Assembly: GCF_016861605.1 (NCBI RefSeq)
Contig: NZ_BOLM01000005.1
Location: 1 to 64,000 of the forward strand
DNA from: Levilactobacillus wangkuiensis
GTDB taxonomy: Bacteria > Bacillota > Bacilli > Lactobacillales > Lactobacillaceae
Direction: 5' to 3'
Length of the DNA stretch: 64,000 bases
The notes under the pieces were generated by a model. It was not told the DNA's origin and searched no databases. It was given only the letters and a program-made list of their open reading frames with translations. The translations under genes and the position numbers were made by a program. Positions 1 to 64,000 of this stretch are shown in pieces; the first letter of the stretch is position 1, and every line of letters starts with the position of its first letter.

Positions 1-82
1 CACAGGTCTTCAAGAACATGCATCCGGTTATGCTTACGCCTTACTGTCCTGTGTTGCACTTGATTTGACAATTGGGGATTAT
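1..82. mobile_element. Probable right end of an IS30-family element (remnant)
   Basis: The segment ends in TGTTGCACTTGATTTGACAA, which resembles the terminal repeat and transposase tail of IS30-type elements of lactobacilli. One plus-strand frame reads ...PVLHLI then stop at about position 66, a typical IS30 transposase ending. It abuts directly the middle of a short-chain dehydrogenase reading frame at about 79-82. Only the last ~80 bp lie in the window, so the family call comes from the end sequence alone. Confidence 0.45.
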
Positions 83-651
83 TTATAAAACAAGACGTCT
101 CTGATGAAGATGACTGGGAACACTTGATGGATAAGGTACAAGAACAGTATGGAACTTTAGATATTTTAGTTAATAATGCAGGGGTAGTGCCTTCGGTAAA
201 GCCAATTACTGAAATTACAACCGCTGATTTTAAAAAGCGATTAGACGTTAACCTAACCGGGACTTTCTTTGGTACGAAATATGGTATGAATCTCATGAAA
301 AATCATGGTGGGTCTATTGTGAACATTTCATCGTTAGGAGGTCTTCGGGGGATCGCAACCGCTGCCGACTATTGCGCGACTAAAGGTGGTGTACGGTTAA
401 TGTCTAAGGCAGCTGCGTTAGATGCAGCGGATAATCATTTTAACGTAAGAGTAAATACAGTTCACCCTGGTTACATTAAAACTGCAATGACACCCGAGGC
501 CGGTCGTCAGATGATGGCGAATGCAACACCAATTGGGCGTATGGGAAGCCCTAAGGAAATTGCGGATACAGTTGTTTTTCTGGCATCCGAGGAGTCTTCG
601 TTCATTACAGGAACCGAATTGGCTGTTGATGGTGGGTTAACGGCTCGTTAA
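82..651 (+). pseudogene. Short-chain dehydrogenase/reductase, 5'-truncated (R-specific alcohol dehydrogenase-like)
   Basis: The frame is open from position 64 and matches classical SDR proteins from the segment FIKQDVSDEDDW onward. It then shows NNAG, the catalytic serine in NISS, the YxxxK pair in DYCATKGG, VNTVHPGYIKT, and the family C-terminus VDGGLTAR. The N-terminal Rossmann strand and the TGxxxGxG cofactor motif (roughly the first 60 residues) are missing, replaced by the IS-like end. A TTG or ATG at 124/127 could in principle start a 174-175 residue protein, but it would lack the NAD(P)-binding motif. Overall it resembles lactobacillar R-specific alcohol dehydrogenases, which reduce ketones with NADPH or NADH. 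Most likely inactive. Confidence 0.75.
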
Positions 652-666
652 ATTTTTGAGAGAAAA

Positions 667-706
667 TAAAGTCCTTATCAGATTTTTTCTGATAGGGACT
701 TTTTAT
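667..706 (+). terminator. Intrinsic terminator after the SDR remnant
   Basis: AAAGTCC-TATCAGA pairs with TCTGATA-GGACTTT around a T-rich loop and is followed by a T run. Confidence 0.85.
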
Positions 707-774
707 GTCTATATTTTAGCTAAGAGGTAAGGATGATAAGATAAGTGAACGTGAGTTAAACCCGTGTCAGCCGC

Positions 775-939
775 AGGGGTGGTTAAAATGAGCTTAGCCG
801 TGGGAGTTGTCTTAGCGGTTTACCGCTTAGGCAACTGATACCTTTGAGACTCGTTTTTTGAGGCTCAAAGTAAGCTCGGAGACCGCTCTTTGGCTTCGGG
901 CGTTCGCCCACAGCGTTCCGGTTCATTTTAACCACCCCG
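775..939 (+). repeat. Structured intergenic repeat, subtype 2, copy a
   Basis: The closing helix GGGTGGTTAAAATGA near 777-791 pairs perfectly with TCATTTTAACCACCC near 923-937. Inside are three hairpins in order: CTTAGCGG/CCGCTTAG, CTTTGAG/CTCAAAG, and CGGAG/CTTCG around the loop ACCGCTCTTTGG. The second copy (61107-61264) has the same layout with different but still complementary arms. It lies between the end of the SDR remnant and the 3' end of the convergent kinase-like gene. Confidence 0.8.
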
Positions 940-951
940 GAGGCGAAAGTT

Positions 952-1794
952 TTAACCCCGTGAAAGAACTTCATCGACCGCGCCACCATACGTTTCTCCA
1001 AACAAATTCAAATGGGCCAACAAGTAATACAGCTGGTAGTGGGCTAAGCGGTCCGTATATCCCGCCGCAAACGGATAGGCATCCGTGTAGCCGCGGTAGA
1101 AGTCGGCAGAGAAGCCACCAAAGATGGTGGTCATGGCGATATCAAACTCGCGGTCGCCGTATAGGACGTCGGGGTCAATCAGCGTTGGGGTGCCATCGGC
1201 GGTAAACAGGTAGTTGCCCGACCACAAGTCGCCGTGTAACAGGGATGGCGTGATTTGCCGGTCCTGGTTCTCGGTGATGATGTGTTGACGGACCCGGTCG
1301 TAAGCGACCTGGCGCTGGTCGTTCCACAGGTGATGGGACTGTGCCCGTTTCACCAACGGATCGAGGCGTTGCTGGAGATAAAAGGTCGTCCAATCCGTTT
1401 GCCAATCATTGTGCTTAGGGAGCTTGCCGACGAGGTTGTCCTGGTCAAAGCCAAATTTCGGGGCCGTGACTTGGTGAACACGCGCGACGGCTTGGCCCAG
1501 CTGGTACTGACTCCCATGACCGGTCTCCAGAAATTCCAGGACCAGGTAGGCGTCGCCGTCAATGTTGCCGGTGGCTAGCACGTCCGGCACGTTCACGGCT
1601 TGACCGAGCGCCTTGAGCCCGGCAACCTCGTGGCTGTAAAAGCTGGCCGGCGTTTGCGGTTGAACTAACAAGAAGGCGGGACCCTCTGCTGTAGTCAGGC
1701 GGTAGGCGAGATTGATGTCGCCGCCGGAAACCGGGGTCGCCGCGCTAACTTTGGGGAGTGGCAATTGGGCCAACCAAGCTTGTGTGAGTGTCAT
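952..1794 (-). CDS. Fructosamine kinase family protein
   Basis: A 280-residue protein of the fructosamine/ketosamine-3-kinase family, a protein-kinase-like fold close to aminoglycoside and choline kinases. Visible features are the nucleotide-loop region around residues 22-45, the family segment with LVGKLPKHNDW at about 121-131, the catalytic loop HGDLWSGN at 187-194 and the metal-binding IDPDVLYGDRE at 206-216. Family members phosphorylate ketoamine adducts of sugars on amines or proteins so that they break down; the bacterial substrate here is not shown. The length is normal. It runs back-to-back with the upstream amidase gene (24 bp gap) and probably shares its transcript. Confidence 0.85.
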   Translation of the reverse strand: MTLTQAWLAQLPLPKVSAATPVSGGDINLAYRLTTAEGPAFLLVQPQTPASFYSHEVAGLKALGQAVNVPDVLATGNIDGDAYLVLEFLETGHGSQYQLGQAVARVHQVTAPKFGFDQDNLVGKLPKHNDWQTDWTTFYLQQRLDPLVKRAQSHHLWNDQRQVAYDRVRQHIITENQDRQITPSLLHGDLWSGNYLFTADGTPTLIDPDVLYGDREFDIAMTTIFGGFSADFYRGYTDAYPFAAGYTDRLAHYQLYYLLAHLNLFGETYGGAVDEVLSRG

Positions 1795-1818
1795 AGACGA
1801 AGATCTTCTTTCTAAAAA

Positions 1819-2670
1819 TTAAGAGGCTGCTTGAAAATACTTGCTGAGGCCGGCGACCACGCGAGTAGCCACGGCCTTTTGGTAACTGGTGCTACGGATG
1901 TAGCTAAAGTCCTTCTTGGTGTTGATGTAGCCCATTTCCAGAAGCAACGATGGCCGGTTGTTATCCCGAATGACTTCAAAGTTGCCGTACTTGACGCCCC
2001 GGTTGGTTAGGCCCAGGTCGTCCATCTGACTGTTGACGTCGGTGGCTAATTCATACGAGGTATCATGGTGATAATAGTAGGTCGTCGTTCCGGAACCGAG
2101 GTTGTCCGCGGGGGCCGAATCAAAGTGAAAACTGATGAAGGCACTGGCCTGATCCGTGTTGGCAAGGGCGGGGCGGTCGGCTAGGCTGACGGTCTTGTCG
2201 CTGTCACGGGTCATGATGACGTGGGCACCACGGGCGCGGAGTTGCTTGGCAACCTGTTGGGCCATGGCTAACGTGTACGTTTTCTCGTCATGGTTCTGGT
2301 CAATGGAGAGGGCGCCAGAATCGCTGCCCCCGTGACCGGGATCCAGGACGATGGTGGCTTCCGACAGGGCGGTGGCGCGTTTCAGGTTACCCGGGTGTTG
2401 GACCAACCAGCTAGCGACCCAGCCGAAGTGGTTCTGACTGTCGCGCACGTGGTACCAGTTATCTTTTTCACCTAAAATGGTCAAGCGACTGTCTTTTTTA
2501 ACCTTGTGGGTGACAGAATAGGTCAGGCCGGGGCCGGTCCGCAGGTTAATATTGCTGACGGTCGCGATGACGGAATTGTGCTGGATAAAGGCAAAAATCA
2601 AGCCTCCAGCGACTAAGAGAATGATCAGTCCGGTGACCAAGCCGGGCCAGTTGCGAGGTTTAAAATGCAT
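1819..2670 (-). CDS. N-acetylmuramoyl-L-alanine amidase with SH3b domain
   Basis: A 283-residue secreted or membrane-anchored cell-wall hydrolase. Residues 10-29 form one hydrophobic segment, serving as anchor or signal. Residues ~33-92 are a bacterial SH3 domain (NLRTGPG, WYHVRDSQNHFGWV) that binds wall material. From ~105 comes an Amidase_3 domain with the zinc site DPGHGG at 110-115, a second histidine in ISFHFDS and the catalytic glutamate in LLLEMGYINT. It cleaves the bond between N-acetylmuramic acid and L-alanine. In many lactobacilli this gene sits next to hisS, as here, divergently transcribed. Confidence 0.93.
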   Translation of the reverse strand: MHFKPRNWPGLVTGLIILLVAGGLIFAFIQHNSVIATVSNINLRTGPGLTYSVTHKVKKDSRLTILGEKDNWYHVRDSQNHFGWVASWLVQHPGNLKRATALSEATIVLDPGHGGSDSGALSIDQNHDEKTYTLAMAQQVAKQLRARGAHVIMTRDSDKTVSLADRPALANTDQASAFISFHFDSAPADNLGSGTTTYYYHHDTSYELATDVNSQMDDLGLTNRGVKYGNFEVIRDNNRPSLLLEMGYINTKKDFSYIRSTSYQKAVATRVVAGLSKYFQAAS

Positions 2671-2793
2671 GTGACGGTCTCCTTTAGTAAATTAGTTTTT
2701 ATTATACCACGGCGAGTGAAAATGCTTGTTAGAATCCCGTTAAGATATGGCCAAGACCGCTTTCAGCAATCACGTAAAGCTTTGGTAACCACC

Positions 2794-2822
2794 TTGACTT
2801 TTCCCCCAATTTTCAGTATTCT
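2794..2822 (+). promoter_or_regulatory. Promoter of hisS-aspS
   Basis: TTGACT at 2794-2799, a 17-bp spacer and TATTCT at 2817-2822, directly upstream of the T-box leader. Confidence 0.65.
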
Positions 2823-2834
2823 TAGGAAGAATAA

Positions 2835-3042
2835 AATAGATTGCCCATGAGAAAGATTAGTAAGAGAATGCCCGTTATCAGAGAGGTCGCGTTGCTGGGA
2901 GCGACTAACGGTGTAACTTTGAAGACACTTTTGAGGCTAATGACGCTCGTCGTCATTCGTTTGCAACGTTATCCTGCAGAGAAATTTAAAAGGTGGTACC
3001 GTGCATACCTGCGCCCTTGTCTATTGACAGGGGCGTTTTTTA
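2835..3042 (+). promoter_or_regulatory. T-box leader of hisS-aspS
   Basis: The leader carries the Stem I pattern (AGAGAGGTCGCG...GGGAGCGAC), the T-box bulge core AGGTGGTACCGTG at about 2990-3003, and a terminator hairpin GCGCCCTTGTC/GACAGGGGCG followed by a T run (3010-3041). Uncharged tRNA pairing with the T-box sequence would favour the antiterminator and let transcription into hisS-aspS continue. The candidate specifier region reads GACAC, so both GAC (Asp) and CAC (His) can be read and I cannot decide which is used. Confidence 0.9.
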
Positions 3043-3073
3043 TTTTCTGTGGGTGCAGGAAGGGAGAATGCTC

Positions 3074-4369
3074 ATGCGTTATCAACGACCAAAGGGAACG
3101 GCGGACATCTTACCAGGGGACTCAGAAACCTGGCAGTTCGTCGAGGCCACCGCGCGCCAGTTGTTTGCTAATTACCGCTTCAAAGAAATTCGGACGCCAA
3201 TGTTTGAAAACTTTGAAGTCTTTTCACGGACTTCCGGGGATACCTCGGACATCGTGACCAAGGAAATGTATGACTTTAAGGATAAGGGGGATCGACACTT
3301 ATCCTTGCGGCCAGAAGGAACGGCCGGTGTGGTTCGGGCATTTGTTGAAAATAAACTTTACGGCCCCGAAACGCAGAAGCCTTACAAGGTCTACTACATG
3401 GGCCCGATGTTCCGTTACGAACGGCCCCAATCAGGTCGGCAACGGCAATTCCACCAAATCGGGGTGGAAGCCTTCGGTAGTGACGCGCCCGAACTGGACG
3501 TCGAAGTCATTGCTTTAGGGATGAACCTGCTGAGCAAGCTGGGTCTGAGCCACTTACGGTTAGCGTTAAACACGTTGGGTGACAAGCCTAGCCGAGACGC
3601 TTACCGTCAAGCTCTGATCGACTTCTTGGAGCCCCACTTTGATGAACTGAGTGACGACTCCAAGGTCCGTTTACACAAGAACCCACTGCGGGTCCTCGAC
3701 AGTAAAGACAAGCACGACCAAGAAATCGTGGCCGATGCACCGTCTATCCTGGACTTCCTGACGCCGGAAGCCACGGCCCACTTTGACCAAGTCAAGGCGA
3801 GCCTGGATGCTTTAGGCATCGACTATGACGTCGACGCCACCATGGTGCGGGGGTTGGATTACTACAACCACACCATCTTTGAAATCATGGCCGACTCACC
3901 GGCCTTAGGTGAAGGCTACACGACCGTCTTGGCCGGTGGCCGGTACAACGGGTTGGTCGCTGAGCTGGGTGGTCCTGACATGTCCGGTGTCGGCTTTGGT
4001 CTGGGCGTTGAACGCCTGGTCTTACTGATGCAGGCCGAAAAGGTTGCCATTCCAAATGATCACCCCTTAGACGTTTACGTCGTGGGTATCGGTGACCAAA
4101 CGTCCTTAGAGACGTTGAAGCTGGTTCAGGCCATCCGGGCCGCTGGGTTGACCGCTGACCGTGATTACCTGAGCCGCAAGCCTAAGGCCCAGTTCAAGAC
4201 GGCTAACCGTTTGGATGCCGCCTACACCCTGACCATTGGGGACCAGGAATTAGCCGATCAAACGGCCAACCTGAAGTCCATGGCGACGGGTGAAGAAATC
4301 AGCGTGCCATTAGCTGACATTTATCAAGATTTTCAAAACGTCGTGGCAACCAAGTTCACGGCAAAATAA
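3074..4369 (+). CDS. hisS: Histidyl-tRNA synthetase
   Basis: Class II synthetase that charges tRNA-His; 431 residues from the chosen ATG at 3074. That start gives the family N-terminus [15 protein letters not shown] and sits 7 nt after AGGGAG. The ATG at 3068 is too close to the ribosome site and the frame upstream runs into the T-box terminator. Motif 2 is [13 protein letters not shown] with its arginine near 114. The histidine motif RGLDYYN lies at 259-265, GGRYNGL follows, and motif 3 is [13 protein letters not shown]. The C-terminal ~90 residues are the anticodon-binding domain. It is followed after 13 bp by aspS in one operon under the T-box. Confidence 0.97.
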
Positions 4370-4382
4370 AAGAGGGAAAGAC

Positions 4383-6182
4383 ATGGAAAAGAATTTGAAA
4401 CGCACCACGTATGCCGGTTTAGTCGACGAACAATATCTCGACCAAACTGTTGTCTTAAAGGGTTGGGTGCAAAAGCGCCGGAACCTGGGTGGCCTGATCT
4501 TTATCGATCTGCGCGACCGCGAAGGCATTGTGCAATTGGTCTTCAGTGAAGAATACGACAAGGACTCTCTGGAAGTCGCTGAACATTTACGGAGCGAATA
4601 CGTCATCGAAGTGCAAGGTCAAGTCGTTGCACGGACGCCTAAAGAAGTTAACCCCGACATGAAGACGGGGAAGGTTGAAGTCCGGGTCACCGGCATCAAC
4701 CTGCTGAACAAGTCCAAGGAATTACCATTTGAAATTAAGGATGGCGTGAACGCCTCTGACGATTTGCGGTTACAATACCGTTACCTGGACTTACGTCGCC
4801 CAGAAATGCAAAAGGGCTTGTTACTGCGGAACCGGATCGTCCAATCCGTTCACAGCTACTTTGATCAAAACGGCTTCATCGACATTGAAACGCCAGACTT
4901 GACCAAGTCCACGCCAGAAGGGGCCCGGGACTACCTGGTGCCTTCACGGATCTACCCAGGGCACTTCTACGCCTTGCCACAATCCCCACAATTGTTTAAG
5001 CAATTGCTGATGGGTTCTGGCTTTGACCGGTACTACCAAATTGCCCGTTGCTTCCGTGACGAAGATTTGCGTGGGGACCGTCAACCTGAATTTACCCAGA
5101 TTGACTTGGAAACGTCCTTCTTAACGGCCGAGGAAATCCAAGACCTGACTGAAGGCCTGATTGCCAAAGTTATGAAGGATACGTTAAACGTTGATGTCAA
5201 GCTGCCATTCGAACGGATGGACTGGGACGATTCCATGGCGCGCTTTGGGACCGATCAACCGGACGTGCGTTTCGGGATGGAATTAAAGGACCTGTCTGCC
5301 ATCATGGCCAACACCGACTTTAAAGTCTTCTCTGGTGCCGTTGCTGACGGCGGCCAAGTTAAGGCTATCGCCGTTCCTGGTGGTGCTGACAAGTACAGCC
5401 GGAAGGACATCGACAAGTACGGCCAATACATCGAACGCTTCGGTGCTAAGGGCTTGGCTTGGATGAAGGTCACCGACGACGGCTTCAGCGGTCCTATCGC
5501 GAAGTTCTTCAAGGAAGGCGACTGGTTCAAGCAGATCACCGAAGCTACCGGTGCCAAGAGTGGCGACCTGTTGCTGTTCGCTGCTGATTCCAAGCGCGTG
5601 GTTGCCCAAACGTTGGGTTACCTGCGGGTTGCTATCGCCAAGGAACAAGACATGATCGACCAAAACAAGTGGGCCTTCCTCTGGATCGTCAACTGGCCAT
5701 TGTTCGACTACGATGTCGACTTGAAGCGGTGGGTTCCTGCCCATCACCCATTCACGATGCCTGCTGAAGGGGATGCGCACTACCTGAACGACGGCGAAGA
5801 CCCACACAAGGCCTACGCCCAAAGTTACGACATCATCTTAAACGGTTTGGAATTAGGTGGGGGCTCCATCCGGATCCACACCCGTGAACTCCAAATGAAG
5901 ATGTTGAAGGCCTTAGGCTTTACGCCAGAACGTGCTGAAAAGCAATTTGGTTTCTTACTAAAGGCCTTGGATTACGGGTTCCCGCCTCATGGTGGTCTGG
6001 CCATTGGGTTGGATCGGTTTGCCCGCTTGCTGGCTAAGCGCGACAACATCCGCGACGTGATTGCCTTCCCTAAGAACTCGAAGGCCACGGAACCAATGAC
6101 CGAAGCCCCATCTGTGGTTGCTGACAAGCAATTGCTGGACCTGGACTTACTCGTCGCCAAAAAAGACGAAACGGAAGAATAA
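4383..6182 (+). CDS. aspS: Aspartyl-tRNA synthetase
   Basis: Class IIb synthetase of 599 residues, full length for the bacterial family. It has an N-terminal OB-fold anticodon domain (~1-110, with [22 protein letters not shown]), motif 2 [18 protein letters not shown] near 225, the bacterial insertion domain in the middle (~280-430) and motif 3 [14 protein letters not shown] near 535-550. It charges tRNA-Asp. The start ATG follows GAGGGAAAG at good spacing. Cotranscribed with hisS. Whether the enzyme also charges tRNA-Asn depends on a gatCAB system not seen in this window. Confidence 0.97.
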
Positions 6183-6200
6183 GCAATTCGCGGATAGTCG

Positions 6201-6386
6201 CCTGCGATAGCTAGGCATTCCGCCTGTGGGGTCCACCCGAAGCCAAAAAGCGGTCTTCGGGTTCGACTTGAAGCCTGACCTAAACCGTCAGTCTCCAAGG
6301 TCGACCAGTCACGTAAGCCGGCACAAAACGCCGACTAACGTGACACGCACAGGTCTCCATGCCTAGCCGTCTCCGGCTATCGCAAA
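6201..6386 (-). repeat. Structured intergenic repeat, divergent subtype-1 copy
   Basis: Read on the minus strand this has the common layout. The closing helix is made of two arms, CTATCGC/GCGATAG (6377-6383 with 6204-6210) and ATGCCTA/TAGGCAT (6359-6365 with 6212-6218). Hairpin A is GTCACGT/ACGTGAC with an inner GTCGGC/GCCGGC pairing (6308-6344). Hairpin B contains CTGAC/GTCAG (6275-6291). Hairpin C is ACCCGAAG/CTTCGGGT (6235-6262) around ACCGCTTTTTGG. Its primary sequence differs widely from the other copies but every arm is still paired. Confidence 0.7.
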
Positions 6387-6460
6387 TGGCTTAAGCTTCG
6401 GTTAGTTTGGTGGTAGTCATCTGTTTGATTTCTGCCGAGTCTAAACAAAAACAGTTTATA

Positions 6461-6508
6461 CGGGACTCATCCTTACCCTTGAGGTAGGTGATGAGTCCCG
6501 TTTTTTTG
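6461..6508 (+). terminator. Intrinsic terminator of hisS-aspS
   Basis: CGGGACTCATC pairs with GATGAGTCCCG, followed by a run of seven T. It lies 280 bp after aspS, beyond the structured repeat, so the repeat would be carried in the 3' UTR of the operon. Confidence 0.85.
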
Positions 6509-6800
6509 ATTAGGTTGGAGGTGTTATACTTCAACTGTAAATTCGTCAGTTAAATAGAAGGGGCACTTATTAGAGAAAGGGAATACATCGATTCAACCCA
6601 TTGTCAAAATAAATAATCCCTGTCAGTGACCAGAGGTGGGCCAAGATGGACAGCTGGGTCGGTGGTCTTAACTGCGCTGGGGATGATTTGGCAAGTATTG
6701 ACTGGATGCTGGCCGCTTTGTAGTGATAGTTATGTGGCGTGACAGTTTCGGCAAATGTAATGAAGGTAAAACCACTGGCAGAAAATTAGTGGCAAGTCTG
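6509..6800. other. Intergenic stretch with a repeat fragment and no gene
   Basis: No reading frame with a ribosome site is visible. About 6630-6665 carries only the 5' ~40 bp of the dispersed repeat (GTGACCAGAGGTGGGCCAAG onward), which then loses similarity. A weak TTATAC box lies near 6523-6528. Otherwise nothing is recognised. Confidence 0.5.
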
Positions 6801-6990
6801 AGTGACCAGAGGCGGATCAAGGTGATCAGCTGTGTCGGCGTTGTTGGCTGGGGTTCTTTCCCAGCCTAGAACGTGGGACGACCTTGGAAACTCACGAACC
6901 TCAGTGAGGTTTCAAGTCGAGGTGGAAGACCGCTTCTCAGGCTGGAACCGGGCCCCACAGCAGGGCACCTTGAATCCGCCGCCGGGAACG
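6801..6990 (+). repeat. Structured intergenic repeat, subtype 1 (copy upstream of msrA)
   Basis: The closing helix has three blocks: GGCGGAT/ATCCGCC (6811-6817 with 6974-6980), AAGGTG/CACCTT (6819-6824 with 6966-6971) and GCTGTG/CACAGC (6829-6834 with 6956-6961). Hairpin A is GGCTGGG/CCCAGCC (6846-6866). Hairpin B has outer CTTG/CAAG and inner CTCAC/GTGAG (6883-6916). Hairpin C has the conserved loop ACCGCTTCTCAGG. The element starts AGTGACCAGAG and ends GCCGGGAACG. Confidence 0.85.
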
Positions 6991-7025
6991 TGAAGCTTCG
7001 CTAAGTAATTTTTCAGGCCAAGGGG

Positions 7026-7054
7026 TTGACCCATTGGTGAAAAAGCGGTGTAAT
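7026..7054 (+). promoter_or_regulatory. Promoter of msrA
   Basis: TTGACC at 7026-7031, a 17-bp spacer and TGTAAT at 7049-7054. It lies downstream of the structured repeat, so the repeat is not in this leader. Confidence 0.6.
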
Positions 7055-7080
7055 TGATAACATTAGAAAATGGAGTGATT

Positions 7081-7611
7081 ATGATGAGTGAAATTGAAAC
7101 GGCAACATTTGCTGGTGGCTGTTTTTGGTGCATGGTCCGGCCATTTGATACCTTCCCGGGGATTCAAAAAGTGCTGTCTGGCTACACCGGTGGGACCGTT
7201 GCGAACCCAACCTATGAACAGGTGAAGAGCCAAACGACCGGGCACACCGAGGCCGTGAAAATCTGGTTTGACCCCAGCGTGGTGAGCTATCGGCAATTGG
7301 TTGAGTTGTATTGGCAACAAACTGATCCGACCGACGATGCCGGGCAATTTCAGGACCGCGGCAGCAATTATCGACCCGTCATCTTCGTCAATAGCGCGGA
7401 GCAGGCCCAAATTGCCCGTGAGTCTCGTGATGCCTTACAACAACGTGAACAGTTCGACAAGCCTATCGTGACGCAGATTCAGGTCGTTCAACCCTTCTAT
7501 CCGGCGGAAGAACGTCACCAACAATTCTATCAGAAGAATCCGGAACGCATGGCGCAAGAAGAAGCCGGCGGTCGTGAAGCATTTATCAAGCAACATTGGC
7601 AAAAAGATTAG
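7081..7611 (+). CDS. msrA: Peptide-methionine (S)-S-oxide reductase
   Basis: Cytosolic repair enzyme that reduces the S form of methionine sulfoxide in proteins, using thioredoxin. It has 176 residues from the ATG at 7081; ATG 7084 is equally possible, both follow TGGAGTG, and the upstream in-frame codons overlap the -10 box. The family signature GGCFWC lies at residues 12-17 with the catalytic cysteine at 14. Further conserved segments are [52 protein letters not shown] and the C-terminal [14 protein letters not shown]. No MsrB domain is fused and none is adjacent. Confidence 0.95.
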
Positions 7612-7657
7612 AAGTCGCTAAAAGCTGGCTTTTGCCGTGGCCGGAACGCTAATTAAA

Positions 7658-7666
7658 TGCTATACT
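7658..7666 (+). promoter_or_regulatory. Extended -10 promoter of the YitT-family gene
   Basis: TGC directly before TATACT gives an extended -10 box, about 55 bp before the start codon. No convincing -35 box is seen. Confidence 0.5.
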
Positions 7667-7721
7667 AAGCCGAGCATAGTGTGAAGTATGACAAAAAATA
7701 AGCGAGGTCGAGTATTAAATC

Positions 7722-8597
7722 ATGGATGATGTGCAGCAGTTGTTTAAACGGCATACCTATACGGCCAAGTTCTCCGTCGCGTTCTTCTACGGGGTTCTGG
7801 TGTCGATTGCGGTGAACTTTTTCTGGACGCCGGGACATATTTATTCTTCCGGGGTTACCGGGTTAGCACAGTTAGTCAACAGTTTAACGGCGGGGTTGGG
7901 GGCGTTTCACATCACGACGGCCCTCGGGCTGTTTCTGATCAACATTCCCATGTTTTTCCTAGCTTGGAAACAAATTGGTAAGTCTTTTACGGTCTTTACG
8001 TTCATTTGTGTTTTGTTCGCGTCCGTGATGATCCGGGTGATCCAACCGGTCCATTTGACCAGTGATCCCATCATCTGTGCTATTTTTGGTGGGGCGGTCA
8101 ACGGATTCGGGACCGGATTCGCCTTGAAAAATGGCATCTCAACCGGTGGGCTGGACATCATCGGTATCGTGCTCCGGCGCAAGACGGGCCGCAGCATGGG
8201 GACCATCAACATTGCCTTTAACAGTTTGATTGTCATCAGTGCCGGCTTCGTTTACGGCTGGCCATACGCACTGTATTCTGCGCTGGGCCTGTTCGTGAAC
8301 GCCAAGGTCATCGACATGACGTTTACCCGTCAACAGCGGATGCAGGTCATGGTCATTACCGACCGGCCGAAGACGGTGATCGACAGTATCCAAAACCATA
8401 TGCGGCGAGGAATTACGATTGTCCACGGCGCTGAGGGGGCCTACCGTCACGATGAGAAGACCATCTTGTTCACGGTCATCACGCGTTACGAAATGGATGC
8501 GCTGGAAACGGCGATGGAAGAGGCCGATCCAAAGGCCTTTGTCAGTATCTCGGATACGGTCAAGGTCCTGGGGCACTTCTACGAACCTAAGTGGTAA
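7722..8597 (+). CDS. YitT family membrane protein (DUF161 + DUF2179)
   Basis: A 291-residue integral membrane protein. About five to six hydrophobic segments span residues ~20-190 and include the repeated glycine-rich blocks of the family (GHIYSSGVTGLAQ, NGFGTGFALKNGISTGGLDIIG). A soluble C-terminal DUF2179 domain (~210-285, GITIVHGAEGAYRHDEKTIL, ADPKAFVSISDTVKVLG) follows. The transported substrate is unknown for the family. It stands alone, with a promoter before it and a terminator after it. Confidence 0.9.
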   Translation: MDDVQQLFKRHTYTAKFSVAFFYGVLVSIAVNFFWTPGHIYSSGVTGLAQLVNSLTAGLGAFHITTALGLFLINIPMFFLAWKQIGKSFTVFTFICVLFASVMIRVIQPVHLTSDPIICAIFGGAVNGFGTGFALKNGISTGGLDIIGIVLRRKTGRSMGTINIAFNSLIVISAGFVYGWPYALYSALGLFVNAKVIDMTFTRQQRMQVMVITDRPKTVIDSIQNHMRRGITIVHGAEGAYRHDEKTILFTVITRYEMDALETAMEEADPKAFVSISDTVKVLGHFYEPKW

Positions 8598-8606
8598 AGT
8601 TTACGG

Positions 8607-8635
8607 AAAGTCTGGACGAGGGTCCGGGCTTTTTT
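8607..8635 (+). terminator. Intrinsic terminator after the YitT-family gene
   Basis: AGTCTGGAC pairs with GTCCGGGCT across GAGG, followed by six T. Confidence 0.85.
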
Positions 8636-8693
8636 AATTCGTTAGCGCATTTCTGAGGCGAAGACGGTTGTATGCGGTGAGGCCGGTCCCGGG

Positions 8694-8775
8694 GCTCAAA
8701 GGCGAGGCGAAGGACCGCTCCTCAGGCCGGAGCCGTTCCCCACAGCAGGCCACCTTGAGCCCGCCGCCGGGAACG
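8694..8775 (+). repeat. 3' half of the structured intergenic repeat
   Basis: The segment contains GGACCGCTCCTCAGGCC (hairpin C loop), CCCCACAGCAGGCCACCTTG and the 3' end CCGCCGCCGGGAACG of the subtype-1 element. The 5' closing arm and hairpin A are missing or not recognisable upstream (8650-8693). This copy therefore cannot close the outer helix and looks decayed. Confidence 0.7.
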
Positions 8776-8866
8776 AGTGACCAGCAACTATTTTCAACGA
8801 CTGAAGGGGCAAAGTATTAAAGGTTCGTAAAATTCTCTAGGTTATCCCGGTAGATGTGGTATAATT

Positions 8867-8875
8867 CTCGGTGTT
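8867..8875 (+). promoter_or_regulatory. Extended -10 promoter of the teichoic-acid-type operon
   Basis: TGGTATAAT, an extended -10 box, about 36 bp upstream of the chosen start. No good -35 box is visible. Confidence 0.55.
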
Positions 8876-8910
8876 ATGGACAGCGAAATCTAGTGATATT
8901 GGTGATTAAC

Positions 8911-10059
8911 GTGAAAGAGATTTATTTATGGTTAGTACGACTGATGTCGCTACTCTGGTCGGGTCGGCGTCAACGCGACGTGGTCTACCTGATGAGTTTC
9001 GGTGACAACGTCCCGTTTATCAAGGCGCTAGCGGCGGCTTTGTCGGCTGACCGGCAACTGTTGGTCTTTTATCGACCCAGCTGTCAGGCGGCCGCAGACG
9101 AGCTGGCAGCGACGGGTATCACGGTTCGACCGTTTACGGACGGCCTAGGCTTTGTGTTCACTGGCATTAGCCAGGTGATGCGGGCCCGGGTGTTGTTTTG
9201 CGACAACTATTACGCCTTCCTAGGCGGTTTACGGCATCCCCGGCGCATGCGCATCGTTCAGATGTGGCACGCCGCGGGGGCTGTGAAGCGCTTTGGCTGG
9301 GATGATCCCACCACGGCGGACCGTTCGGCCAGTGATCAACGCCGCTTTCAAGCGGTTTACGACCACTTTGACGAGTACGTGGTCGGCGCACCGGCCATGG
9401 GACAGGTGTTTGCGAGCAGCTATCGGGCACCGCTGGACCGGATGCAGGTCCTGGGGTATCCCCGGTCTGATCGTTTACAAGACGCCAACTGGGTGGCACA
9501 GACCCAGCAGCGGGTTTGGCAAGAACTGCCAGCCTTAAAGGGGCACCGCGTGATCTTGTATGCACCAACTTACCGGGAGGGCGTGACCTTCACGCCACCC
9601 AAGGGGTTAGCCCAAGCGTTACGGCGTGACCCGGATGCCCGGGTCGTGCTCAGGTTACATCCGGCGTTGGCAACCAAAGCGGAAGACTTCCAGCGGCAAT
9701 TGGGTGCGCAGGGGGTCGACGCGGCGGGCGTGTCTACGGCGGCACTGTTAACGGTGACCGAAACGTTGGTCACGGATTATTCATCGGTGGCATTTGACTA
9801 TAGTTTGTTAGCCAACGCCCACAGCCTACTGTTTTACCTATTTGATTTACCAGCCTACCAGCAGGATCCGGGTGTGCAACCGGACCTGATGGACTGGCTA
9901 CCGGGACCGGCCTTAATGACCAATGCCCAATTGGCGGCGGCCATTCAAGCGGATGCCGCTACCGAGCTTACCCAATTCAATCAACATTGGAATAGTGCCA
10001 ACGACGGCCACGCGACTGAACGTGTGGTTGCCCGTTACGTCGCGCTATTATCCGATTAA
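8911..10059 (+). CDS. CDP-glycerol glycerophosphotransferase family protein (TagB-like)
   Basis: About 382 residues from GTG 8911; GTG 8902 is an alternative and neither has a strong ribosome site. Family segments seen are MWHAAGAVKRFGW (the catalytic-histidine motif), LGYPRSD, YAPTYREG, LRLHPALATK and VTDYSSVAFDYSLL. These match the GT-B fold Glyphos_transf family, which moves glycerol-phosphate from CDP-glycerol onto a teichoic-acid linkage unit or growing chain at the inner face of the membrane. It is the first gene of a set continuing with an ABC permease and a second glycerophosphotransferase. Primase versus polymerase activity cannot be told from sequence. Confidence 0.85.
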   Translation: MKEIYLWLVRLMSLLWSGRRQRDVVYLMSFGDNVPFIKALAAALSADRQLLVFYRPSCQAAADELAATGITVRPFTDGLGFVFTGISQVMRARVLFCDNYYAFLGGLRHPRRMRIVQMWHAAGAVKRFGWDDPTTADRSASDQRRFQAVYDHFDEYVVGAPAMGQVFASSYRAPLDRMQVLGYPRSDRLQDANWVAQTQQRVWQELPALKGHRVILYAPTYREGVTFTPPKGLAQALRRDPDARVVLRLHPALATKAEDFQRQLGAQGVDAAGVSTAALLTVTETLVTDYSSVAFDYSLLANAHSLLFYLFDLPAYQQDPGVQPDLMDWLPGPALMTNAQLAAAIQADAATELTQFNQHWNSANDGHATERVVARYVALLSD

Positions 10060-10079
10060 AGTTAAAGGAGTGCAGTGCC

Positions 10080-10889
10080 TTGAAAGAGGTCATGACCTTA
10101 TTTAAAGAACAATTCTCGAGTATCGGAATTATTTTCCGAATCTCTCGCTACGAGGATCAAGCAAGTTATCAGAGTCACTACTTAGGATTAGCCTGGGAAT
10201 ACTTATACCCGTTGATTCAAATCGCCATTTACTGGTTAGTCTTCGGTGTTGGGTTGAAGCATGGTCAACCGTTAAATGGGGTCGGGTACCTCCCTTGGAT
10301 GGTTATCGGGATCACGCCATGGTTCTTCATGAACCGGGCCACGTTGGATGCCTCTAAGAGTATCTACCAACGGGTCAACATGGTAGCCAAGATGAAGTTC
10401 CCAGTGTCCGCACTGCCAACGATCAAGGTCGTCAGCAACCTGAGTTCCTTCTGGACCATGATGGTCTTCTCCATCTTTATCGGTCTGTTAAATGGGGTCT
10501 ACCCAAGTGTTTCTTGGTTCCAATGGATCTACTACTTCTTCGCCATGATCTGCCTGCTGGTTGCCTTAGGGGTCCTGAACTCCTGCATTAGCTTGCTGGT
10601 CCGGGACTACCACATCCTCTTACAATCCGTGATGCGGATGTTATTCTACGTGTCTGGCGTGCTGTTCAACTTCGTTACCACGTCATTCCCAGCACCATTC
10701 GTCCACTTATTGGAACTGAACCCGTACTATTACATCGTTAATGGGTTCCGGGAATCCTTTATTGGGACCGGTTGGTTTTGGCAACACCCGATGTTAACCT
10801 TGGAATTCTGGTTATTCGTCATCTTCGTTCTGCTGATCGGCTCTCACTTGCACTACAAGTTCCGGTCACGGTTCGTCGACTTAATCTAA
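10080..10889 (+). CDS. tagG: ABC-2 type polysaccharide/teichoic acid exporter permease (TagG-like)
   Basis: A 269-residue permease with about six membrane segments. Family segments are YLGLAWEYLYPLIQIAIYWLVFG near the N-terminus, GYLPWMVIGITPWFF, and the C-terminal LNPYYYIVNGFRESFIG. The start is TTG 10080, placed 9 nt after AAAGGAG; ATG 10092 is too distant. TagG forms the membrane channel through which wall teichoic acid is flipped, driven by the ATPase TagH. No tagH-like ATPase gene lies in this operon or window, so the partner must be encoded elsewhere. It is 20 bp from both neighbouring genes. Confidence 0.88.
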   Translation: MKEVMTLFKEQFSSIGIIFRISRYEDQASYQSHYLGLAWEYLYPLIQIAIYWLVFGVGLKHGQPLNGVGYLPWMVIGITPWFFMNRATLDASKSIYQRVNMVAKMKFPVSALPTIKVVSNLSSFWTMMVFSIFIGLLNGVYPSVSWFQWIYYFFAMICLLVALGVLNSCISLLVRDYHILLQSVMRMLFYVSGVLFNFVTTSFPAPFVHLLELNPYYYIVNGFRESFIGTGWFWQHPMLTLEFWLFVIFVLLIGSHLHYKFRSRFVDLI

Positions 10890-10909
10890 TTTGAAAGGAG
10901 CAACCGCAA

Positions 10910-12130
10910 ATGGCTAAAGGGTCACATGGATTCGTCCAGTCATTGAAGCTTGTTGCTCGCTATGGGCTCATCGTCTTGAACGGTGGGCTTATTTGTTTAC
11001 CCATCAAGCGACGACAAGTGATTTTTGAAAGTTTTAACGGCAAGGACATCAACGACAATCCAGCGGCAATCTACCGCGAATTGGTCAAAGAACATCCCGA
11101 CTATGCGCGCACGGCTTACTTTAGCGTCAAGCCCAGAGAATTTGCCAGCCTGCATGCGAAATACCCGGAGATCAATCTGGTCAAGCGCTTCACGCCGCGG
11201 TGGGTCGCACTAATGGCGCGGGCAGAGTTTTGGGTGCTGAATTCACGATTACCAAACTGGTGGCACCAGAACCGCCGGACGACTGTCATTCAGACCTGGC
11301 ACGGGACGCCGCTGAAAAAGTTGGGCGCGGATATTGCCCACGTGGCGATTCCCGGGACCAGCACGGCGGATTACCACCACGAATTTATCACGGCGGCGCA
11401 TCGCTGGAATTATTTGATTGCGCCAAACCAGTATTCACAAGATATTTTCAAATCGGCCTTCGGGTTTAAAAATCAGTTTCTATCAATTGGGTATCCGCGA
11501 AACGACGTGCTCTACACGACGAGTCAGGACGAGGTATCAGCCCTGAAGCAACGCCTGTTAGGTGCCGTGAGCGGACCCGTCGTGACCTATGCGCCGACCT
11601 GGCGCGATGACATGGCGGTACGGCCGGGTGTGTATCGCTTTGACCTGCCATTTGATCTGGGCGAGTTCTTTAAGCACGTGCCAGCGGGGACACACCTGAT
11701 CATTCGGCCCCATTATCTGGTCAAGGACGCCATCGATATCCACGGCTATGAAGACCGGGTGACCGTGTTGGCCGAGACCGACATTGCCCAGCTTTACCTG
11801 ATCTCCGACCTCTTGATCACGGACTACTCCTCGGTCATGTTTGACTTTGCTAACCTCAAACGACCGGAACTGTTCTTTGCCTATGATCTGGCGCATTATC
11901 GCGACCAACTCCGGGGCTTTTACTTTGACTATGAACGGGAAATTCCGGGACCGCTGGTAACCACGGCTGCGGCCTTTTACCAGCAACTCGATGGCTGGCG
12001 GGAGACCGGCGCTTTTGCCGGCTATGAAGAACGCCAGGCCGCCTTTTATCACAAGTTTTGTGAGTGGGAAGATGGCACGGCCAGTCGTCGCGTCGTTGAC
12101 GTCATCAGTCATGAAGGGAAGCACAACTAA
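10910..12130 (+). CDS. CDP-glycerol glycerophosphotransferase family protein (TagF-like)
   Basis: A 406-residue protein with a short hydrophobic or amphipathic N-terminal stretch (~13-32). The family motifs are [14 protein letters not shown], the GYPRND turn, [34 protein letters not shown] and [21 protein letters not shown]. The complete set, including the second histidine and the DYSS loop that binds CDP-glycerol, fits a poly(glycerol-phosphate) polymerase or related transferase. RBS GAAAGGAG with an ATG start. Its stop codon overlaps the nfo start by one base, so the two are translationally coupled. Confidence 0.88.
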
Positions 12131-13059
12131 TGGCAGAATTTTTAATCGGTTCACACGTGAGCATGAAGGGCAAGGACATGTTGTTGGGGTCCGCCCAGGA
12201 GGCCGCCAGCTTTGGTGAAAATGTGTTCATGATCTACACGGGCGCACCTCAGAACACGCGGCGCAAACCAATTGACGAGCTGAACATTGACGCGGGGAAG
12301 GCCTACATGGCGGACCACCAGCAACGGGCCGTCGTTGTGCACGCACCCTACGTGGTGAACTTGGGCAACACGACCAAGCCGCAGAACTATGGCTTTGCCG
12401 TGGAATTCCTGACGGCGGAGGTTCATCGCGCTGCCGCCCTGGGTGCCACCCAAATCGTCTTGCATCCGGGTGCGCACGTGGGCGCCGGTCCCGACGCGGC
12501 CATTGCCCAGATTGCCCAAGGACTCGATGAAATCCTGGCCGCGGCCACGGAACCCGTGCAGATTGCGCTGGAGACCATGGCGGGCAAGGGCACCGAGGTC
12601 GGCCGGACCTTTGAACAATTGGCGGCCATCATGGACGCCACTAGTCATAACGACCGCTTATCGGTGTGTTTTGACACCTGTCATACCAGCGATGCCGGTT
12701 ACGACATTGCCGGGGACTTTGACGGCGTGCTCAACGAATTTGATCACGTTATCGGGCTGGACAAGCTCAAGGTGATCCATTTGAACGACTCCAAGAATCC
12801 CCAGGGCAGTCACAAGGACCGCCACACCAACATTGGGTACGGGACGCTGGGCTTTGACGTCTTAAACGGCGTGGCCCATCACCCGCAACTGACGGCGGTC
12901 CCCAAAATCATGGAGACGCCAGTGATTGGTCCGGATCGCAAACACGGCGTGAATCCCCACGGCTATGAAGTCGCCATGCTCAAGGCGCAACGGTTCAATC
13001 CGGACCTGGAAGCCGATGCGTTGGCGGCCAAGTCGGTCGATGAATTTTTAAAGCGTTAA
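12130..13059 (+). CDS. nfo: Deoxyribonuclease IV (endonuclease IV, AP endonuclease)
   Basis: A 309-residue TIM-barrel DNA repair enzyme that cuts the backbone 5' of abasic sites in base-excision repair. Zinc-site segments are visible in order: [11 protein letters not shown], the histidine in [74 protein letters not shown], and the C-terminal METPV. The start ATG shares one base with the stop of the glycerophosphotransferase gene. No functional tie to wall synthesis is evident; this is probably just operon packing. Confidence 0.96.
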
Positions 13060-13063
13060 TCAA

Positions 13064-13117
13064 AAAAAGCTACGATTTCACCTCCACACTGAGTGGAAAT
13101 GAAATCGCAGCTTTTAA
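13064..13117. terminator. Bidirectional terminator between nfo and the PPDK regulator gene
   Basis: AAAAGCTACGATTTCA pairs with TGAAATCGCAGCTTTT. An A run on the left and a T run on the right serve both convergent genes. Confidence 0.88.
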
Positions 13118-13123
13118 TTGAGG

Positions 13124-13951
13124 TTAATCGGCCAGCGGGTGCGGAATCAAATCGTAATCCACACTTTCCATGATCAACGTGGCCGTTTCTTCGATTGATT
13201 TGTTGGAGACGTCAATCACGAGGCAGCCAATCTTCTTATAGAGCTTTTGGGCGTAATCCAATTCTTCGGTAATCTTATCAGCATCGGAATAGGCACTGTC
13301 GGCGGGTAACCCGTAAGAAATCATCCGTTCCTGACGAATCTTTCGCAGGATGTTAGGCTTGTTGGTCAGGCCAAAGATCCGTTTGGGGTCGACCTGCCAG
13401 AGCTCGTCGGGTAACTGCGTCTTAGGCGACAGGGGCAGGTTGGCGACGCGGAGGTTCCGGTTGGCCAGGAAGAGGGACAGCGGGGTCTTAGACGTCCGGG
13501 AAACGCCGAGAATCACGATGTCCGCCTTCAGTAGGCCGGTCGGGTCCTTCCCATCGTCGTAGGTCACGGCAAATTCCATGGCCGCGATGCGATCAAAGTA
13601 GGTGTCGTTCAAATTGTGGACCAGACCAGGCACCCCTTCTGGCTCCAAACCGGTGGCTTGATGCATGACAGCCATGGCTGGTTGGATGCAATCGAACTGT
13701 TGTAATAAATTTTTTGCGGCAAATTCGCGGACCCGCTGGCTTAATTTGGGACTGACTAACGTGTGAAAAATCATCGCGCGTTGCTTCTTGGCGAGGTTCA
13801 AAATACCATCCAAAATTGAGTCCGTTTGGATGAACGGGAAGCGTTGATAGCTGGCTTGAACCGCGGGGTACTGGGAAACAGCCGTCTGCGCAACGGTGAG
13901 GGCGGTTTCACCGGATGAGTCTGAGATAACGAAAATTGTAATCTGTTGCAT
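13124..13951 (-). CDS. Pyruvate, phosphate dikinase regulatory protein (kinase/pyrophosphorylase, DUF299)
   Basis: A 275-residue bifunctional regulator family that inactivates PPDK (or PEP synthase) by ADP-dependent phosphorylation and reactivates it by phosphorolysis. The signature N-terminus reads ITIFVISDSSGETALTVAQ. A P-loop-like GVSRTSKTPLSLFLAN lies near 153-168, and the C-terminus has QERMISYGLPADSAYSD. No PPDK gene is in the window, so the target is not shown. It is divergent from rpsU, a neighbour it also has in other Bacillota. Confidence 0.92.
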   Translation of the reverse strand: MQQITIFVISDSSGETALTVAQTAVSQYPAVQASYQRFPFIQTDSILDGILNLAKKQRAMIFHTLVSPKLSQRVREFAAKNLLQQFDCIQPAMAVMHQATGLEPEGVPGLVHNLNDTYFDRIAAMEFAVTYDDGKDPTGLLKADIVILGVSRTSKTPLSLFLANRNLRVANLPLSPKTQLPDELWQVDPKRIFGLTNKPNILRKIRQERMISYGLPADSAYSDADKITEELDYAQKLYKKIGCLVIDVSNKSIEETATLIMESVDYDLIPHPLAD

Positions 13952-14028
13952 GGGCGAGCAACTCCTCTGACGTTTTCTTCTAGTGTACCCCGGGAGATAA
14001 AACGGTTCAAATTTATTTGCTTGTGTTA

Positions 14029-14057
14029 TTGACGCGGTTTGGGTGTTTATGTATAAT
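14029..14057 (+). promoter_or_regulatory. Promoter of rpsU
   Basis: TTGACG at 14029-14034, an exact 17-bp spacer and TATAAT at 14052-14057, about 75 bp before rpsU. This is one of the best promoter matches in the window. Confidence 0.85.
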
Positions 14058-14132
14058 AGTTAAGAACCGTTACGCCGGTGGAAGAAATTCTAACCGACGT
14101 TATTACTTGTGCTCGGAGGGAGGGAATTTTAT

Positions 14133-14321
14133 ATGGCAAAGACAGTCGTTCGCAAAAACGAGTCTTTTGACGACGCTCTTCGGCGCTTCAAACGTACGGT
14201 TTCCCGTAGCGGTACTTTACAAGAATACCGTAAACGTGAATTTTACGAAAAACCAAGTGTGAAGAAAAAGTTAAAATCAGAAGCTGCGCGTAAGCGTAAA
14301 GCCAAGAAGAAGCGTTTCTAA
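14133..14321 (+). CDS. rpsU: 30S ribosomal protein S21
   Basis: A 62-residue basic protein, [20 protein letters not shown] at the start and a lysine/arginine-rich tail ending KKKRF. It binds the 30S platform and takes part in initiation. The ATG at 14133 follows a strong GGAGGGAGGG ribosome site. It has its own promoter and terminator, so it is monocistronic here, although yqeY usually follows directly. An oxidoreductase gene on the opposite strand has come in between. Confidence 0.97.
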
Positions 14322-14340
14322 GCTCTTTTTGCAAAGTTAA

Positions 14341-14377
14341 CAAAAAATCGTTGAACTTAAGGTTCAGCGATTTTTTT
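14341..14377 (+). terminator. Intrinsic terminator of rpsU
   Basis: AAAAATCGTTGAAC pairs with GGTTCAGCGATTTTT across TTAA, with a T run. Confidence 0.9.
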
Positions 14378-14427
14378 GTGCTGTTTTTGAATAGTTATTC
14401 AGCAAATGGATGAATACACGCAAATAG

Positions 14428-15468
14428 TTAGTCGGATTCGCTTTCGTTGGTCAAGACGACCTTCCCAATCATGCGGTTGGATTCGACCAGCTCGTGTGCG
14501 GTCCGCAAGTTAGCCGCGGTGATGGGGGCAAAGGTCTGCGTCAGTGTTGTCACGATTTGACCGTCGTCGACCAGCTGGGCCACCCGCGTCAGAATGTCGT
14601 GTTGGCTCAGCATGTCCGGCGTGCCGAAGTAGGACTTGGTGAACATCCACTCCCAGGCGAAGGTCGCGCGCTTTTGCTTCAACGCACGCAGGTCAATTGG
14701 TGTGTCACTGCCCGTGATGGACACGATGTACCCGCTGGGCGCAATCAGCGACACGATTTCCGGCCAGTGCTGGTTCAGGTTGCTTAACTCTAAAATGTAA
14801 TCAACGGTCGGGTACCCGAGGGCCTGGACCTGAGGCACCAAATCCTTGCGGTGATTAACCACGTGATCTGCGCCGTGGTCCTGTGTCCAAGCAATCGTCT
14901 CTGGTCGTGAGGCCGTGGCAATGACGGTCAGGCCGGCCAGGTGGGCAAACTGGGTCGCCATTGAGCCGACACCACCCGCACCGTTGATGATCAGAATCGT
15001 TTTGCCGGCGTTGGCCTGCGGTGTGTCGATGTCGATGGGCATTTGTTCAAACAAGGCTTCCCACGCGGTCAGGGATGTCAGGGGCATCGCGGCCATTTCG
15101 GCGGGAGATAATTTTTTCGGTGCGGGCCCCACGATGCGTTCGTCCACTAAATGGTACTCGCTGTCCGTTCCTGGCCGTTTGAAAGATCCGGCGTACCAGA
15201 CGCGGTCGCCGGGCTGAAACAGGCTGACAGCGTCACCCACGGCGTCCACAATGCCGTAAGCATCAAAGCCGAGGACCTTAGGGGTTGGCAACACGCCGGT
15301 CGTCCCACGGCGCACGGCGGTGTCGACGGGGTTGACCGAGGTGGCCACCACCTTGACTAGCAAATCATGGCCGGCCGGGGTGGGCTTGGGCTCGAAAAAC
15401 GCGGTCAAGCTGTTGTCGTCTGCGATGGGTAATTTCTGAGTAAAACCAATTGCCCGCATATCTGTCAT
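14428..15468 (-). CDS. Zinc-type alcohol dehydrogenase-like / quinone oxidoreductase family protein
   Basis: A 346-residue medium-chain dehydrogenase/reductase. The start is ATG at 15468, after AAAGGAAG; the frame continues upstream without a ribosome site. An N-terminal GroES-like domain (VKVVATSVNPVDTAVRRG, VLGFDAYGIVDAVG, GDRVWYAG) is followed by a Rossmann domain with IINGAGGVGSMATQFAHL near 162-179. The cysteine and histidine ligands of zinc enzymes are absent, so it is more like NADPH quinone reductases than true alcohol dehydrogenases. Substrate unknown. It interrupts the rpsU-yqeY order on the opposite strand. Confidence 0.87.
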   Translation of the reverse strand: MTDMRAIGFTQKLPIADDNSLTAFFEPKPTPAGHDLLVKVVATSVNPVDTAVRRGTTGVLPTPKVLGFDAYGIVDAVGDAVSLFQPGDRVWYAGSFKRPGTDSEYHLVDERIVGPAPKKLSPAEMAAMPLTSLTAWEALFEQMPIDIDTPQANAGKTILIINGAGGVGSMATQFAHLAGLTVIATASRPETIAWTQDHGADHVVNHRKDLVPQVQALGYPTVDYILELSNLNQHWPEIVSLIAPSGYIVSITGSDTPIDLRALKQKRATFAWEWMFTKSYFGTPDMLSQHDILTRVAQLVDDGQIVTTLTQTFAPITAANLRTAHELVESNRMIGKVVLTNESESD

Positions 15469-15649
15469 ATTAGAATCTTCCTTTCTGTCGTTAAGGCCAG
15501 AATACCATTTCGGCAGTGAAAGACAATCATGTTGTCCCGGACCATTAGGTGCTCGCCGGCACACAAGCAAAAATTAGCAGTGAATACCTGACGTTCGTTG
15601 AAAATAGGTGTAAACTTGATGGTAATTACAACTTTTAGGAGGAAACACA

Positions 15650-16096
15650 ATGAGTTTAGAAACCCAACTCAACACTGATTTAAAGACGGCCATGAAGGCC
15701 CACGACAAGCTTTCCTTGAACGTTATCCGGATGATGAAGGCCGCTTTGACCAACGAAAAGGTCAAGCAAGGTCACGACTTAAGCGAAGACGAAGAATTAA
15801 CGATCGTTTCTCGCGAATTGAAGCAACGCAAGGAATCCATGGCAGAATTTGCCAAGGGTAACCGCGATGACTTGGTTGAAGGCGTGAAGGCTGAAATCGC
15901 CATCGTTGAAAAGTATGCACCTAAGCAATTGAGTGAAGACGACATTGCGAAGATCGTTGCCGACAGCATTGCCAAGGTCTCTGCCAGCGGCATGGGCGAC
16001 TTCGGTAAGGTCATGGGTGTTGTGATGCCCCAAGTTAAGGGCAAAGCCGACGGTGCCATCGTCAACAAGACGGTTAAGGCACAGTTAAACAAGTAG
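15650..16096 (+). CDS. yqeY: GatB/YqeY domain-containing protein
   Basis: A 148-residue helical protein, full length for YqeY. It begins MSLETQLNTDLKTAMKAHDK and continues RLNVIRMMKAALTNEKV-like, ending with GDFGKVMGVVMPQVKGKADGAIVNKTVKAQL, the tail domain shared with GatB that contacts tRNA. The role of stand-alone YqeY is not settled. RBS AGGAGG with an ATG start. Usually paired with rpsU, as the wider neighbourhood here reflects. Confidence 0.93.
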   Translation: MSLETQLNTDLKTAMKAHDKLSLNVIRMMKAALTNEKVKQGHDLSEDEELTIVSRELKQRKESMAEFAKGNRDDLVEGVKAEIAIVEKYAPKQLSEDDIAKIVADSIAKVSASGMGDFGKVMGVVMPQVKGKADGAIVNKTVKAQLNK

Positions 16097-16103
16097 GCAC
16101 TTT

Positions 16104-16292
16104 CGTTCCCGACGGCGAATTCAAGCTGCCCTGCTGTGGGGCACGGCTCCGGCCTGAGGGGCGGTCCTGCACCTCGCCTTGAAACCTCGCTGAGAATCGC
16201 GAGTTTCCAAGGTCGGCCCATGTTCTAAGTTGCGAAAATCACGCAACTAAGAACATCGACACAGCTGGGAAGCTTGATTCGCCTTTGGTCAC
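16104..16292 (-). repeat. Structured intergenic repeat, subtype 1 (after yqeY)
   Basis: Inverted copy. The closing arms are GGCGAAT/ATTCGCC (16114-16120 with 16277-16283), AAGCT/AGCTT and CTGCTGTG/CACAGCTG. Hairpin A is GTTCT plus AGTTGCG paired with CGCAACT plus AGAAC (16223-16253), quite unlike the GGCTGGG/CCCAGCC arms of other copies yet fully paired. Hairpin B has CTCGC/GCGAG. The hairpin C loop is CCTGAGGGGCGGT (minus-strand ACCGCCCCTCAGG). Confidence 0.85.
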
Positions 16293-16431
16293 TGAGACTG
16301 GCGCTGACAGTTCAACTGGCGGATCGGTCTTGGTTCATGCTGGCAAGGTTTAACTTGTCGGTGAACGCACGAGGCATTATCTGCAAATAAATTAAATTGT
16401 TACTGGTGGTGTTCGTTAAGGAATGCCATCA

Positions 16432-16470
16432 ACGGGGCCGCTGCGAATTTTTCGTGGGGGCCTTTTTTCT
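16432..16470 (+). terminator. Terminator-like hairpin immediately before an RBS
   Basis: GGCC-GCTGCGAA pairs with TTCGTGG-GGCC, followed by six T and then AAGGAGG. It either ends yqeY-side transcription or acts as an attenuator in the acetyltransferase leader. No T-box core is present. Confidence 0.55.
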
Positions 16471-16486
16471 AAGGAGGATGACGAGC

Positions 16487-16966
16487 GTGTTAACTTATGA
16501 ACGTGTGACCGAACTGACGTCTGAACAACTAAAGTTAGTGTTGCTGGCGGACCCCAACCAAACGTTAGTTGATGCGTACCTGCCACAAAGTGCTGTTTAC
16601 GCGGCTAGTGATGCGACCGGGCTAGCGGGGATGCTGGTGTTGAAACGGTTTGCGCCTCGCGTGGTGGAGGTCATGGCGATTGCGGTGACCCCCGCTAAGC
16701 AGCGCCATGGCTACGGACGGGCGCTCCTGACGTTTGCCTATCAGTGGGCGATTGAACACGGCTACCGAACGTTACGCATCGCGACCGGGACGACCAGCCT
16801 CACGCAGCTGTACCTGTATCAGCAGCAGGACTTTCGCGTGATTGCGGTGGAACCCGACTACTTTACCCAAAACTATCCGCAAACCATTGTGGAGAACGGG
16901 TTAATTTTACGGGATCGGTTGGTCCTGGAACGGCCCATTCACCTCCCCAAACTGCCGCGCAAGTGA
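16487..16966 (+). CDS. GNAT family N-acetyltransferase
   Basis: About 159 residues. The acetyl-CoA site is visible as AVTPAKQRHGYGRALLTFAYQWAIEHG (motif A, Q/RxxGxG/A pattern), followed by LRIATGTTS and LYLYQQQDFR. GTG 16487 was chosen because AAGGAGG at 16471-16477 lies 9 nt ahead, while the in-frame ATG at 16478 directly touches the ribosome site. The acceptor substrate is unknown. It sits alone between a structured repeat and the phoH operon. Confidence 0.85.
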   Translation: MLTYERVTELTSEQLKLVLLADPNQTLVDAYLPQSAVYAASDATGLAGMLVLKRFAPRVVEVMAIAVTPAKQRHGYGRALLTFAYQWAIEHGYRTLRIATGTTSLTQLYLYQQQDFRVIAVEPDYFTQNYPQTIVENGLILRDRLVLERPIHLPKLPRK

Positions 16967-16994
16967 CCCGTCACGACTTTTCGCGCCGAATCCT

Positions 16995-17022
16995 TTTACA
17001 ATCCCCGGTGGTATGCTAAAAT
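16995..17022 (+). promoter_or_regulatory. Promoter of the phoH-ybeY-dgkA-era-recO operon
   Basis: TTTACA at 16995-17000, a 16-bp spacer and TAAAAT at 17017-17022, about 115 bp upstream of the phoH start. Confidence 0.55.
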
Positions 17023-17135
17023 TTGAGTATTAGAAGTCTGCGCTATGTTGGGGGACCGGTGCGCCATTGACCGCTAATGTGGAGACCAGGCACAACGTGA
17101 AAGGCTTAAAATCTAAAGACAAAGGAGCCACCGTA

Positions 17136-18122
17136 TTGACTGAGAACGCAACGATTGAAAAAGAGTATATCTTGGAACGCCCTGAGGACGAAGTCGGCCT
17201 GTTGGGGACCCAAGATCAGTTTGTCACCATCCTGGAAGAGGGGCAAAATGTGATCATCAAGCCCTTCGGCAATTCAATCAAAGTCTCTGGTGCGGCCGAG
17301 GCCGTCAACCAAACGCTGGCTATTCTGCGCAACATGAGTGACCTGTTGGCCAAGGGCATTAAGTTAAATAGTGCCGACGTCATCAGTGCCATGAAGATGG
17401 CAAATAAGGGGACCTTGACTTATTTCAAGGATTTTTACACTGAAAAATTAATTAACGATGCCAAGGGTCGTGCGGTGCGGGTCAAGAACTTTGGCCAACG
17501 CCAGTACATTGATTCCATCAAGCACAATGATATTACCTTCGGCATTGGGCCTGCCGGGACCGGGAAGACTTACCTGGCCGTGGTCATGGCCGTGGCGGCG
17601 TTAAAGCACGGGGATGTGGAAAAATTGATCATCACCCGGCCGGCCGTTGAAGCTGGTGAAAGCCTGGGGTTCCTACCTGGGGACTTGAAGGAAAAGGTTG
17701 ACCCTTACCTGCGGCCAATCTACGATGCCTTGTACGCCATCCTGGGTGCCGAACACACGACACGCCTGATGGACCGCGGCGTCATTGAAATTGCACCACT
17801 GGCCTACATGCGTGGGCGGACGTTGGAATCGGCCTTCGTCATTTTAGACGAAGCCCAAAACACGACCAACATGCAGATGAAGATGTTCCTGACGCGTCTG
17901 GGCTTTGGCTCAAAGATGATCGTCAACGGGGATATCTCCCAAATTGACCTGCCCAACAATGCCAAGTCCGGATTAGTTCAGGCCCAACACATCTTGCAAA
18001 ACGTGTCCCACATCAACTTTGTAACCTTTAACTCGGATGACGTTGTCCGTCACCCCGTGGTTGCGCGCATCATTAACGCTTACGAAGCCAACGATACTAA
18101 ACCAAATGGAGCTAAAAAATAA
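17136..18122 (+). CDS. phoH: PhoH family protein (PhoH-like ATPase)
   Basis: A 328-residue cytosolic ATPase. TTG 17136 is chosen as start, 8 nt after AAAGGAG; the longer in-frame extension to 17067 lacks a ribosome site. After a small N-terminal KH-like region, the Walker A GPAGTGKT is followed by TRPAVEAGESLGFLPGDLKEK, the Walker B region FVILDEAQNTT and GDISQIDLP. The biochemical role is thought to be in RNA metabolism next to ybeY. Its stop codon overlaps the ybeY start (TAATG). Confidence 0.93.
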   Translation: MTENATIEKEYILERPEDEVGLLGTQDQFVTILEEGQNVIIKPFGNSIKVSGAAEAVNQTLAILRNMSDLLAKGIKLNSADVISAMKMANKGTLTYFKDFYTEKLINDAKGRAVRVKNFGQRQYIDSIKHNDITFGIGPAGTGKTYLAVVMAVAALKHGDVEKLIITRPAVEAGESLGFLPGDLKEKVDPYLRPIYDALYAILGAEHTTRLMDRGVIEIAPLAYMRGRTLESAFVILDEAQNTTNMQMKMFLTRLGFGSKMIVNGDISQIDLPNNAKSGLVQAQHILQNVSHINFVTFNSDDVVRHPVVARIINAYEANDTKPNGAKK

Positions 18123-18610
18123 TGGATCTAGAGATTTACGATAAAACCCAAGATGGCGTGCCCGCAAAGCACGTCGACATGATCAAAGACGTTCTGGAAT
18201 ATGCCGGGAAGTACCTGAAGCTGGCAGAGAATACGGAAATGTCCGTCACCTTAATGAACAACGAAGATATTCACCGTATTAATAAACAGTACCGCGGGGT
18301 CGACCGGGCCACCGATGTCATCAGTTTTGCGATTGAAGACGGCGAGGACGCGGACGACGATTTCCCCTTGGTCATGGATGATGAAATGGCCGCTGAGATT
18401 CCCGAAAACATTGGGGATATCTTCGTGTCCATGGATAAGGTTGAAGAACAAGCGGAGTACCTGGGCCATTCCTACGAACGGGAACTTGGTTTTCTCGTGG
18501 TCCACGGCTTCCTGCATTTGAACGGCTACGACCACATGGAACCCGAAGATGAGAAAGTCATGTTCAAGCTCCAGGCCGACATTTTAGATGCCTATGGCCT
18601 CAAGCGGTAA
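18122..18610 (+). CDS. ybeY: Endoribonuclease YbeY (rRNA maturation factor)
   Basis: A 162-residue zinc metalloprotein with the signature HGFLHLNGYDH near 129-139, the three histidines that bind zinc. It works in 16S rRNA 3'-end maturation and 70S quality control. An acidic insertion (EDGEDADDDFPLVMDDEMAAEIPE) in the middle is usual in Lactobacillaceae. It shares one base with phoH and overlaps dgkA by 23 bp, indicating tight coupling. Confidence 0.96.
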   Translation: MDLEIYDKTQDGVPAKHVDMIKDVLEYAGKYLKLAENTEMSVTLMNNEDIHRINKQYRGVDRATDVISFAIEDGEDADDDFPLVMDDEMAAEIPENIGDIFVSMDKVEEQAEYLGHSYERELGFLVVHGFLHLNGYDHMEPEDEKVMFKLQADILDAYGLKR

Positions 18611-18992
18611 GCCTACCCGGCAAACGGGGAAAAATCGCGCCTTTAGCCAGTCGTTAGGCCATGCGTGGGATGGTCTGCGAGCGCTCTTTCACTATGAGCG
18701 TAACTTTCGCAAGCACTTGGTCGTGGGGAGCTTGGCGGTGATTGCCGGGCTGATCTTGCGGTTGAGTCTAAACGAGTGGTTGTGGCTCGTCTTGGCTATC
18801 TTTTTGGTATTGATTGCGGAAACGCTCAATACCATCGTGGAGGCCGTCGTTGACCTAGTCGTGGGGGAAACCTACCATGATTTGGCGAAACGGGCGAAGG
18901 ACGTGGCAGCGGGTGGGGTCTTGATGGCCGCCATTTTTGCCGTCATCGTCGGCGCGTTAGTGATGTTGCCAGCGTTAGTACGTTGGTTCTAG
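18588..18992 (+). CDS. dgkA: Diacylglycerol/undecaprenol kinase family protein
   Basis: A 134-residue small membrane kinase with three transmembrane segments (~45-65, ~70-90, ~112-130). It carries the family core HYERNFRKHLVVGSL and AETLNTIVEAVVDLV, whose ExxN and NTxxE residues bind metal and ATP. Gram-positive members phosphorylate undecaprenol to recycle the lipid carrier of cell-wall synthesis. The start ATG at 18588 (or 18594) lies inside ybeY and has no clear ribosome site, so translation is probably coupled. Followed by era after an AGGAGG. Confidence 0.92.
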   Translation: MPMASSGKPTRQTGKNRAFSQSLGHAWDGLRALFHYERNFRKHLVVGSLAVIAGLILRLSLNEWLWLVLAIFLVLIAETLNTIVEAVVDLVVGETYHDLAKRAKDVAAGGVLMAAIFAVIVGALVMLPALVRWF

Positions 18993-19001
18993 GAGGAAAT
19001 T

Positions 19002-19907
19002 ATGGATAATCCAGATTACAAATCAGGTTTCGTCGCCATTGTTGGGCGACCAAACGTGGGTAAGTCAACGTTTTTGAACCGGGTGATCGGCCAGAAAATT
19101 GCCATCATGTCAAACACGGCGCAAACGACGCGAAATAAGATTCAAGGTATTTACACGACGGATGAGGCGCAAATCGTCTTCATCGATACGCCCGGGGTGC
19201 ACAAGCCTAAGAGTAAGCTGGGCGACTACATGGTGCAGTCAGCCATGTCCGCGTTAAACGAAGTCGATGCCGTTTTGTTCATGGTCAACGCCGCTGAAAA
19301 GCGGGGGGCCGGCGACAACTTTATCATCGATCGCTTAAAGAACGTCAAGGCGCCCGTTTACCTGTTGATCAACAAGATCGACCAAGTTAAGCCGGACGAC
19401 CTGTTGCCCGTGATGGAACAGTACCAAACGGCGCTGGATTGGAAGGCCGTTTACCCCATCTCAGCTCTCGAAGGAAACAACGTTGATGAACTGTTGACGG
19501 GATTGGTCGACCACATGCCAAATGGGCCGCAATACTACCCAGCTGACCAAGTGACCGATCACCCAGAACGGTTCGTCGTTAGCGAATTGATTCGGGAAAA
19601 GATCTTCATGTTAACGCGTGAAGAAGTGCCGCACTCAGTTGCCGTGGAAATCGAAAGCATGAAGCAAAAAGACGAGGACCACGTGCACATCGAAGCCACG
19701 ATCATCGTGGAGCGGCCAACCCAAAAGGGGATCATGATTGGTAAGGGCGGTAGCATGCTCAAGAAGATTGGGACCATGGCGCGCCAAGACATCGAACACC
19801 TGCTGGGGAGTAAGGTTTACCTCCAGTTGTGGGTCAAGGTGCAACCTAACTGGCGTGACAAGGCGACCCTGCTGAAGAGCTACGGGTACCGTAAGGACGA
19901 TTTATAA
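19002..19907 (+). CDS. era: GTPase Era
   Basis: A 301-residue GTPase that binds the 3' end of 16S rRNA during 30S assembly. G1 is GRPNVGKST near 14-22, G3 is [10 protein letters not shown]4 is NKID and SALEGNNV marks G5. From ~200 a KH domain carries [17 protein letters not shown]. The length is standard. RBS AGGAGG; cotranscribed with ybeY and recO as in most Bacillota. Confidence 0.97.
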
Positions 19908-19927
19908 ATTAGAAAGTGGGGATGGCT

Positions 19928-20713
19928 GTGGCACGAAATGTGACTGATTTTCACGGCATCCTCCTTTTTCGCCGGGACTATGCCGAACGTGATTTTTTGA
20001 TTAAATTTTTAACGGCGGAGTTTGGCAAGAAAATGTTTCTGGTGCGAGGTGCCAAGAAGAAAGGTTTCAAGATGGTAGCGGATATCTTACCGTTCACGGT
20101 CGGCAGTTACGTCGGTGATATTGCCGACGATGGGCTGTCGTACATCCGGACGGCCAGAGAGACCAACCAGTATCAAAATATTAGTGAGGACATTTTTAAA
20201 AATGCCTACGCCACCTATATCATGAGTCTGGTCGATCAGGCGTTTCCGGACAGCCAACCGCTACCAGATTGGTACCATCGTGTCCAGCGCGCACTGACCC
20301 TGATCGATGATGGGGTGAACCCGTCAATCGTTACCAACGTCATGGAAATTCAGTTGATGCCGGCCTTTGGGGTCGCGCCGCAGCTGCAGGGGTGTGCCAT
20401 TTGTGGACGCACTGACCTGCCATTTGACTACTCGGAAAGCTACGGGGGCCTGTTGTGCCAGCAGCATTGGCAAATGGACCCACGACGCCTGCACCTGGCC
20501 CAGCGCACGATTTACTATTTGCGTCAGTTCTCCGTGATTGACTTGGACCGGGTCCATTCGATCAACGTGAAACCGCAGACGGAGCATGCGTTGCGTCAAC
20601 TGATGGATGAAATCTATGATAGTCAGATTGGGGTGCATCCTAAGAGCAAACGCTTCTTGGATCAGATGCAGTCGTGGTCAGCGCGTCTGATGACACCGCC
20701 GACGACGGACTAA
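19928..20713 (+). CDS. recO: DNA repair protein RecO
   Basis: A 261-residue mediator that loads RecA on SSB-coated DNA with RecR. GTG 19928 is preferred because GGGG at 19918-19921 is well spaced there, while ATG 19922 is too near. An N-terminal OB fold (FHGILLFRRDYAERDFLIKFLT) and a helical C-terminal domain hold the zinc site C-A-I-C near the middle with a distal CQQH. It is the last gene of the phoH operon. glyQS, its usual downstream neighbour, lies 13 kb further on, past an accessory island. Confidence 0.94.
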   Translation: MARNVTDFHGILLFRRDYAERDFLIKFLTAEFGKKMFLVRGAKKKGFKMVADILPFTVGSYVGDIADDGLSYIRTARETNQYQNISEDIFKNAYATYIMSLVDQAFPDSQPLPDWYHRVQRALTLIDDGVNPSIVTNVMEIQLMPAFGVAPQLQGCAICGRTDLPFDYSESYGGLLCQQHWQMDPRRLHLAQRTIYYLRQFSVIDLDRVHSINVKPQTEHALRQLMDEIYDSQIGVHPKSKRFLDQMQSWSARLMTPPTTD

Positions 20714-20756
20714 ACGTTGCGCCTCCGGACTGGTGAAAACTGGGTCTGGTCGCGTC

Positions 20757-20940
20757 CGTTCCCGGCGGCGCGCTCAAGGCGCCCTGCTGTGGAGTCGGTT
20801 CCAGCCTGAGAAGCGGGCTTCCACCTCAACTTTGAGCCTGAGGAGCGGTCTCAAAGGTTGTCCCATGGGCTAGGCTGGGAAAATACCCCAGCCAAGACCA
20901 TCGACACAGCCGGTCACCTTGGCTCGCCTCTGGTCACCCC
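20757..20940 (-). repeat. Structured intergenic repeat, subtype 1 (after recO)
   Basis: Inverted copy beginning CGTTCCCGGCGGC. It has closing arms CAAGG/CCTTG and CTGCTGTG/CACAGC, hairpin A GGCTGGG/CCCAGCC (20873-20893), hairpin B CTTTGAG/CTCAAAG (20830-20856), and the hairpin C loop CCTGAGAAGCGGG. It marks the end of the core block before the accessory island. The rest up to 21063 shows nothing recognisable. Confidence 0.85.
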
Positions 20941-21063
20941 CACGACCGGCCTAGTTTTCCCAGCTCTGCGGCTGACACGGGTTTAGCCCATCGACTGGGT
21001 GGGGTTATCTGTGGTAGTTGGTATCGCCTGGACGACAACGTTAAATATAAAAAGAAATACGAA

Positions 21064-21112
21064 AATACCGTTCAGAATTTTCCATCTAGGAAATTTTGAA
21101 CGGCATTTTTGT
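21064..21112 (+). terminator. Terminator-like hairpin, copy 1 of a pair flanking the toxin locus
   Basis: AATACCGTTCAGAATTTTCC pairs with GGAAATTTTGAACGGCATT, with a T run. A close relative lies at 21671-21716, on the other side of the toxin-antitoxin region. Confidence 0.65.
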
Positions 21113-21198
21113 GTAGTGTTCGTTTTAAGAAAGTTTTTGATGTTGCACAGCCTTGGTCAGCTCACCTAATAAAATAAAGGATGCACCACTGCCTATGA

Positions 21199-21204
21199 TA
21201 TAAT
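21199..21204 (+). promoter_or_regulatory. -10 box of the toxin transcript
   Basis: A perfect TATAAT about 100 bp before the small toxin frame, a leader length like that of Fst-type toxin RNAs. The -35 region is poor. Confidence 0.45.
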
Positions 21205-21302
21205 GACCTCATGTAGGAAGTTTTAAGGGCGGTGGCTGTCTTTTCCCTTATGAGGTGATGTCTATGGGGACATGGAATAAACTTTGAAAGGTTTCGCAGT
21301 CA

Positions 21303-21389
21303 GTGAGTGTGTTTCAGGCACTTTCGTTGATGTTACTGTTTGGCACGTTTTTAATAGCGTTGCTGACGTACATTGACAAGCATAAATAA
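21303..21389 (+). CDS. Fst/holin-like type I toxin peptide
   Basis: A 28-residue peptide from GTG 21303: MSVFQALSLMLLFGTFLIAL, then LTYIDKHK. A short N-terminus, one hydrophobic helix and a charged tail match the 'putative holin-like toxin' / Fst-Ldr family of lactobacilli, which damages the membrane when over-produced. The ribosome site GAAAGG lies about 12 nt upstream. It is too short for most gene finders. The GC-rich palindromic region just downstream and a minus-strand promoter fit the usual antisense RNA antitoxin. No experimental support; the call is by family shape and sequence. Confidence 0.7.
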   Translation: MSVFQALSLMLLFGTFLIALLTYIDKHK

Positions 21390-21531
21390 AAAAGCCGCCC
21401 CGATGTAACTTTGGTCGGTTACGGGACGTCTTAGCTGTCGTTTTGTTGCTAGCCACCGCCTTTAAAGCGGCTTGCTGTGAGAGGGTCTGGTGTACAACCA
21501 CCAGGCCTTTTCGTTTACCCTCATATAATAT
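21390..21531 (-). ncRNA. Candidate antisense RNA antitoxin (RNAII-like) of the type I locus
   Basis: On the minus strand a TATTATAT -10-like box lies near 21523-21530, followed by hairpins reading into the toxin 3' region. AGCCACCGCC near 21452-21461 is the complement of GGCGGTGGCT at 21229-21238 in the toxin leader, and GCTGTC recurs in both places. Such paired leader and tail repeats with convergent transcripts are the par/Fst arrangement. The ends are estimates. Confidence 0.45.
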
Positions 21532-21670
21532 CATTCTAAAGGCGCTCAATCAACAATTATCCCTTACGCTTGGGAACCGCCTGTGCTCGTGTATCTAGTC
21601 TTAGCATGGTGCTACTAGTGAATTTAATGGGATAGAAAAACCAAAATTTGCGACCAAAATTTGAAACAGA

Positions 21671-21716
21671 GAATACCGCCAGTTTTCCTTTAAGGAATTC
21701 TGAACGGTATTTTTGT
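21671..21716 (+). terminator. Terminator-like hairpin, copy 2 of a pair flanking the toxin locus
   Basis: AATACCG...TTCC pairs with GGAATTC...CGGTATT and a T run. It is similar in sequence and in the following GTGTA to the hairpin at 21064-21112. The 21532-21670 stretch between the antisense promoter and this hairpin holds nothing else recognisable. Confidence 0.6.
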
Positions 21717-21721
21717 GTACG

Positions 21722-22138
21722 CTAGTTTGTTTTGATGTCACCCCACCAGTCTGGGAGGAGATCATCGAGGGTGACGGTCTGTCTGGTCGCGTAATCGGCC
21801 ATGATTTGGGTGTGGCGGTTGTTGGGTGAAAACTGCAAGAGGGTTTCGCGACAAACACCACAGGGCATGCCACTGATGCCGGTTGGCGGCGCGTCACGAA
21901 AGGCAATTAGGCGTTGGACTTCTGTTTCGCCACTGGTCGTGTACATGCTGAGCAATGCGACCCGTTCAGCGCAGAGGTTGAGGGTGCCAGACAGGCCCTC
22001 GATACAAAATCCTGTGAAAATTTGGCCAGACTTACTTTGCAACGCACAGACAACGTTGTGTGCATAAATAAACTCATTGACGGCTTCCGGGTGGTAGAGC
22101 GGTTTCGCCGCTTGGTAAAGCTGTTCCCAAATGTCCAA
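21722..22138 (-). CDS. cdd: Cytidine deaminase family protein
   Basis: A 138-residue homotetramer-type zinc deaminase. The zinc ligands are the cysteine of CAE (56-58), which also supplies the catalytic glutamate, and the two cysteines of PCGVC (93, 96). GFCIEGLSGTLNLCAER is close to the substrate-site pattern of cytidine deaminases that turn cytidine or deoxycytidine into uridine. The C-terminus is slightly longer than usual. A strong GGAGGTGA ribosome site precedes the ATG. Other nucleoside or antibiotic deaminases (blasticidin S type) share this fold, so the substrate is not certain. Confidence 0.8.
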   Translation of the reverse strand: MDIWEQLYQAAKPLYHPEAVNEFIYAHNVVCALQSKSGQIFTGFCIEGLSGTLNLCAERVALLSMYTTSGETEVQRLIAFRDAPPTGISGMPCGVCRETLLQFSPNNRHTQIMADYATRQTVTLDDLLPDWWGDIKTN

Positions 22139-22362
22139 AAGAGGTCACCTCCCAGTAAAATTAAGATTAATTTTAGCACAAACCAATCGGTAGCACAGAA
22201 TAGTTGGCGGATGGATACTCAATTCATAAAATCAATATGTGAAATAGTCTCTTAATGGGTGGATATGATTAAGGTAGGCGATTGTCTTTCGGCATGCTAT
22301 TCTGGAGATACGATTTTCAGAAAATAATCGGCAAAATTTTGTAGTCGCTGGGGGAGAATAAT

Positions 22363-23154
22363 TTGGGGATTATTTGGCACCGCTTGAACCGACGCTGGCT
22401 CATCGTGGCGTTTGGACTGGCAGTTAGTTTGGCGATGGGACAGTTTTTGCAGAAATTGCCCCAAGTAAGTGGACACACGCCGTTCTTCTTGTCTCCCTAT
22501 ACGGAGTGGCTTGGCATTGATAATTTTAGTGCACTTGCGATGGCGTATTATTTGTTACTACCGCTGCTGGCAGTGTTGCCGGTGGGGAGTCTGTTGCAAC
22601 AGGATCTGCGCAATGGCTTTCATTACCAGTTGCGGATGAAACGGTCGGTAAAAGCAATTTTCCGGGGGTATTTTGGCTGGTCATTTATTTTAGGCGGTTT
22701 GGTCGTGAGTGTCCCGCTAGTCATGAACCTGCTGGCCTATTTACTAGTTCTGCCCAATTTACAGCCAGATAATCTCCTACATAGCAATGTCTTGGTTGTT
22801 CAAGATAATACGATCAATGTGGGGTTGTACTATGCGCATCCGTTCTGGCACGCGATGTTGTCGATTGGGCTGGTCTTCGTCTGGGGCGCCTTGTTATCAT
22901 GCCTGGTCACGGGCCTAAGCTTTTTTACGACGAAGCCGTTGGTGGCGTTCGGGAGTATGGCGTTCGGACAGATTGGCCTACTGATGGTAGACGCCTTCAA
23001 CTGGTTGCCCCACAGTTTGGCACCCGCTAATCTGTTGAAGGAATCGGCCAATGCCAGCGTGACGGGACTAACGATGGTGGTCCTGACATTAGGTTTAGGT
23101 GTTGTCACTCTGGGGGTAATGACAGTTGGCTGGCGGCGGTACCTTTATGCGTAG
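22363..23154 (+). CDS. ABC transporter permease-like membrane protein
   Basis: A 263-residue hydrophobic protein with about six membrane segments (near 14-30, 60-80, 104-130, 165-190, 195-215, 235-255). It is the first gene of a four-gene unit whose third gene is an ABC ATPase. It starts with TTG at 22363, 6 nt after GGGGGAG. The shape fits ABC-2-type exporter subunits such as those giving bacteriocin or antibiotic immunity, but I recognise no specific family motif. Confidence 0.7.
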   Translation: MGIIWHRLNRRWLIVAFGLAVSLAMGQFLQKLPQVSGHTPFFLSPYTEWLGIDNFSALAMAYYLLLPLLAVLPVGSLLQQDLRNGFHYQLRMKRSVKAIFRGYFGWSFILGGLVVSVPLVMNLLAYLLVLPNLQPDNLLHSNVLVVQDNTINVGLYYAHPFWHAMLSIGLVFVWGALLSCLVTGLSFFTTKPLVAFGSMAFGQIGLLMVDAFNWLPHSLAPANLLKESANASVTGLTMVVLTLGLGVVTLGVMTVGWRRYLYA

Positions 23155-23809
23155 AGTCTGGCGCCAGCAATATCACCAATTACGGTTGCGTTGGCGTAGC
23201 GGGTGTCTGTTCATGTTGAGCATGAGCCTCTTTGTAGCGGCCCTGCTACGGGAAACGTTTCAACCAGGGGTAACCGTGCCCACTGTTTATGCGTATCTGT
23301 TTAACAGCCAGCTTTTCAGTACAATCTACTTGCCCCTGTGTTTGATGGCAAGCCTCAGTTTATTTGACTACCGGTTACTGGATTATGGTCGATTTGGTCG
23401 CAAACGGGTTTGGTTTTGGCAATTGTCGATCCAGAATTTTATTATGCAGGGGATGTTATGGGGACTGTGGTCGGGCAGTCTGTTATGGCAAAGTTATTTT
23501 TTAGGCCATTGGGTAGCCGTAAAAGTCATGCTGTGGGGATGCCTACAATTGAGTATGCATCAAGGATTCTTTGTCACTCTCAGTCTGATTTTGTACTGGT
23601 CACTGCGCAAAAAGATTGTGGCCATACTGGGCATTTGGTTGTTGGAAGTGGTCAGCTTAGATTTACTACAGCAACCAACCTCACCATTTTTCAAGTACAC
23701 GCACTTGGCCCCGTTGGGCAGTCATTGGGTAGCTGCTTTGGTCGTATGTTTGGGCTGGGGAGCGGCGATTATAGGGTTACGTTGGCTGATTGATTGGCGC
23801 GATAGTTAG
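23147..23809 (+). CDS. Second ABC-associated membrane protein
   Basis: A 220-residue protein with a basic N-terminus (MRRVWRQQYHQLRLRWRSG) and about six hydrophobic segments. It overlaps the preceding membrane-protein gene by 8 bp and is 11 bp from the ATPase gene. It is probably the partner permease subunit. No family signature is recognised. ATG 23147 was chosen because the basic stretch gives a natural cytoplasmic N-terminus; the ribosome site is weak, which agrees with translational coupling. Confidence 0.65.
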   Translation: MRRVWRQQYHQLRLRWRSGCLFMLSMSLFVAALLRETFQPGVTVPTVYAYLFNSQLFSTIYLPLCLMASLSLFDYRLLDYGRFGRKRVWFWQLSIQNFIMQGMLWGLWSGSLLWQSYFLGHWVAVKVMLWGCLQLSMHQGFFVTLSLILYWSLRKKIVAILGIWLLEVVSLDLLQQPTSPFFKYTHLAPLGSHWVAALVVCLGWGAAIIGLRWLIDWRDS

Positions 23810-23820
23810 GAGGGAAGACC

Positions 23821-24447
23821 ATGGCACTCATTCAAATGAAAAACGTGAGCAAACAATTCTACCATCAACCAGTCCTACGAGACGTTTCATTGGAAATTGA
23901 AGCGGGCGCAATCACGGTGCTGACGGGCATTAATGGTTCCGGCAAGACACTCATCTTAAAAGCCATGCTAGGCTTGATGAAAACGCAAGGGACAATCAGG
24001 GTCAAACAAACACCCATCAAGGTCGGTCAAGCCTATCCAATCACGGCAGGAATTATGATTGAGGCCCCCAGTGTACTCCCGGAGTTTTCGGCGTTAACTA
24101 ATCTGCAACTGATTGCGGATCTGATGCCGGGCGTGACAGACGATGCGCTGTTAGACCTATTAACGGAATTTGATTTGCCGACTTCACGTTCTGCTAAGGT
24201 ACGTCACTTTTCGCTAGGGATGAAGCAGAAATTGGGAATTGCCCAGGCTGTCTTAGGGAAAAGTGAACTGATTGTTTTAGATGAACCCACGAATGCGTTG
24301 GATGCGGCCAGCATCAAGAAGTTAGTTGCCTACATAAAACAATTACAAGCTGGTGGGAGCACGTTGGTGATTGCCTCGCATGACCAGGCATTCGTGACCG
24401 CTGTAGCGGATCAACAGTTACGCGTTGAAGCGGGGACTGTTAGATGA
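23821..24447 (+). CDS. ABC transporter ATP-binding protein
   Basis: A 208-residue ATPase that powers the exporter of this operon. The Walker A GINGSGKT lies at 36-43, the signature FSLGMKQK near 130, and the Walker B LIVLDEPTNALD near 151-162, with an H-loop ASHD further on. The compact size (one nucleotide-binding domain, no C-terminal extension) fits exporters of the bacteriocin-immunity type. RBS AGGAGG. Its TGA overlaps the ATG of the following gene (ATGA). Confidence 0.93.
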   Translation: MALIQMKNVSKQFYHQPVLRDVSLEIEAGAITVLTGINGSGKTLILKAMLGLMKTQGTIRVKQTPIKVGQAYPITAGIMIEAPSVLPEFSALTNLQLIADLMPGVTDDALLDLLTEFDLPTSRSAKVRHFSLGMKQKLGIAQAVLGKSELIVLDEPTNALDAASIKKLVAYIKQLQAGGSTLVIASHDQAFVTAVADQQLRVEAGTVR

Positions 24448-24995
24448 CGAGAAAACGACAGTACTTTATCGGGGGACTGCTGGTAGTTATCGGCTTCGTT
24501 TTAGGGGGCGCTTGGCAGTTCCAACGAGTAAATCGCGGTGTGACGACCAAGCCAGTTGTCGAGCAAATTGTGCAGCCACATCAATGGAGCGGAAGCCGGA
24601 AAGCTCAGTTCAAAATGCTGGCGGCCACTCAGCGAGCAGTCACCGACGGCAAGGAAGTCACGCTGCATTTATTCATGCAATCGATAAAGCCAGCTAACTA
24701 CGGTTTTCACGCCAATAATTTAAATATGATTGAAAATATGTGGCTAAACATCCCGTATAGCATCAGTAATCAATCGCGCGGTATGCAACATCCCAATGGA
24801 CGGTATTACACAGAAAGGGAATGGCAACAGCCGACGATAAAATATGTGACTTTGCGCTTCCTGGTGATTCCTAACAGCTATCAGCAACGCCAACAAGCTG
24901 CGCGATTTAGCTTCCTGGTCCCAGAACGTTCAGACCAATTTGTGAAGTACTCTGTGCTATTGAACCTGGATCATGATGGATCGGTCTTAGCTTAG
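24444..24995 (+). CDS. Hypothetical membrane-anchored protein of the ABC operon
   Basis: A 183-residue protein with one N-terminal hydrophobic segment (7-25) and a soluble extracellular part of ~155 residues. No known domain is recognised. Start and stop overlap with the ATPase gene make it part of the same transcript. An anchored extracytoplasmic accessory component is a reasonable guess; there is no lipobox cysteine, so it is not a lipoprotein. Confidence 0.65.
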   Translation: MTRKRQYFIGGLLVVIGFVLGGAWQFQRVNRGVTTKPVVEQIVQPHQWSGSRKAQFKMLAATQRAVTDGKEVTLHLFMQSIKPANYGFHANNLNMIENMWLNIPYSISNQSRGMQHPNGRYYTEREWQQPTIKYVTLRFLVIPNSYQQRQQAARFSFLVPERSDQFVKYSVLLNLDHDGSVLA

Positions 24996-25027
24996 TGAAT
25001 GGAAGTTTTGACTGCTATTGGATAGAA

Positions 25028-25073
25028 AGAAGATGGTGTCCTCAAAAATCGAGGATGCCATCTTCTTTTTTGA
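25028..25073 (+). terminator. Intrinsic terminator of the ABC operon
   Basis: GAAGATGG-TCCTC pairs with GAGGA-CCATCTTC, followed by a T run. The A run on the other side makes it possibly bidirectional. Confidence 0.9.
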
Positions 25074-25191
25074 AGAAAAAATTGGAATGATCCCACAAAC
25101 AGAGAGCACCCGTTTTACTAGATCCACAATGGATTGAACATATTTCCAGCCACTTTCACGGTTAAAAAAGTAAGCGAAAACAAACACTCAC

Positions 25192-25220
25192 TTTCAAAAC
25201 AATACAGCTAGCTGTATAAT
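25192..25220 (+). promoter_or_regulatory. Promoter and palindromic operator of the marR-MFS unit
   Basis: TTTCAA at 25192-25197, a 17-bp spacer and TATAAT at 25215-25220. A perfect 16-bp palindrome ATACAGCTAGCTGTAT (25202-25217) overlaps the -10 box, a typical place for a MarR dimer to block transcription of its own gene. Confidence 0.8.
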
Positions 25221-25238
25221 AATCAGTGAGGTGATGAC

Positions 25239-25664
25239 ATGAACAGTGACCAATTGGTTTCTTGGAAATTAGTTTTGCTAGGGCGACAGATTCGCCACCA
25301 ACGAAATCTCTTTGTCCGGAACCTATCGTTAACGAGTGCACAAGCGGATGCTCTCCGTTTTTTCACGGATCATCCCGCGGGAACGATTACGGACTTTAAA
25401 GAACAACAGCAGGTGACCCACCAGACGGCTCGACTCATGGTCAAACGCCTGGTCGACCGACAGTTGTTAGTCTTACAACCGAATCCCGCTGATGGCCGAG
25501 CCAAGTTGGTCGCGTTAACGCCAGCCGGGCAGGCCAAGCTTCAACAGTTAAACGCGCACATCAAGACGACCAGCCAGGCGTTATTCACCGGGTTCACGCC
25601 CGCCGAACAGCAGCAGTTATTGGCGATGCTCGGCCGGATCGGTCAAAATTTGGAAAGGAACTGA
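25239..25664 (+). CDS. MarR family transcriptional regulator
   Basis: A 141-residue winged-helix dimer. The DNA-binding part shows SLTSAQADALRFFTDHPAGTITDFKEQQQVTHQTARLMVKRLVDRQLL and then the wing with PADGRAKLVALTPAG. It probably represses itself and the MFS gene 6 bp downstream by binding the palindrome over the promoter, and releases it on a ligand such as a toxic small molecule. The ligand is not known. Confidence 0.92.
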   Translation: MNSDQLVSWKLVLLGRQIRHQRNLFVRNLSLTSAQADALRFFTDHPAGTITDFKEQQQVTHQTARLMVKRLVDRQLLVLQPNPADGRAKLVALTPAGQAKLQQLNAHIKTTSQALFTGFTPAEQQQLLAMLGRIGQNLERN

Positions 25665-25670
25665 GGTCGT

Positions 25671-26828
25671 GTGAAAACACGCTTATACACGAAAGATGTT
25701 AAATTAGTTTTAGCCGCTAGCTTCTTCTTTTTGATGAGTCCCATGCTGGTCAATCCCATTATCGCGGGCTTTTCAAGTAATGTAGGGGCTAACAGTGTTC
25801 TAGCCGGAATCGTTGCCGGGATGATGAACCTGACATCACTGATTCTTCGGCCATTGGCAGGGAATCTGACCGACCGTTTTTCTAAGTATCGCTTAAGTTC
25901 GATCGGTGCCGGCTTTATTCTGGTCGCCTGTATTGGCTACGGGGTCTCCACGGCGGTGCCCCTGATCATGCTGTGGCGGGTCGTCAACGGGATTGGTTAC
26001 ACGCTATGTTCCGTTTGCATGGCGACCTGGATGGCAAGCCTGTTACCGGTCGACCGCATCGGCGCGGGGATGGGCATCTACGGGATTGCGAATGCCTTGG
26101 GCATGGCGATTGGACCCGCGGTTAGTGTGTTCCTGTACCATCACTTTGGGTACCGCAGTGTTTTCTGGGTAGCGACAGGCTTCATTGTTCTGTTGCTCCT
26201 GACGATTCAGTTTGTTGGGGATAAAAGTGTGCCCCATCCCGATTACCGCAAAAGTAAGGGCCAGCATGAAAAATTGCGGCTGGTTCAACCCAAAGTTGTG
26301 CCGGTGGCGGCCATTCTCCTGCTGTTCTCGTTACCATACTTTGCTACGCAGACGTACATCGTGAGTTACGTCTTTCACCGGGGTTTTGCCATTCCGGCGG
26401 GGGCCTTTTTCCCCGTCTACGCGTTAGTCCTGTTGGCGATGCGGCTAATTCTTCGGGATGCCTTTGACCGGGTGCCGTTTAAAAAATTCTTCTGGATCTG
26501 CCTGGGATGCAATCTGATTGGCATCGTGGGGCTGACCGATATGGACAACTGGGCCATGCTGATTGTGGGCGCGGTCGGCTTGGCTGCCGGCTATGGGCTG
26601 ATGTTTTCCATTTGCCAGGCCAAGTCACTGACGCTGGTCCCCAAGTCCGACCGGGGCCTGGCCAACAGCACATTCTACATCGGCATCGACTTGGGAATGA
26701 CGCTGGGACCGATGCTGGCGGGGGTCATCACGACCTTCCTGCCATGGATCTGGCTCTATCCAGTCATGGCCATCACGTTGCCCGCGATTGTCGGGGTCTA
26801 TTGGGAAAATCGGCGTGGCCTGGCTTAA
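25671..26828 (+). CDS. MFS transporter (drug efflux type)
   Basis: A 385-residue permease with twelve predicted membrane segments. The family loop between helices 2 and 3 is visible as RPLAGNLTDRFSKYR (the GxLaDrxGrk-like motif A) and helix 5 contains GAGMGIYGIANALGMAIGPAVS (the antiporter-type motif C). GTG start 6 bp after marR, in one operon. The MarR control suggests export of a toxic compound. The substrate cannot be told. Confidence 0.9.
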   Translation: MKTRLYTKDVKLVLAASFFFLMSPMLVNPIIAGFSSNVGANSVLAGIVAGMMNLTSLILRPLAGNLTDRFSKYRLSSIGAGFILVACIGYGVSTAVPLIMLWRVVNGIGYTLCSVCMATWMASLLPVDRIGAGMGIYGIANALGMAIGPAVSVFLYHHFGYRSVFWVATGFIVLLLLTIQFVGDKSVPHPDYRKSKGQHEKLRLVQPKVVPVAAILLLFSLPYFATQTYIVSYVFHRGFAIPAGAFFPVYALVLLAMRLILRDAFDRVPFKKFFWICLGCNLIGIVGLTDMDNWAMLIVGAVGLAAGYGLMFSICQAKSLTLVPKSDRGLANSTFYIGIDLGMTLGPMLAGVITTFLPWIWLYPVMAITLPAIVGVYWENRRGLA

Positions 26829-26932
26829 TGGCTAACAAATCAATGGGCCAGTTGCCGTAGTCGTGGTACACTAACTTCATATTGAATTTTAATCAAATTC
26901 TTATTATTTTGACATAAAGGGAGTTCTTACAT

Positions 26933-27898
26933 ATGAAGTATCGGCAATTAGGCAAATCAGGGTTACGCGTCAGTGAATTGGCATTAGGAAGCTGGCTCAC
27001 GGATGTCAGTGATGCCGCCAAACAGGACCTGGCCGCTCAGAGCATCAAATTAGCCTATGAAAATGGCATCAACTATTTCGACTGTGCGGACGTGTATAGT
27101 CGCGGGGCCGCCGAACGTTTCTTGGGCAAGGCCCTCCAACAGTTTCCCCGCAAGGAATTGGTGGTTTCCAGTAAGGTTTTCTTCCCGTCAGACCGGGGCG
27201 TTAATGACCGTGGTCTCTCACGGAAACACATCACCGAATCCATCGACCAGTCACTGACCAATCTCCAGACGGATTACTTGGACTTGTATTTCTGCCACCG
27301 CTTCGATCCACAGACGCCGTTAGCGGAAACCCTGACGACCTTGAGTGGTTTGGTCGATCAAGGAAAAATCCTCTATTATGGGGTCAGCGAATGGACGCCG
27401 GTACAAATTTTAAAGGCGGAGCTGATTATTCAGGAACGGGGGCTACACCCAATCACCGTGGTGCAACCCGAGTACAACATGTTTGACCGCTACATTGAAC
27501 ATGAACTGTTGGACTTGTGTGGCGAACTCGGACTGGGCGTCGTGCCATTCTCACCCTTGGCGCAGGGCCTATTGACTGGGAAGTACCGGCAAGGCCAGCC
27601 CGCACCGGCCGGGTCCCGGGGCACGTTCCAACCAGACCTGCAGGCGCAACTGGTGCCAGAAAATTTGGCAAAAGTGACAGAACTCGCTAAGATGGCCGCA
27701 GAATTGGACACGGATCTGGCAACCTTTGCCTTGGCCTGGGACAAGCGGGATGCTCGTATCTCCAGCCTGATCATCGGGGCCAGCAAGCCCGCACAGCTAC
27801 AGAATAACTTAAAGGCCGTTGACCTGGAGATTCCAACCGAGTATGAAGCTCGGATCGATAAACTATTTGGGTTTAAGAAGTTTTTCCGTGAAATTTAA
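26933..27898 (+). CDS. Aldo/keto reductase
   Basis: A 321-residue TIM-barrel NADPH oxidoreductase of the potassium-channel beta-subunit / YghZ-like subgroup. Conserved parts are MKYRQLGKSGLRVSELALG, the catalytic aspartate and tyrosine in FDCADVYSRGAAERFLGKAL, the lysine in VVSSKV, LDLYFCHRFDP, and the cofactor site SPLAQGLLTGKY with GASKPAQLQNNLKA. The natural carbonyl substrate is unknown. It has its own upstream gap and a downstream terminator. Confidence 0.93.
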   Translation: MKYRQLGKSGLRVSELALGSWLTDVSDAAKQDLAAQSIKLAYENGINYFDCADVYSRGAAERFLGKALQQFPRKELVVSSKVFFPSDRGVNDRGLSRKHITESIDQSLTNLQTDYLDLYFCHRFDPQTPLAETLTTLSGLVDQGKILYYGVSEWTPVQILKAELIIQERGLHPITVVQPEYNMFDRYIEHELLDLCGELGLGVVPFSPLAQGLLTGKYRQGQPAPAGSRGTFQPDLQAQLVPENLAKVTELAKMAAELDTDLATFALAWDKRDARISSLIIGASKPAQLQNNLKAVDLEIPTEYEARIDKLFGFKKFFREI

Positions 27899-27908
27899 TC
27901 GTTTTTGA

Positions 27909-27953
27909 AGTGCATTCGGCCGCTCGGCTTGAGCCGGTGGATGTGCTTTTTTA
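27909..27953 (+). terminator. Intrinsic terminator of the aldo/keto reductase gene
   Basis: GTGCAT-CGGC pairs with GCCG-GATGTGC around a GC-rich loop, followed by six T. Confidence 0.8.
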
Positions 27954-28015
27954 ATTGCTAAAGTGTATGTCTGTAAAGTCTTCGAAAAGCTTTTGTATCA
28001 AGGCTGTAAAGCACA

Positions 28016-28044
28016 TTGACAGGCATTTTACACACTGCTAACTT
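28016..28044 (+). promoter_or_regulatory. Promoter of the helicase-nuclease operon
   Basis: A perfect TTGACA at 28016-28021, a 17-bp spacer and TAACTT at 28039-28044. TGTAAAG occurs twice upstream (about 27971 and 28005) and TTTTACAC lies in the spacer, a possible regulator site. Confidence 0.55.
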
Positions 28045-28073
28045 AGAAAATACATAAGTGAAGGAGTGAGTAA

Positions 28074-31000
28074 ATGACCGGATTGGATTTTGCAGCAATC
28101 TTTGGTAAAGCCCAGCGGCTGACCACGGCGGCCGACCCTGGTTGTTTGGTGACCGTGCCAGCACCAACTGGTAGTGGGAAGACGTACGGAATTATTCATT
28201 ATATTAGTCAAACGGTTGTCAACACAACTGACAGGCGTTTCTTTTTCGTCACTGTTAAAAAGAATAATTTGCATATCGCAGGTTTTCGGGCAGCCGTTGC
28301 GCATGAATTTGAGCAGGAAAATGGTCCGTTTAAGACTCCAGCAGCTCGTGAAGCCTATCTCAACCGGACAATCGCTGTATTACACGCCTTAGGGGAAATA
28401 ACGGGTGAGGTCATTACCAGTCGATTACCAGCAGAACTATCAGCAAGTGAAAAAGTTAAACAAGCCTTGGGTAACTTGCAAACCTATCATGAACGCTATA
28501 ATCAGCAGCCAGAGAAACAGTCCCTGGCCGGCCGTAATGATTTTCAAAATTTAAAATTGGCGTATACAACCTTTAAACGAGAAGTCTTCAAAATATTGCG
28601 ACAAACGTTAATGCTCAGCGACCCACTGACGAAGGCGGATAAGGTGACGCTTGAAGAATATGTCAATGCGGATGAGACGGACTTAGCACACTATTTGAAT
28701 CAGTATTTTCCTGAAATCAACCTTAAAAAATACCGGTTGGTGCTGCTCACATGGGCAAAGTTTGTGCGGACCTTTCCGTCGTTTTATAGTCAGAGGTCCA
28801 TCCCGGTCACTGCCACTAGCTGTCTCGGCAACGCCACGGTTATTTTAGATGAAATTGATGAGATGAAATCCCAACTGGTCGACAAAATTATTGATGACGC
28901 AACGAAGGTCCCACTGGATTTTCTGTCATTGTTTCGGGAAATCCGAAGCGGCGTCAACAATCTACAAAAGAAACGACCGGAAGACGTGATGTCTGTGCTG
29001 CGGCAGCGGGGAAAATTTGGCCAACTAAAGAAACGAGTCAATCACCTAGCCGCACAGTATGAACTAACGGAAGACTATAAAACAATTGATGCGATGACGA
29101 CGACTAATTTTATCTTTAATCTGGACAGCCTCACGATTAGTAGTAGTCACGGGTGGTGGAGTCACCGTGACCTTCCAGGCAGGCGGGTTGTTCTATCGGG
29201 ACAACGTGTTGCGGCGAATGATTTAAAATTTTATCAAATGATTCAAAGGATGAGTCAGTTTTTCAGTAGCTTTATTCACCTGTTGGTCGAATGGGCTGGA
29301 AAGTATTGTCAGCAAGTTAACGCGCAACGATTGGTGATTGAAAATCAGTTGGAACTAGAAGATGCAATTGCCACAATTTGTGATTGCCTGTGGTTATCCG
29401 TTGACTCCAAGAAATTAGTCCTTGGCATGTATCATCAGGCACCTTTGAAATACCGTAAAACGGTGAAGCCCACAACCGATGGTCAGTGTGGCCACTATCT
29501 GCAACGAAACGGCCTGCAACTGATTGCCTTAACGGATAGTGATGCCCATTTGAATCGAACAAAAATTAGTGCAGCGTTAGTCCAAGAAACCCCAGAAAAG
29601 TTTCTCATTCAGCTGGCACAACGTGGGATAGTGGTTGGCATGTCCGCGACGGTTAAGGTTGATACGGTGATTAACAACTTCGATTTCAACTTTATTCGTG
29701 AGCAGTTAGGCGACCGACTCATAGATGGGTTGGCGGATTTACCTGTAAGTGTTCAGAAGCAATTTGACACCAGTCAGCGTTGTCGGGCAAATGGGGCTAA
29801 AGTGATTGTCAAGGAAACGGCTAAGGTACAGGTCTCTACTGAGAGTGGCGGATGCATGCGCCAATTAATTCATGAACTGTGCCCTGAGGTTGCCTTGGTT
29901 CCCGAGCAGCTGGGGCAGCTAAGAACACTCGAGATGCTGGTCAAACAGAAGATGCAAGGGATTCGCACCACTTATCCGAACAGTGATGAACGACAGCTGG
30001 TCTCGTTTGTTCAGCAACGCTATTTGGATTTGTTCATGAGTTTTATCTGTTTTTTGGGATTTTCAGATAAGACGACCTTCTTGGGATTACAAAGCGTGTT
30101 GCCCAAGATAAAAGGGGAAGAAAATGAAATTCAGATGTCACTGGATTTTGTGATGCAAGTCTTTAAGCTACTGGCACAACTACTGTGTGCCGATGAACCA
30201 CAGCAGCCACAATTACGACCAATTGCCAAAAAGTTCGCGACAGATAAGCAAACAGTTAGCGAACAAATTACGGCCGCACTTGAACTACCAGCTCAAAAGG
30301 AGACAAGGGTGTACTTACTGAGCTCGTACGCCACTCTGGGAGTTGGCCAAAATCTCCAACACGATATTGGCAGGCTTGAAACAGGTAAGACAATTGATGT
30401 GGCACCAGTTAATGTTGATCCGAATGATCCACGACGGCAGATGGTGGATTTAGCCGGAATCTATTTGGGACGGGTCACAAATATTTTCACCCAGGTTCCA
30501 CAGGTGGCAACTGAAAAGAGCAAGCTACAGTGGATTCGTGCCTATTATGAATTGCTGAGCTTGGCTGATAATAATGAGGTCTCACTCCTAGATATCAGGA
30601 AGTACGCCAAGAAACAAAGCCTAGGGAATCCACCCAAACAATTTCGGAACACGATTAGCTACGTTGGCGCCCATACGCAAGTTATTTTGCAAGCACTCGG
30701 TCGGATGGACCGGTCATTTAATAAGCTACCAGAAACACTCGTGATTTTGGGAGCGGATGTCCGGAATTACTTTAACGTGTCCATGCTGGCTGACTATCAG
30801 TTGGGACCCGAAGCCCAGGCCATTCGCAACCTGCAACGAGAAGCGGCAGATTCGGTTCAGACGAACGAGAAAATTCAGTTTGAACGCTGGTCTAACCGAA
30901 CTCTAGAAACGCAGCGGGCGGTTAATGAAATGGTGGGCCAACTTCAGAAGGATACCAAGACTGCTAACCGGTATCAAGACTTTAGGGAGCACTTATTATG

Positions 31001-31685
31001 CCATCCCACACCCACTTTTGATCAGTACCATCAATGGGAGAAGAAACCAGAGGGTGCCTATTTAGACAGCGAGGTAAGTCAATATCAGGTTGCCCGATCC
31101 GGTGAGAACTTTACGTTTGGAACGGATAGTCGTGGGACGGAAGAAGTTTCTGCTGAGACGGCGGGACTGCCTACCCTGCTGAAATATCCGGGGATGCAGG
31201 CATATTTCGATTCTCAGGGGTGGGCAACCACCTGGGAGAAGACTGGGTTTATTGTCAATCCGGTTCAGTTTGATAATTACTTGGGGATACTTGGTGAGGT
31301 TGCCGGCAAATTTATTCTTGAAGACCGCTGGGCGGTTAAGCTCAGAACACTCCCTGCAGGCAATCATGAGCTCTTTGATTTTCAAACGGCGGACCACGTC
31401 TATCTTGATTTTAAGAATTGGCGGCATCCCCACGACCAATCGGCCATAGCGGAACGCAAGCATGTGCAAGACAAACTGGATCGTTTGACTGATGTGCAAG
31501 AGCGACACAGTAAGCGGGTCCTCATCGTGAATTTGATTGAAACGGCGGGGACACAAAAGTTTGTGCCGAAAATAACGCGTAATGGACAAATCATGGAGGT
31601 ACCACAGTTGTTAGATGCACAGGGAAAATTTGCTTTGACGCCTGAACAGGAAAAAATGATGGGGGATTTTTTAAATGGTAGATAA
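28074..31685 (+). CDS. SF2-type helicase with predicted C-terminal PD-(D/E)xK nuclease domain
   Basis: A 1203-residue protein not assigned to a named family. The Walker A is APTGSGKT (30-37) and the Walker B is ILDEIDE with DEID near 259-262. Motif III is GMSATV near 522-527 and motif VI is QALGRMDR near 873-880, so a complete DEAD/DEAH-like ATPase spans ~900 residues with large inserts. Residues ~1060-1150 show a restriction-nuclease pattern: a glutamate in LGEVAGKF (~1075), an aspartate in FDF (~1102), then DFK (1112-1114) in YLDFKNWR and a following hydrophobic strand VLIVNLI. It likely moves along or remodels nucleic acid and cuts it. It overlaps the next gene by 11 bp. Base use is more AT-rich than the core genes, suggesting transfer. 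Anti-phage defence is an inference. Confidence 0.75.
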   Translation: MTGLDFAAIFGKAQRLTTAADPGCLVTVPAPTGSGKTYGIIHYISQTVVNTTDRRFFFVTVKKNNLHIAGFRAAVAHEFEQENGPFKTPAAREAYLNRTIAVLHALGEITGEVITSRLPAELSASEKVKQALGNLQTYHERYNQQPEKQSLAGRNDFQNLKLAYTTFKREVFKILRQTLMLSDPLTKADKVTLEEYVNADETDLAHYLNQYFPEINLKKYRLVLLTWAKFVRTFPSFYSQRSIPVTATSCLGNATVILDEIDEMKSQLVDKIIDDATKVPLDFLSLFREIRSGVNNLQKKRPEDVMSVLRQRGKFGQLKKRVNHLAAQYELTEDYKTIDAMTTTNFIFNLDSLTISSSHGWWSHRDLPGRRVVLSGQRVAANDLKFYQMIQRMSQFFSSFIHLLVEWAGKYCQQVNAQRLVIENQLELEDAIATICDCLWLSVDSKKLVLGMYHQAPLKYRKTVKPTTDGQCGHYLQRNGLQLIALTDSDAHLNRTKISAALVQETPEKFLIQLAQRGIVVGMSATVKVDTVINNFDFNFIREQLGDRLIDGLADLPVSVQKQFDTSQRCRANGAKVIVKETAKVQVSTESGGCMRQLIHELCPEVALVPEQLGQLRTLEMLVKQKMQGIRTTYPNSDERQLVSFVQQRYLDLFMSFICFLGFSDKTTFLGLQSVLPKIKGEENEIQMSLDFVMQVFKLLAQLLCADEPQQPQLRPIAKKFATDKQTVSEQITAALELPAQKETRVYLLSSYATLGVGQNLQHDIGRLETGKTIDVAPVNVDPNDPRRQMVDLAGIYLGRVTNIFTQVPQVATEKSKLQWIRAYYELLSLADNNEVSLLDIRKYAKKQSLGNPPKQFRNTISYVGAHTQVILQALGRMDRSFNKLPETLVILGADVRNYFNVSMLADYQLGPEAQAIRNLQREAADSVQTNEKIQFERWSNRTLETQRAVNEMVGQLQKDTKTANRYQDFREHLLCHPTPTFDQYHQWEKKPEGAYLDSEVSQYQVARSGENFTFGTDSRGTEEVSAETAGLPTLLKYPGMQAYFDSQGWATTWEKTGFIVNPVQFDNYLGILGEVAGKFILEDRWAVKLRTLPAGNHELFDFQTADHVYLDFKNWRHPHDQSAIAERKHVQDKLDRLTDVQERHSKRVLIVNLIETAGTQKFVPKITRNGQIMEVPQLLDAQGKFALTPEQEKMMGDFLNGR

Positions 31686-33786
31686 CGTACCGGTAGCTTT
31701 GACAAATTTAGTGGACTATGAATTCGATGAGGTCGGCTTTAATCAGCGATTGCGGTTAATTTTAGTTGAGACGGACCATCCCGGCAAACTACCAAGTTGG
31801 TTCGATGCTTGTCCAGTTTTAGCGATTCATAAGTTGGCGAAGCAGTATGATGCTCGGGTGGGTAAGGCAATTGGTCCCAGTCGTTATTTAGCATTGATGG
31901 TCCAAAGCCAGCCAGTTCCGCAAGAGATGACTGACGTTCACCCTAAAATTGTGACGTTGCAGCAGGCTATCCAGCAGAAAATTACCCCGGACACAATCGT
32001 TATGCTCATGCTCAAAGCCGTCAAACAGTGTCAGTTTGATGAACAACTCGTACTCAGAAATCAGCGAGCCACTGACCGTTTGTTATTAGTGCATAGACAA
32101 ACAGAAAAAACATTGGTTGCAGTCGAGGTCGACTTAAAAGATCATATTTTACAATTGCGCACGCGGACCTTTAAACCAGTGGTAGCACCACAAAAAATGG
32201 GCTTTTTAGCTAGTGACGGGTGCTTGAGGTGGGCAGGCACGGCGCCCGGCAAGTTGTGGGACCAACATCATGTTCATGGCCGGAAAAATACAATTGATTT
32301 CTTTACGCTGCGGGCACTGGCTGATTTCACACAAACCAAAGTGGGTCTTCAGAATGCCCTCCTGAAAGATCTCAAGCAGGCGTACGGGGATTGTTTTCGT
32401 CAATTGCCGCATTTTCACGCCAGTGAGGTGATGGCTTATTCACCCAAAACCAAGGTGCCGGCAATCAAGCAGGTGATGACGTTACTACAAAATCAGAGCC
32501 TGCATTTGATTGGCGATGCTAGCGAACCCCACATTCACGCGTTGCTCGTGCATTTGGCAGATAGAGTCCGGACCAGCCCTCAACTTGTACGGGCAGGTGT
32601 AACAGTCTCAGTTGGTGAGCAGGCCGTGGCGGGATTGAATCTGCAAGTCGTGATGGACGAGCAGGACCCACGTTATCAAGTTGGCCGTAATGATCAAGTT
32701 ATTCAACATTTAACCTTTGAGAAGTTTGGGAACTTTGATGCGGTCAAACAGCAGTACCAGTGGCAGGGTGACCAGCAAGCCGACCTGATGGCGAACAAGC
32801 AATTCTTGATGACGGTGGTCCAGCTACTAGTTAAACGGGATATTTCGACTGGTGAGCTACGGTTGCCTACAGCTGTGAAGGCTGACACCGCTGGGCACTT
32901 TAAGTATTTATTTTTCGATAGATTGAGCAAACGGGCGGAACCGCTAAACCTTGTCGTTACACGCTTAGCCATTACACCTGATCAACGCGTGATTTTTGAA
33001 GAGACGCACATTCAAGGCGAAATCAACGATTCTACCGCAACTGAGCTCCAGCGAACAGTTAAAAGAATTTTGGCTGTGACCGGGGAAAATCCCTATCTGT
33101 TACAGGGGGCAATTCAAAGCCAATCTGGCCTCTTTGCCATCTATGGGACAAATTTGATTACGGTTCCAGATGCGGACAAGATTACTGCTCAGTTGCGCTC
33201 GGGTAGCGAAGAAAACTTGGTTAGTCGGCAGGATCTGTTGACAATCGCTCAGGGGTTAGTTATTGACCAGGAGCATGTGTTGCAGCAGCAACAGCTGATT
33301 GCCGAACTCACACAGCTAACGAAGACCGAGTTGACGATTCGAGAGCTGCGAATGACCCTTAAGTTAAGTTGGAGAACGAACGCCATGAAAGCGTTCAACG
33401 CCGCGTTTCATCAGGCTCAGGGTCAATGGCTAAAATTACCTATTCGGCAAAAGGTGTACGAGGCATACTGGACAGGAACTTGCGGGATGGGCTTGCTTGA
33501 ATTGAGTGGCAGTACCTATTACTTTATCGGGCGCAGTAGCGCGCTAGAGACTCAGCAGAAGCGGGCGATTCCTTTGAAGAAAATTGTGGCCATTGGCAGT
33601 TTGCAACCGAAGGCAGACGTGTACAAAATTTTTCATGAGCTAGAATCACTCATGCAGGTCGGCTTTGTCCGGTTGAATCAATACACCGTCATTCCGTTTC
33701 CCTTTAAATATTTACGAGAATACACTGATCTTCGGCGGCATCAGACAAACCAAATGAAGGGGGCCACCGCTGCCAACACGGATTAA
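31675..33786 (+). CDS. Unrecognised 703-residue partner protein, possibly pPIWI-RE-like
   Basis: It starts with ATG 31675 inside the helicase-nuclease gene (11-bp overlap), so both are surely made together. It has no signal peptide, membrane segment or clear catalytic motif. Segments that may be diagnostic are VLAIHKLAKQYDARVGKAI near 45-63, LNLQVVMDEQDPRY followed by VIQHLTFEKFG near 320-350, and the C-terminal FPFKYLREYTDLR. The gene pairing (helicase, nuclease and a large partner), the QHLTFE stretch and the proline-phenylalanine-rich tail remind me of prokaryotic PIWI-RE proteins, whose operons also carry a helicase and a restriction-type nuclease. This resemblance is from memory and unproven. 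Confidence 0.55.
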   Translation: MVDNVPVALTNLVDYEFDEVGFNQRLRLILVETDHPGKLPSWFDACPVLAIHKLAKQYDARVGKAIGPSRYLALMVQSQPVPQEMTDVHPKIVTLQQAIQQKITPDTIVMLMLKAVKQCQFDEQLVLRNQRATDRLLLVHRQTEKTLVAVEVDLKDHILQLRTRTFKPVVAPQKMGFLASDGCLRWAGTAPGKLWDQHHVHGRKNTIDFFTLRALADFTQTKVGLQNALLKDLKQAYGDCFRQLPHFHASEVMAYSPKTKVPAIKQVMTLLQNQSLHLIGDASEPHIHALLVHLADRVRTSPQLVRAGVTVSVGEQAVAGLNLQVVMDEQDPRYQVGRNDQVIQHLTFEKFGNFDAVKQQYQWQGDQQADLMANKQFLMTVVQLLVKRDISTGELRLPTAVKADTAGHFKYLFFDRLSKRAEPLNLVVTRLAITPDQRVIFEETHIQGEINDSTATELQRTVKRILAVTGENPYLLQGAIQSQSGLFAIYGTNLITVPDADKITAQLRSGSEENLVSRQDLLTIAQGLVIDQEHVLQQQQLIAELTQLTKTELTIRELRMTLKLSWRTNAMKAFNAAFHQAQGQWLKLPIRQKVYEAYWTGTCGMGLLELSGSTYYFIGRSSALETQQKRAIPLKKIVAIGSLQPKADVYKIFHELESLMQVGFVRLNQYTVIPFPFKYLREYTDLRRHQTNQMKGATAANTD

Positions 33787-33806
33787 CACCGTTTCCCCTA
33801 AATCCA

Positions 33807-33835
33807 TTGACAACCCCACCCCAGACGACTATCAT
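33807..33835 (+). promoter_or_regulatory. Promoter of glyQS
   Basis: A perfect TTGACA at 33807-33812, a 17-bp spacer and TATCAT at 33830-33835. It starts only 20 bp after the accessory gene ends. Confidence 0.8.
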
Positions 33836-33844
33836 AAAACTCAG

Positions 33845-34062
33845 TTAAATAAGTCGATTATGATGAATGAAAAACGCAGTGGTTGTTCTCAGCGAGTCCG
33901 GGGTAGTGTTAGCCGGATAACGGGTGCTGTGGGTTGGCACATTCGGAGTCGTTTCCAAGTAAGCTGCTAGTCAGTCTGTGACTAGAAGTAGGGTGGAACC
34001 GCGAAAATTTTTTCGTCCCTACGTGAATTTGCCTCGGTGAATTCTCGTGGGGATTTTTTTGC
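33845..34062 (+). promoter_or_regulatory. T-box leader of glyQS
   Basis: The T-box core AGGGTGGAACCGCG lies at about 33990-34003. The Stem I part (GAGTCCGGGGTAGTG) precedes it, and a terminator with arms CCCTACGTGAATT/AATTCTCGTGGGG and seven T lies at 34015-34060. Binding of uncharged tRNA-Gly would prevent termination. Confidence 0.92.
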
Positions 34063-34099
34063 GCTTATTTGTTTGAAATTTAAGGAGGAAACAGCACCC

Positions 34100-35029
34100 A
34101 TGACAGAAAAACTGTCCATGCAAGCAATCATTTTAAAGTTACAACAGTACTGGTCCGCACAGGGCTGCATGCTGATGCAAGCTTACGATACTGAAAAAGG
34201 GGCCGGGACCATGAGTCCTTACACCTTCTTACGGGCGATCGGACCAGAACCTTGGAACGCCGCTTACGTTGAACCTTCTCGCCGACCAGCCGATGGTCGT
34301 TACGGGGAAAACCCTAACCGGTTATACCAACATCACCAGTTCCAAGTGATCATGAAGCCTTCACCCGATAATATTCAGGAACTTTACCTGAACAGTTTGA
34401 AGGAACTCGGCATCAACCCGCTCGAACATGATATCCGGTTCGTTGAAGATAACTGGGAAAACCCATCCATGGGTTGTGCCGGTGTTGGTTGGGAAGTTTG
34501 GCTGGACGGGATGGAAATCACCCAGTTCACCTACTTCCAAGTTGTGGGGGGGATGGAAGTTGATCCCGTCACTTCCGAAGTGACCTATGGGTTGGAACGG
34601 TTAGCTTCTTACGTCCAAGACGTCAACTCCGTCTTCGACCTGGAATGGGCCGATGGCGTGAAGTATGGGGACATCTTCAAGGAACCCGAATACGAACACT
34701 CCAAGTACAGTTTTGAAGAAAGCAACCAAGACATGTTGCTCCGTCACTTCGACGAATACGAAGACGAAGCCAAGAAGCAAATCGCCAATGGCCTGGTTCA
34801 CCCAGCCTACGATTACATCCTGAAGTGTAGCCATACCTTTAACCTGCTCGATGCCCGGGGCGCCGTTTCCGTTACCGAACGGGCCGGCTACCTGTCTCGC
34901 ATCCGGAATATGGCCCGGGCCGTGGCACGCGCCTTCGTTGCTGAACGGAAGAAGCGTGGGTTCCCATTGGTCAAGGATGAAGCCTTACGTGCAAAACTAT
35001 TAGCAGACGATGAGGAGGCCAAAAAATAA
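34100..35029 (+). CDS. glyQ: Glycyl-tRNA synthetase alpha subunit
   Basis: A 309-residue class II catalytic subunit of the alpha2beta2 enzyme. ATG 34100 follows AAGGAGG and gives the family start [48 protein letters not shown] and [16 protein letters not shown] follow, holding class II motifs for glycine and ATP. It shares the TAATG junction with glyS and is controlled by the T-box leader. Confidence 0.97.
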
Positions 35030-37104
35030 TGGCACACACATTTTTACTTGAAATTGGACTAGAAGAAATGCCAGCCCACGTGGTGACGCCAGCTATCAAA
35101 CAACTGGTCAAGCGCACGGCTGACTATTTAAAGGAACAACGGGTGGACTACACGGACATCAAGCCATTCTCCACGCCCCGACGTTTAGCCATTGAAATCA
35201 GTGGCTTAGCCGACAAGCAAGAAGACATTAGCGAATCCGTCAAGGGTCCCGCTAAGAAGATCGCCCAGGATGCCGATGGTAACTGGACGAAGGCCGCTAT
35301 CGGGTTTACCCGTGGCCAAGGGCTGACCCCAGACGACATCACCTTTAAGGAAATCAAGGGGACCGAATACGTCTACGTCGACAAGTTTATTGCCGGTGAA
35401 CCCGTTGCCGCCGTCCTGGCTGGCTTGAAGGACGTCATCACGGCCATGACCTTCCCAACCATGATGAAGTGGAGCACCCATCACTTTGAATACGTCCGGC
35501 CAATTCGTTGGATTGTGGCGCTGTTGGATGCCGACGTGATTCCGTTCAGCATCCTGGACGTTACGACTGGCCGCAACACCCGTGGTCACCGTTTCTTAGG
35601 GACCGACGTGGACGTTGCCACGGCTGCCGACTACGAAGCCGACTTAACTGCGCAATTCGTCATTGCCGATGCCGACAAGCGCAAGGCCTTGATCAAGCAA
35701 CAGATTGAGAAGATTGCGGCCGACCACAGCTGGACGGTCAACATTGACGCCGGCCTGTTGGAAGAAGTCAACAACCTGGTCGAATGGCCAACTGCCTTTG
35801 AAGGTAGCTTCGATGAGAAATATCTGACCATCCCCGAAGAAGTCCTGATCACCTCCATGCGTGACCACCAACGCTTCTTCTACGCGCGCGATGCTAGCGG
35901 CAAGCTCTTGCCTAACTTCATCTCCGTTCGTAACGGAAACGACCATGACCTCCAAAACGTGGTTGCCGGGAACGAAAAGGTTCTGACGGCCCGTTTGGAA
36001 GACGCCATGTTCTTCTACACGGAAGACCAAAAGAAGACCATTGCCGATTACGTGGAACGGCTCAAGTCCGTTAGCTTCCACGATAAGATCAGTACGATGG
36101 CCGAAAAGATGGCTCGCGTGACGGCTATCGTGAGCGTCTTGGCTAAGCATTTCGACTTAAACGATGCCCAAACCAAGGCCGCCTTACGTGCCAGCGAAAT
36201 CTACAAGTTTGACCTGGTGACCGGGATGGTCGGTGAATTTGCCGAGCTCCAAGGGGTCATGGGTGAGAAGTACGCCTTGCTGCAAGGTGAAGACCCAGCC
36301 GTTGCCCAAGCCGTTCGCGAACACTACGAACCTATCTCAGCCGATGGCGCCTTACCAGAATCCGTGCCGGGTGCGGTCTTGGCCTTGGCCGACAAGTTCG
36401 ATAGCATCTTGACCTTCTTCGCTGCTGGCATGATTCCTAGCGGTTCCAATGACCCTTACGCTTTGCGGCGTCAGGCAACCGGGATCGTCCGGATTGCGCG
36501 TGACCAGAAGTGGTCCTTGCCAGTCGCTGAATTAGCCAGTGACTTTATCACCGCCGAAGACACGGCTAACGTGGCGCCTAAGCTGGACCAAGCTAGTCAA
36601 ATCGACGCCATGGTGACCTTCATCAAGGACCGGATCCGCAAGATCTTGCGTTCTGCTAAGCAGCGTCATGACATCATCGATGCCGTGACTGCCGGCTCCA
36701 GCAGTGACGTCTTGCAGATCTTCACGGCCGCTGACATTTTGGCCAGCCATGCCGCTGATGACAACTTCAAGGCCGTCATCGAATCCCTGACGCGGGTGAT
36801 TCGTTTGGCCCAAAAGGCCCCAGCCGAATTGGCTGACGCCACGGTCGACGCCAAGCTGTTTGAAAATGACAGCGAAGGTGCGCTGGACAAGGGTGTTGCC
36901 GAAGTTGCTGCCGCCGCTGGCAAGGGCTTAGATGCTCTGTACGCTAGCCTGGCCGACATCCAACCAACCATTGCCGCTTACTTTGAAGCCACGATGGTCA
37001 TGGACAAGAACGATGCCGTTCGGAACAATCGGTTGACTGAACTGAGCCACTTGGCAACCTTAGCGTTGACCTTGGGTGACTTGGACCAATTGGTCGTTAA
37101 ATAA
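35029..37104 (+). CDS. glyS: Glycyl-tRNA synthetase beta subunit
   Basis: A 691-residue subunit that recognises tRNA-Gly. It shows [15 protein letters not shown] at the start, the RGPAKK-like tRNA-binding region (VKGPAKKIA), [19 protein letters not shown] and an HD-like middle part, and ends with a DALR-type anticodon-binding domain ([25 protein letters not shown]). Full length, and translationally coupled to glyQ. Confidence 0.97.
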
Positions 37105-37116
37105 ATTACAGCGTTT

Positions 37117-37163
37117 GCGAAACGTTCGTCATCCCCAAGAATGGGATATGGCGGACGTTTTTT
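37117..37163 (+). terminator. Intrinsic terminator of glyQS
   Basis: AAACGTTCGTCAT-CCC pairs with GGG-ATATGGCGGACGTTT and a T run. A very similar hairpin ends the MMPL gene (45898-45944). Confidence 0.85.
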
Positions 37164-37474
37164 GTTTACCCTTAACTGGGCTTGCCACCGTTTGTTCGGT
37201 TCCAGTCGTTACTGGTGAATTTGGCCGGCCATGTCGACGCAGTGGCCCTACACTGTAAGCAATTTAATGACTGGGAGGTGAGGCCGGTGTTTCTACCAGG
37301 ATTTAACCGTCGCTACCGGAGGGCTGGCCGCTGGTTATTGGGGATAGACGTGGATTTGCTATTTCCAGGAGTCATGAGCGACACGTAGGAAGTCAGTTTA
37401 CTTGCATCAAGGCGTTGTCAGTTCTAAACTAGTGCTCCTGCAATTTTCAGCGAGCACGGAAATGGGATGGGAAC
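37164..37474. other. Intergenic stretch with nothing recognised
   Basis: About 310 bp with short open frames that lack ribosome sites and family similarity. No repeat copy, tRNA or clear promoter is seen. Confidence 0.5.
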
Positions 37475-38068
37475 ATGCTATTACCAAGATTTACGCACGG
37501 GGAGTTGACCCAGTTTGTGTGGGCCAACTTAGGGGCTTTAGCCATCTTGTGGGTGTTACAATTGGCCAAGATCCACTGGGTAGCGCTCTCGTTGCGGACG
37601 TTGTTTATCATTAGTATCATTGCCGTGTTAATGGACTACGGCCCCCTGGTCGTGAAGCAGACCAGCAATGCCAGAACCGTCGATCACATTCGCTTGGACC
37701 TGAACGTGGCCTTCAGCGCGTACGGCCTGCTGTATCTCCTAACGCCCCGGGCATTTAGTCCCCAGAATCCGGCCGAGAGTCTGGCACTGCTGGGCTTTTT
37801 ATTTTCCGTCGGCGCGCTGGCTTTGGCCTATGTGCCACGGAACCATTACGTGGGGATTCGGTTTCCCCAAACGTATGCCTCACCGGTCGTCTGGCGCAAG
37901 ACCAATTTGTTGGGCGCGCGTCTGGGCTTCGTGTGTGGGGTGATCTTTTTCCTAGCTGCTGGCCTATTCGGTGCGGACGTTGGCACCGCGGCTTTACTTC
38001 TGGGCGTGATTGGTCTGGTTATCGGCACCTGGACCTATGCCAACTGGTTGACCCAGCGTGGTAAATAG
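37475..38068 (+). CDS. SdpI family membrane protein
   Basis: A 197-residue protein with about six hydrophobic segments. The C-terminal part has the SdpI/YhfL signature NHYVGIRFPQTYASPVVWRK followed by TNLLGARLGF (compare NyxvGIRtPwTLxsxxvWxkT). SdpI in Bacillus gives immunity to the SDP killing factor. Here no toxin gene is adjacent, so the role may be different. It lies alone between glyQS and dnaG. Confidence 0.82.
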   Translation: MLLPRFTHGELTQFVWANLGALAILWVLQLAKIHWVALSLRTLFIISIIAVLMDYGPLVVKQTSNARTVDHIRLDLNVAFSAYGLLYLLTPRAFSPQNPAESLALLGFLFSVGALALAYVPRNHYVGIRFPQTYASPVVWRKTNLLGARLGFVCGVIFFLAAGLFGADVGTAALLLGVIGLVIGTWTYANWLTQRGK

Positions 38069-38136
38069 GGGATTCAATCACCGGCGGACTTTTCACAAGC
38101 GGCCAGGATTTTCCGGTCAAACGTGAGTCACAAGTG

Positions 38137-38167
38137 TTGACACCAGCTGTAATAGGAGTAGTATGTA
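38137..38167 (+). promoter_or_regulatory. Probable promoter of dnaG-rpoD
   Basis: TTGACA at 38137-38142 and TATGTA at 38162-38167 with a long 19-bp spacer, upstream of a leader hairpin. Confidence 0.45.
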
Positions 38168-38200
38168 TAGTGTATTTTTACGCACGTAGGACCAATTAAA

Positions 38201-38238
38201 GAGTCGCACTTGTCGGATTGCCGGGGTGCGACTTTTCA
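38201..38238 (+). terminator. Terminator-like hairpin in the dnaG leader
   Basis: AGTCGCAC pairs with GTGCGACT around CTTGTCGGATTGCCGG, followed by TTTTC. It lies between the probable promoter and the dnaG start, so it may attenuate the dnaG-rpoD operon. Confidence 0.6.
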
Positions 38239-38280
38239 AGGCTACGGGCGCAACGGGATTCACGGTAAGGGAGTGATGGT

Positions 38281-40128
38281 GTGGCGAAGATACCCGAAGA
38301 CGTGATTGAAACGGTGCGAACGGCGACCAATATTGCTGATGTGGTCGGCCAGTACGTCCAGCTCAAGAAGTCAGGGAAGAATCTGTTTGGTCTCTGTCCC
38401 TTTCATGAGGAACGGACGCCCTCGTTTTCCGTGTCGGAAGACAAACAGATCTTTCACTGTTTTAGTTGTGGCCGCGGGGGCAACGTATTCAAGTTTCTGA
38501 TGGAACTAGAACATGTCAGCTTTCCCGAGGCCGTCGTCAAGGTCGCTGACTTTAGTCACGTCGACCTCGACAGCGAGTACCGCCAGGACGCGGCGGGGCC
38601 CAAGATGGACTCCAAGACCAGTCAACTCATCGATCTACAGGAACAAGCGGCCAAACTTTATCATCACATCTTGGTAAACACCGAGGCGGGTGAACCAGCG
38701 CTGAATTACCTGCATGATCGGGGCTTGACGGACGAGACCATCGAGGCCTATCAACTGGGGTTTGCCCCCAGCCAACGCCTCTTAAAACCCTTCTTTGACC
38801 AGCACGAGAGCGACTATCAACTGCTGCGTCAATCGGGTCTCTTCATTGAAAATGCCGAAGGGGAGTTACGGGACCGCTTTACGGAGCGGGCGATGTTTCC
38901 CCTGCGGAATGCCAGTGGGCACGTGGTGGCCTTCTCGGGGCGTCTGATCAAAAAGGCCGATGACCAGCCGAAATACTTAAACAGCCCGGAAACGCCGCTG
39001 TTTAACAAGAGTCGACTGCTATTCAACTTTGATTTGGCGCGTCCAGCCATTCGGCAAGCGGGGGAAGTCACCCTGTTTGAAGGCTACATGGATGTCATTT
39101 CCGCCACTCAAGCGGGAGTGAACAACGGCATCGCCTCCATGGGGACCAGCCTGACCACCGAGCAAATCTACGCGATCGAACGAACCACGGATAAGCTCAA
39201 CGTGTGTTACGATGGAGATGAACCCGGTCAACGGGCCATCTCCCGGGCGTTGACGCTGTTGGGACAGCACAGTCACCTGAATCTAAGCGTCATTCAGTTA
39301 CCAGAGGGGCAAGACCCCGACGAGTATCGCCGGGCGCACGGTGACGAGGCCTTTCGGCAAATGCTGACGACGGCTAAGGAGCCGCCCCTGCAGTTCAATC
39401 TGCGGTTCTTACGGCGTAATCGGGCACTGGATACCGACAGCGAGCAATTGGACTATGTGAATCAAATCATGCCGCTGTTGGTCCAGGTTCAAGAACCCGT
39501 TGAGTTGGATATGTATTTAAACCAAGTCGCCAACGAGTTTCACATCGACAAGGCTGCCTTACAGGCGCAACTCAAGCAAACGCAGCGGGATTCCGCGGCC
39601 AAGCAAGAGCGCGAGCGTCCTCGGCAGGCGGCCCAAGCACAAGCGGCGCCACCCGAGTCGCCTGTGACCGTGCATCAACAGCAACGGCCACTGACGCGGC
39701 TCGAACGGGCCGAACGCCTGTTACTGGTCCGCTTGCTCCACGACCGCAACGTCTGGGCAAAGGTCAGCAACATTGACGGGTTCAGCTTTGTGCACGATGA
39801 TTATCAAGTGATCTATACCTTGGCCCAAGGTTATTTCCAAACGCATCAAACCTACCGTACTGCGCAGTTCACGGACTTCTTAAAGGAAGACCGGCTGCAG
39901 CAGATCGTCATCGATTTAGAAACGGCAACTTACGCGGCGGTCACCCCGCGTGAGATTGATGACTATTTAGCAATCATTATGGATGAGGCTCCGGTCGAGG
40001 AACAACTCCGCCAGAAGAAAAATCAACTGGCGCAGGCCTCGCGACTCGGAGATGCCGAACAACAACGGCAATTAGTCATTGAGATTGTTCAACTGGAGCA
40101 ACAGCGCCAGGCGAACAAGCAACTTTAG
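38281..40128 (+). CDS. dnaG: DNA primase
   Basis: A 615-residue primase that makes RNA primers at the replication fork. It has an N-terminal zinc ribbon ([11 protein letters not shown]...[10 protein letters not shown], ~40-65), a TOPRIM domain with [20 protein letters not shown] and the acidic DGDEPG near 315, and a C-terminal helicase-binding domain after a Gln/Ala/Pro-rich linker (~440-470). GTG start after AGGGAG. It precedes rpoD by 16 bp in the macromolecular synthesis operon. Confidence 0.97.
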
Positions 40129-40144
40129 TCTAGGGGGTATTTTA

Positions 40145-41269
40145 ATGGCAAAAAAGACCACGGATCAACCAATGTTTGACCAAAAAGCATACAACAAGAC
40201 GGTGCGCGCCTTAATCAAGGACAATAAGAAAATCGGGCACATCACGTACGATGACCTGACGGATAAGGTGGCAACACCGTACACGCTGGATGCTAAGCAG
40301 ATGGACAAGTTACTTGAAACCATTTCCGATTCCGGAATCAGCGTGGTTGATGCTAAGGGTGAGCCAGATGCACGGGCCGTTAAAGCCCAAAAGGCCGTTT
40401 CCAAGAAAGAATTAAAGGAAGCCTCCACGACCAGTGGGGTCAAAATCAATGACCCTGTCCGGATGTATTTGAAAGAAATCGGCCGGGTCAACCTGTTAAC
40501 GGCGGACGAAGAAGTCGCCTTAGCCTTACGGATTGAAAACGGTGAAGAAGAAGCCAAGCAAGAATTAGCCGAAGCCAACTTACGGCTGGTTGTTTCTATT
40601 GCGAAGCGGTACGTGGGTCGGGGGATGCAATTCCTGGACTTGATCCAAGAAGGGAACATGGGTCTGATGAAGGCCGTCGAGAAATTCGACTACCGGAAAG
40701 GGTTCAAGTTCTCAACCTACGCCACTTGGTGGATTCGGCAAGCCATTACACGGGCAATCGCTGACCAAGCGCGGACCATTCGGATCCCCGTTCACATGGT
40801 CGAAACCATTAACAAGTTAATCCGGATTCAACGGCAATTACTCCAAGACTTAGGGCGGGAACCAACGCCTGAAGAAATTGGGGCCGAAATGGATATGCCA
40901 ACGGAAAAGGTTCGTGAGATCTTGAAGATCGCGCAAGAACCCGTTTCCTTGGAAACCCCAATTGGTGAAGAGGACGACTCTCACCTGGGGGACTTCATTG
41001 AAGATCAAGATGCCACGAGTCCTGCCGACCACGCCGCCTACGAACTCTTAAAGGAACAGTTGGAAAGTGTCTTGGACACTCTGACTGACCGGGAAGAGAA
41101 CGTCTTGCGGTTACGGTTTGGCTTGGACGATGGCCGGACGCGGACTTTGGAAGAAGTCGGCAAGGTCTTCGGGGTTACCCGTGAACGGATTCGTCAAATC
41201 GAAGCCAAGGCGCTGCGCAAGTTACGCCACCCATCACGGAGCAAGCAATTAAAAGACTTTTTGGAATAG
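40145..41269 (+). CDS. rpoD: RNA polymerase primary sigma factor SigA (RpoD)
   Basis: A 374-residue housekeeping sigma factor. ATG 40145 follows AGGGGGT and gives [17 protein letters not shown]. Region 1.2 to 2 shows [22 protein letters not shown] and the -10 recognising [28 protein letters not shown]. Region 3 follows, and region 4.2 reads [31 protein letters not shown] for -35 binding. It is cotranscribed with dnaG. Confidence 0.98.
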
Positions 41270-41277
41270 AAATACAC

Positions 41278-41320
41278 AAATCCTCACGACAACGAGACGG
41301 TTGTTGTGGGGATTTTTTTC
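41278..41320 (+). terminator. Intrinsic terminator of dnaG-rpoD
   Basis: AATCC-CAC-ACAAC pairs with GTTGT-GTG-GGATT, followed by a run of T. Confidence 0.9.
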
Positions 41321-41590
41321 GTGTCTGCAGGACAATGCTGACCGACTTTGCTCATTAACTTCTGGCATAATCGGGGGTATTGGGGATTGCTTCACGGGGA
41401 TTAGTGGTTGCCGTTGAGACGAACCAGTTTTCTTAAAAAATCACGAACTTTTCGTCTTGAATTAGAGCGGCAAAGGACGAGATGGACAGGTAGAAAAGCC
41501 GGTAGTCCAACGTTTAGCAACCCTAGCCGTTGTGAAATCGTTTACATAAAGGAATAATCTGCATAAATGTCATTTATTGGGTCAAAAGTC
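41321..41590. other. Intergenic stretch at the left edge of the second accessory block
   Basis: About 270 bp with no gene and no repeat copy. It marks where synteny with the usual rpoD-trmK neighbourhood breaks. Confidence 0.4.
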
Positions 41591-41618
41591 TTGAAAATTC
41601 GCTTAAAGGGGATATAAT
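41591..41618 (+). promoter_or_regulatory. Promoter of the Rrf2-type regulator gene
   Basis: TTGAAA at 41591-41596, a 16-bp spacer and a perfect TATAAT at 41613-41618. Confidence 0.7.
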
Positions 41619-41674
41619 GTATCTCGTTTAGAATTTCTGTTTTCACAAACTTTTTTCTAGAAAGGAGGTGCGTT

Positions 41675-42196
41675 GTGAAAGCCAAACCGAGTTTGGAGCA
41701 GGCCCTCTGTATTGTCGCGTTATTGGGCGTTCAGGACCGCGAGATTCCCCTACATAGTCGATTGGTAGCGGAACGACTGGGGATTTCCACCAGTTATTTG
41801 AAGAAAATCGTGCAAAAGCTAGCTAGCGCCGACATCGTGAAGACGACGGCCGGCCGTGATGGCGGCATTGTGTTGACCCGCGACCCGCAGGCGATTACGT
41901 TGTTAGACGTCTTCAATGCGATTGAGGGGGCGTCATCCTTCGTGAAGAACAGTGGCCTGGTCAAGAAGGTCTTTGACTTCGATCAAAAGGCCGCCTTCAT
42001 GCAGACCTATGGGTTAAAGGACCTCAAGGATTCCCAGCCGGTGGCCAACGTCTTGGCCGTCTTTGGCAATGCCGAGCAGCGTTTCCGCCAGCAACTGGCC
42101 ACGTTAAGTATCGGGGATGTCCTACCAACTTCAGAGAATCAACCACTGGAATTGGACTGGACGACCTGGATCGTTAACCAGCGCCCGACCGATTAG
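41675..42196 (+). CDS. Rrf2 family transcriptional regulator
   Basis: A 173-residue protein with a winged helix (LGISTSYLKKIVQKLASADIVKTTAGRDGGIVLTRDP) followed by ITLLDVFNAIEG, as in Rrf2 proteins. The three cysteines that hold the Fe-S cluster in IscR and NsrR are absent; the only cysteine is near residue 12. It is therefore a cluster-free member, closer to CymR/YwnA types. GTG start after GAAAGGAGG. It may control the large MMPL gene downstream. Confidence 0.88.
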   Translation: MKAKPSLEQALCIVALLGVQDREIPLHSRLVAERLGISTSYLKKIVQKLASADIVKTTAGRDGGIVLTRDPQAITLLDVFNAIEGASSFVKNSGLVKKVFDFDQKAAFMQTYGLKDLKDSQPVANVLAVFGNAEQRFRQQLATLSIGDVLPTSENQPLELDWTTWIVNQRPTD

Positions 42197-42348
42197 TGGG
42201 TGAATGAAACATCAGCGTTAAGTGAACAGGCACAATGAGTGTCGATTGAATCATATAAATCATTCGATTAATTGTTGTGTGAATAGGTTCCCACCAGTCA
42301 TAGTTGTGAAAGGTCGGTTCGACCGACAAAAAATTAGTAAACAGTATT

Positions 42349-42539
42349 AGTGACCAGAGGCAAATCAATCTGGTCAGCTGTGTCGATGGACTTGACTGAG
42401 GGGGTCTTCTCAGTCTAGAGCATGGGGCGACCTTGGAAACTCGCGAACTTCAGCGAGATTTCAAGGCGAGGTGCCAGACCGCTTCTCAGGCTGGCACCGG
42501 TCCCCACAGCAGGCCAGATTGCATTTGCCGGCGGAAACG
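42349..42539 (+). repeat. Structured intergenic repeat, subtype 1 (upstream of the MMPL gene)
   Basis: The best-paired copy. The closing arms are GGCAAAT/ATTTGCC (42359-42365 with 42533-42539), AATCTGG/CCAGATT (42367-42373 with 42524-42530) and CAGCTGTG/CACAGC. Hairpin A is GACTGAG/CTCAGTC (42394-42415), hairpin B has CTCGC/GCGAG, and hairpin C is GGTGCCAG/CTGGCACC (42470-42498) around ACCGCTTCTCAGG. The remaining 42197-42348 holds no gene. Confidence 0.88.
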
Positions 42540-42593
42540 AAATTTATCATCAACTATTTAATAATTATTTTTAATTTTTTAGGAGGTTTTCCC

Positions 42594-45500
42594 GTGCGCT
42601 GGATGAATAAGCACTACATCTGGAACGTTATCGGCTGGCTGGTCATCGTGATCTTAGCCGTCGTCACGATTCCAAACATGAGCAAATTGGTGGCTGACAA
42701 GGGGCAAATTACCGTGCCCAGCAGCTACCAAAGTACGCGTGCCACCAACATGCAAAAGCAGTGGGGGCGCTCGCAACGTGGCACCACTGCCGTCGTGGTG
42801 GTCTTTAGCAATGGTGATTCTGCCCTAACCAGTTCGCAGAACACCCAGATCGATCAGACCATTCAACGAATCAAGAACCACGAAGATCAGTATCAAATTC
42901 GCTCGATGACCGCGGCTAGTGATAGCTCAACGGCGGCGTCTCAACTGATTTCCAAGGATAAGAGTACCCAACTCTTACAGCTGAACGTGCACAAGAGCTC
43001 GCGTCACTCCGTTTCCGCAATTCGCTCGCAGATCACCAAGCTGGCCAAGACCAGTGGGGTAAAGACCTACGTGACCGGGGCGGATGTCTTGAACCAAGAC
43101 TTCTCCGATGCCACGCAGGCCGGGGTCCAGAAGACTGAAATCATTGCCGCCATCTTTATCTTCCTGGTGCTCTGGTTAGTCTTCCGGTCACCCGTGACGC
43201 CGCTATTTTCTCTCTTAACGGTCGGCGTTTCCGTAATCACGTCGATCTCCGTGGTTGCCAACCTGGTTGACCGCTTTAACTTCCCGTTCTCCAACTTCAC
43301 GGAAGTCTTCATCGTTATCGTGTTATTTGGGATTGGGACCGACTACAACATCCTGCTATATAACGAGTTTCGAGAGCGACTCGCGAGTGGGAAGGATAAA
43401 TTCACCGCGACCAAGGAAGCCATTAAGATTGGTGGTCGTACGGTACTCTATTCCGGTTTGTCCGTCTTAATCGGGATGAGTGTGCTGGGCTTTGCCAACT
43501 TCTCACTGTACAAGTCCGCCGTCGGAATTGCCGTCGGGGTCGTGGTCTTACTGGCCGTGCTCCTGACACTGAACCCATTCTTCATGGCTATCTGTGGCAA
43601 GCACCTATTCTGGCCCATCAAGAAGTTCCAGGGTGAGGGCGATAGCCGCCTCTGGCACGGGATGGCCAAGCATGCCATGATTCGACCGGTCATTACCTTG
43701 ATTGTGACCGGAATCGTCTTCATTCCACTAGCCCTTTCGTCTCACGGGACGTTGGACTACGATAACCTGGTTGAAATCGGGGATAACGTTCCCGCCAAGC
43801 AAGGGTTCAAGGTTGTTCAGAATCACTTCTCCAAGGGGACGGCCGAACCCACTACGATTTACATTCAAAGTGATCATAAGTTAGACAATGAAAAATCCCT
43901 GTTACTGGTTGACCGCCTGACGAAACAACTCCAGGCCTCGACCGGCGTCAAGACCGTGGCTTCCGTCACCCAACCCGGTGGGAAGGCCATCAAAGCCCTG
44001 TATGTCCGGAATCAAATGAGTTCGGTCACGAGCGGTTTGGTCAAGGCTCAAAAGGGTGTCAACAAGGTTAACAAGGGCTTGAAGTCGGCCAACAGCCAAC
44101 TCAGCAAGCAAAATGTTTCCGGAGCCGTGAAGGATGCTAACAAGCTGGCGTCCGGGGCCCAAGAAGTTAGCACCGGGACCTCCCAACTGCAGTCAGCGAT
44201 TTCGCAGGTCTCGACCGGGGTCAACTCACTGAACAGTCAGGTCTCCTCCGCATCCGGTGGCCAACAAGCTGCGCAGTTAGCCCAATTGGAAGCCGCCTTG
44301 CCACAGTTGAACGCGGCCATTCAACAACTGAACACCCAAGTGTCAGCTAGTTCCACCAGTACCAGTGGCGTGACAGGTTCCCTGTCCACCATCGGCACGA
44401 AGACGCAAGACATTGCCACGCAACTCCAGAACATCAAGAGTTCCGTTGGCAATTTGCCAAGTGTCAGCGCCAGTTCCGTCGCCGCAGCCTTCAGTGCGCA
44501 GGGCGTGCCGTTATCTGCCGCTCAGAAGCAGGTCTTAGCCGGCGTCTTGCAAAAGCAAACCGCTGCACAAACGCAATTGAAGTCTGCCCTGAGTAGCTCA
44601 CTGACCCAAATCGGCAGTGACGCCTCAGCCATTGGCTCGGCCGACCAGAGTGTCGCCGGTCAATTACAATCGTTGCAGGGGTCCACGGCCACGCTGCAAA
44701 GTGCCGTGGCAACCTTGGCGCAAAAGTCTAACGTGGTTTTACCGGGTGCCGCGACCGCCTTACAATCGGCCAGTGCCCAGAGCACGCAATTAGCCAGTGC
44801 CACGAGTCAATTGTCTAGCGCGATGTTTACTATCAACGGTAAGATGCCAAGCTTGGTTTCCGGGGCCAGTCAAGTGGCTGCCGGCAACCAGACCATGGCG
44901 GAAAAGTTAGCCGCGATGAGTAAGCAACTGACCGCCTTACGCAAGGGTCTGACCTCCGCCAGCACCGGATTGACGCAAGTCTCAAGCGGGGTTGGCACGG
45001 CCAACGTTTACCTGAAGGGCCTGCAAAAGTCCGCCGCGGCCGAAACGTTCTACATCCCCAACAAGCAGTTGCACGGGAGCACGTTTAAGGAGTCGCTGGA
45101 CACCTACATGGCGCCGAACAAGAAGATCACCAAGTTAACGGTCGTGTTGGATGACGACCCAAGTTCCGCCGCTGCCATGGCCCGCTTACCACAATTGGAA
45201 AAGGTCGTGACCGGTTCACTGAAGGGGACGAGCCTGAGTGGCGCCAAGGTTGCCTTTGGCGGGAACACCTCCCAGACCAACGATATCAACGAAATGGCTT
45301 CCAGTGACTTTACGCGGACGGTCATCATCATGTTAGCCGGTATCTTTGTCGCACTGATGGTGGTTACCCGTTCACTGGTTCAACCGATCGTGATCGAAGG
45401 GATCTTACTGCTCGCCTACTCTGGGTCCTTAACCATTGTTCACTGGTTAGTAGATCCCGTGCTGGGGACCGACATGTTGACGTGGAACACACCATTCTTC

Positions 45501-45872
45501 ACGTTTGTCATGCTGATTTCCTTAGGGGTCGACTACTCGATCTTCCTGATGCGCAAGTACCGGGAGTATCTGCACGAACCGGGCGCAACCAGCGACAAGA
45601 TGTTGCGTGCCGCTACGGTGATCGGGACGGTCGTCATTTCCGCCGGGGTCATCCTGAGTGGGACGTTTGCCGCCTTGATTCCTTCCGGGGTCATGACGCT
45701 GATTCAAATCGCCTTGGCCGTGATCATCGGGATCATCCTGCTGGTCATCCTGTTACCAATCGTGATGCCAGCCGTGATGAAGATCACCTACCCGTACCCC
45801 TACTCCAAAATGAGTGAGGCACCGGTAAATGACGAAGACAACGCGCAACCAACGCGTCGGAATCAGAAGTAA
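42594..45872 (+). CDS. MMPL family transporter (RND-like) with long extracellular repeat region
   Basis: About 1092 residues. GTG 42594 lies 7 nt after AGGAGG; the open frame upstream runs through the structured repeat. Two halves each have about six membrane segments with MMPL motifs: FGIGTDYNILLYNEFRERL in the first and SLGVDYSIFLMRKYREYL in the second. Between them lie ~350 residues rich in Ser, Gln, Ala and Thr (about 490-880), predicted coiled or helical and exposed outside the cell. Family members export lipids or small molecules. Serine/glutamine repeats are more typical of YhgE/Pip-like surface proteins of lactobacilli. Confidence 0.88.
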   Translation: MRWMNKHYIWNVIGWLVIVILAVVTIPNMSKLVADKGQITVPSSYQSTRATNMQKQWGRSQRGTTAVVVVFSNGDSALTSSQNTQIDQTIQRIKNHEDQYQIRSMTAASDSSTAASQLISKDKSTQLLQLNVHKSSRHSVSAIRSQITKLAKTSGVKTYVTGADVLNQDFSDATQAGVQKTEIIAAIFIFLVLWLVFRSPVTPLFSLLTVGVSVITSISVVANLVDRFNFPFSNFTEVFIVIVLFGIGTDYNILLYNEFRERLASGKDKFTATKEAIKIGGRTVLYSGLSVLIGMSVLGFANFSLYKSAVGIAVGVVVLLAVLLTLNPFFMAICGKHLFWPIKKFQGEGDSRLWHGMAKHAMIRPVITLIVTGIVFIPLALSSHGTLDYDNLVEIGDNVPAKQGFKVVQNHFSKGTAEPTTIYIQSDHKLDNEKSLLLVDRLTKQLQASTGVKTVASVTQPGGKAIKALYVRNQMSSVTSGLVKAQKGVNKVNKGLKSANSQLSKQNVSGAVKDANKLASGAQEVSTGTSQLQSAISQVSTGVNSLNSQVSSASGGQQAAQLAQLEAALPQLNAAIQQLNTQVSASSTSTSGVTGSLSTIGTKTQDIATQLQNIKSSVGNLPSVSASSVAAAFSAQGVPLSAAQKQVLAGVLQKQTAAQTQLKSALSSSLTQIGSDASAIGSADQSVAGQLQSLQGSTATLQSAVATLAQKSNVVLPGAATALQSASAQSTQLASATSQLSSAMFTINGKMPSLVSGASQVAAGNQTMAEKLAAMSKQLTALRKGLTSASTGLTQVSSGVGTANVYLKGLQKSAAAETFYIPNKQLHGSTFKESLDTYMAPNKKITKLTVVLDDDPSSAAAMARLPQLEKVVTGSLKGTSLSGAKVAFGGNTSQTNDINEMASSDFTRTVIIMLAGIFVALMVVTRSLVQPIVIEGILLLAYSGSLTIVHWLVDPVLGTDMLTWNTPFFTFVMLISLGVDYSIFLMRKYREYLHEPGATSDKMLRAATVIGTVVISAGVILSGTFAALIPSGVMTLIQIALAVIIGIILLVILLPIVMPAVMKITYPYPYSKMSEAPVNDEDNAQPTRRNQK

Positions 45873-45897
45873 ATTTAAACTTTAACCAGATAAATCT

Positions 45898-45945
45898 GAA
45901 GGCGTTCGTTGTCCCTGAAATGGGGATGGCGGACGCCTTTTTGCG
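45898..45945 (+). terminator. Intrinsic terminator of the MMPL gene
   Basis: AAGGCGTTCGTTGTCCC pairs with GGGGATGGCGGACGCCTT and a T run. Confidence 0.88.
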
Positions 45946-46040
45946 GGCCTTTAATATAATATTGCCAGAGAAAACCTAATCTTAGAGAGTTAAGCGTCAT
46001 TAGTGAAGGGACTTCAAGGTTTATGGTAGGTGAGACTCGC

Positions 46041-46106
46041 TTGACAAAGACACAATGTACAGTTAGGCTGTATATAGTTGAGCTGTATAAAGTTCGACTT
46101 TACATA
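46041..46106 (+). promoter_or_regulatory. Promoter region with three direct repeats before padR
   Basis: A -35-like TTGACA lies at 46041-46046. Then come three tandem 15-bp repeats: AGTTAGGCTGTATAT (46061-46075), AGTTGAGCTGTATAA (46076-46090) and AGTTCGACTTTACAT (46091-46105). They overlap the likely transcription start and are the probable operator of the PadR protein. Confidence 0.65.
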
Positions 46107-46132
46107 TTGCAGATCAGGTCAGGAGAAGGAAA

Positions 46133-46444
46133 ATGGCACGAGATAAAAATTTGCCGCTGACTGAGACGACGTATTACATCCTGTTGGCGCTCACCCAGCC
46201 ACTTCACGGCTATGGGGCCATTCAGGAGATTGAACGGCTTAGTCAGGGAACTGTCAAGATTGCGGCGGGAACGATGTACGGGGCAACGGAGAATCTGTTG
46301 AAATTGAAGTGGATCAAAGAGGTCCCGAGTAATGACAAACGCCGTCGCGTGTATCGCATCACTGCGGCTGGACAAGCAATCTTACAGTTGGAAACACAAC
46401 GATTACGGGGCTTGGGGAAGCTTGCCGAGAAGTTTGGGTATTAG
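46133..46444 (+). CDS. PadR family transcriptional regulator
   Basis: A 103-residue winged-helix protein. It reads LPLTETTYYILLALTQPLHGYGAIQEIERLSQGTVKIAAGTMYGATENLLKLKWIKEV, the PadR DNA-binding domain, with a short C-terminal dimer helix. It probably represses its own operon through the triple repeat upstream. It is 13 bp before the DUF2812 gene, a pair widespread in Bacillota. Confidence 0.92.
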   Translation: MARDKNLPLTETTYYILLALTQPLHGYGAIQEIERLSQGTVKIAAGTMYGATENLLKLKWIKEVPSNDKRRRVYRITAAGQAILQLETQRLRGLGKLAEKFGY

Positions 46445-46457
46445 GGAGGAACGGGAC

Positions 46458-47075
46458 ATGAAAAAATTTCACGTATTTTTAGATCTTAACGACGAGGAAG
46501 ACTGGATCAACGCCATTCAGGAACGCGGCTACCGCTTGGATTGGGTGAATCCCTACCTGCACTGTTATGCGTTTCAGAAACTGGCTAACACTGATCAGTT
46601 CAGCCCCTATACGCGATTAGATTTTCGGGATAGGGGGATGAACCGGCGTCATTACCAGGACTATCGTCAACTCTTTAGCGATAGCGGTTGGCGACTCATT
46701 GCTGGGAGTCGGCATGGTGGTATCCAATATTTCCAACAGCGGACGGTGGCGTCAGACCGTGATATCTTTTCGGACGAGCGGTCCAGGGGTAGGAGTCGCC
46801 GACGGTTCGCCCGCTTCAGTTTGTATTATGCTGTTTTTCTGTTGAGTTACGTTTTCTTCTATTGGCAGACCACGGATAATCTTAATTTCTTCGATATCAA
46901 AAGCTGGTATCTCACACCGGGACTGTGGCAAATGCCGAGTGAGCTGTTCTGGAAAGCCATTGTCTTTGAGACACCGTTTGCTTTAATGCGCGTGGGGGTG
47001 TTTTACGTCTTCCTGATTGTCGGTCTCTATAACCTGGGCCGGGCGATTCACAGTGGTTATCGCTGGCAGGGGTGA
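46458..47075 (+). CDS. DUF2812 domain-containing membrane protein
   Basis: A 205-residue protein. The start ATG follows GGGAGGA and gives MKKFHVFLDLNDEEDWINAI. An N-terminal soluble DUF2812 domain (~1-115) with YQDYRQLFSDSGWRLIAGSRHGGIQYFQ is followed by two hydrophobic segments (~120-140 and ~175-195). The function is unknown. Its constant partner is a PadR regulator, so it may belong to a stress- or compound-sensing unit. Confidence 0.85.
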   Translation: MKKFHVFLDLNDEEDWINAIQERGYRLDWVNPYLHCYAFQKLANTDQFSPYTRLDFRDRGMNRRHYQDYRQLFSDSGWRLIAGSRHGGIQYFQQRTVASDRDIFSDERSRGRSRRRFARFSLYYAVFLLSYVFFYWQTTDNLNFFDIKSWYLTPGLWQMPSELFWKAIVFETPFALMRVGVFYVFLIVGLYNLGRAIHSGYRWQG

Positions 47076-47368
47076 TTCGGGATACATGGGTCAGCTAAAA
47101 TGAGAATTAAGGAATGTTTTTCTTACTGAGATGGTAAATGATTCAATCAAGTTTATGTATGGTTACCTGAATAACTGAGATATTGAATTGTCAGGAGTAC
47201 AGGCAATATTTTGGGCTTGAGTTGTTTGCTATTGGCTAGAAACGCAAACTATAAAAATAGAGGAAGTAACAGAACATGGATACCATGTACATCTTGACGG
47301 GATGCAGGGGTGCATAGCTATTGGGAAGCGCCAGTCACTAAGCTAATTGCTAGTTAAAATACTATGTG
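47076..47368. other. AT-rich intergenic stretch with nothing recognised
   Basis: No reading frame with a ribosome site and no repeat copy. It is the right edge of the second accessory block. Confidence 0.4.
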
Positions 47369-47550
47369 AGTGACTAGAGGTGGGCCAAGTTGGCCAGCTG
47401 TGTCGGTGTTGTTGGCTGGGGTCCTTTCCCAGCCTAGAACACGGGACGACCTTTGAGACCGTCCTTTGGCTCAAAGTCGAGGTGAAAGCCCGCTTCTCAG
47501 GCTGGAACCGATCCCATAGCAGGCCGACTTGAGCCCACCGCCGGGAACGG
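47369..47550 (+). repeat. Structured intergenic repeat, subtype 1 (upstream of trmK)
   Basis: The closing arms are GGTGGGC/GCCCACC (47379-47385 with 47533-47539), AAGTTGG/CCGACTT with one G-T pair (47387-47393 with 47524-47530), and GCTGTG/CATAGC. Hairpin A is GGCTGGG/CCCAGCC, hairpin B is CTTTGAG/CTCAAAG, and hairpin C has the conserved CCGCTTCTCAGG loop. It ends GCCGGGAACG. Confidence 0.87.
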
Positions 47551-47674
47551 TAAGTCACATTAGTTTTAACCAGCAATTCTGGCTATTCAATTGCCGGTTG
47601 GTAGCTTATACTTAAGTATGAATTTACGGGGTTACCAATCACGGCGGCCCCGTCACAGAAAGGAAGATTACCCC

Positions 47675-48382
47675 ATGGATGCAGACCATCTCTCACAACG
47701 CCTGGCCACAGTTGCCAGCTATGTCCCACAGGGCGCGCGCCTCGCCGATATCGGCACCGACCACGCCTATTTACCAGTTAACCTGGCCAAACGGGGCGTC
47801 ATCACCAGCGGAGTTGCCGGTGAAGTTGTGCCTGGCCCCTTTAAGAACGCTGAACACGAAATTCACAAGGAAAACCTGAGCGAGCAAATCACGGCGCGCT
47901 TGGCCAATGGACTTCAGGCCATCGAACCCACCGACCACATTGATACGGTGGCGATTGCCGGGATGGGCGGCACGTTGATCACCCAGATTTTGACGCAGGA
48001 CTTCGACCGTTTGGCTGGGGTGCAACGCCTGATCTTACAGCCCAACGTGGGCGAGTCTAACGTCCGCCAATTTTTGATGACCCACGGCTTTCAACTGGTC
48101 ACCGAGAATCTGGTCAGTGAGGACGGGCACGACTACGAAATCCTAGTTGCCGACCGGCAGGAAAATCCAACCCAGTATGGTGAAGAAGACCTGCACTTTG
48201 GGCCATATTTGTTAGCCGACCACAGTCCCGTCTTCGTGGCGAAATGGCAACGCGAGCTTGCTCGGACCGAAGCCGTCTTGCAACAGGTCGAGTCCGCCAA
48301 CGAGGTGCCCGCAGAAAAGGTGGCATCCCTGAAAGCTAAAATCAGTGAAATCAAGGAGGTCTTGCAACGTGTTGGTGCGTGA
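47675..48382 (+). CDS. trmK: tRNA (adenine(22)-N(1))-methyltransferase
   Basis: A 235-residue SAM-dependent enzyme that methylates A22 in the D-loop of tRNAs. ATG 47675 follows GAAAGGAAG. It has the SAM motif LADIGTDHAYLPVNLAKRG near 22-40, the conserved VAIAGMGGTLITQIL, and LILQPNVGESNVRQFLMTHGF. Its usual place is right after rpoD; here 6.4 kb of accessory DNA lies between. Its 3' end overlaps the next gene by 14 bp. Confidence 0.95.
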   Translation: MDADHLSQRLATVASYVPQGARLADIGTDHAYLPVNLAKRGVITSGVAGEVVPGPFKNAEHEIHKENLSEQITARLANGLQAIEPTDHIDTVAIAGMGGTLITQILTQDFDRLAGVQRLILQPNVGESNVRQFLMTHGFQLVTENLVSEDGHDYEILVADRQENPTQYGEEDLHFGPYLLADHSPVFVAKWQRELARTEAVLQQVESANEVPAEKVASLKAKISEIKEVLQRVGA

Positions 48383-49175
48383 GTTAGTCGAACGATTTGA
48401 ACAATTTGCTCCCAAGACATGGGCAGAGCCGGGTGATCCAATCGGCCTACAACTGGGAAACCTGGATGCGCCGGTCCATAAGGTGCTGGTCACGTTGGAC
48501 GTGCGGCCCGAGGTCGTCGATGAGGCGATTCGCCAGGGTGCAGACTTTATCTTTGCCCATCACCCCATGATGTTTCATCCGGCCAAGAACCTGGACCTGA
48601 GCGTGCCCCAAAACCAGATGTACGCCACGCTATTGAAGCACGACATCACGGTGTACGGCGCCCATACCAATTTGGACAGCGCGCCCGGTGGCATGAATGA
48701 CTGGTTGGCGACGGCCCTGAAGCTACAGGATACCACCGGATTGGTACCCAGCAATGGCAGCACTGCCACGCCAGATATCATGATGGGGCGTATCGGCGAC
48801 CTGGCTCAGGCCATGACGGTCGTCGAGTTCGCCCAGTATTGTAAAGAAGTCTTTCACGTCGGTGGCCTGCGGGTCATCAGCCGCACACCGGATGCCCCGG
48901 TCAAACGGGTCGCCGTTTTGGGCGGTTCTGGTGGGCCGTTCTATCAAGCGGCGTTGGCCAAGGGCGCCGATGCCTACGTGACCGGCGACATTTCGTATCA
49001 TCCCGGCCATGACATGCTGGCAGTGGGGCTAAACGTCATCGACCCCGGCCACCACATCGAAAGCATCTGCAAGCCCCATCTGACCCAACTTTTCCAGGAG
49101 TGGGCGGCAGAGAATAACTGGCCGATCACGGTCCAGGCCTCCATGTTAAATACTGACCCGTTTACTTTTCTTTAG
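48369..49175 (+). CDS. Nif3-like dinuclear metal centre hexameric protein
   Basis: A 268-residue protein. GTG 48369 is 9 nt after AAGGAGG and gives MLVRELVERFEQFAPKTWAEPGD. Metal ligands are visible in FAHHPMMF, AHTNLDSAPGG and the C-terminal DPGHHIES. The family (YqfO) forms a toroidal hexamer with two metals per subunit; its exact role is unsettled, and GTP cyclohydrolase-like activity has been proposed. It is the constant partner of trmK. Confidence 0.93.
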   Translation: MLVRELVERFEQFAPKTWAEPGDPIGLQLGNLDAPVHKVLVTLDVRPEVVDEAIRQGADFIFAHHPMMFHPAKNLDLSVPQNQMYATLLKHDITVYGAHTNLDSAPGGMNDWLATALKLQDTTGLVPSNGSTATPDIMMGRIGDLAQAMTVVEFAQYCKEVFHVGGLRVISRTPDAPVKRVAVLGGSGGPFYQAALAKGADAYVTGDISYHPGHDMLAVGLNVIDPGHHIESICKPHLTQLFQEWAAENNWPITVQASMLNTDPFTFL

Positions 49176-49231
49176 GTAAGAAAACGCGTACACTGAAATG
49201 GTAAGTTAACTTAATTGAGGAGTGATTTATT

Positions 49232-50473
49232 TTGGCAAAGTATGAAAATTTGATTCCCCGGTTTCTGAAATACGTGAAGATTAACACCCGGTCCACGCCC
49301 AACGCAACGACCGTTCCGTCCAACGAACGGTTGACGAAATTCGCTGAAGGCCTGGTGGAGGACTTGAAGGCCATTGGCTTAAGCAATGTGCACATCAACG
49401 CGCAATCCAGTTACGTTTACGCCACCTTACCCGCGAACACGGACAAGCAGGTGAAAAAACTTGGGTTCATTTCCCACTTTGACACAGCGGACTTCAACAG
49501 TGTTGACATCAACCCCCAGTTCGTTGAAAACTACGATGGCCACTCCGTCATCAAGTTGGACGACGCGGGCAAGTACACGTTGGATCCAGCCGTCTTCCCT
49601 AATTTGAAAAACTACCAGGGTGACACGCTGATCACCACGGACGGCAGTACCTTGTTGGGTGCCGACGACAAGTCCGGGGTGGCTGAAATCATGGCTTCCG
49701 CCGAATACCTGTTGGCTCACCCAGAAATCAAGCACGGTGAAATTGAAATTGGCTTGGGACCCGATGAAGAAATCGGGACCGGGGCCGACCACTTTGACGT
49801 CAAGGACTTCGGTGCCGACATCGCCTACACGGTCGATGGGGGCCCATTAGGCCAATTGGAATACGAAACCTTTAACGCCGCCGATGCCCAGGTCGAAATC
49901 ACGGGGACCAACGTGCACCCGGCCGAAGCTAAAGGGGTCATGGTCAACGCCTCACAAGTTGCCATGGACTTCCACGCGATGCTGCCAGAACACGACCGGC
50001 CAGAAAACACGGAAGGGCGTGAAGGCTTCTTCCACCTCTACAGCATGGAAGGGACCGTTGATTCCGCCCACCTGAGCTACATCATCCGAGACCACGACCG
50101 TCAGATCTTTGAAGACCGCAAGAAGTTGTTCCAAGGGGTCGCTGACCAGTTGAACAAGGCTTACGGTTCCGACCGCGTAGCCGTGACCATCAAGGACCAG
50201 TACTACAACATGCGCGAAGTCATCGAGAAGGACATGACCGTCGTTGACCTGGCTAAGCAAGCCTTAGAAGAATTGGACATCAAGCCACTGATCTTCCCTG
50301 TTCGTGGGGGGACTGATGGCTCCAAGATCTCGTTCATGGGACTGCCAACGCCTAACCTGTTTGCCGGTGGGGAAAACATGCACGGCCGGTTCGAATACGT
50401 TTCCGAACAGACCATGGAAAAGGCAACCGACGTGATTATCAAGATTGCCCAACTCGCCGAAGCACAGGCATAA
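49232..50473 (+). CDS. pepT: Peptidase T (tripeptide aminopeptidase)
   Basis: A 413-residue M20 zinc peptidase that removes the N-terminal residue of tripeptides in the cytosol. It starts with TTG 49232 after TGAGGAGTG. The metal and catalytic residues are visible in [39 protein letters not shown] and the C-terminal [24 protein letters not shown] segment. It serves peptide utilisation typical of lactic acid bacteria. It stands alone. Confidence 0.96.
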
Positions 50474-50480
50474 ATTAATT

Positions 50481-50497
50481 GGTCAAAATAGGTCAAA
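50481..50497 (+). promoter_or_regulatory. CtsR operator of clpB
   Basis: GGTCAAA-ATA-GGTCAAA, a perfect tandem heptad of the CtsR heat-shock repressor site, just upstream of the promoter TTGATT (50503-50508), 16 bp, TAGAAT (50525-50530). Confidence 0.93.
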
Positions 50498-50502
50498 TTA
50501 TT

Positions 50503-50530
50503 TTGATTTGACGCTAAAATCAGTTAGAAT
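50503..50530 (+). promoter_or_regulatory. Promoter of clpB
   Basis: TTGATT and TAGAAT with a 16-bp spacer, adjacent to the CtsR site, so repression by overlap is expected. Confidence 0.65.
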
Positions 50531-50542
50531 ATGAGTGAAAAA

Positions 50543-50574
50543 TGGAGGTTAACCTAAGGGTTGCCTCTTTTTTC
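50543..50574 (+). terminator. Terminator-like hairpin between the clpB promoter and clpB
   Basis: GAGG-TTAACC pairs with GGGTTG-CCTC and is followed by six T. It may end pepT transcripts, but its position just after the clpB promoter means clpB transcripts must pass it too. Confidence 0.75.
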
Positions 50575-50673
50575 GACCCGTGAAAAGTAGTTAGCGCGGG
50601 GAAAATAAAAAGTTTAAGTTAATGAAGACCAGTGAAATCTGATTAATGAGTAAATCCATGAGGAGGACATGCA

Positions 50674-53286
50674 ATGAATCCAGAAAAAATGACGCAAGCT
50701 TTAACCGATGCCTTAACGGAGGCCCAACGGATCGCCATGACCCGCAAACACCAACAGGTCACCGTGGCCCATCTCTTTAAATTTTTAACGCAACCCGGTG
50801 AACTCGGTCGTGAGATTTTAGCGTCGGCCGGTGTCGACATCACGGCCATGGATGCAGAATTGGACCGTGAATTAGACAGTATCAGTACCGTCTCCGGGAG
50901 TGGCGTGCAGTACGGCCAGGAATTTTCTCGCAACCTGACAGACCTGTTGCAACGTGCGGATGCCGTGAAGGATGGTTACCACGATGACTTTATGGCCGTG
51001 GACGTGGTCGTGATTGCTCTGATGCAACTCGGTGGGGAAAGCCTGACCGACTACCTGAAGAGTCAGGGTATCACGCAACAAATGGTCAAGAACGCCGTTG
51101 ATAAGATGCGTAGCGGTGAACGCGTAACGTCAAAGAACCAAGAAGACCAGTACAAGGCCTTAGAGAAGTATGGGACCGACCTGGTCAAGGCCATGCGCAG
51201 CGGCAAGATCGACCCGATCATTGGCCGGGATGAAGAAATCCTGTCCGTGATTCGGATCCTGTCACGCAAGACCAAGAACAATCCCGTTTTAATTGGGGAA
51301 GCCGGGGTCGGGAAGACGGCCATCGTGGAAGGCTTGGCCCAACGCATCGTGCGCGGGGATGTCCCCGATAATTTAAAGGACAAGACGATCTTCTCCTTGG
51401 ACATGGGGGCCCTGATTGCCGGTGCCAAATACCGGGGCGAATTTGAGGAGCGCCTGAAGGCCGTCTTGAAGGAAGTCACCAAGAGCGAAGGCCAGATCAT
51501 CATGTTCATCGATGAAATCCACAACATTGTGGGTGCCGGCAAGGCCGAGGGCAGCATGGACGCCGGTAACTTGTTGAAGCCGATGCTGGCCCGCGGTGAG
51601 CTCCATTTGATTGGGGCGACTACGCTGGATGAATATCGCCAATATTTGGAACAGGACAAGGCGTTAGCGCGGCGGTTCCAACGCGTGCTGGTCAACGAAC
51701 CCAGTGTTGAGGACACCGTCACGATTCTCCGGGGGATTCGGGAACGCTTTGAAATTCACCATGGCGTGAAGATTCACGATAACGCGTTGATCGCGGCGGC
51801 CAAGTTATCTGACCGCTACCTGACCGACCGGTTCCTACCCGACAAGGCCATTGACCTGGTCGACGAGGCCTCGGCTTCCATTCGGGTGGAAATGAATTCG
51901 GCCCCAACGGAATTGGACCAGGCCCGCCGACAAATGATGCGGATGCAGGTCGAACAGACTGCGTTGAAGCAGGAAACCGACGAGGCCTCACAACAGCGGT
52001 TGACAGAACTGACGAAAGAGTTGGCTGACACCAAGGAAAAGGTCGACAAGTTAAGTGCCCGCTGGAATCAAGAAAAGACGGCCATTCAAAGCGTGGGGGA
52101 CAAGAAGACCGCCCTCGACACGGCCAAACGCGATTTAGCCAATGCCGAATCTGCCTACGACCTGAACAAGGCCGCCGAACTCCAACACGGGACGATTCCG
52201 CGTTTGGAAAAGGAATTGGCCGACCTGGAAAAGCAGGACCAGAACCAAGACTGGCTGGTCTCCGAATCCGTCACGGAAAATGAGATTGCCGCGGTCGTGA
52301 GCCGAATGACTGGCATCCCCGTGACCAAGTTGGTCCAGGGCGAGCGGGAGAAGCTGTTGAAACTGGCCGACCGGTTACACGACCGGGTCGTGGGTCAGGA
52401 CCAAGCCGTTACTGCCGTCGCCGATGCCGTCTTGCGTTCCCGGGCCGGACTACAGGATCCAACCAAGCCGCTGGGCTCCTTCCTCTTCTTAGGCCCAACT
52501 GGTGTCGGGAAGACGGAACTGGCCAAGGCCTTAGCCGAGAACCTCTTTGATAGCGAAGACCACATGGTACGGATCGACATGTCCGAGTACATGGAAAAGG
52601 CATCCGTGTCCCGGCTGGTCGGGGCAGCCCCCGGGTACGTCGGCTACGAAGAAGGTGGCCAACTGACCGAGGCCGTGCGGCGTAACCCGTACACCATCGT
52701 GTTGTTTGATGAAGTGGAAAAGGCCCATCCAGACGTCTTTAACCTGTTGCTGCAAGTCTTAGATGACGGGCGCTTGACGGATAGTCAGGGGCGGACCGTG
52801 GACTTCAAGAACACCATTTTGATTATGACCTCTAACCTGGGGTCGGACCTGTTGCTACAGGGGACCGATGATCAGGGACACATCAGTGGGGATGCGCAGA
52901 AGCAGGTGGCCCAGTTGCTGCAAGCCCACTTCCGGCCAGAATTCTTGAACCGAATCGACGAGACCATCATGTTCACGCCACTGTCACTGGCCGACGTCCA
53001 ACAGATCGTGGTCAAATTGATCGCCCATCTGGCCACCCGGCTGCACGAACAGCAGTTGGACCTGACCATCACGCCGGCGGCTCAGACCTGGATCGCCCAG
53101 AAGGGTTACCTGCCAGCCTATGGGGCGCGGCCACTACAACGGTTCATCACCACGCACGTGGAAACGCCCTTGGCGCGGAAGCTGATTGCGGGTGAGATCC
53201 CAACGAACAGCCTGATCACCATCGATGTGGCCGACGACCAGTTGACCTTCACCCACGAGATTCAGACGGAAACCATTGGTAAATAA
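50674..53286 (+). CDS. clpB: ATP-dependent chaperone ClpB
   Basis: An 870-residue disaggregase that works with DnaK to rescue aggregated proteins. It has an N-terminal Clp repeat domain (1-150), a first AAA+ module with GEAGVGKT (~210), a coiled middle domain (~410-525), and a second AAA+ module with GPTGVGKT (~610) and [22 protein letters not shown]. The Clp C-terminal domain follows. No ClpP-binding loop is expected in ClpB. CtsR controlled. Confidence 0.97.
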
Positions 53287-53387
53287 GCATTTTAAGGGAT
53301 TTGACCGTCCATGGCCGGGTCCCTTTTTGACTGGATTTTGCCAGCCACGAACAAATGTTCGTCATCCGCGATTTACCGCATTTTTTC

Positions 53388-53396
53388 TGGTATAAT
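53388..53396 (+). promoter_or_regulatory. Extended -10 promoter of dnaE
   Basis: TGGTATAAT, extended -10 with a perfect hexamer, 37 bp before the dnaE start. Confidence 0.65.
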
Positions 53397-53432
53397 AGCG
53401 ATAACGAAACGATAGAGAAAGGAGTACCGGGG

Positions 53433-56400
53433 ATGTTTGTACCGTTACAAGTCTTAAGCACCTACAGTTTATTACAGAGCACGAACCGCATCGACGCACT
53501 GGTCCAAACGGCCAAGGACCGGGGCTACTCGGCCTTAGCCCTCACCGACCACAACGTCATGTACGGGGTCGTGGCCTTTTACAATGCCTGTCAACAAGCG
53601 GGAATCAAACCGCTGTTAGGCCTCACGTTAAGCGCCCAGGGCATCAGTGACGCCCCCCAGGCCCACGACTGGGTCCTGATCGCCCAGGACTTTACCGGTT
53701 ATCAGCAGTTGATGCAGCTTTCCACGGCCTACCAGGTCGCAGAAGGTCCGGTCGACCTGACCCAACAGTCCGCCAACCTGAGTCATTTGGACCTGATTGC
53801 GCCCCTAGATAGTGAGATCCATCAGCTCCTAGCCGTGGGTGATGTGACGGCCGCCGAACGCGTCGTGCACCAGCTACAGGGCCTAGATCCCCACTTGTCT
53901 TTAGGGATTAGCCCAGAAATACCGACGGCGACGCGCGAGACCTTAACCACGTTGGCACAAACGACGCAGGTCCCCCTGGTGGCGTTAGCGCCGGTCGAGT
54001 ATTTGGACCGCGACGACCATTTTGCCGTGACCGTCTTACGAGCCATTGGGGCCGGGGCGACGTTAACGGACCCGACCGCCGAGCAAGAGACGCTAGGGAC
54101 CCACTGGTTACGCCCAGCCGCCGAGGAGACCGCGCGGTTTGAAGCCGCCGGTCTAGGGGATGCGGTGGCCGCGACGGGGGAGCTCGCCGCCCAAACGGCC
54201 GTGACCCTGAAGTTCCAGCAGCCACAATTGCCCCAATTTCCCACGCCTGATCAGCAGGCCTCCCAGGATTACCTGCGTGAGCTCTGCCAAACGGGGCTTA
54301 AACGCCGTCTAGCTCAGAATGCCATTACGGATAGCCAGCCTTACCAGGAGCGCTTAGAACGCGAATTAGGGGTCATTCACCGGATGGGCTTTGACGACTA
54401 CTTCCTGATTGTCTGGGACGTGATGAACTACGCGCACCAGGCCCACATTCAGACCGGACCGGGGCGGGGATCGGCGGCCGGTTCACTCGTGGCCTACGTT
54501 TTAGCCATCACCGAGGTCGACCCGTTGGCCTATGACCTGTTATTCGAACGATTCTTAAACGAGGAACGGGCCCAGATGCCCGATATCGACCTGGATATCC
54601 CGGATAACCGCCGGGAACAGGTCTTGCAGTACGTGCATGACAAATACGGCCATACCCGCGTCGCACAGATCATTACCTTTGGGACGCTAGCGACCAAGGC
54701 CGCGTTACGGGACGTGGGCCGGGTGCTGGGGATGCCGCCGTATACCATGAGCGACTGGAGCGCGGCCATTCCGCCACAGTTGCACATCACGCTAAAGGAA
54801 GCCTATGACCAGTCGCAAAAGCTGCGCAACCTGGTGGCCGACAGCGAGAAGAACCGCCTATTGTTTGAGACGGCCCAAAAACTCGAGGGCCTGCCCCGCC
54901 ACTACTCGACCCATGCGGCCGGCATCGTGTTGAGCCAGGGACCGTTGACGGACCTGGTGCCACTGCAGCCGGGGAGCGAAGACCTCCTGATGACCCAGTA
55001 CCCCAAGGATACGGTCGAGGCGGTCGGCCTGTTAAAAATGGATTTCCTGGGACTGCGAAATCTGAGCATTCTTGCCAATACGTTAGCCTTAGTCAAGAAG
55101 CAAACGGGCCGTGCGCTCGACCTGAATCAAATCGATTTAAACGACGCCGCAACGTTAGCATTGTTTGCCCAGGGCGAGACCAACGGCGTCTTTCAATTTG
55201 AATCATCCGGCATCAAGCGGGTCCTGCGCCAACTCAAACCCAACAGTTTCGAACTGGTCGCCGCGGTCAACGCCCTGTACCGGCCGGGACCCATGGAAAA
55301 CATCGATACCTTCATCCGCCGAAAGGATGGCAAGGAACAGGTGACCTATGCGGCACCAGTCCTAAAGCCCATCCTGGGACCGACCTATGGCGTGTTAGTG
55401 TACCAGGAACAGGTCATGCAGGTCGCGTCTGCCATGGGGGGCTTTTCACTCGGAGAAGCCGATCTGCTCCGGCGGGCCATGAGTAAGAAGAAAAAGCAGA
55501 CCATGGACGCTATGCAGAAGAAATTTGTGAGTGGCGCGCAACAGTTGGGCTATGCCCCAGCAATCGCTGAACAGGTCTTTGCCTACATGGACCGCTTCGC
55601 TAACTACGGGTTCAACCGCTCCCATGCGGTGGCCTATAGCAAATTGGCCTTTCAACTGGCCTACCTGAAGGCCCACTATCCCGGACCATTCTACGCGGCC
55701 TTGATGAACTCGGTGATCAACGTGCCGGTCAAGACCAAGGCCTATTTGACCGAGGCCAAGCGCCACGGGGTGACCGTGCTCCCACCGGACATCAACGACT
55801 CGACAGCTTACTTCAACTTGCAGGGGGATGCGGTCATCTTCGGGTTGAGTAGCATCAAGGGGGTCCGCCGCGACTTCTTACGGGAGGTCTTAGCCGACCG
55901 CCACGAAAACGGACCCTTCAAGGACCTCCACCAATTCTTACAACGGATCGATGCCAAGTACCGTAAGACGGACTTGTTAAACGCGTTGGTCTACGCCGGG
56001 GCCTTCGACCATTTCGGTCATAACCGCGCAGAACTCCTGGCTGCCTTGCCAGAATTCATCAGTACCGTGGAACTCTCTGGCGATAACGTCGAACTGTTTG
56101 CGGCGTTGGCACCGAAGATCAAACCGGTGCCGGACCTCGACTTGATGACCAAGCTCACCAATGAGGAAGCCGTCTTGGGGGCGTATCTCTCGGGACACCC
56201 GGTCGCTCAGTACCAGGCGCTCGCTAAACAACTCCACGCGACGACCATCAGTGACCTGACCGTGAATGCGCGCGTCGTCACGATCCTCTATGTGACCAAG
56301 ATTCGAACGATTCGCACCAAACGCGGCGAACCGATGGCCTTCGTGACCGGGAGTGACGAGACGGCCGACGTAAGCGTCACCATCTTTCCCAATCAGTTCC

Positions 56401-56816
56401 GGCAGGTCAGTACCTGGCTGAAGACCGACCAGGTAATTGTCGTACGCGGCAAGGTCGAGCAACAACGGGGCCTACAGATCGTCGCGGACCAGGTGACGTT
56501 AGCCGAGGAGATGCTGGTTCGTGAGCAGTCGGCACCACAGGCTAGCTCGTCGCCGCGACCCAAGCAACCGACGTTACCGACGGGGGCCCGCTGGTTCATT
56601 CGCGTGGACGTGAATCATGATGATCGGTCGGTGGCCAGACAGCTGGCTCAGTTCTTGACCAGTCATGTCGGTCGGGTGCCCGTCATCGTGTACCAACCGC
56701 AGACGGATACCAAACGCGTCCTGCCCCAGAGTCAGTGGCTACCGGGGGATGCCCAGTTAAAAGACGCCCTGGAACAACTGATGGGTGCGGGCAACGTTGT
56801 TTTACAAAACGGATAG
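53433..56816 (+). CDS. dnaE: DNA polymerase III subunit alpha (DnaE)
   Basis: A 1127-residue C-family polymerase. ATG 53433 lies 8 nt after AAAGGAG. It has an N-terminal PHP domain (VLSTYSLLQSTNRIDALVQTAKDRGYSALALTDHNVMYG), palm catalytic aspartates in PDIDLDIPDNRR near 382, RPGPMENIDTFIRRKDGKE, helix-hairpin-helix and OB domains to ~1000, and a variable tail. In Bacillota DnaE extends RNA primers before PolC takes over. It is high in GC. The next gene is not pfkA, which normally follows. Confidence 0.97.
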   Translation: MFVPLQVLSTYSLLQSTNRIDALVQTAKDRGYSALALTDHNVMYGVVAFYNACQQAGIKPLLGLTLSAQGISDAPQAHDWVLIAQDFTGYQQLMQLSTAYQVAEGPVDLTQQSANLSHLDLIAPLDSEIHQLLAVGDVTAAERVVHQLQGLDPHLSLGISPEIPTATRETLTTLAQTTQVPLVALAPVEYLDRDDHFAVTVLRAIGAGATLTDPTAEQETLGTHWLRPAAEETARFEAAGLGDAVAATGELAAQTAVTLKFQQPQLPQFPTPDQQASQDYLRELCQTGLKRRLAQNAITDSQPYQERLERELGVIHRMGFDDYFLIVWDVMNYAHQAHIQTGPGRGSAAGSLVAYVLAITEVDPLAYDLLFERFLNEERAQMPDIDLDIPDNRREQVLQYVHDKYGHTRVAQIITFGTLATKAALRDVGRVLGMPPYTMSDWSAAIPPQLHITLKEAYDQSQKLRNLVADSEKNRLLFETAQKLEGLPRHYSTHAAGIVLSQGPLTDLVPLQPGSEDLLMTQYPKDTVEAVGLLKMDFLGLRNLSILANTLALVKKQTGRALDLNQIDLNDAATLALFAQGETNGVFQFESSGIKRVLRQLKPNSFELVAAVNALYRPGPMENIDTFIRRKDGKEQVTYAAPVLKPILGPTYGVLVYQEQVMQVASAMGGFSLGEADLLRRAMSKKKKQTMDAMQKKFVSGAQQLGYAPAIAEQVFAYMDRFANYGFNRSHAVAYSKLAFQLAYLKAHYPGPFYAALMNSVINVPVKTKAYLTEAKRHGVTVLPPDINDSTAYFNLQGDAVIFGLSSIKGVRRDFLREVLADRHENGPFKDLHQFLQRIDAKYRKTDLLNALVYAGAFDHFGHNRAELLAALPEFISTVELSGDNVELFAALAPKIKPVPDLDLMTKLTNEEAVLGAYLSGHPVAQYQALAKQLHATTISDLTVNARVVTILYVTKIRTIRTKRGEPMAFVTGSDETADVSVTIFPNQFRQVSTWLKTDQVIVVRGKVEQQRGLQIVADQVTLAEEMLVREQSAPQASSSPRPKQPTLPTGARWFIRVDVNHDDRSVARQLAQFLTSHVGRVPVIVYQPQTDTKRVLPQSQWLPGDAQLKDALEQLMGAGNVVLQNG

Positions 56817-56909
56817 ACCAATTTTAATAAAAATACCTCTAGACTATTTGTGTAGGCTTTAGTATGATTATACCAATGCTTAACAAATAGAGAACTGGAG
56901 GTTTTTTTA

Positions 56910-57626
56910 ATGGATTTAAACGTGAAGATTTACGCTGATGGGGCCAAGCTGGCCGATATGCAAGCTGTGGCGGCTCAGGGATTGGTTACGGGGTTCACCA
57001 CGAACCCCAGTTTGATGAAGGCAGCCGGGATCACCGACTACTTAGCTTTTGCCCAGAAGGCCGTGGCCACGTTCCCTGACCAATCGATCAGCTTTGAGGT
57101 CTTTGGCAACACCCCCGACCGGATGCTCGCCGAGGCCAAGGTCTTAGCCGGCTTAGGCCAACACGTCGCCGTGAAGGTGCCCATCATCCGGGCCAACGGT
57201 GAGGACAATGCCGCGGTCATTCGTGAATTGTCTAACGCTGGGGTCCAGGTCAACGTGACGGCCATCACGACGCTCACCCAGGTCAAATTAGCCGTCGACG
57301 CCTTGAACGCCACGGTCGGGGGCATCGTCTCCGTCTTTGCCGGGCGCGTTGCCGACACGGGCGTCGATCCGTTGCCCTTGATGCGCCAGGCCGCTGGACT
57401 CTGTCACACCAAGGAACACGTCGAACTGTTGTGGGCCAGCACCCGTGAAGTCTTTAACGTCGTTCAGGCCGAGCAGACCGGCTGTGACATCATCACCGTG
57501 CCACCCAAGATCTTAGCCAAGCTCGCTAAATTTGGGACGCCGGCCGTGCAGGTCTCCGTGGACACGGTCAAGACGTTTGATGCGGACATCGCCAGCCTTG
57601 GATTTACCATTCCCGTGACGGAATAG
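56910..57626 (+). CDS. fsa: Transaldolase family protein (fructose-6-phosphate aldolase-like)
   Basis: A 238-residue single-domain TIM barrel with the Schiff-base lysine in VAVKVP (K89), the family segments YADGAKLADM and GLVTGFTTNPSLM, and SVFAGRVADTG near 141-151. The short length fits the fructose-6-phosphate aldolase / TalC subgroup. These enzymes split or join C3 units with sugar phosphates. It lies between dnaE and pyk, exactly where pfkA would be, and may support sugar-phosphate balance in a cell using the phosphoketolase pathway. RBS GGAGG. Confidence 0.88.
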   Translation: MDLNVKIYADGAKLADMQAVAAQGLVTGFTTNPSLMKAAGITDYLAFAQKAVATFPDQSISFEVFGNTPDRMLAEAKVLAGLGQHVAVKVPIIRANGEDNAAVIRELSNAGVQVNVTAITTLTQVKLAVDALNATVGGIVSVFAGRVADTGVDPLPLMRQAAGLCHTKEHVELLWASTREVFNVVQAEQTGCDIITVPPKILAKLAKFGTPAVQVSVDTVKTFDADIASLGFTIPVTE

Positions 57627-57782
57627 GCGGATTCGTCGCGAATCGTGACGGAACTTAAGAAATCCTTACGGTTTGTCGTGTCGAGGGAATGACCAAACGG
57701 TGGGGGATGTGCCCATTCGTCGGTCAACCCGATTGGTCTAGTTACTTGATTGGCCTGACAATAAAGCGCTATTTATCTATTC

Positions 57783-57820
57783 AATAACCTGTTGATTATA
57801 AAATCAGCAGGTTTTAAGCT
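57783..57820 (+). terminator. Intrinsic terminator of the transaldolase-like gene
   Basis: AACCTG-TGAT pairs with ATCA-CAGGTT across TATAAA, followed by TTAAGCTTT. Confidence 0.8.
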
Positions 57821-57841
57821 TTCCTGAGGCCCGTCGGCCCG

Positions 57842-57857
57842 GGGAAAGCGCTTACTT
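57842..57857. promoter_or_regulatory. cre site (CcpA box) upstream of pyk
   Basis: GGAAAGCGCTTACTTT is a near-perfect match to the cre core TGNAANCGNTTNCA. It lies ~170 bp ahead of pyk and upstream of the likely -10 TAGAAT (57922-57927), a position used for CcpA activation. Confidence 0.75.
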
Positions 57858-58028
57858 TGAAAAAATATGAACAATCGGCGAAAAATCGGTAAACAAAGGC
57901 GACATTAATTTTCAAAAGTGATAGAATAATTCTGGAATCAAATTTGTGCCGAAACTTTTTGTGAGTCTTAATTTGACTAAAGTTATTAAAAATTGTTTCG
58001 TGCCAATTCTAAAGGAGAGATTTTTCTA

Positions 58029-59786
58029 ATGAAGAAAACCAAGATCGTAAGTACCCTTGGTCCTGCAAGTACTGACGTTGATACGATTGTTAAGTTGATC
58101 GAATCCGGCGCCAACATCTTCCGGTTCAACTTCTCACACGGTGACCACGAGGAACACCTCGGCCGTTTGGAGAACGTTCACAAGGCTGAAAAGATTACTG
58201 GTAAGACGGTTGGTATCATGTTGGATACGAAGGGTGCCGAAATCCGGACCACTGTTGAACAGGGCGGTAAGCTCAACTTCAAGACTGGTGACGTATTCCG
58301 GATTTCCATGGACGACTCACTCGAAGGAACCAAGGAAAAGATTGCGGTTACTTACCCTGGCTTATACGATGACGTTCACGAAGGCGGCCACGTCTTATTC
58401 GATGATGGTTTATTAGACACTGTCGTTGATAAGAAGGACGAAGCAACTAAGGAATTAGTTGTCACTGTTCAAAACGATGGTGTTCTGGGTTCCCGTAAGG
58501 GTGTTAACGCTCCTGGCGTTTCCATCAACTTACCAGGGATCACCGAAAAGGATTCCGATGACATTCGTTTTGGTTTGGACCACGAAATCAACTTCATCGC
58601 TGCTTCATTCGTTCGGAAGCCACAAGATGTCATGGACATCCGTGAACTCCTCGAAGAAAAGCACATGGAACACGTTCAAATCTTCCCTAAGATCGAATCC
58701 CAAGAAGGTATCAACAACTTTGATGACATCATCAAGGTTTCCGATGGTTTAATGGTTGCTCGTGGTGACATGGGTGTCGAAATTCCAACGGAAAACGTGC
58801 CTTTGGTACAAAAGGCTTTGATCAAGAAGTGCAACATCTTAGGCAAGCCAGTTATCACCGCTACCCAAATGTTGGACTCCATGCAAGAAAACCCACGTCC
58901 TACTCGTGCCGAAGCATCTGACGTTGCCAACGCTGTCTTTGACGGTACTGACGCAACCATGCTTTCTGGTGAAAGTGCTAACGGTGAATACCCAGTACAA
59001 GCCGTTGCTACGATGAACCGGATCGATATCAAGGCTGAAAATGCTTTGAAGGACTTTGGTCGTGACAACTTAGACTTCGATAACGGCGACGTTACTGAAT
59101 CTATCGGTGCTTCCGTTGCCCGTGTTGCTAACCAACTTGGTGTTAAGACCATCGTTGCTGCAACCGAAAGTGGCTACACCGCTAAGATGATCTCTAAGTA
59201 CCGGCCAGACGCTGATATCTTAGCCGTTACCTTTGACGACCGGACCCGTCGTGGTTTGATGGTCAACTGGGGTGTTTACCCAATCGTTACCGAAAAGCCT
59301 TCAAACACTGATGAAATGTTTGACCTGGCTGCAGCCAAGGCCGTTGAAACGGGCTTAGCTAAGGAAGGCGACTTAATCCTGATCACCGCTGGTGTGCCAG
59401 TCGGCGAACGTGGGACGACTAACTTGATGAAGATCCAATTGATCGGCTCAAAGTTAGTTCAAGGCCAAGGTGTCGGTGACGACACAGTTATCGGTAAGGC
59501 AATCATTGCCAACACCGCTGCTGAAGCCAACGCCAAAGTCGTTGAAGGTGGTATCTTAATTGCTAAGAACACCGACAAAGACTACTTGCCAGCTATCGAA
59601 AAGTCTAGCGCCGTTATCGTTGAAAACGGTGGGTTGACTTCTCATGCTGCTGTTGTTGGGATTTCTATGGGGATTCCTGTTATCGTTGGCGCTACTGGTG
59701 CCAGCGACAAGATCTCCGATGGTGAATTGATCACCGTTGACTCACGTCGCGGTATCGTTTACCACGGTGCTTCCAACGCGCTTTAA
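58029..59786 (+). CDS. pyk: Pyruvate kinase
   Basis: A 585-residue enzyme that turns PEP and ADP into pyruvate and ATP. ATG 58029 follows AAAGGAGAG and starts MKKTKIVSTLGPAS. It has the (beta/alpha)8 core with NFSHGDHEEH, IFPKIESQEGI and the signature LMVARGDMGVEI. The C-terminal ~110 residues add a PEP-utilising mobile domain (SHAAVVGISMGIPVIVGA), as usual in Bacillota. Codon use is strongly biased, indicating high expression. A cre box lies upstream. Confidence 0.98.
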   Translation: MKKTKIVSTLGPASTDVDTIVKLIESGANIFRFNFSHGDHEEHLGRLENVHKAEKITGKTVGIMLDTKGAEIRTTVEQGGKLNFKTGDVFRISMDDSLEGTKEKIAVTYPGLYDDVHEGGHVLFDDGLLDTVVDKKDEATKELVVTVQNDGVLGSRKGVNAPGVSINLPGITEKDSDDIRFGLDHEINFIAASFVRKPQDVMDIRELLEEKHMEHVQIFPKIESQEGINNFDDIIKVSDGLMVARGDMGVEIPTENVPLVQKALIKKCNILGKPVITATQMLDSMQENPRPTRAEASDVANAVFDGTDATMLSGESANGEYPVQAVATMNRIDIKAENALKDFGRDNLDFDNGDVTESIGASVARVANQLGVKTIVAATESGYTAKMISKYRPDADILAVTFDDRTRRGLMVNWGVYPIVTEKPSNTDEMFDLAAAKAVETGLAKEGDLILITAGVPVGERGTTNLMKIQLIGSKLVQGQGVGDDTVIGKAIIANTAAEANAKVVEGGILIAKNTDKDYLPAIEKSSAVIVENGGLTSHAAVVGISMGIPVIVGATGASDKISDGELITVDSRRGIVYHGASNAL

Positions 59787-59807
59787 TTTGAGATAAACCT
59801 GTTATTA

Positions 59808-59838
59808 AAAAGGATCCTCTGTCGGGGGTCCTTTTTTG
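59808..59838 (+). terminator. Intrinsic terminator of pyk
   Basis: AAAAGGATCC pairs with GGGTCCTTTT, followed by a T run. Confidence 0.88.
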
Positions 59839-60014
59839 CTGTCCAGAAAGTTTGGTCGCGTCCAGCTGGGGGAAGTTCTGACAGCCACAGCAGGTCACAC
59901 ACAACTTAAACAATTTTGTCAGATTAATCCTCGCTAGTTCGGGCGTTTCCGTGTAAAATAAAGGTTAGACACTTTTGACCGGTAGACTGGGAAACCAGTA
60001 GAATTGAGGAGATT

Positions 60015-60914
60015 ATGGAAGAACTATTAGGCCGCATCATCGCGGGAAAAGTTACTGATGAAAACGAAAAGGATTACTACGTGCAAGTTTCCGGGACGAC
60101 TTTTCGGTTAGACAAGGCAGAAATTAAAAAGCCCCTGAAGTTGGGGTCAATTTTCAAAGGATTTGCCTATGAAAATGAAGACCACGACATGCAGATTACC
60201 CGGGACGCCCCGGATGCCCAAGTTGACCACTATGGTCTAGGCACGGTCGTTCGGAGCCAACGGACGTTAGGGGTGTTCGTGAACATTGGGCTGCCCAACA
60301 AGGATATCGTGGTTTCCCTGGATGATCTACCAGACATCATGGAATTGTGGCCCCAACAAGGTGACAAGCTGCTGATTGCCTTGCGTGAAGACGCCAAGCA
60401 ACGGCTCTGGGGTGTGCTGGCCGACGGTGATATTTACCAGGCCATTGGCCAACCCGCTAAGAAAAAGATGCAAAATAGCAACGTGACCGCCCGTTCGTAC
60501 CAATTGAAATTGGTCGGGACGCGGGTCATCACGGATAACTTTGAATTGGGCTTCATTCACCCGTCAGAACGGGAAACGGAACCTCGCCTGGGTGAGGAAT
60601 TACACGCCCGGGTCATTGGTGTTCACGACGATGGCACCCTGAACCTGTCCCTGCGTCCCCGGACCTACGAGGCTATCGACGACGATTCAGCCATGTTATT
60701 AGCCGCACTCCAACACTCGGACGACGGCAAGCTGGACTTCAGCGACAAGTCAGACCCCGCCGACATCAAGGCCTACTTCGGCATCAGCAAGGGTCAGTTC
60801 AAGCGGGCCATCGGTCACTTGTTAAAGGATCGGCAAATCACCCAGCACGACGGCGCCCTCTGGTTAAACCAAAGCGCAGCCACCACGGAAAAGACGGACG
60901 AATCAGCGGAATAA
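60015..60914 (+). CDS. cvfB: S1 RNA-binding domain protein CvfB
   Basis: A 299-residue cytosolic protein with S1-like OB folds (YGLGTVVRSQRTLGVFVNIGLPNKDIVVSLDDLP; FIHPSERETEPRLGEELHARVIGVHDDGTLNLSLRPR) and a C-terminal winged helix (IKAYFGISKGQFKRAIGHLLKDRQI). It affects virulence and RNA turnover in Staphylococcus. Alone between pyk and xerD, which is the usual Lactobacillaceae order. Confidence 0.92.
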   Translation: MEELLGRIIAGKVTDENEKDYYVQVSGTTFRLDKAEIKKPLKLGSIFKGFAYENEDHDMQITRDAPDAQVDHYGLGTVVRSQRTLGVFVNIGLPNKDIVVSLDDLPDIMELWPQQGDKLLIALREDAKQRLWGVLADGDIYQAIGQPAKKKMQNSNVTARSYQLKLVGTRVITDNFELGFIHPSERETEPRLGEELHARVIGVHDDGTLNLSLRPRTYEAIDDDSAMLLAALQHSDDGKLDFSDKSDPADIKAYFGISKGQFKRAIGHLLKDRQITQHDGALWLNQSAATTEKTDESAE

Positions 60915-61106
60915 TTAATTTGCGGTTAGTTTAGTGTCGGTCGTAGTTTAATTGAGGTCATACTTGCTTACTGTCAGACTTCATTGTCAGGAGTAAGTGT
61001 GAACTAACTGAACATGAGCCGCAGAGTGGGTGAAAATGGGTCCAGTCTTAAGTATAGAATGGATGAGGTTAGGCATGTAATGGGGTTCTCACTGTCTTAG
61101 CCGTGA

Positions 61107-61264
61107 GGGCAGAAAAAATGAACTCAGCCGTGGGAATTCTCTTAGTGGCTTTGCCGCTTAGAGAATTGGACTCTTTGAGACGCATTGCGGCTCAAAGTAA
61201 GCCCGGAGACCGCTCTTTGGCTCCGAGCGTCCGCCCACCGCGTTCCGGTTCATTTTTTCTGCCC
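61107..61264 (+). repeat. Structured intergenic repeat, subtype 2, copy b (upstream of xerD)
   Basis: The closing helix GGGCAGAAAAAATGAAC (61107-61123) pairs perfectly with GTTCATTTTTTCTGCCC (61248-61264). Hairpin A is AATTCTCTTAGTGG/CCGCTTAGAGAATT, hairpin B is CTTTGAG/CTCAAAG and hairpin C is CGGAG/CTCCG around ACCGCTCTTTGG. The stretch 60915-61106 before it shows no gene, only a weak TAGAAT box near 61056. Confidence 0.85.
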
Positions 61265-61305
61265 GGTAAGGCGGCTGGTAAGAACCCAGTTAAGGAGGTG
61301 GGTGA

Positions 61306-62202
61306 ATGACGGTATTAGAGAATCAAACGGCCGACTTTGCCCATTACCTAACGGTGGAACAGGGCTTAGCGGCGAATTCCGTGGCCAGCTACACCCAGGA
61401 ACTGCGGAATTTTAGTCAGTATTTAACGACGAAAAAGGTTGCCGACTTTAAACAAGTTGACCGTCTACAGATTATGGCTTACCTCAGTGCCCAAACGGCT
61501 GCCGGTAAGTCCCGCAACTCTGTGATCCACGCGGTGTCGGCGCTACGAAAGTTTTACCGCTACCTGGTGCAGACCCATCAGCTAACAGACAATCCGATGG
61601 CCAACGTGGCCGCTCCCAAGCACGCCCAGCATTTGCCGGCCGTGTTGACGGTGGCTGAGGTCGACCGCCTGTTGGCGACCCCCGATACCAGTAACAAGTA
61701 CGGCTTGCGGGACCGGGCCATTTTAGAGGTCATGTACGCTACTGGCTTGCGGGTGAGCGAGCTGGTCCATTTGAAGCTGGTCGACTTGCACCTGGAGATG
61801 GGGCTGATTCAAACCCTAGGGAAGGGCGACAAGGAACGCATCATTCCCATCGGGGACGTAGCGGCAGACTGGATCAACCGGTATTTACAAGATAGCCGGC
61901 CGGTCCTGTTGAAGCAGCGGACCAGTCCCTACCTGTTCTTGAATGGGCACGGTGGCGGACTGTCTCGACAAGCCATTTGGCAAAAAATCAAGCATTACGT
62001 GGGCTTGGCGGACATCCAAAAGGACGTGACGCCCCATACGTTGCGGCATTCCTTTGCCACGCACATTCTAGAAAATGGGGCGGATCTGCGGGTCGTTCAG
62101 GAACTCCTGGGCCACGCGGATATCACTACCACTCAAATTTATACGCATATTTCAAAGAAACGCCTACTAAATGTCTATGACCAGTACCATCCGCGCGCAT
62201 AG
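61306..62202 (+). CDS. xerD: Site-specific tyrosine recombinase XerD
   Basis: A 298-residue tyrosine recombinase that resolves chromosome dimers at dif with a partner. It has an N-terminal SAM-like domain, then the active-site set: arginine in ATGLRVSELV (~149), lysine in GKGDKERIIP, HTLRH (~244-248), the histidine in LLGHADI, and the nucleophile tyrosine in IYTHIS (~279). RBS AAGGAGG. The context before scpA-scpB, and not next to an island edge, favours the housekeeping XerD over an element integrase. Confidence 0.94.
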   Translation: MTVLENQTADFAHYLTVEQGLAANSVASYTQELRNFSQYLTTKKVADFKQVDRLQIMAYLSAQTAAGKSRNSVIHAVSALRKFYRYLVQTHQLTDNPMANVAAPKHAQHLPAVLTVAEVDRLLATPDTSNKYGLRDRAILEVMYATGLRVSELVHLKLVDLHLEMGLIQTLGKGDKERIIPIGDVAADWINRYLQDSRPVLLKQRTSPYLFLNGHGGGLSRQAIWQKIKHYVGLADIQKDVTPHTLRHSFATHILENGADLRVVQELLGHADITTTQIYTHISKKRLLNVYDQYHPRA

Positions 62203-62239
62203 TGTGGTAGAGTAGGTGGACGTTGAACGGAGGGGGACC

Positions 62240-62635
62240 ATGCTACTTAAATATCGTAGCGATTATCAAAAAATTGCGATGGGCCTGCTCAGTCTATTAC
62301 CCAACTTCAAGGACTGGGACCGGCTCCAACGTGAGCTAGCCTGGTATCAGGGCGGCGACGACCGGTGCCTGTACTTGTGGAAGGACGAAAACGATGACTT
62401 TGCCGGGGCATTAGGCACCGAGAGTCAGGGCGACTTTTTAGTTGTTCGGTTGATCACGCTGATGCCAGACAAGCAACTGACGCGCAACACCTGGCAAATG
62501 TTAGACCAACTCGCGACGGCGGCCCCAACCAAACGCTTGATGGGGACCTTAACCACCGCCAAGATTATTGCAAAATGGGAGTATCACCATGGACAAAGCC
62601 ACAACGAACGGCCAGCCACTGATTCAGGTCAGTGA
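62240..62635 (+). CDS. ribT: RibT-like protein (GNAT fold)
   Basis: A 131-residue protein. ATG 62240 follows GGAGGGGG and gives MLLKYRSDYQKIAMGLLSLLPN, the family N-terminus, with CLYLWKDENDDFAGALG. RibT of Bacillus is an acetyltransferase-like protein in the riboflavin operon; in lactobacilli homologues sit before scpA, as here, with no riboflavin genes around, so the link to riboflavin is doubtful. Overlaps scpA by 47 bp. Confidence 0.78.
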   Translation: MLLKYRSDYQKIAMGLLSLLPNFKDWDRLQRELAWYQGGDDRCLYLWKDENDDFAGALGTESQGDFLVVRLITLMPDKQLTRNTWQMLDQLATAAPTKRLMGTLTTAKIIAKWEYHHGQSHNERPATDSGQ

Positions 62636-63377
62636 CTTCGAGGGCCCATTAGATCTACTGTTACATCTAATTAAAACCAATGAAATGGACATTTATGATA
62701 TCCGCATCAGTACCATTACCAGTCAATATTTGACCTACCTGCACCAGATGCAGACGCTACGGTTGGATATTGCGGGTGAATATTTTGTCATGGCAGCGAA
62801 TCTGATGGCCATCAAGGCGAAATTGCTGTTGCCTAAGCCCCAAACGGTTGAACCCATCGATGAAGACGACGGGGGTGACCCTCGTGAAGAGTTGGTCAAC
62901 CAATTGCTGGAATACCAGCGCTACAAGCAAGCGGCCCAGGAACTGAAGCAACGAGCCGTCGACCGGCAACAACACTTTACCCGGCCGGCCATGGCCGTGC
63001 CCGACTCAGTCGCCTTGACCGTGGCGCCCGGCATTCAGCCGAGTGACCTGCAAAATGCCCTGAGTCGCTTGATTCACCGGGCGATGGTTGCCAAGCCAGT
63101 GACGCAAAGCATTCACCAAGAGCACTTCACCATCAAGGCCCAGATGACCACGGTGCTGGGACGTTTGCGGCAAGCTAAGGGGCCCGTGGCCTTTGACTAC
63201 CTGCTGGCCAAGCAGCCGGTCATGGAAGAAATCGTCACCACCTTTTTGGCCGTGTTGGAACTGGCTCGCCAGCGTCAGGTCCGCCTACAACAGGCCGGCC
63301 GCCTGGCACCACTACAAGTGAACTTTTTACAAATGGAAGGAAGGTACGCCACCGATGTCACCCCTAGCTCAGATTGA
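62589..63377 (+). CDS. scpA: Segregation and condensation protein A
   Basis: A 262-residue kleisin that binds Smc and ScpB to form bacterial condensin. The N-terminus has [27 protein letters not shown] and the C-terminus a winged helix. ATG 62589 lies after GGGAG, inside the end of the ribT-like gene. scpB begins 23 bp before its end. Confidence 0.95.
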
Positions 63378-63954
63378 AAGCTTGCTATTCGTCAGCGGTG
63401 ACGAGGGCATTACGGTTGCGGATTTAGCGGCCGCGACGGGTCTGATGCGGCCGGCCATTCTCGCCAGTCTAGAGAAGCTGGCCCAGAAATATGCCGCCGA
63501 TGCCGATTCGGCCTTGGAACTCATGGTCAACGACACCACGTACCGGCTGGTCACCAAGGAAGCGACCGCGGACGTCATCAAACACTACTTTGAAAATCCG
63601 CTGAGCACCAGTTTGTCGCCGGCCTCCTTAGAAGTGCTGGCCATCATTGCGTATCGCCAGCCGATTACACGAATCGAAGTCGATGAGATTCGTGGGGTCC
63701 AGAGCGCCTCGACGGTTCAGAAGCTGGTCTTGCGCCGACTGATTGAAGATGCCGGCCGACTAGATGAGCCCGGTCGGCCCAAGCTGTACCGGACCAGTGC
63801 CTACTTCCTGGACTATTTTGGCTTAGAAAAGTTGGCGGATCTACCGCCGTTACCAGCCGCAGCCACGCCTAGTACCAGTGACGAAGCGGACGGCGGTGAC
63901 CTGTTCTTGCAGGCGTTTAACGAACAGCTCAACCAATCAGGAGATGAAACCTAA
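63355..63954 (+). CDS. scpB: Segregation and condensation protein B
   Basis: A 199-residue dimer with two winged-helix domains. It shows [19 protein letters not shown] and [57 protein letters not shown], which are family hallmarks. Part of the Smc-ScpAB complex. Overlaps scpA by 23 bp. Confidence 0.96.
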
Positions 63955-63955
63955 C

Positions 63956-64000
63956 ATGGAACGTTTACAAAAAGTTTTGGCCCACGACGGGGTTGCTTCA
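63956..64000 (+). CDS. rluB: Pseudouridine synthase RluB (5' end only, cut by window edge)
   Basis: MERLQKVLAHDGVAS is the start of the S4 RNA-binding domain of 23S rRNA pseudouridine synthases and it follows scpB by one base, which is the conserved gene order. Only 15 codons lie in the window. Confidence 0.8.
   Translation, partial: MERLQKVLAHDGVAS

Follow-up and report, generated by a model that had tools for sequence, protein, structure and literature searches.

A very probable chromosomal DdmDE plasmid-defence operon in the recO-glyQ interval of Levilactobacillus

DdmDE is a bacterial defence system of two proteins. A review (PMC12409362) describes a catalytically inactive, DNA-guided Argonaute that recruits an autoinhibited DdmD dimer, after which DdmD translocates 5'-to-3' and cuts; the targets documented there are plasmids, not phages. 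Structures have been solved for the Vibrio cholerae proteins (PDB 8u0u, 8u0j, 8u3k, 9ezy, 9bgk), whose genes, according to the same text, lie on the VPI-2 island, and for those of Lactobacillus casei (PDB 9ix4, 9iw3, 9ixm). ApsAB from Escherichia coli ST38 likewise pairs a helicase-nuclease with an Argonaute-like partner and acts against plasmids (PMC11096173).

The DNA analysed here, termed the window, is a 64,000-nt stretch of a 3.1-Mb Levilactobacillus genome. A first-pass annotation, made from the letters of the window, had singled out a two-gene unit within it and proposed a candidate new defence system, of a kind often anti-phage, in which a fused helicase-nuclease is coupled to a 703-residue protein of no clear family. 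The gene layout is as that annotation gave it: an 11-nt overlap joins an open reading frame for 1203 residues (28074-31685) to one for 703 (31675-33786), both starting with ATG. The unit is also, as claimed, of a defence family, being a coupled pair that begins with a fusion of SF2 helicase and PD-(D/E)xK nuclease. However, PADLOC models and PDB structures, a lactobacillar one included, identify the two genes as ddmD and ddmE, so the pair is DdmDE and no new system. Its features are the following.

28074..31685, + strand: ddmD, encoding an SF2 helicase that ends in a PD-(D/E)xK nuclease domain (PADLOC, PDB 9ix4, residue invariance)
31675..33786, + strand: ddmE, Argonaute-like partner, 703 aa
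31675..31685, + strand: overlap of the ddmD end and the ddmE start, 11 nt (ORF coordinates)

The overlap would couple translation of the two genes. Judged from gene positions, ddmD and ddmE are adjacent and operon-like in the window and in relatives, where the reading frames overlap as well (by 8-50 nt, if each relative's gene is taken to begin at the first start codon of its ORF).

The first protein is named DdmD by PADLOC (E 1.2e-29), a check that the first-pass annotation had suggested and that names both proteins. A single-sequence search matched residues 11-1202 to L. casei DdmD (PDB 9ix4) with an E value of 3.4e-149, and V. cholerae DdmD was found among solved structures at 1.2e-31. With a profile of lactobacillar relatives, the E values become 0 and 1.1e-68, respectively. 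Neither protein of the pair matched Pfam or NCBIfam above the cut-offs.

The motifs reported earlier for this protein are correctly numbered: APTGSGKT (Walker A) at 29-36, DEID at 259-262, SAT at 524-526 and QALGRMDR at 873-880, with a predicted nuclease site formed by E1075, D1102 and D1112-x-K1114. In an alignment of 19 intact DdmD proteins, the window copy among them, the helicase residues K36, D259, E260, D262, S524, A525, T526, Q873, G876, R877 and R880 are invariant, as are all four nuclease residues, which also align with those of V. cholerae DdmD. The protein is thus an SF2 helicase with a C-terminal PD-(D/E)xK domain, homologous to known DdmD.

The second protein is DdmE rather than a protein of no clear family, as indicated by PADLOC (E 4.3e-9), by matches to solved structures and by matches of its AlphaFold model. 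A single-sequence search of solved structures aligned residues 190-689 with L. casei DdmE (E 4.5e-38), and V. cholerae DdmE was barely recognisable (2.6e-5); the profile of lactobacillar relatives reached 2e-205 and 8.8e-15. When the model (pLDDT 88.3, pTM 0.86; alignment of 22 rows, 21 distinct) was compared with the PDB, the top six matches were all DdmE structures from L. casei and V. cholerae, with other Argonautes next. Structure prediction, also proposed as a check at the outset, therefore agrees with the sequence searches, and the protein is a long Argonaute-like homologue of known DdmE. As to the Argonaute slicer tetrad, on the strand presumed to carry the RDG motif, residue 491 is D in one of the 22 DdmE rows (21 distinct). 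Public sources label relatives of this protein "hypothetical" or "DUF2357."

The same two components, with near whole-length matches, are thus present in L. casei, and its DdmE is predicted to share the fold of the window protein. The two DdmE proteins differ, however, in that only 22% of residues are identical in a structure-based alignment with the solved L. casei protein. The window pair is a distant branch of the family to which L. casei DdmDE belongs. That it might instead be an ApsAB-type system, which has a helicase-nuclease of the same class and another Argonaute-like partner, is scarcely credible, since each window protein finds its DdmDE counterpart in PADLOC and among PDB structures. 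ApsB is described in PMC11096173 as lacking sequence similarity to DdmE.

DdmD occurs in 10 of 35 genomes of the genus and in 23 of 397 sampled genomes of the family, where it is spread over 8 of 40 genera. The two samples share eight carrier genomes, giving 25 carriers in total. These counts reject assignment of the pair to a core pathway: DdmDE homologues are accessory, and not the universally conserved core genes that the first-pass annotation had named as evidence against its proposal. In 24 of the carriers, one contig holds DdmD with a DdmE match beside it. In the remaining one (G011), DdmD is at the start of one contig (C30), on which recO is also found, and DdmE is beside glyQ on another (C62).

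The ddmD frame is fully open in 19 of the 25 carriers and is broken or in pieces in six (G158, G327, G082, G044, G342, G395). In two of these (G327 and G395), ddmE was found as pieces only, and two further genomes (G261 and G350) have an in-frame stop in ddmE. Decay is therefore common in the family, and the window might likewise hold a non-functional copy. However, neither of its frames is interrupted, no active-site residue is missing and dN/dS against the three closest relatives is 0.14-0.21, which makes a decayed copy highly improbable.

The pair is in a variable interval between the core genes recO and glyQ, in agreement with the earlier claim that it lies in an island.

20714..34036, no strand: recO-glyQ variable cargo slot, with an ABC-ATPase cassette, MarR-MFS, an aldo-keto reductase and ddmDE (Pfam, recO-glyQ spacing)
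27899..33786, no strand: extent of the ddmDE insert (blastn against G030, a genome without ddmDE)

In that blastn comparison, homology ends at 27897 and restarts at 33787, with 92 bp between these points in G030. recO and glyQ share a contig in 28 of 35 Levilactobacillus genomes. Measured between matched ranges, the interval spans 234-283 bp in nine of these genomes and 0.9-13.3 kb in the other 19. Five of the 28 carry ddmDE within it (G000, G015, G017, G009, G026), and in G026 the pair is the sole occupant except for short ORFs. In three more genomes (G002, G010, G011), ddmE adjoins glyQ and a contig break precedes recO. Two genomes (G001 and G008) have ddmDE elsewhere and a near-empty slot. 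The occupants of the 14 occupied intervals without ddmDE include relatives of the MarR-MFS pair and of the aldo-keto reductase, plus other ORFs, some of them long. The setting differs from the VPI-2 location of the V. cholerae genes.

The pair is AT-richer than its surroundings, as had been noted (GC 47.0% versus 52.4% in the rest of the window). No tRNA was found in the 64,000-nt window, and no mobility gene was found among the Pfam-matched slot genes (Pfam gave no match for two proteins of the slot or for some small ORFs). DdmD relatives were present in two of 72,556 records of a plasmid collection, both distant, and in none of 50,697 records of a phage collection. Neither these records nor the tRNA and mobility-gene results support the idea that the insert came from a phage or plasmid, although absence from the collections is not decisive. 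A gene of the phage-integrase family is at 61306, 27 kb from the pair. PADLOC, applied to 19 of the window's proteins, pointed to no second defence system near the pair; the four matches besides DdmD and DdmE are, by Pfam, DnaG, RpoD, a Clp-type ATPase and an MMPL protein, and are read as housekeeping or chance.

Several candidate expression signals flank the pair.

27907..27952, + strand: U-tracted hairpin after the aldo-keto reductase gene (-21.0 kcal/mol, z -3.3; equalled by 0 of 200 shuffles)
28016..28044, + strand: candidate ddmDE promoter, TTGACA and TAACTT around a 17-nt spacer that ends in TGC (read from the sequence)
28061..28066, + strand: probable ddmD ribosome-binding site, AAGGAG region (from the sequence; position within 1-2 bases)
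33807..34023, + strand: T-box leader of glyQS with its promoter-like site, TTGACA-17-TATCAT (consensus scan, Rfam)

The first-pass annotation had given the pair its own promoter, and the evidence is divided. The elements at 28016-28044 are largely kept in all five aligned upstream regions (from five of the eight slot genomes, the window included), and the hairpin precedes ddmD. However, a consensus scan, which listed 9 promoter-like sites versus 7.8 expected from shuffles, has none upstream of ddmD. The hairpin is probably a terminator that insulates ddmDE; the terminator scan omits it. Two CTGTAAAG repeats, with starts 33 bp apart, are also upstream of ddmD, and the TGTAAA core of each is conserved in these five regions. 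A search for RNA families there gave one chance-level match (E 0.12).

The best match of the consensus scan is at 33807-33835. This site, which agrees at 11 of 12 positions, was rejected as a ddmDE promoter, since it is located after ddmE and before the glyQ T-box. The leader matches the Rfam T-box family with 58.5 bits (E 1.9e-12), below the gathering score of 93. The glyQS promoter-like site and T-box form the right boundary of the insert and are outside the system.

The alleles at this slot have diverged considerably. DdmD identity to the window protein is 70% in G009, 56% in G026 and 48-49% in G010 and G011, whereas era, recO, glyS, AKR and MFS, where compared in these four genomes, are 86-97% identical. 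Where slot DdmD drops to 48-56%, with frames open, identity is still about 90-97% for era, recO and glyS, which are core genes flanking the slot. Against the three closest relatives (G017, G015, G002), ddmD and ddmE have dN/dS values of 0.14-0.21; no other gene measured exceeds 0.05, and these genes include MFS and AKR, neighbours in the slot, in the genomes that have them. These ratios, together with the E values to solved proteins (3.4e-149 and 4.5e-38), establish that the pair is real and more than chance. The ratios show purifying selection on ddmDE, with fast but constrained change, which fits a defence system. Replacement of alleles by recombination fits the divergence of DdmD as well.

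In the DdmD tree, the eight slot copies form one clade (support 99/98), to which the off-slot pair is sister, and the ten are supported together at 100/100. The DdmE tree, which includes seven of the eight slot copies, does not resolve the slot clade. Levilactobacillus DdmDE may, we tentatively propose, be a defence locus that stays at a single chromosomal slot while its alleles evolve fast, a reading that we hold to be possible but not the more probable one. If it is true, the locus could reflect an arms race with plasmid-borne inhibitors or target features, or exchange of alleles through the recO-glyQ flanks.

Overall, the pair is very probably a chromosomal DdmDE plasmid-defence operon of Levilactobacillus. 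This reading draws on family membership, the predicted DdmE fold, intact DdmD active-site residues, co-occurrence of the two genes, purifying selection, sporadic distribution and the core-gene setting. By analogy with DdmDE of L. casei and V. cholerae, the window DdmE would be a non-cutting Argonaute-like protein carrying short DNA guides, which it would pair with plasmid DNA. Guide-loaded DdmE on the plasmid would then recruit DdmD, until that point an inactive dimer, and DdmD would load onto the displaced strand and translocate 5'-to-3' by its SF2 motor. Cutting by the PD-(D/E)xK domain would lead to loss of the plasmid. The guide type, recruitment, DNA destruction and target in the Levilactobacillus host are all presumed from these characterised relatives.

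Plasmid content offers no added support for the operon as an anti-plasmid system. Rep_3 is not depleted in carriers with open ddmD (6 of 17, versus 128 of 397 in the whole family sample; 5 of 15 once two carriers with a stopped ddmE are dropped), and it is present in two of six carriers with broken ddmD. Rep_1 is not depleted either (1 of 17 versus 23 of 397 overall; 0 of 6 with broken ddmD). These counts come from draft genomes with plasmids of mixed sizes and have low power, and elimination itself is untouched by them. The window's own genome includes a 5.8-kb Rep_3 contig that resembles lactobacillar plasmids. Parts of it are matched by 896 plasmid records, although none spans 80% of its length; the 12 records listed are all plasmids from lactobacilli or pediococci, 6-30 kb in size. 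No terminal overlap indicates that the contig is circular, and a PF01719 search of this genome gave no match. The undepleted Rep_3 and Rep_1, the plasmid-like contig in the host and the 22% identity of DdmE count against the DdmDE reading.

The background rate of Rep_3 and Rep_1 in carriers and the plasmid-like contig speak for a rival reading, in which the pair has DdmDE ancestry but serves in Levilactobacillus chiefly against phages or integrative elements rather than to remove plasmids. We consider this unlikely, because the DdmDE characterised in PMC12409362 acts against plasmids, and related ApsAB is described in PMC11096173 as anti-plasmid and without effect on eight phages. By this precedent, the window DdmDE is presumably anti-plasmid rather than anti-phage, and the anti-phage role first suggested for it is not favoured.

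The analysis adds no new mechanism, and the remaining interest is in fast-diverging alleles at a fixed slot. No open-licence paper was found that combines Levilactobacillus with DdmD, which says little on the literature as a whole. The assignment places a "hypothetical"/"DUF2357" pair of a food bacterium in a known guided plasmid-defence system, and it predicts a plasmid-stability trait in the host. Eight orthologues at one chromosomal slot would be useful for examining the source of DdmE guides and the drivers of rapid divergence.

The interval between the core genes recO and glyQ, which holds the ddmDE operon in the window, is a general cargo slot in Levilactobacillus, spanning 234 bp to 13.3 kb across 28 genomes of the genus (loci L123-L141). 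In the window, the slot also carries the following features:

21189-21371, + strand: match to the Listeria sRNA rli28, inside the slot (Rfam; 59 bits, above the gathering score of 45)
21722-22138, - strand: candidate cytidine/deoxycytidylate deaminase-like ORF (Pfam; 24.9 bits, slightly below the cut-off of 25)
22363-24995, + strand: four-gene cassette of one ABC ATPase and three others (Pfam)

DNA related to the region of the second feature, whose product is possibly deaminase-like judging from this borderline match, is found between recO and glyQ in three compared genomes (G009, G014, and G007). Three of the four cassette proteins have no Pfam match at E ≤ 0.01. In L. mulengensis (L031), two separate ORFs encode the ABC ATPase.

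Repeated elements precede ddmD, the helicase-nuclease gene:

27971-27978 and 28004-28011, + strand: two CTGTAAAG repeats, 5' of ddmD, flanking a AAAAGCTTTT palindrome

This arrangement, which is retained in part among relatives, is a possible operator.

One passage of a review (PMC12904381) apparently interchanges the names DdmD and DdmE, the latter being the Argonaute-like partner.

The genome that holds intact ddmDE in the window (G000) also holds a plasmid-like contig of 5837 bp (C40; L150) that bears the plasmid replication gene Rep_3. Plasmids related to this contig encode a toxin-antitoxin pair. In six genomes, all from other genera, ddmD is broken (G158, G342, G082, G044, G395, and G327; loci L056 and L058-L062), which suggests that the gene is lost often.
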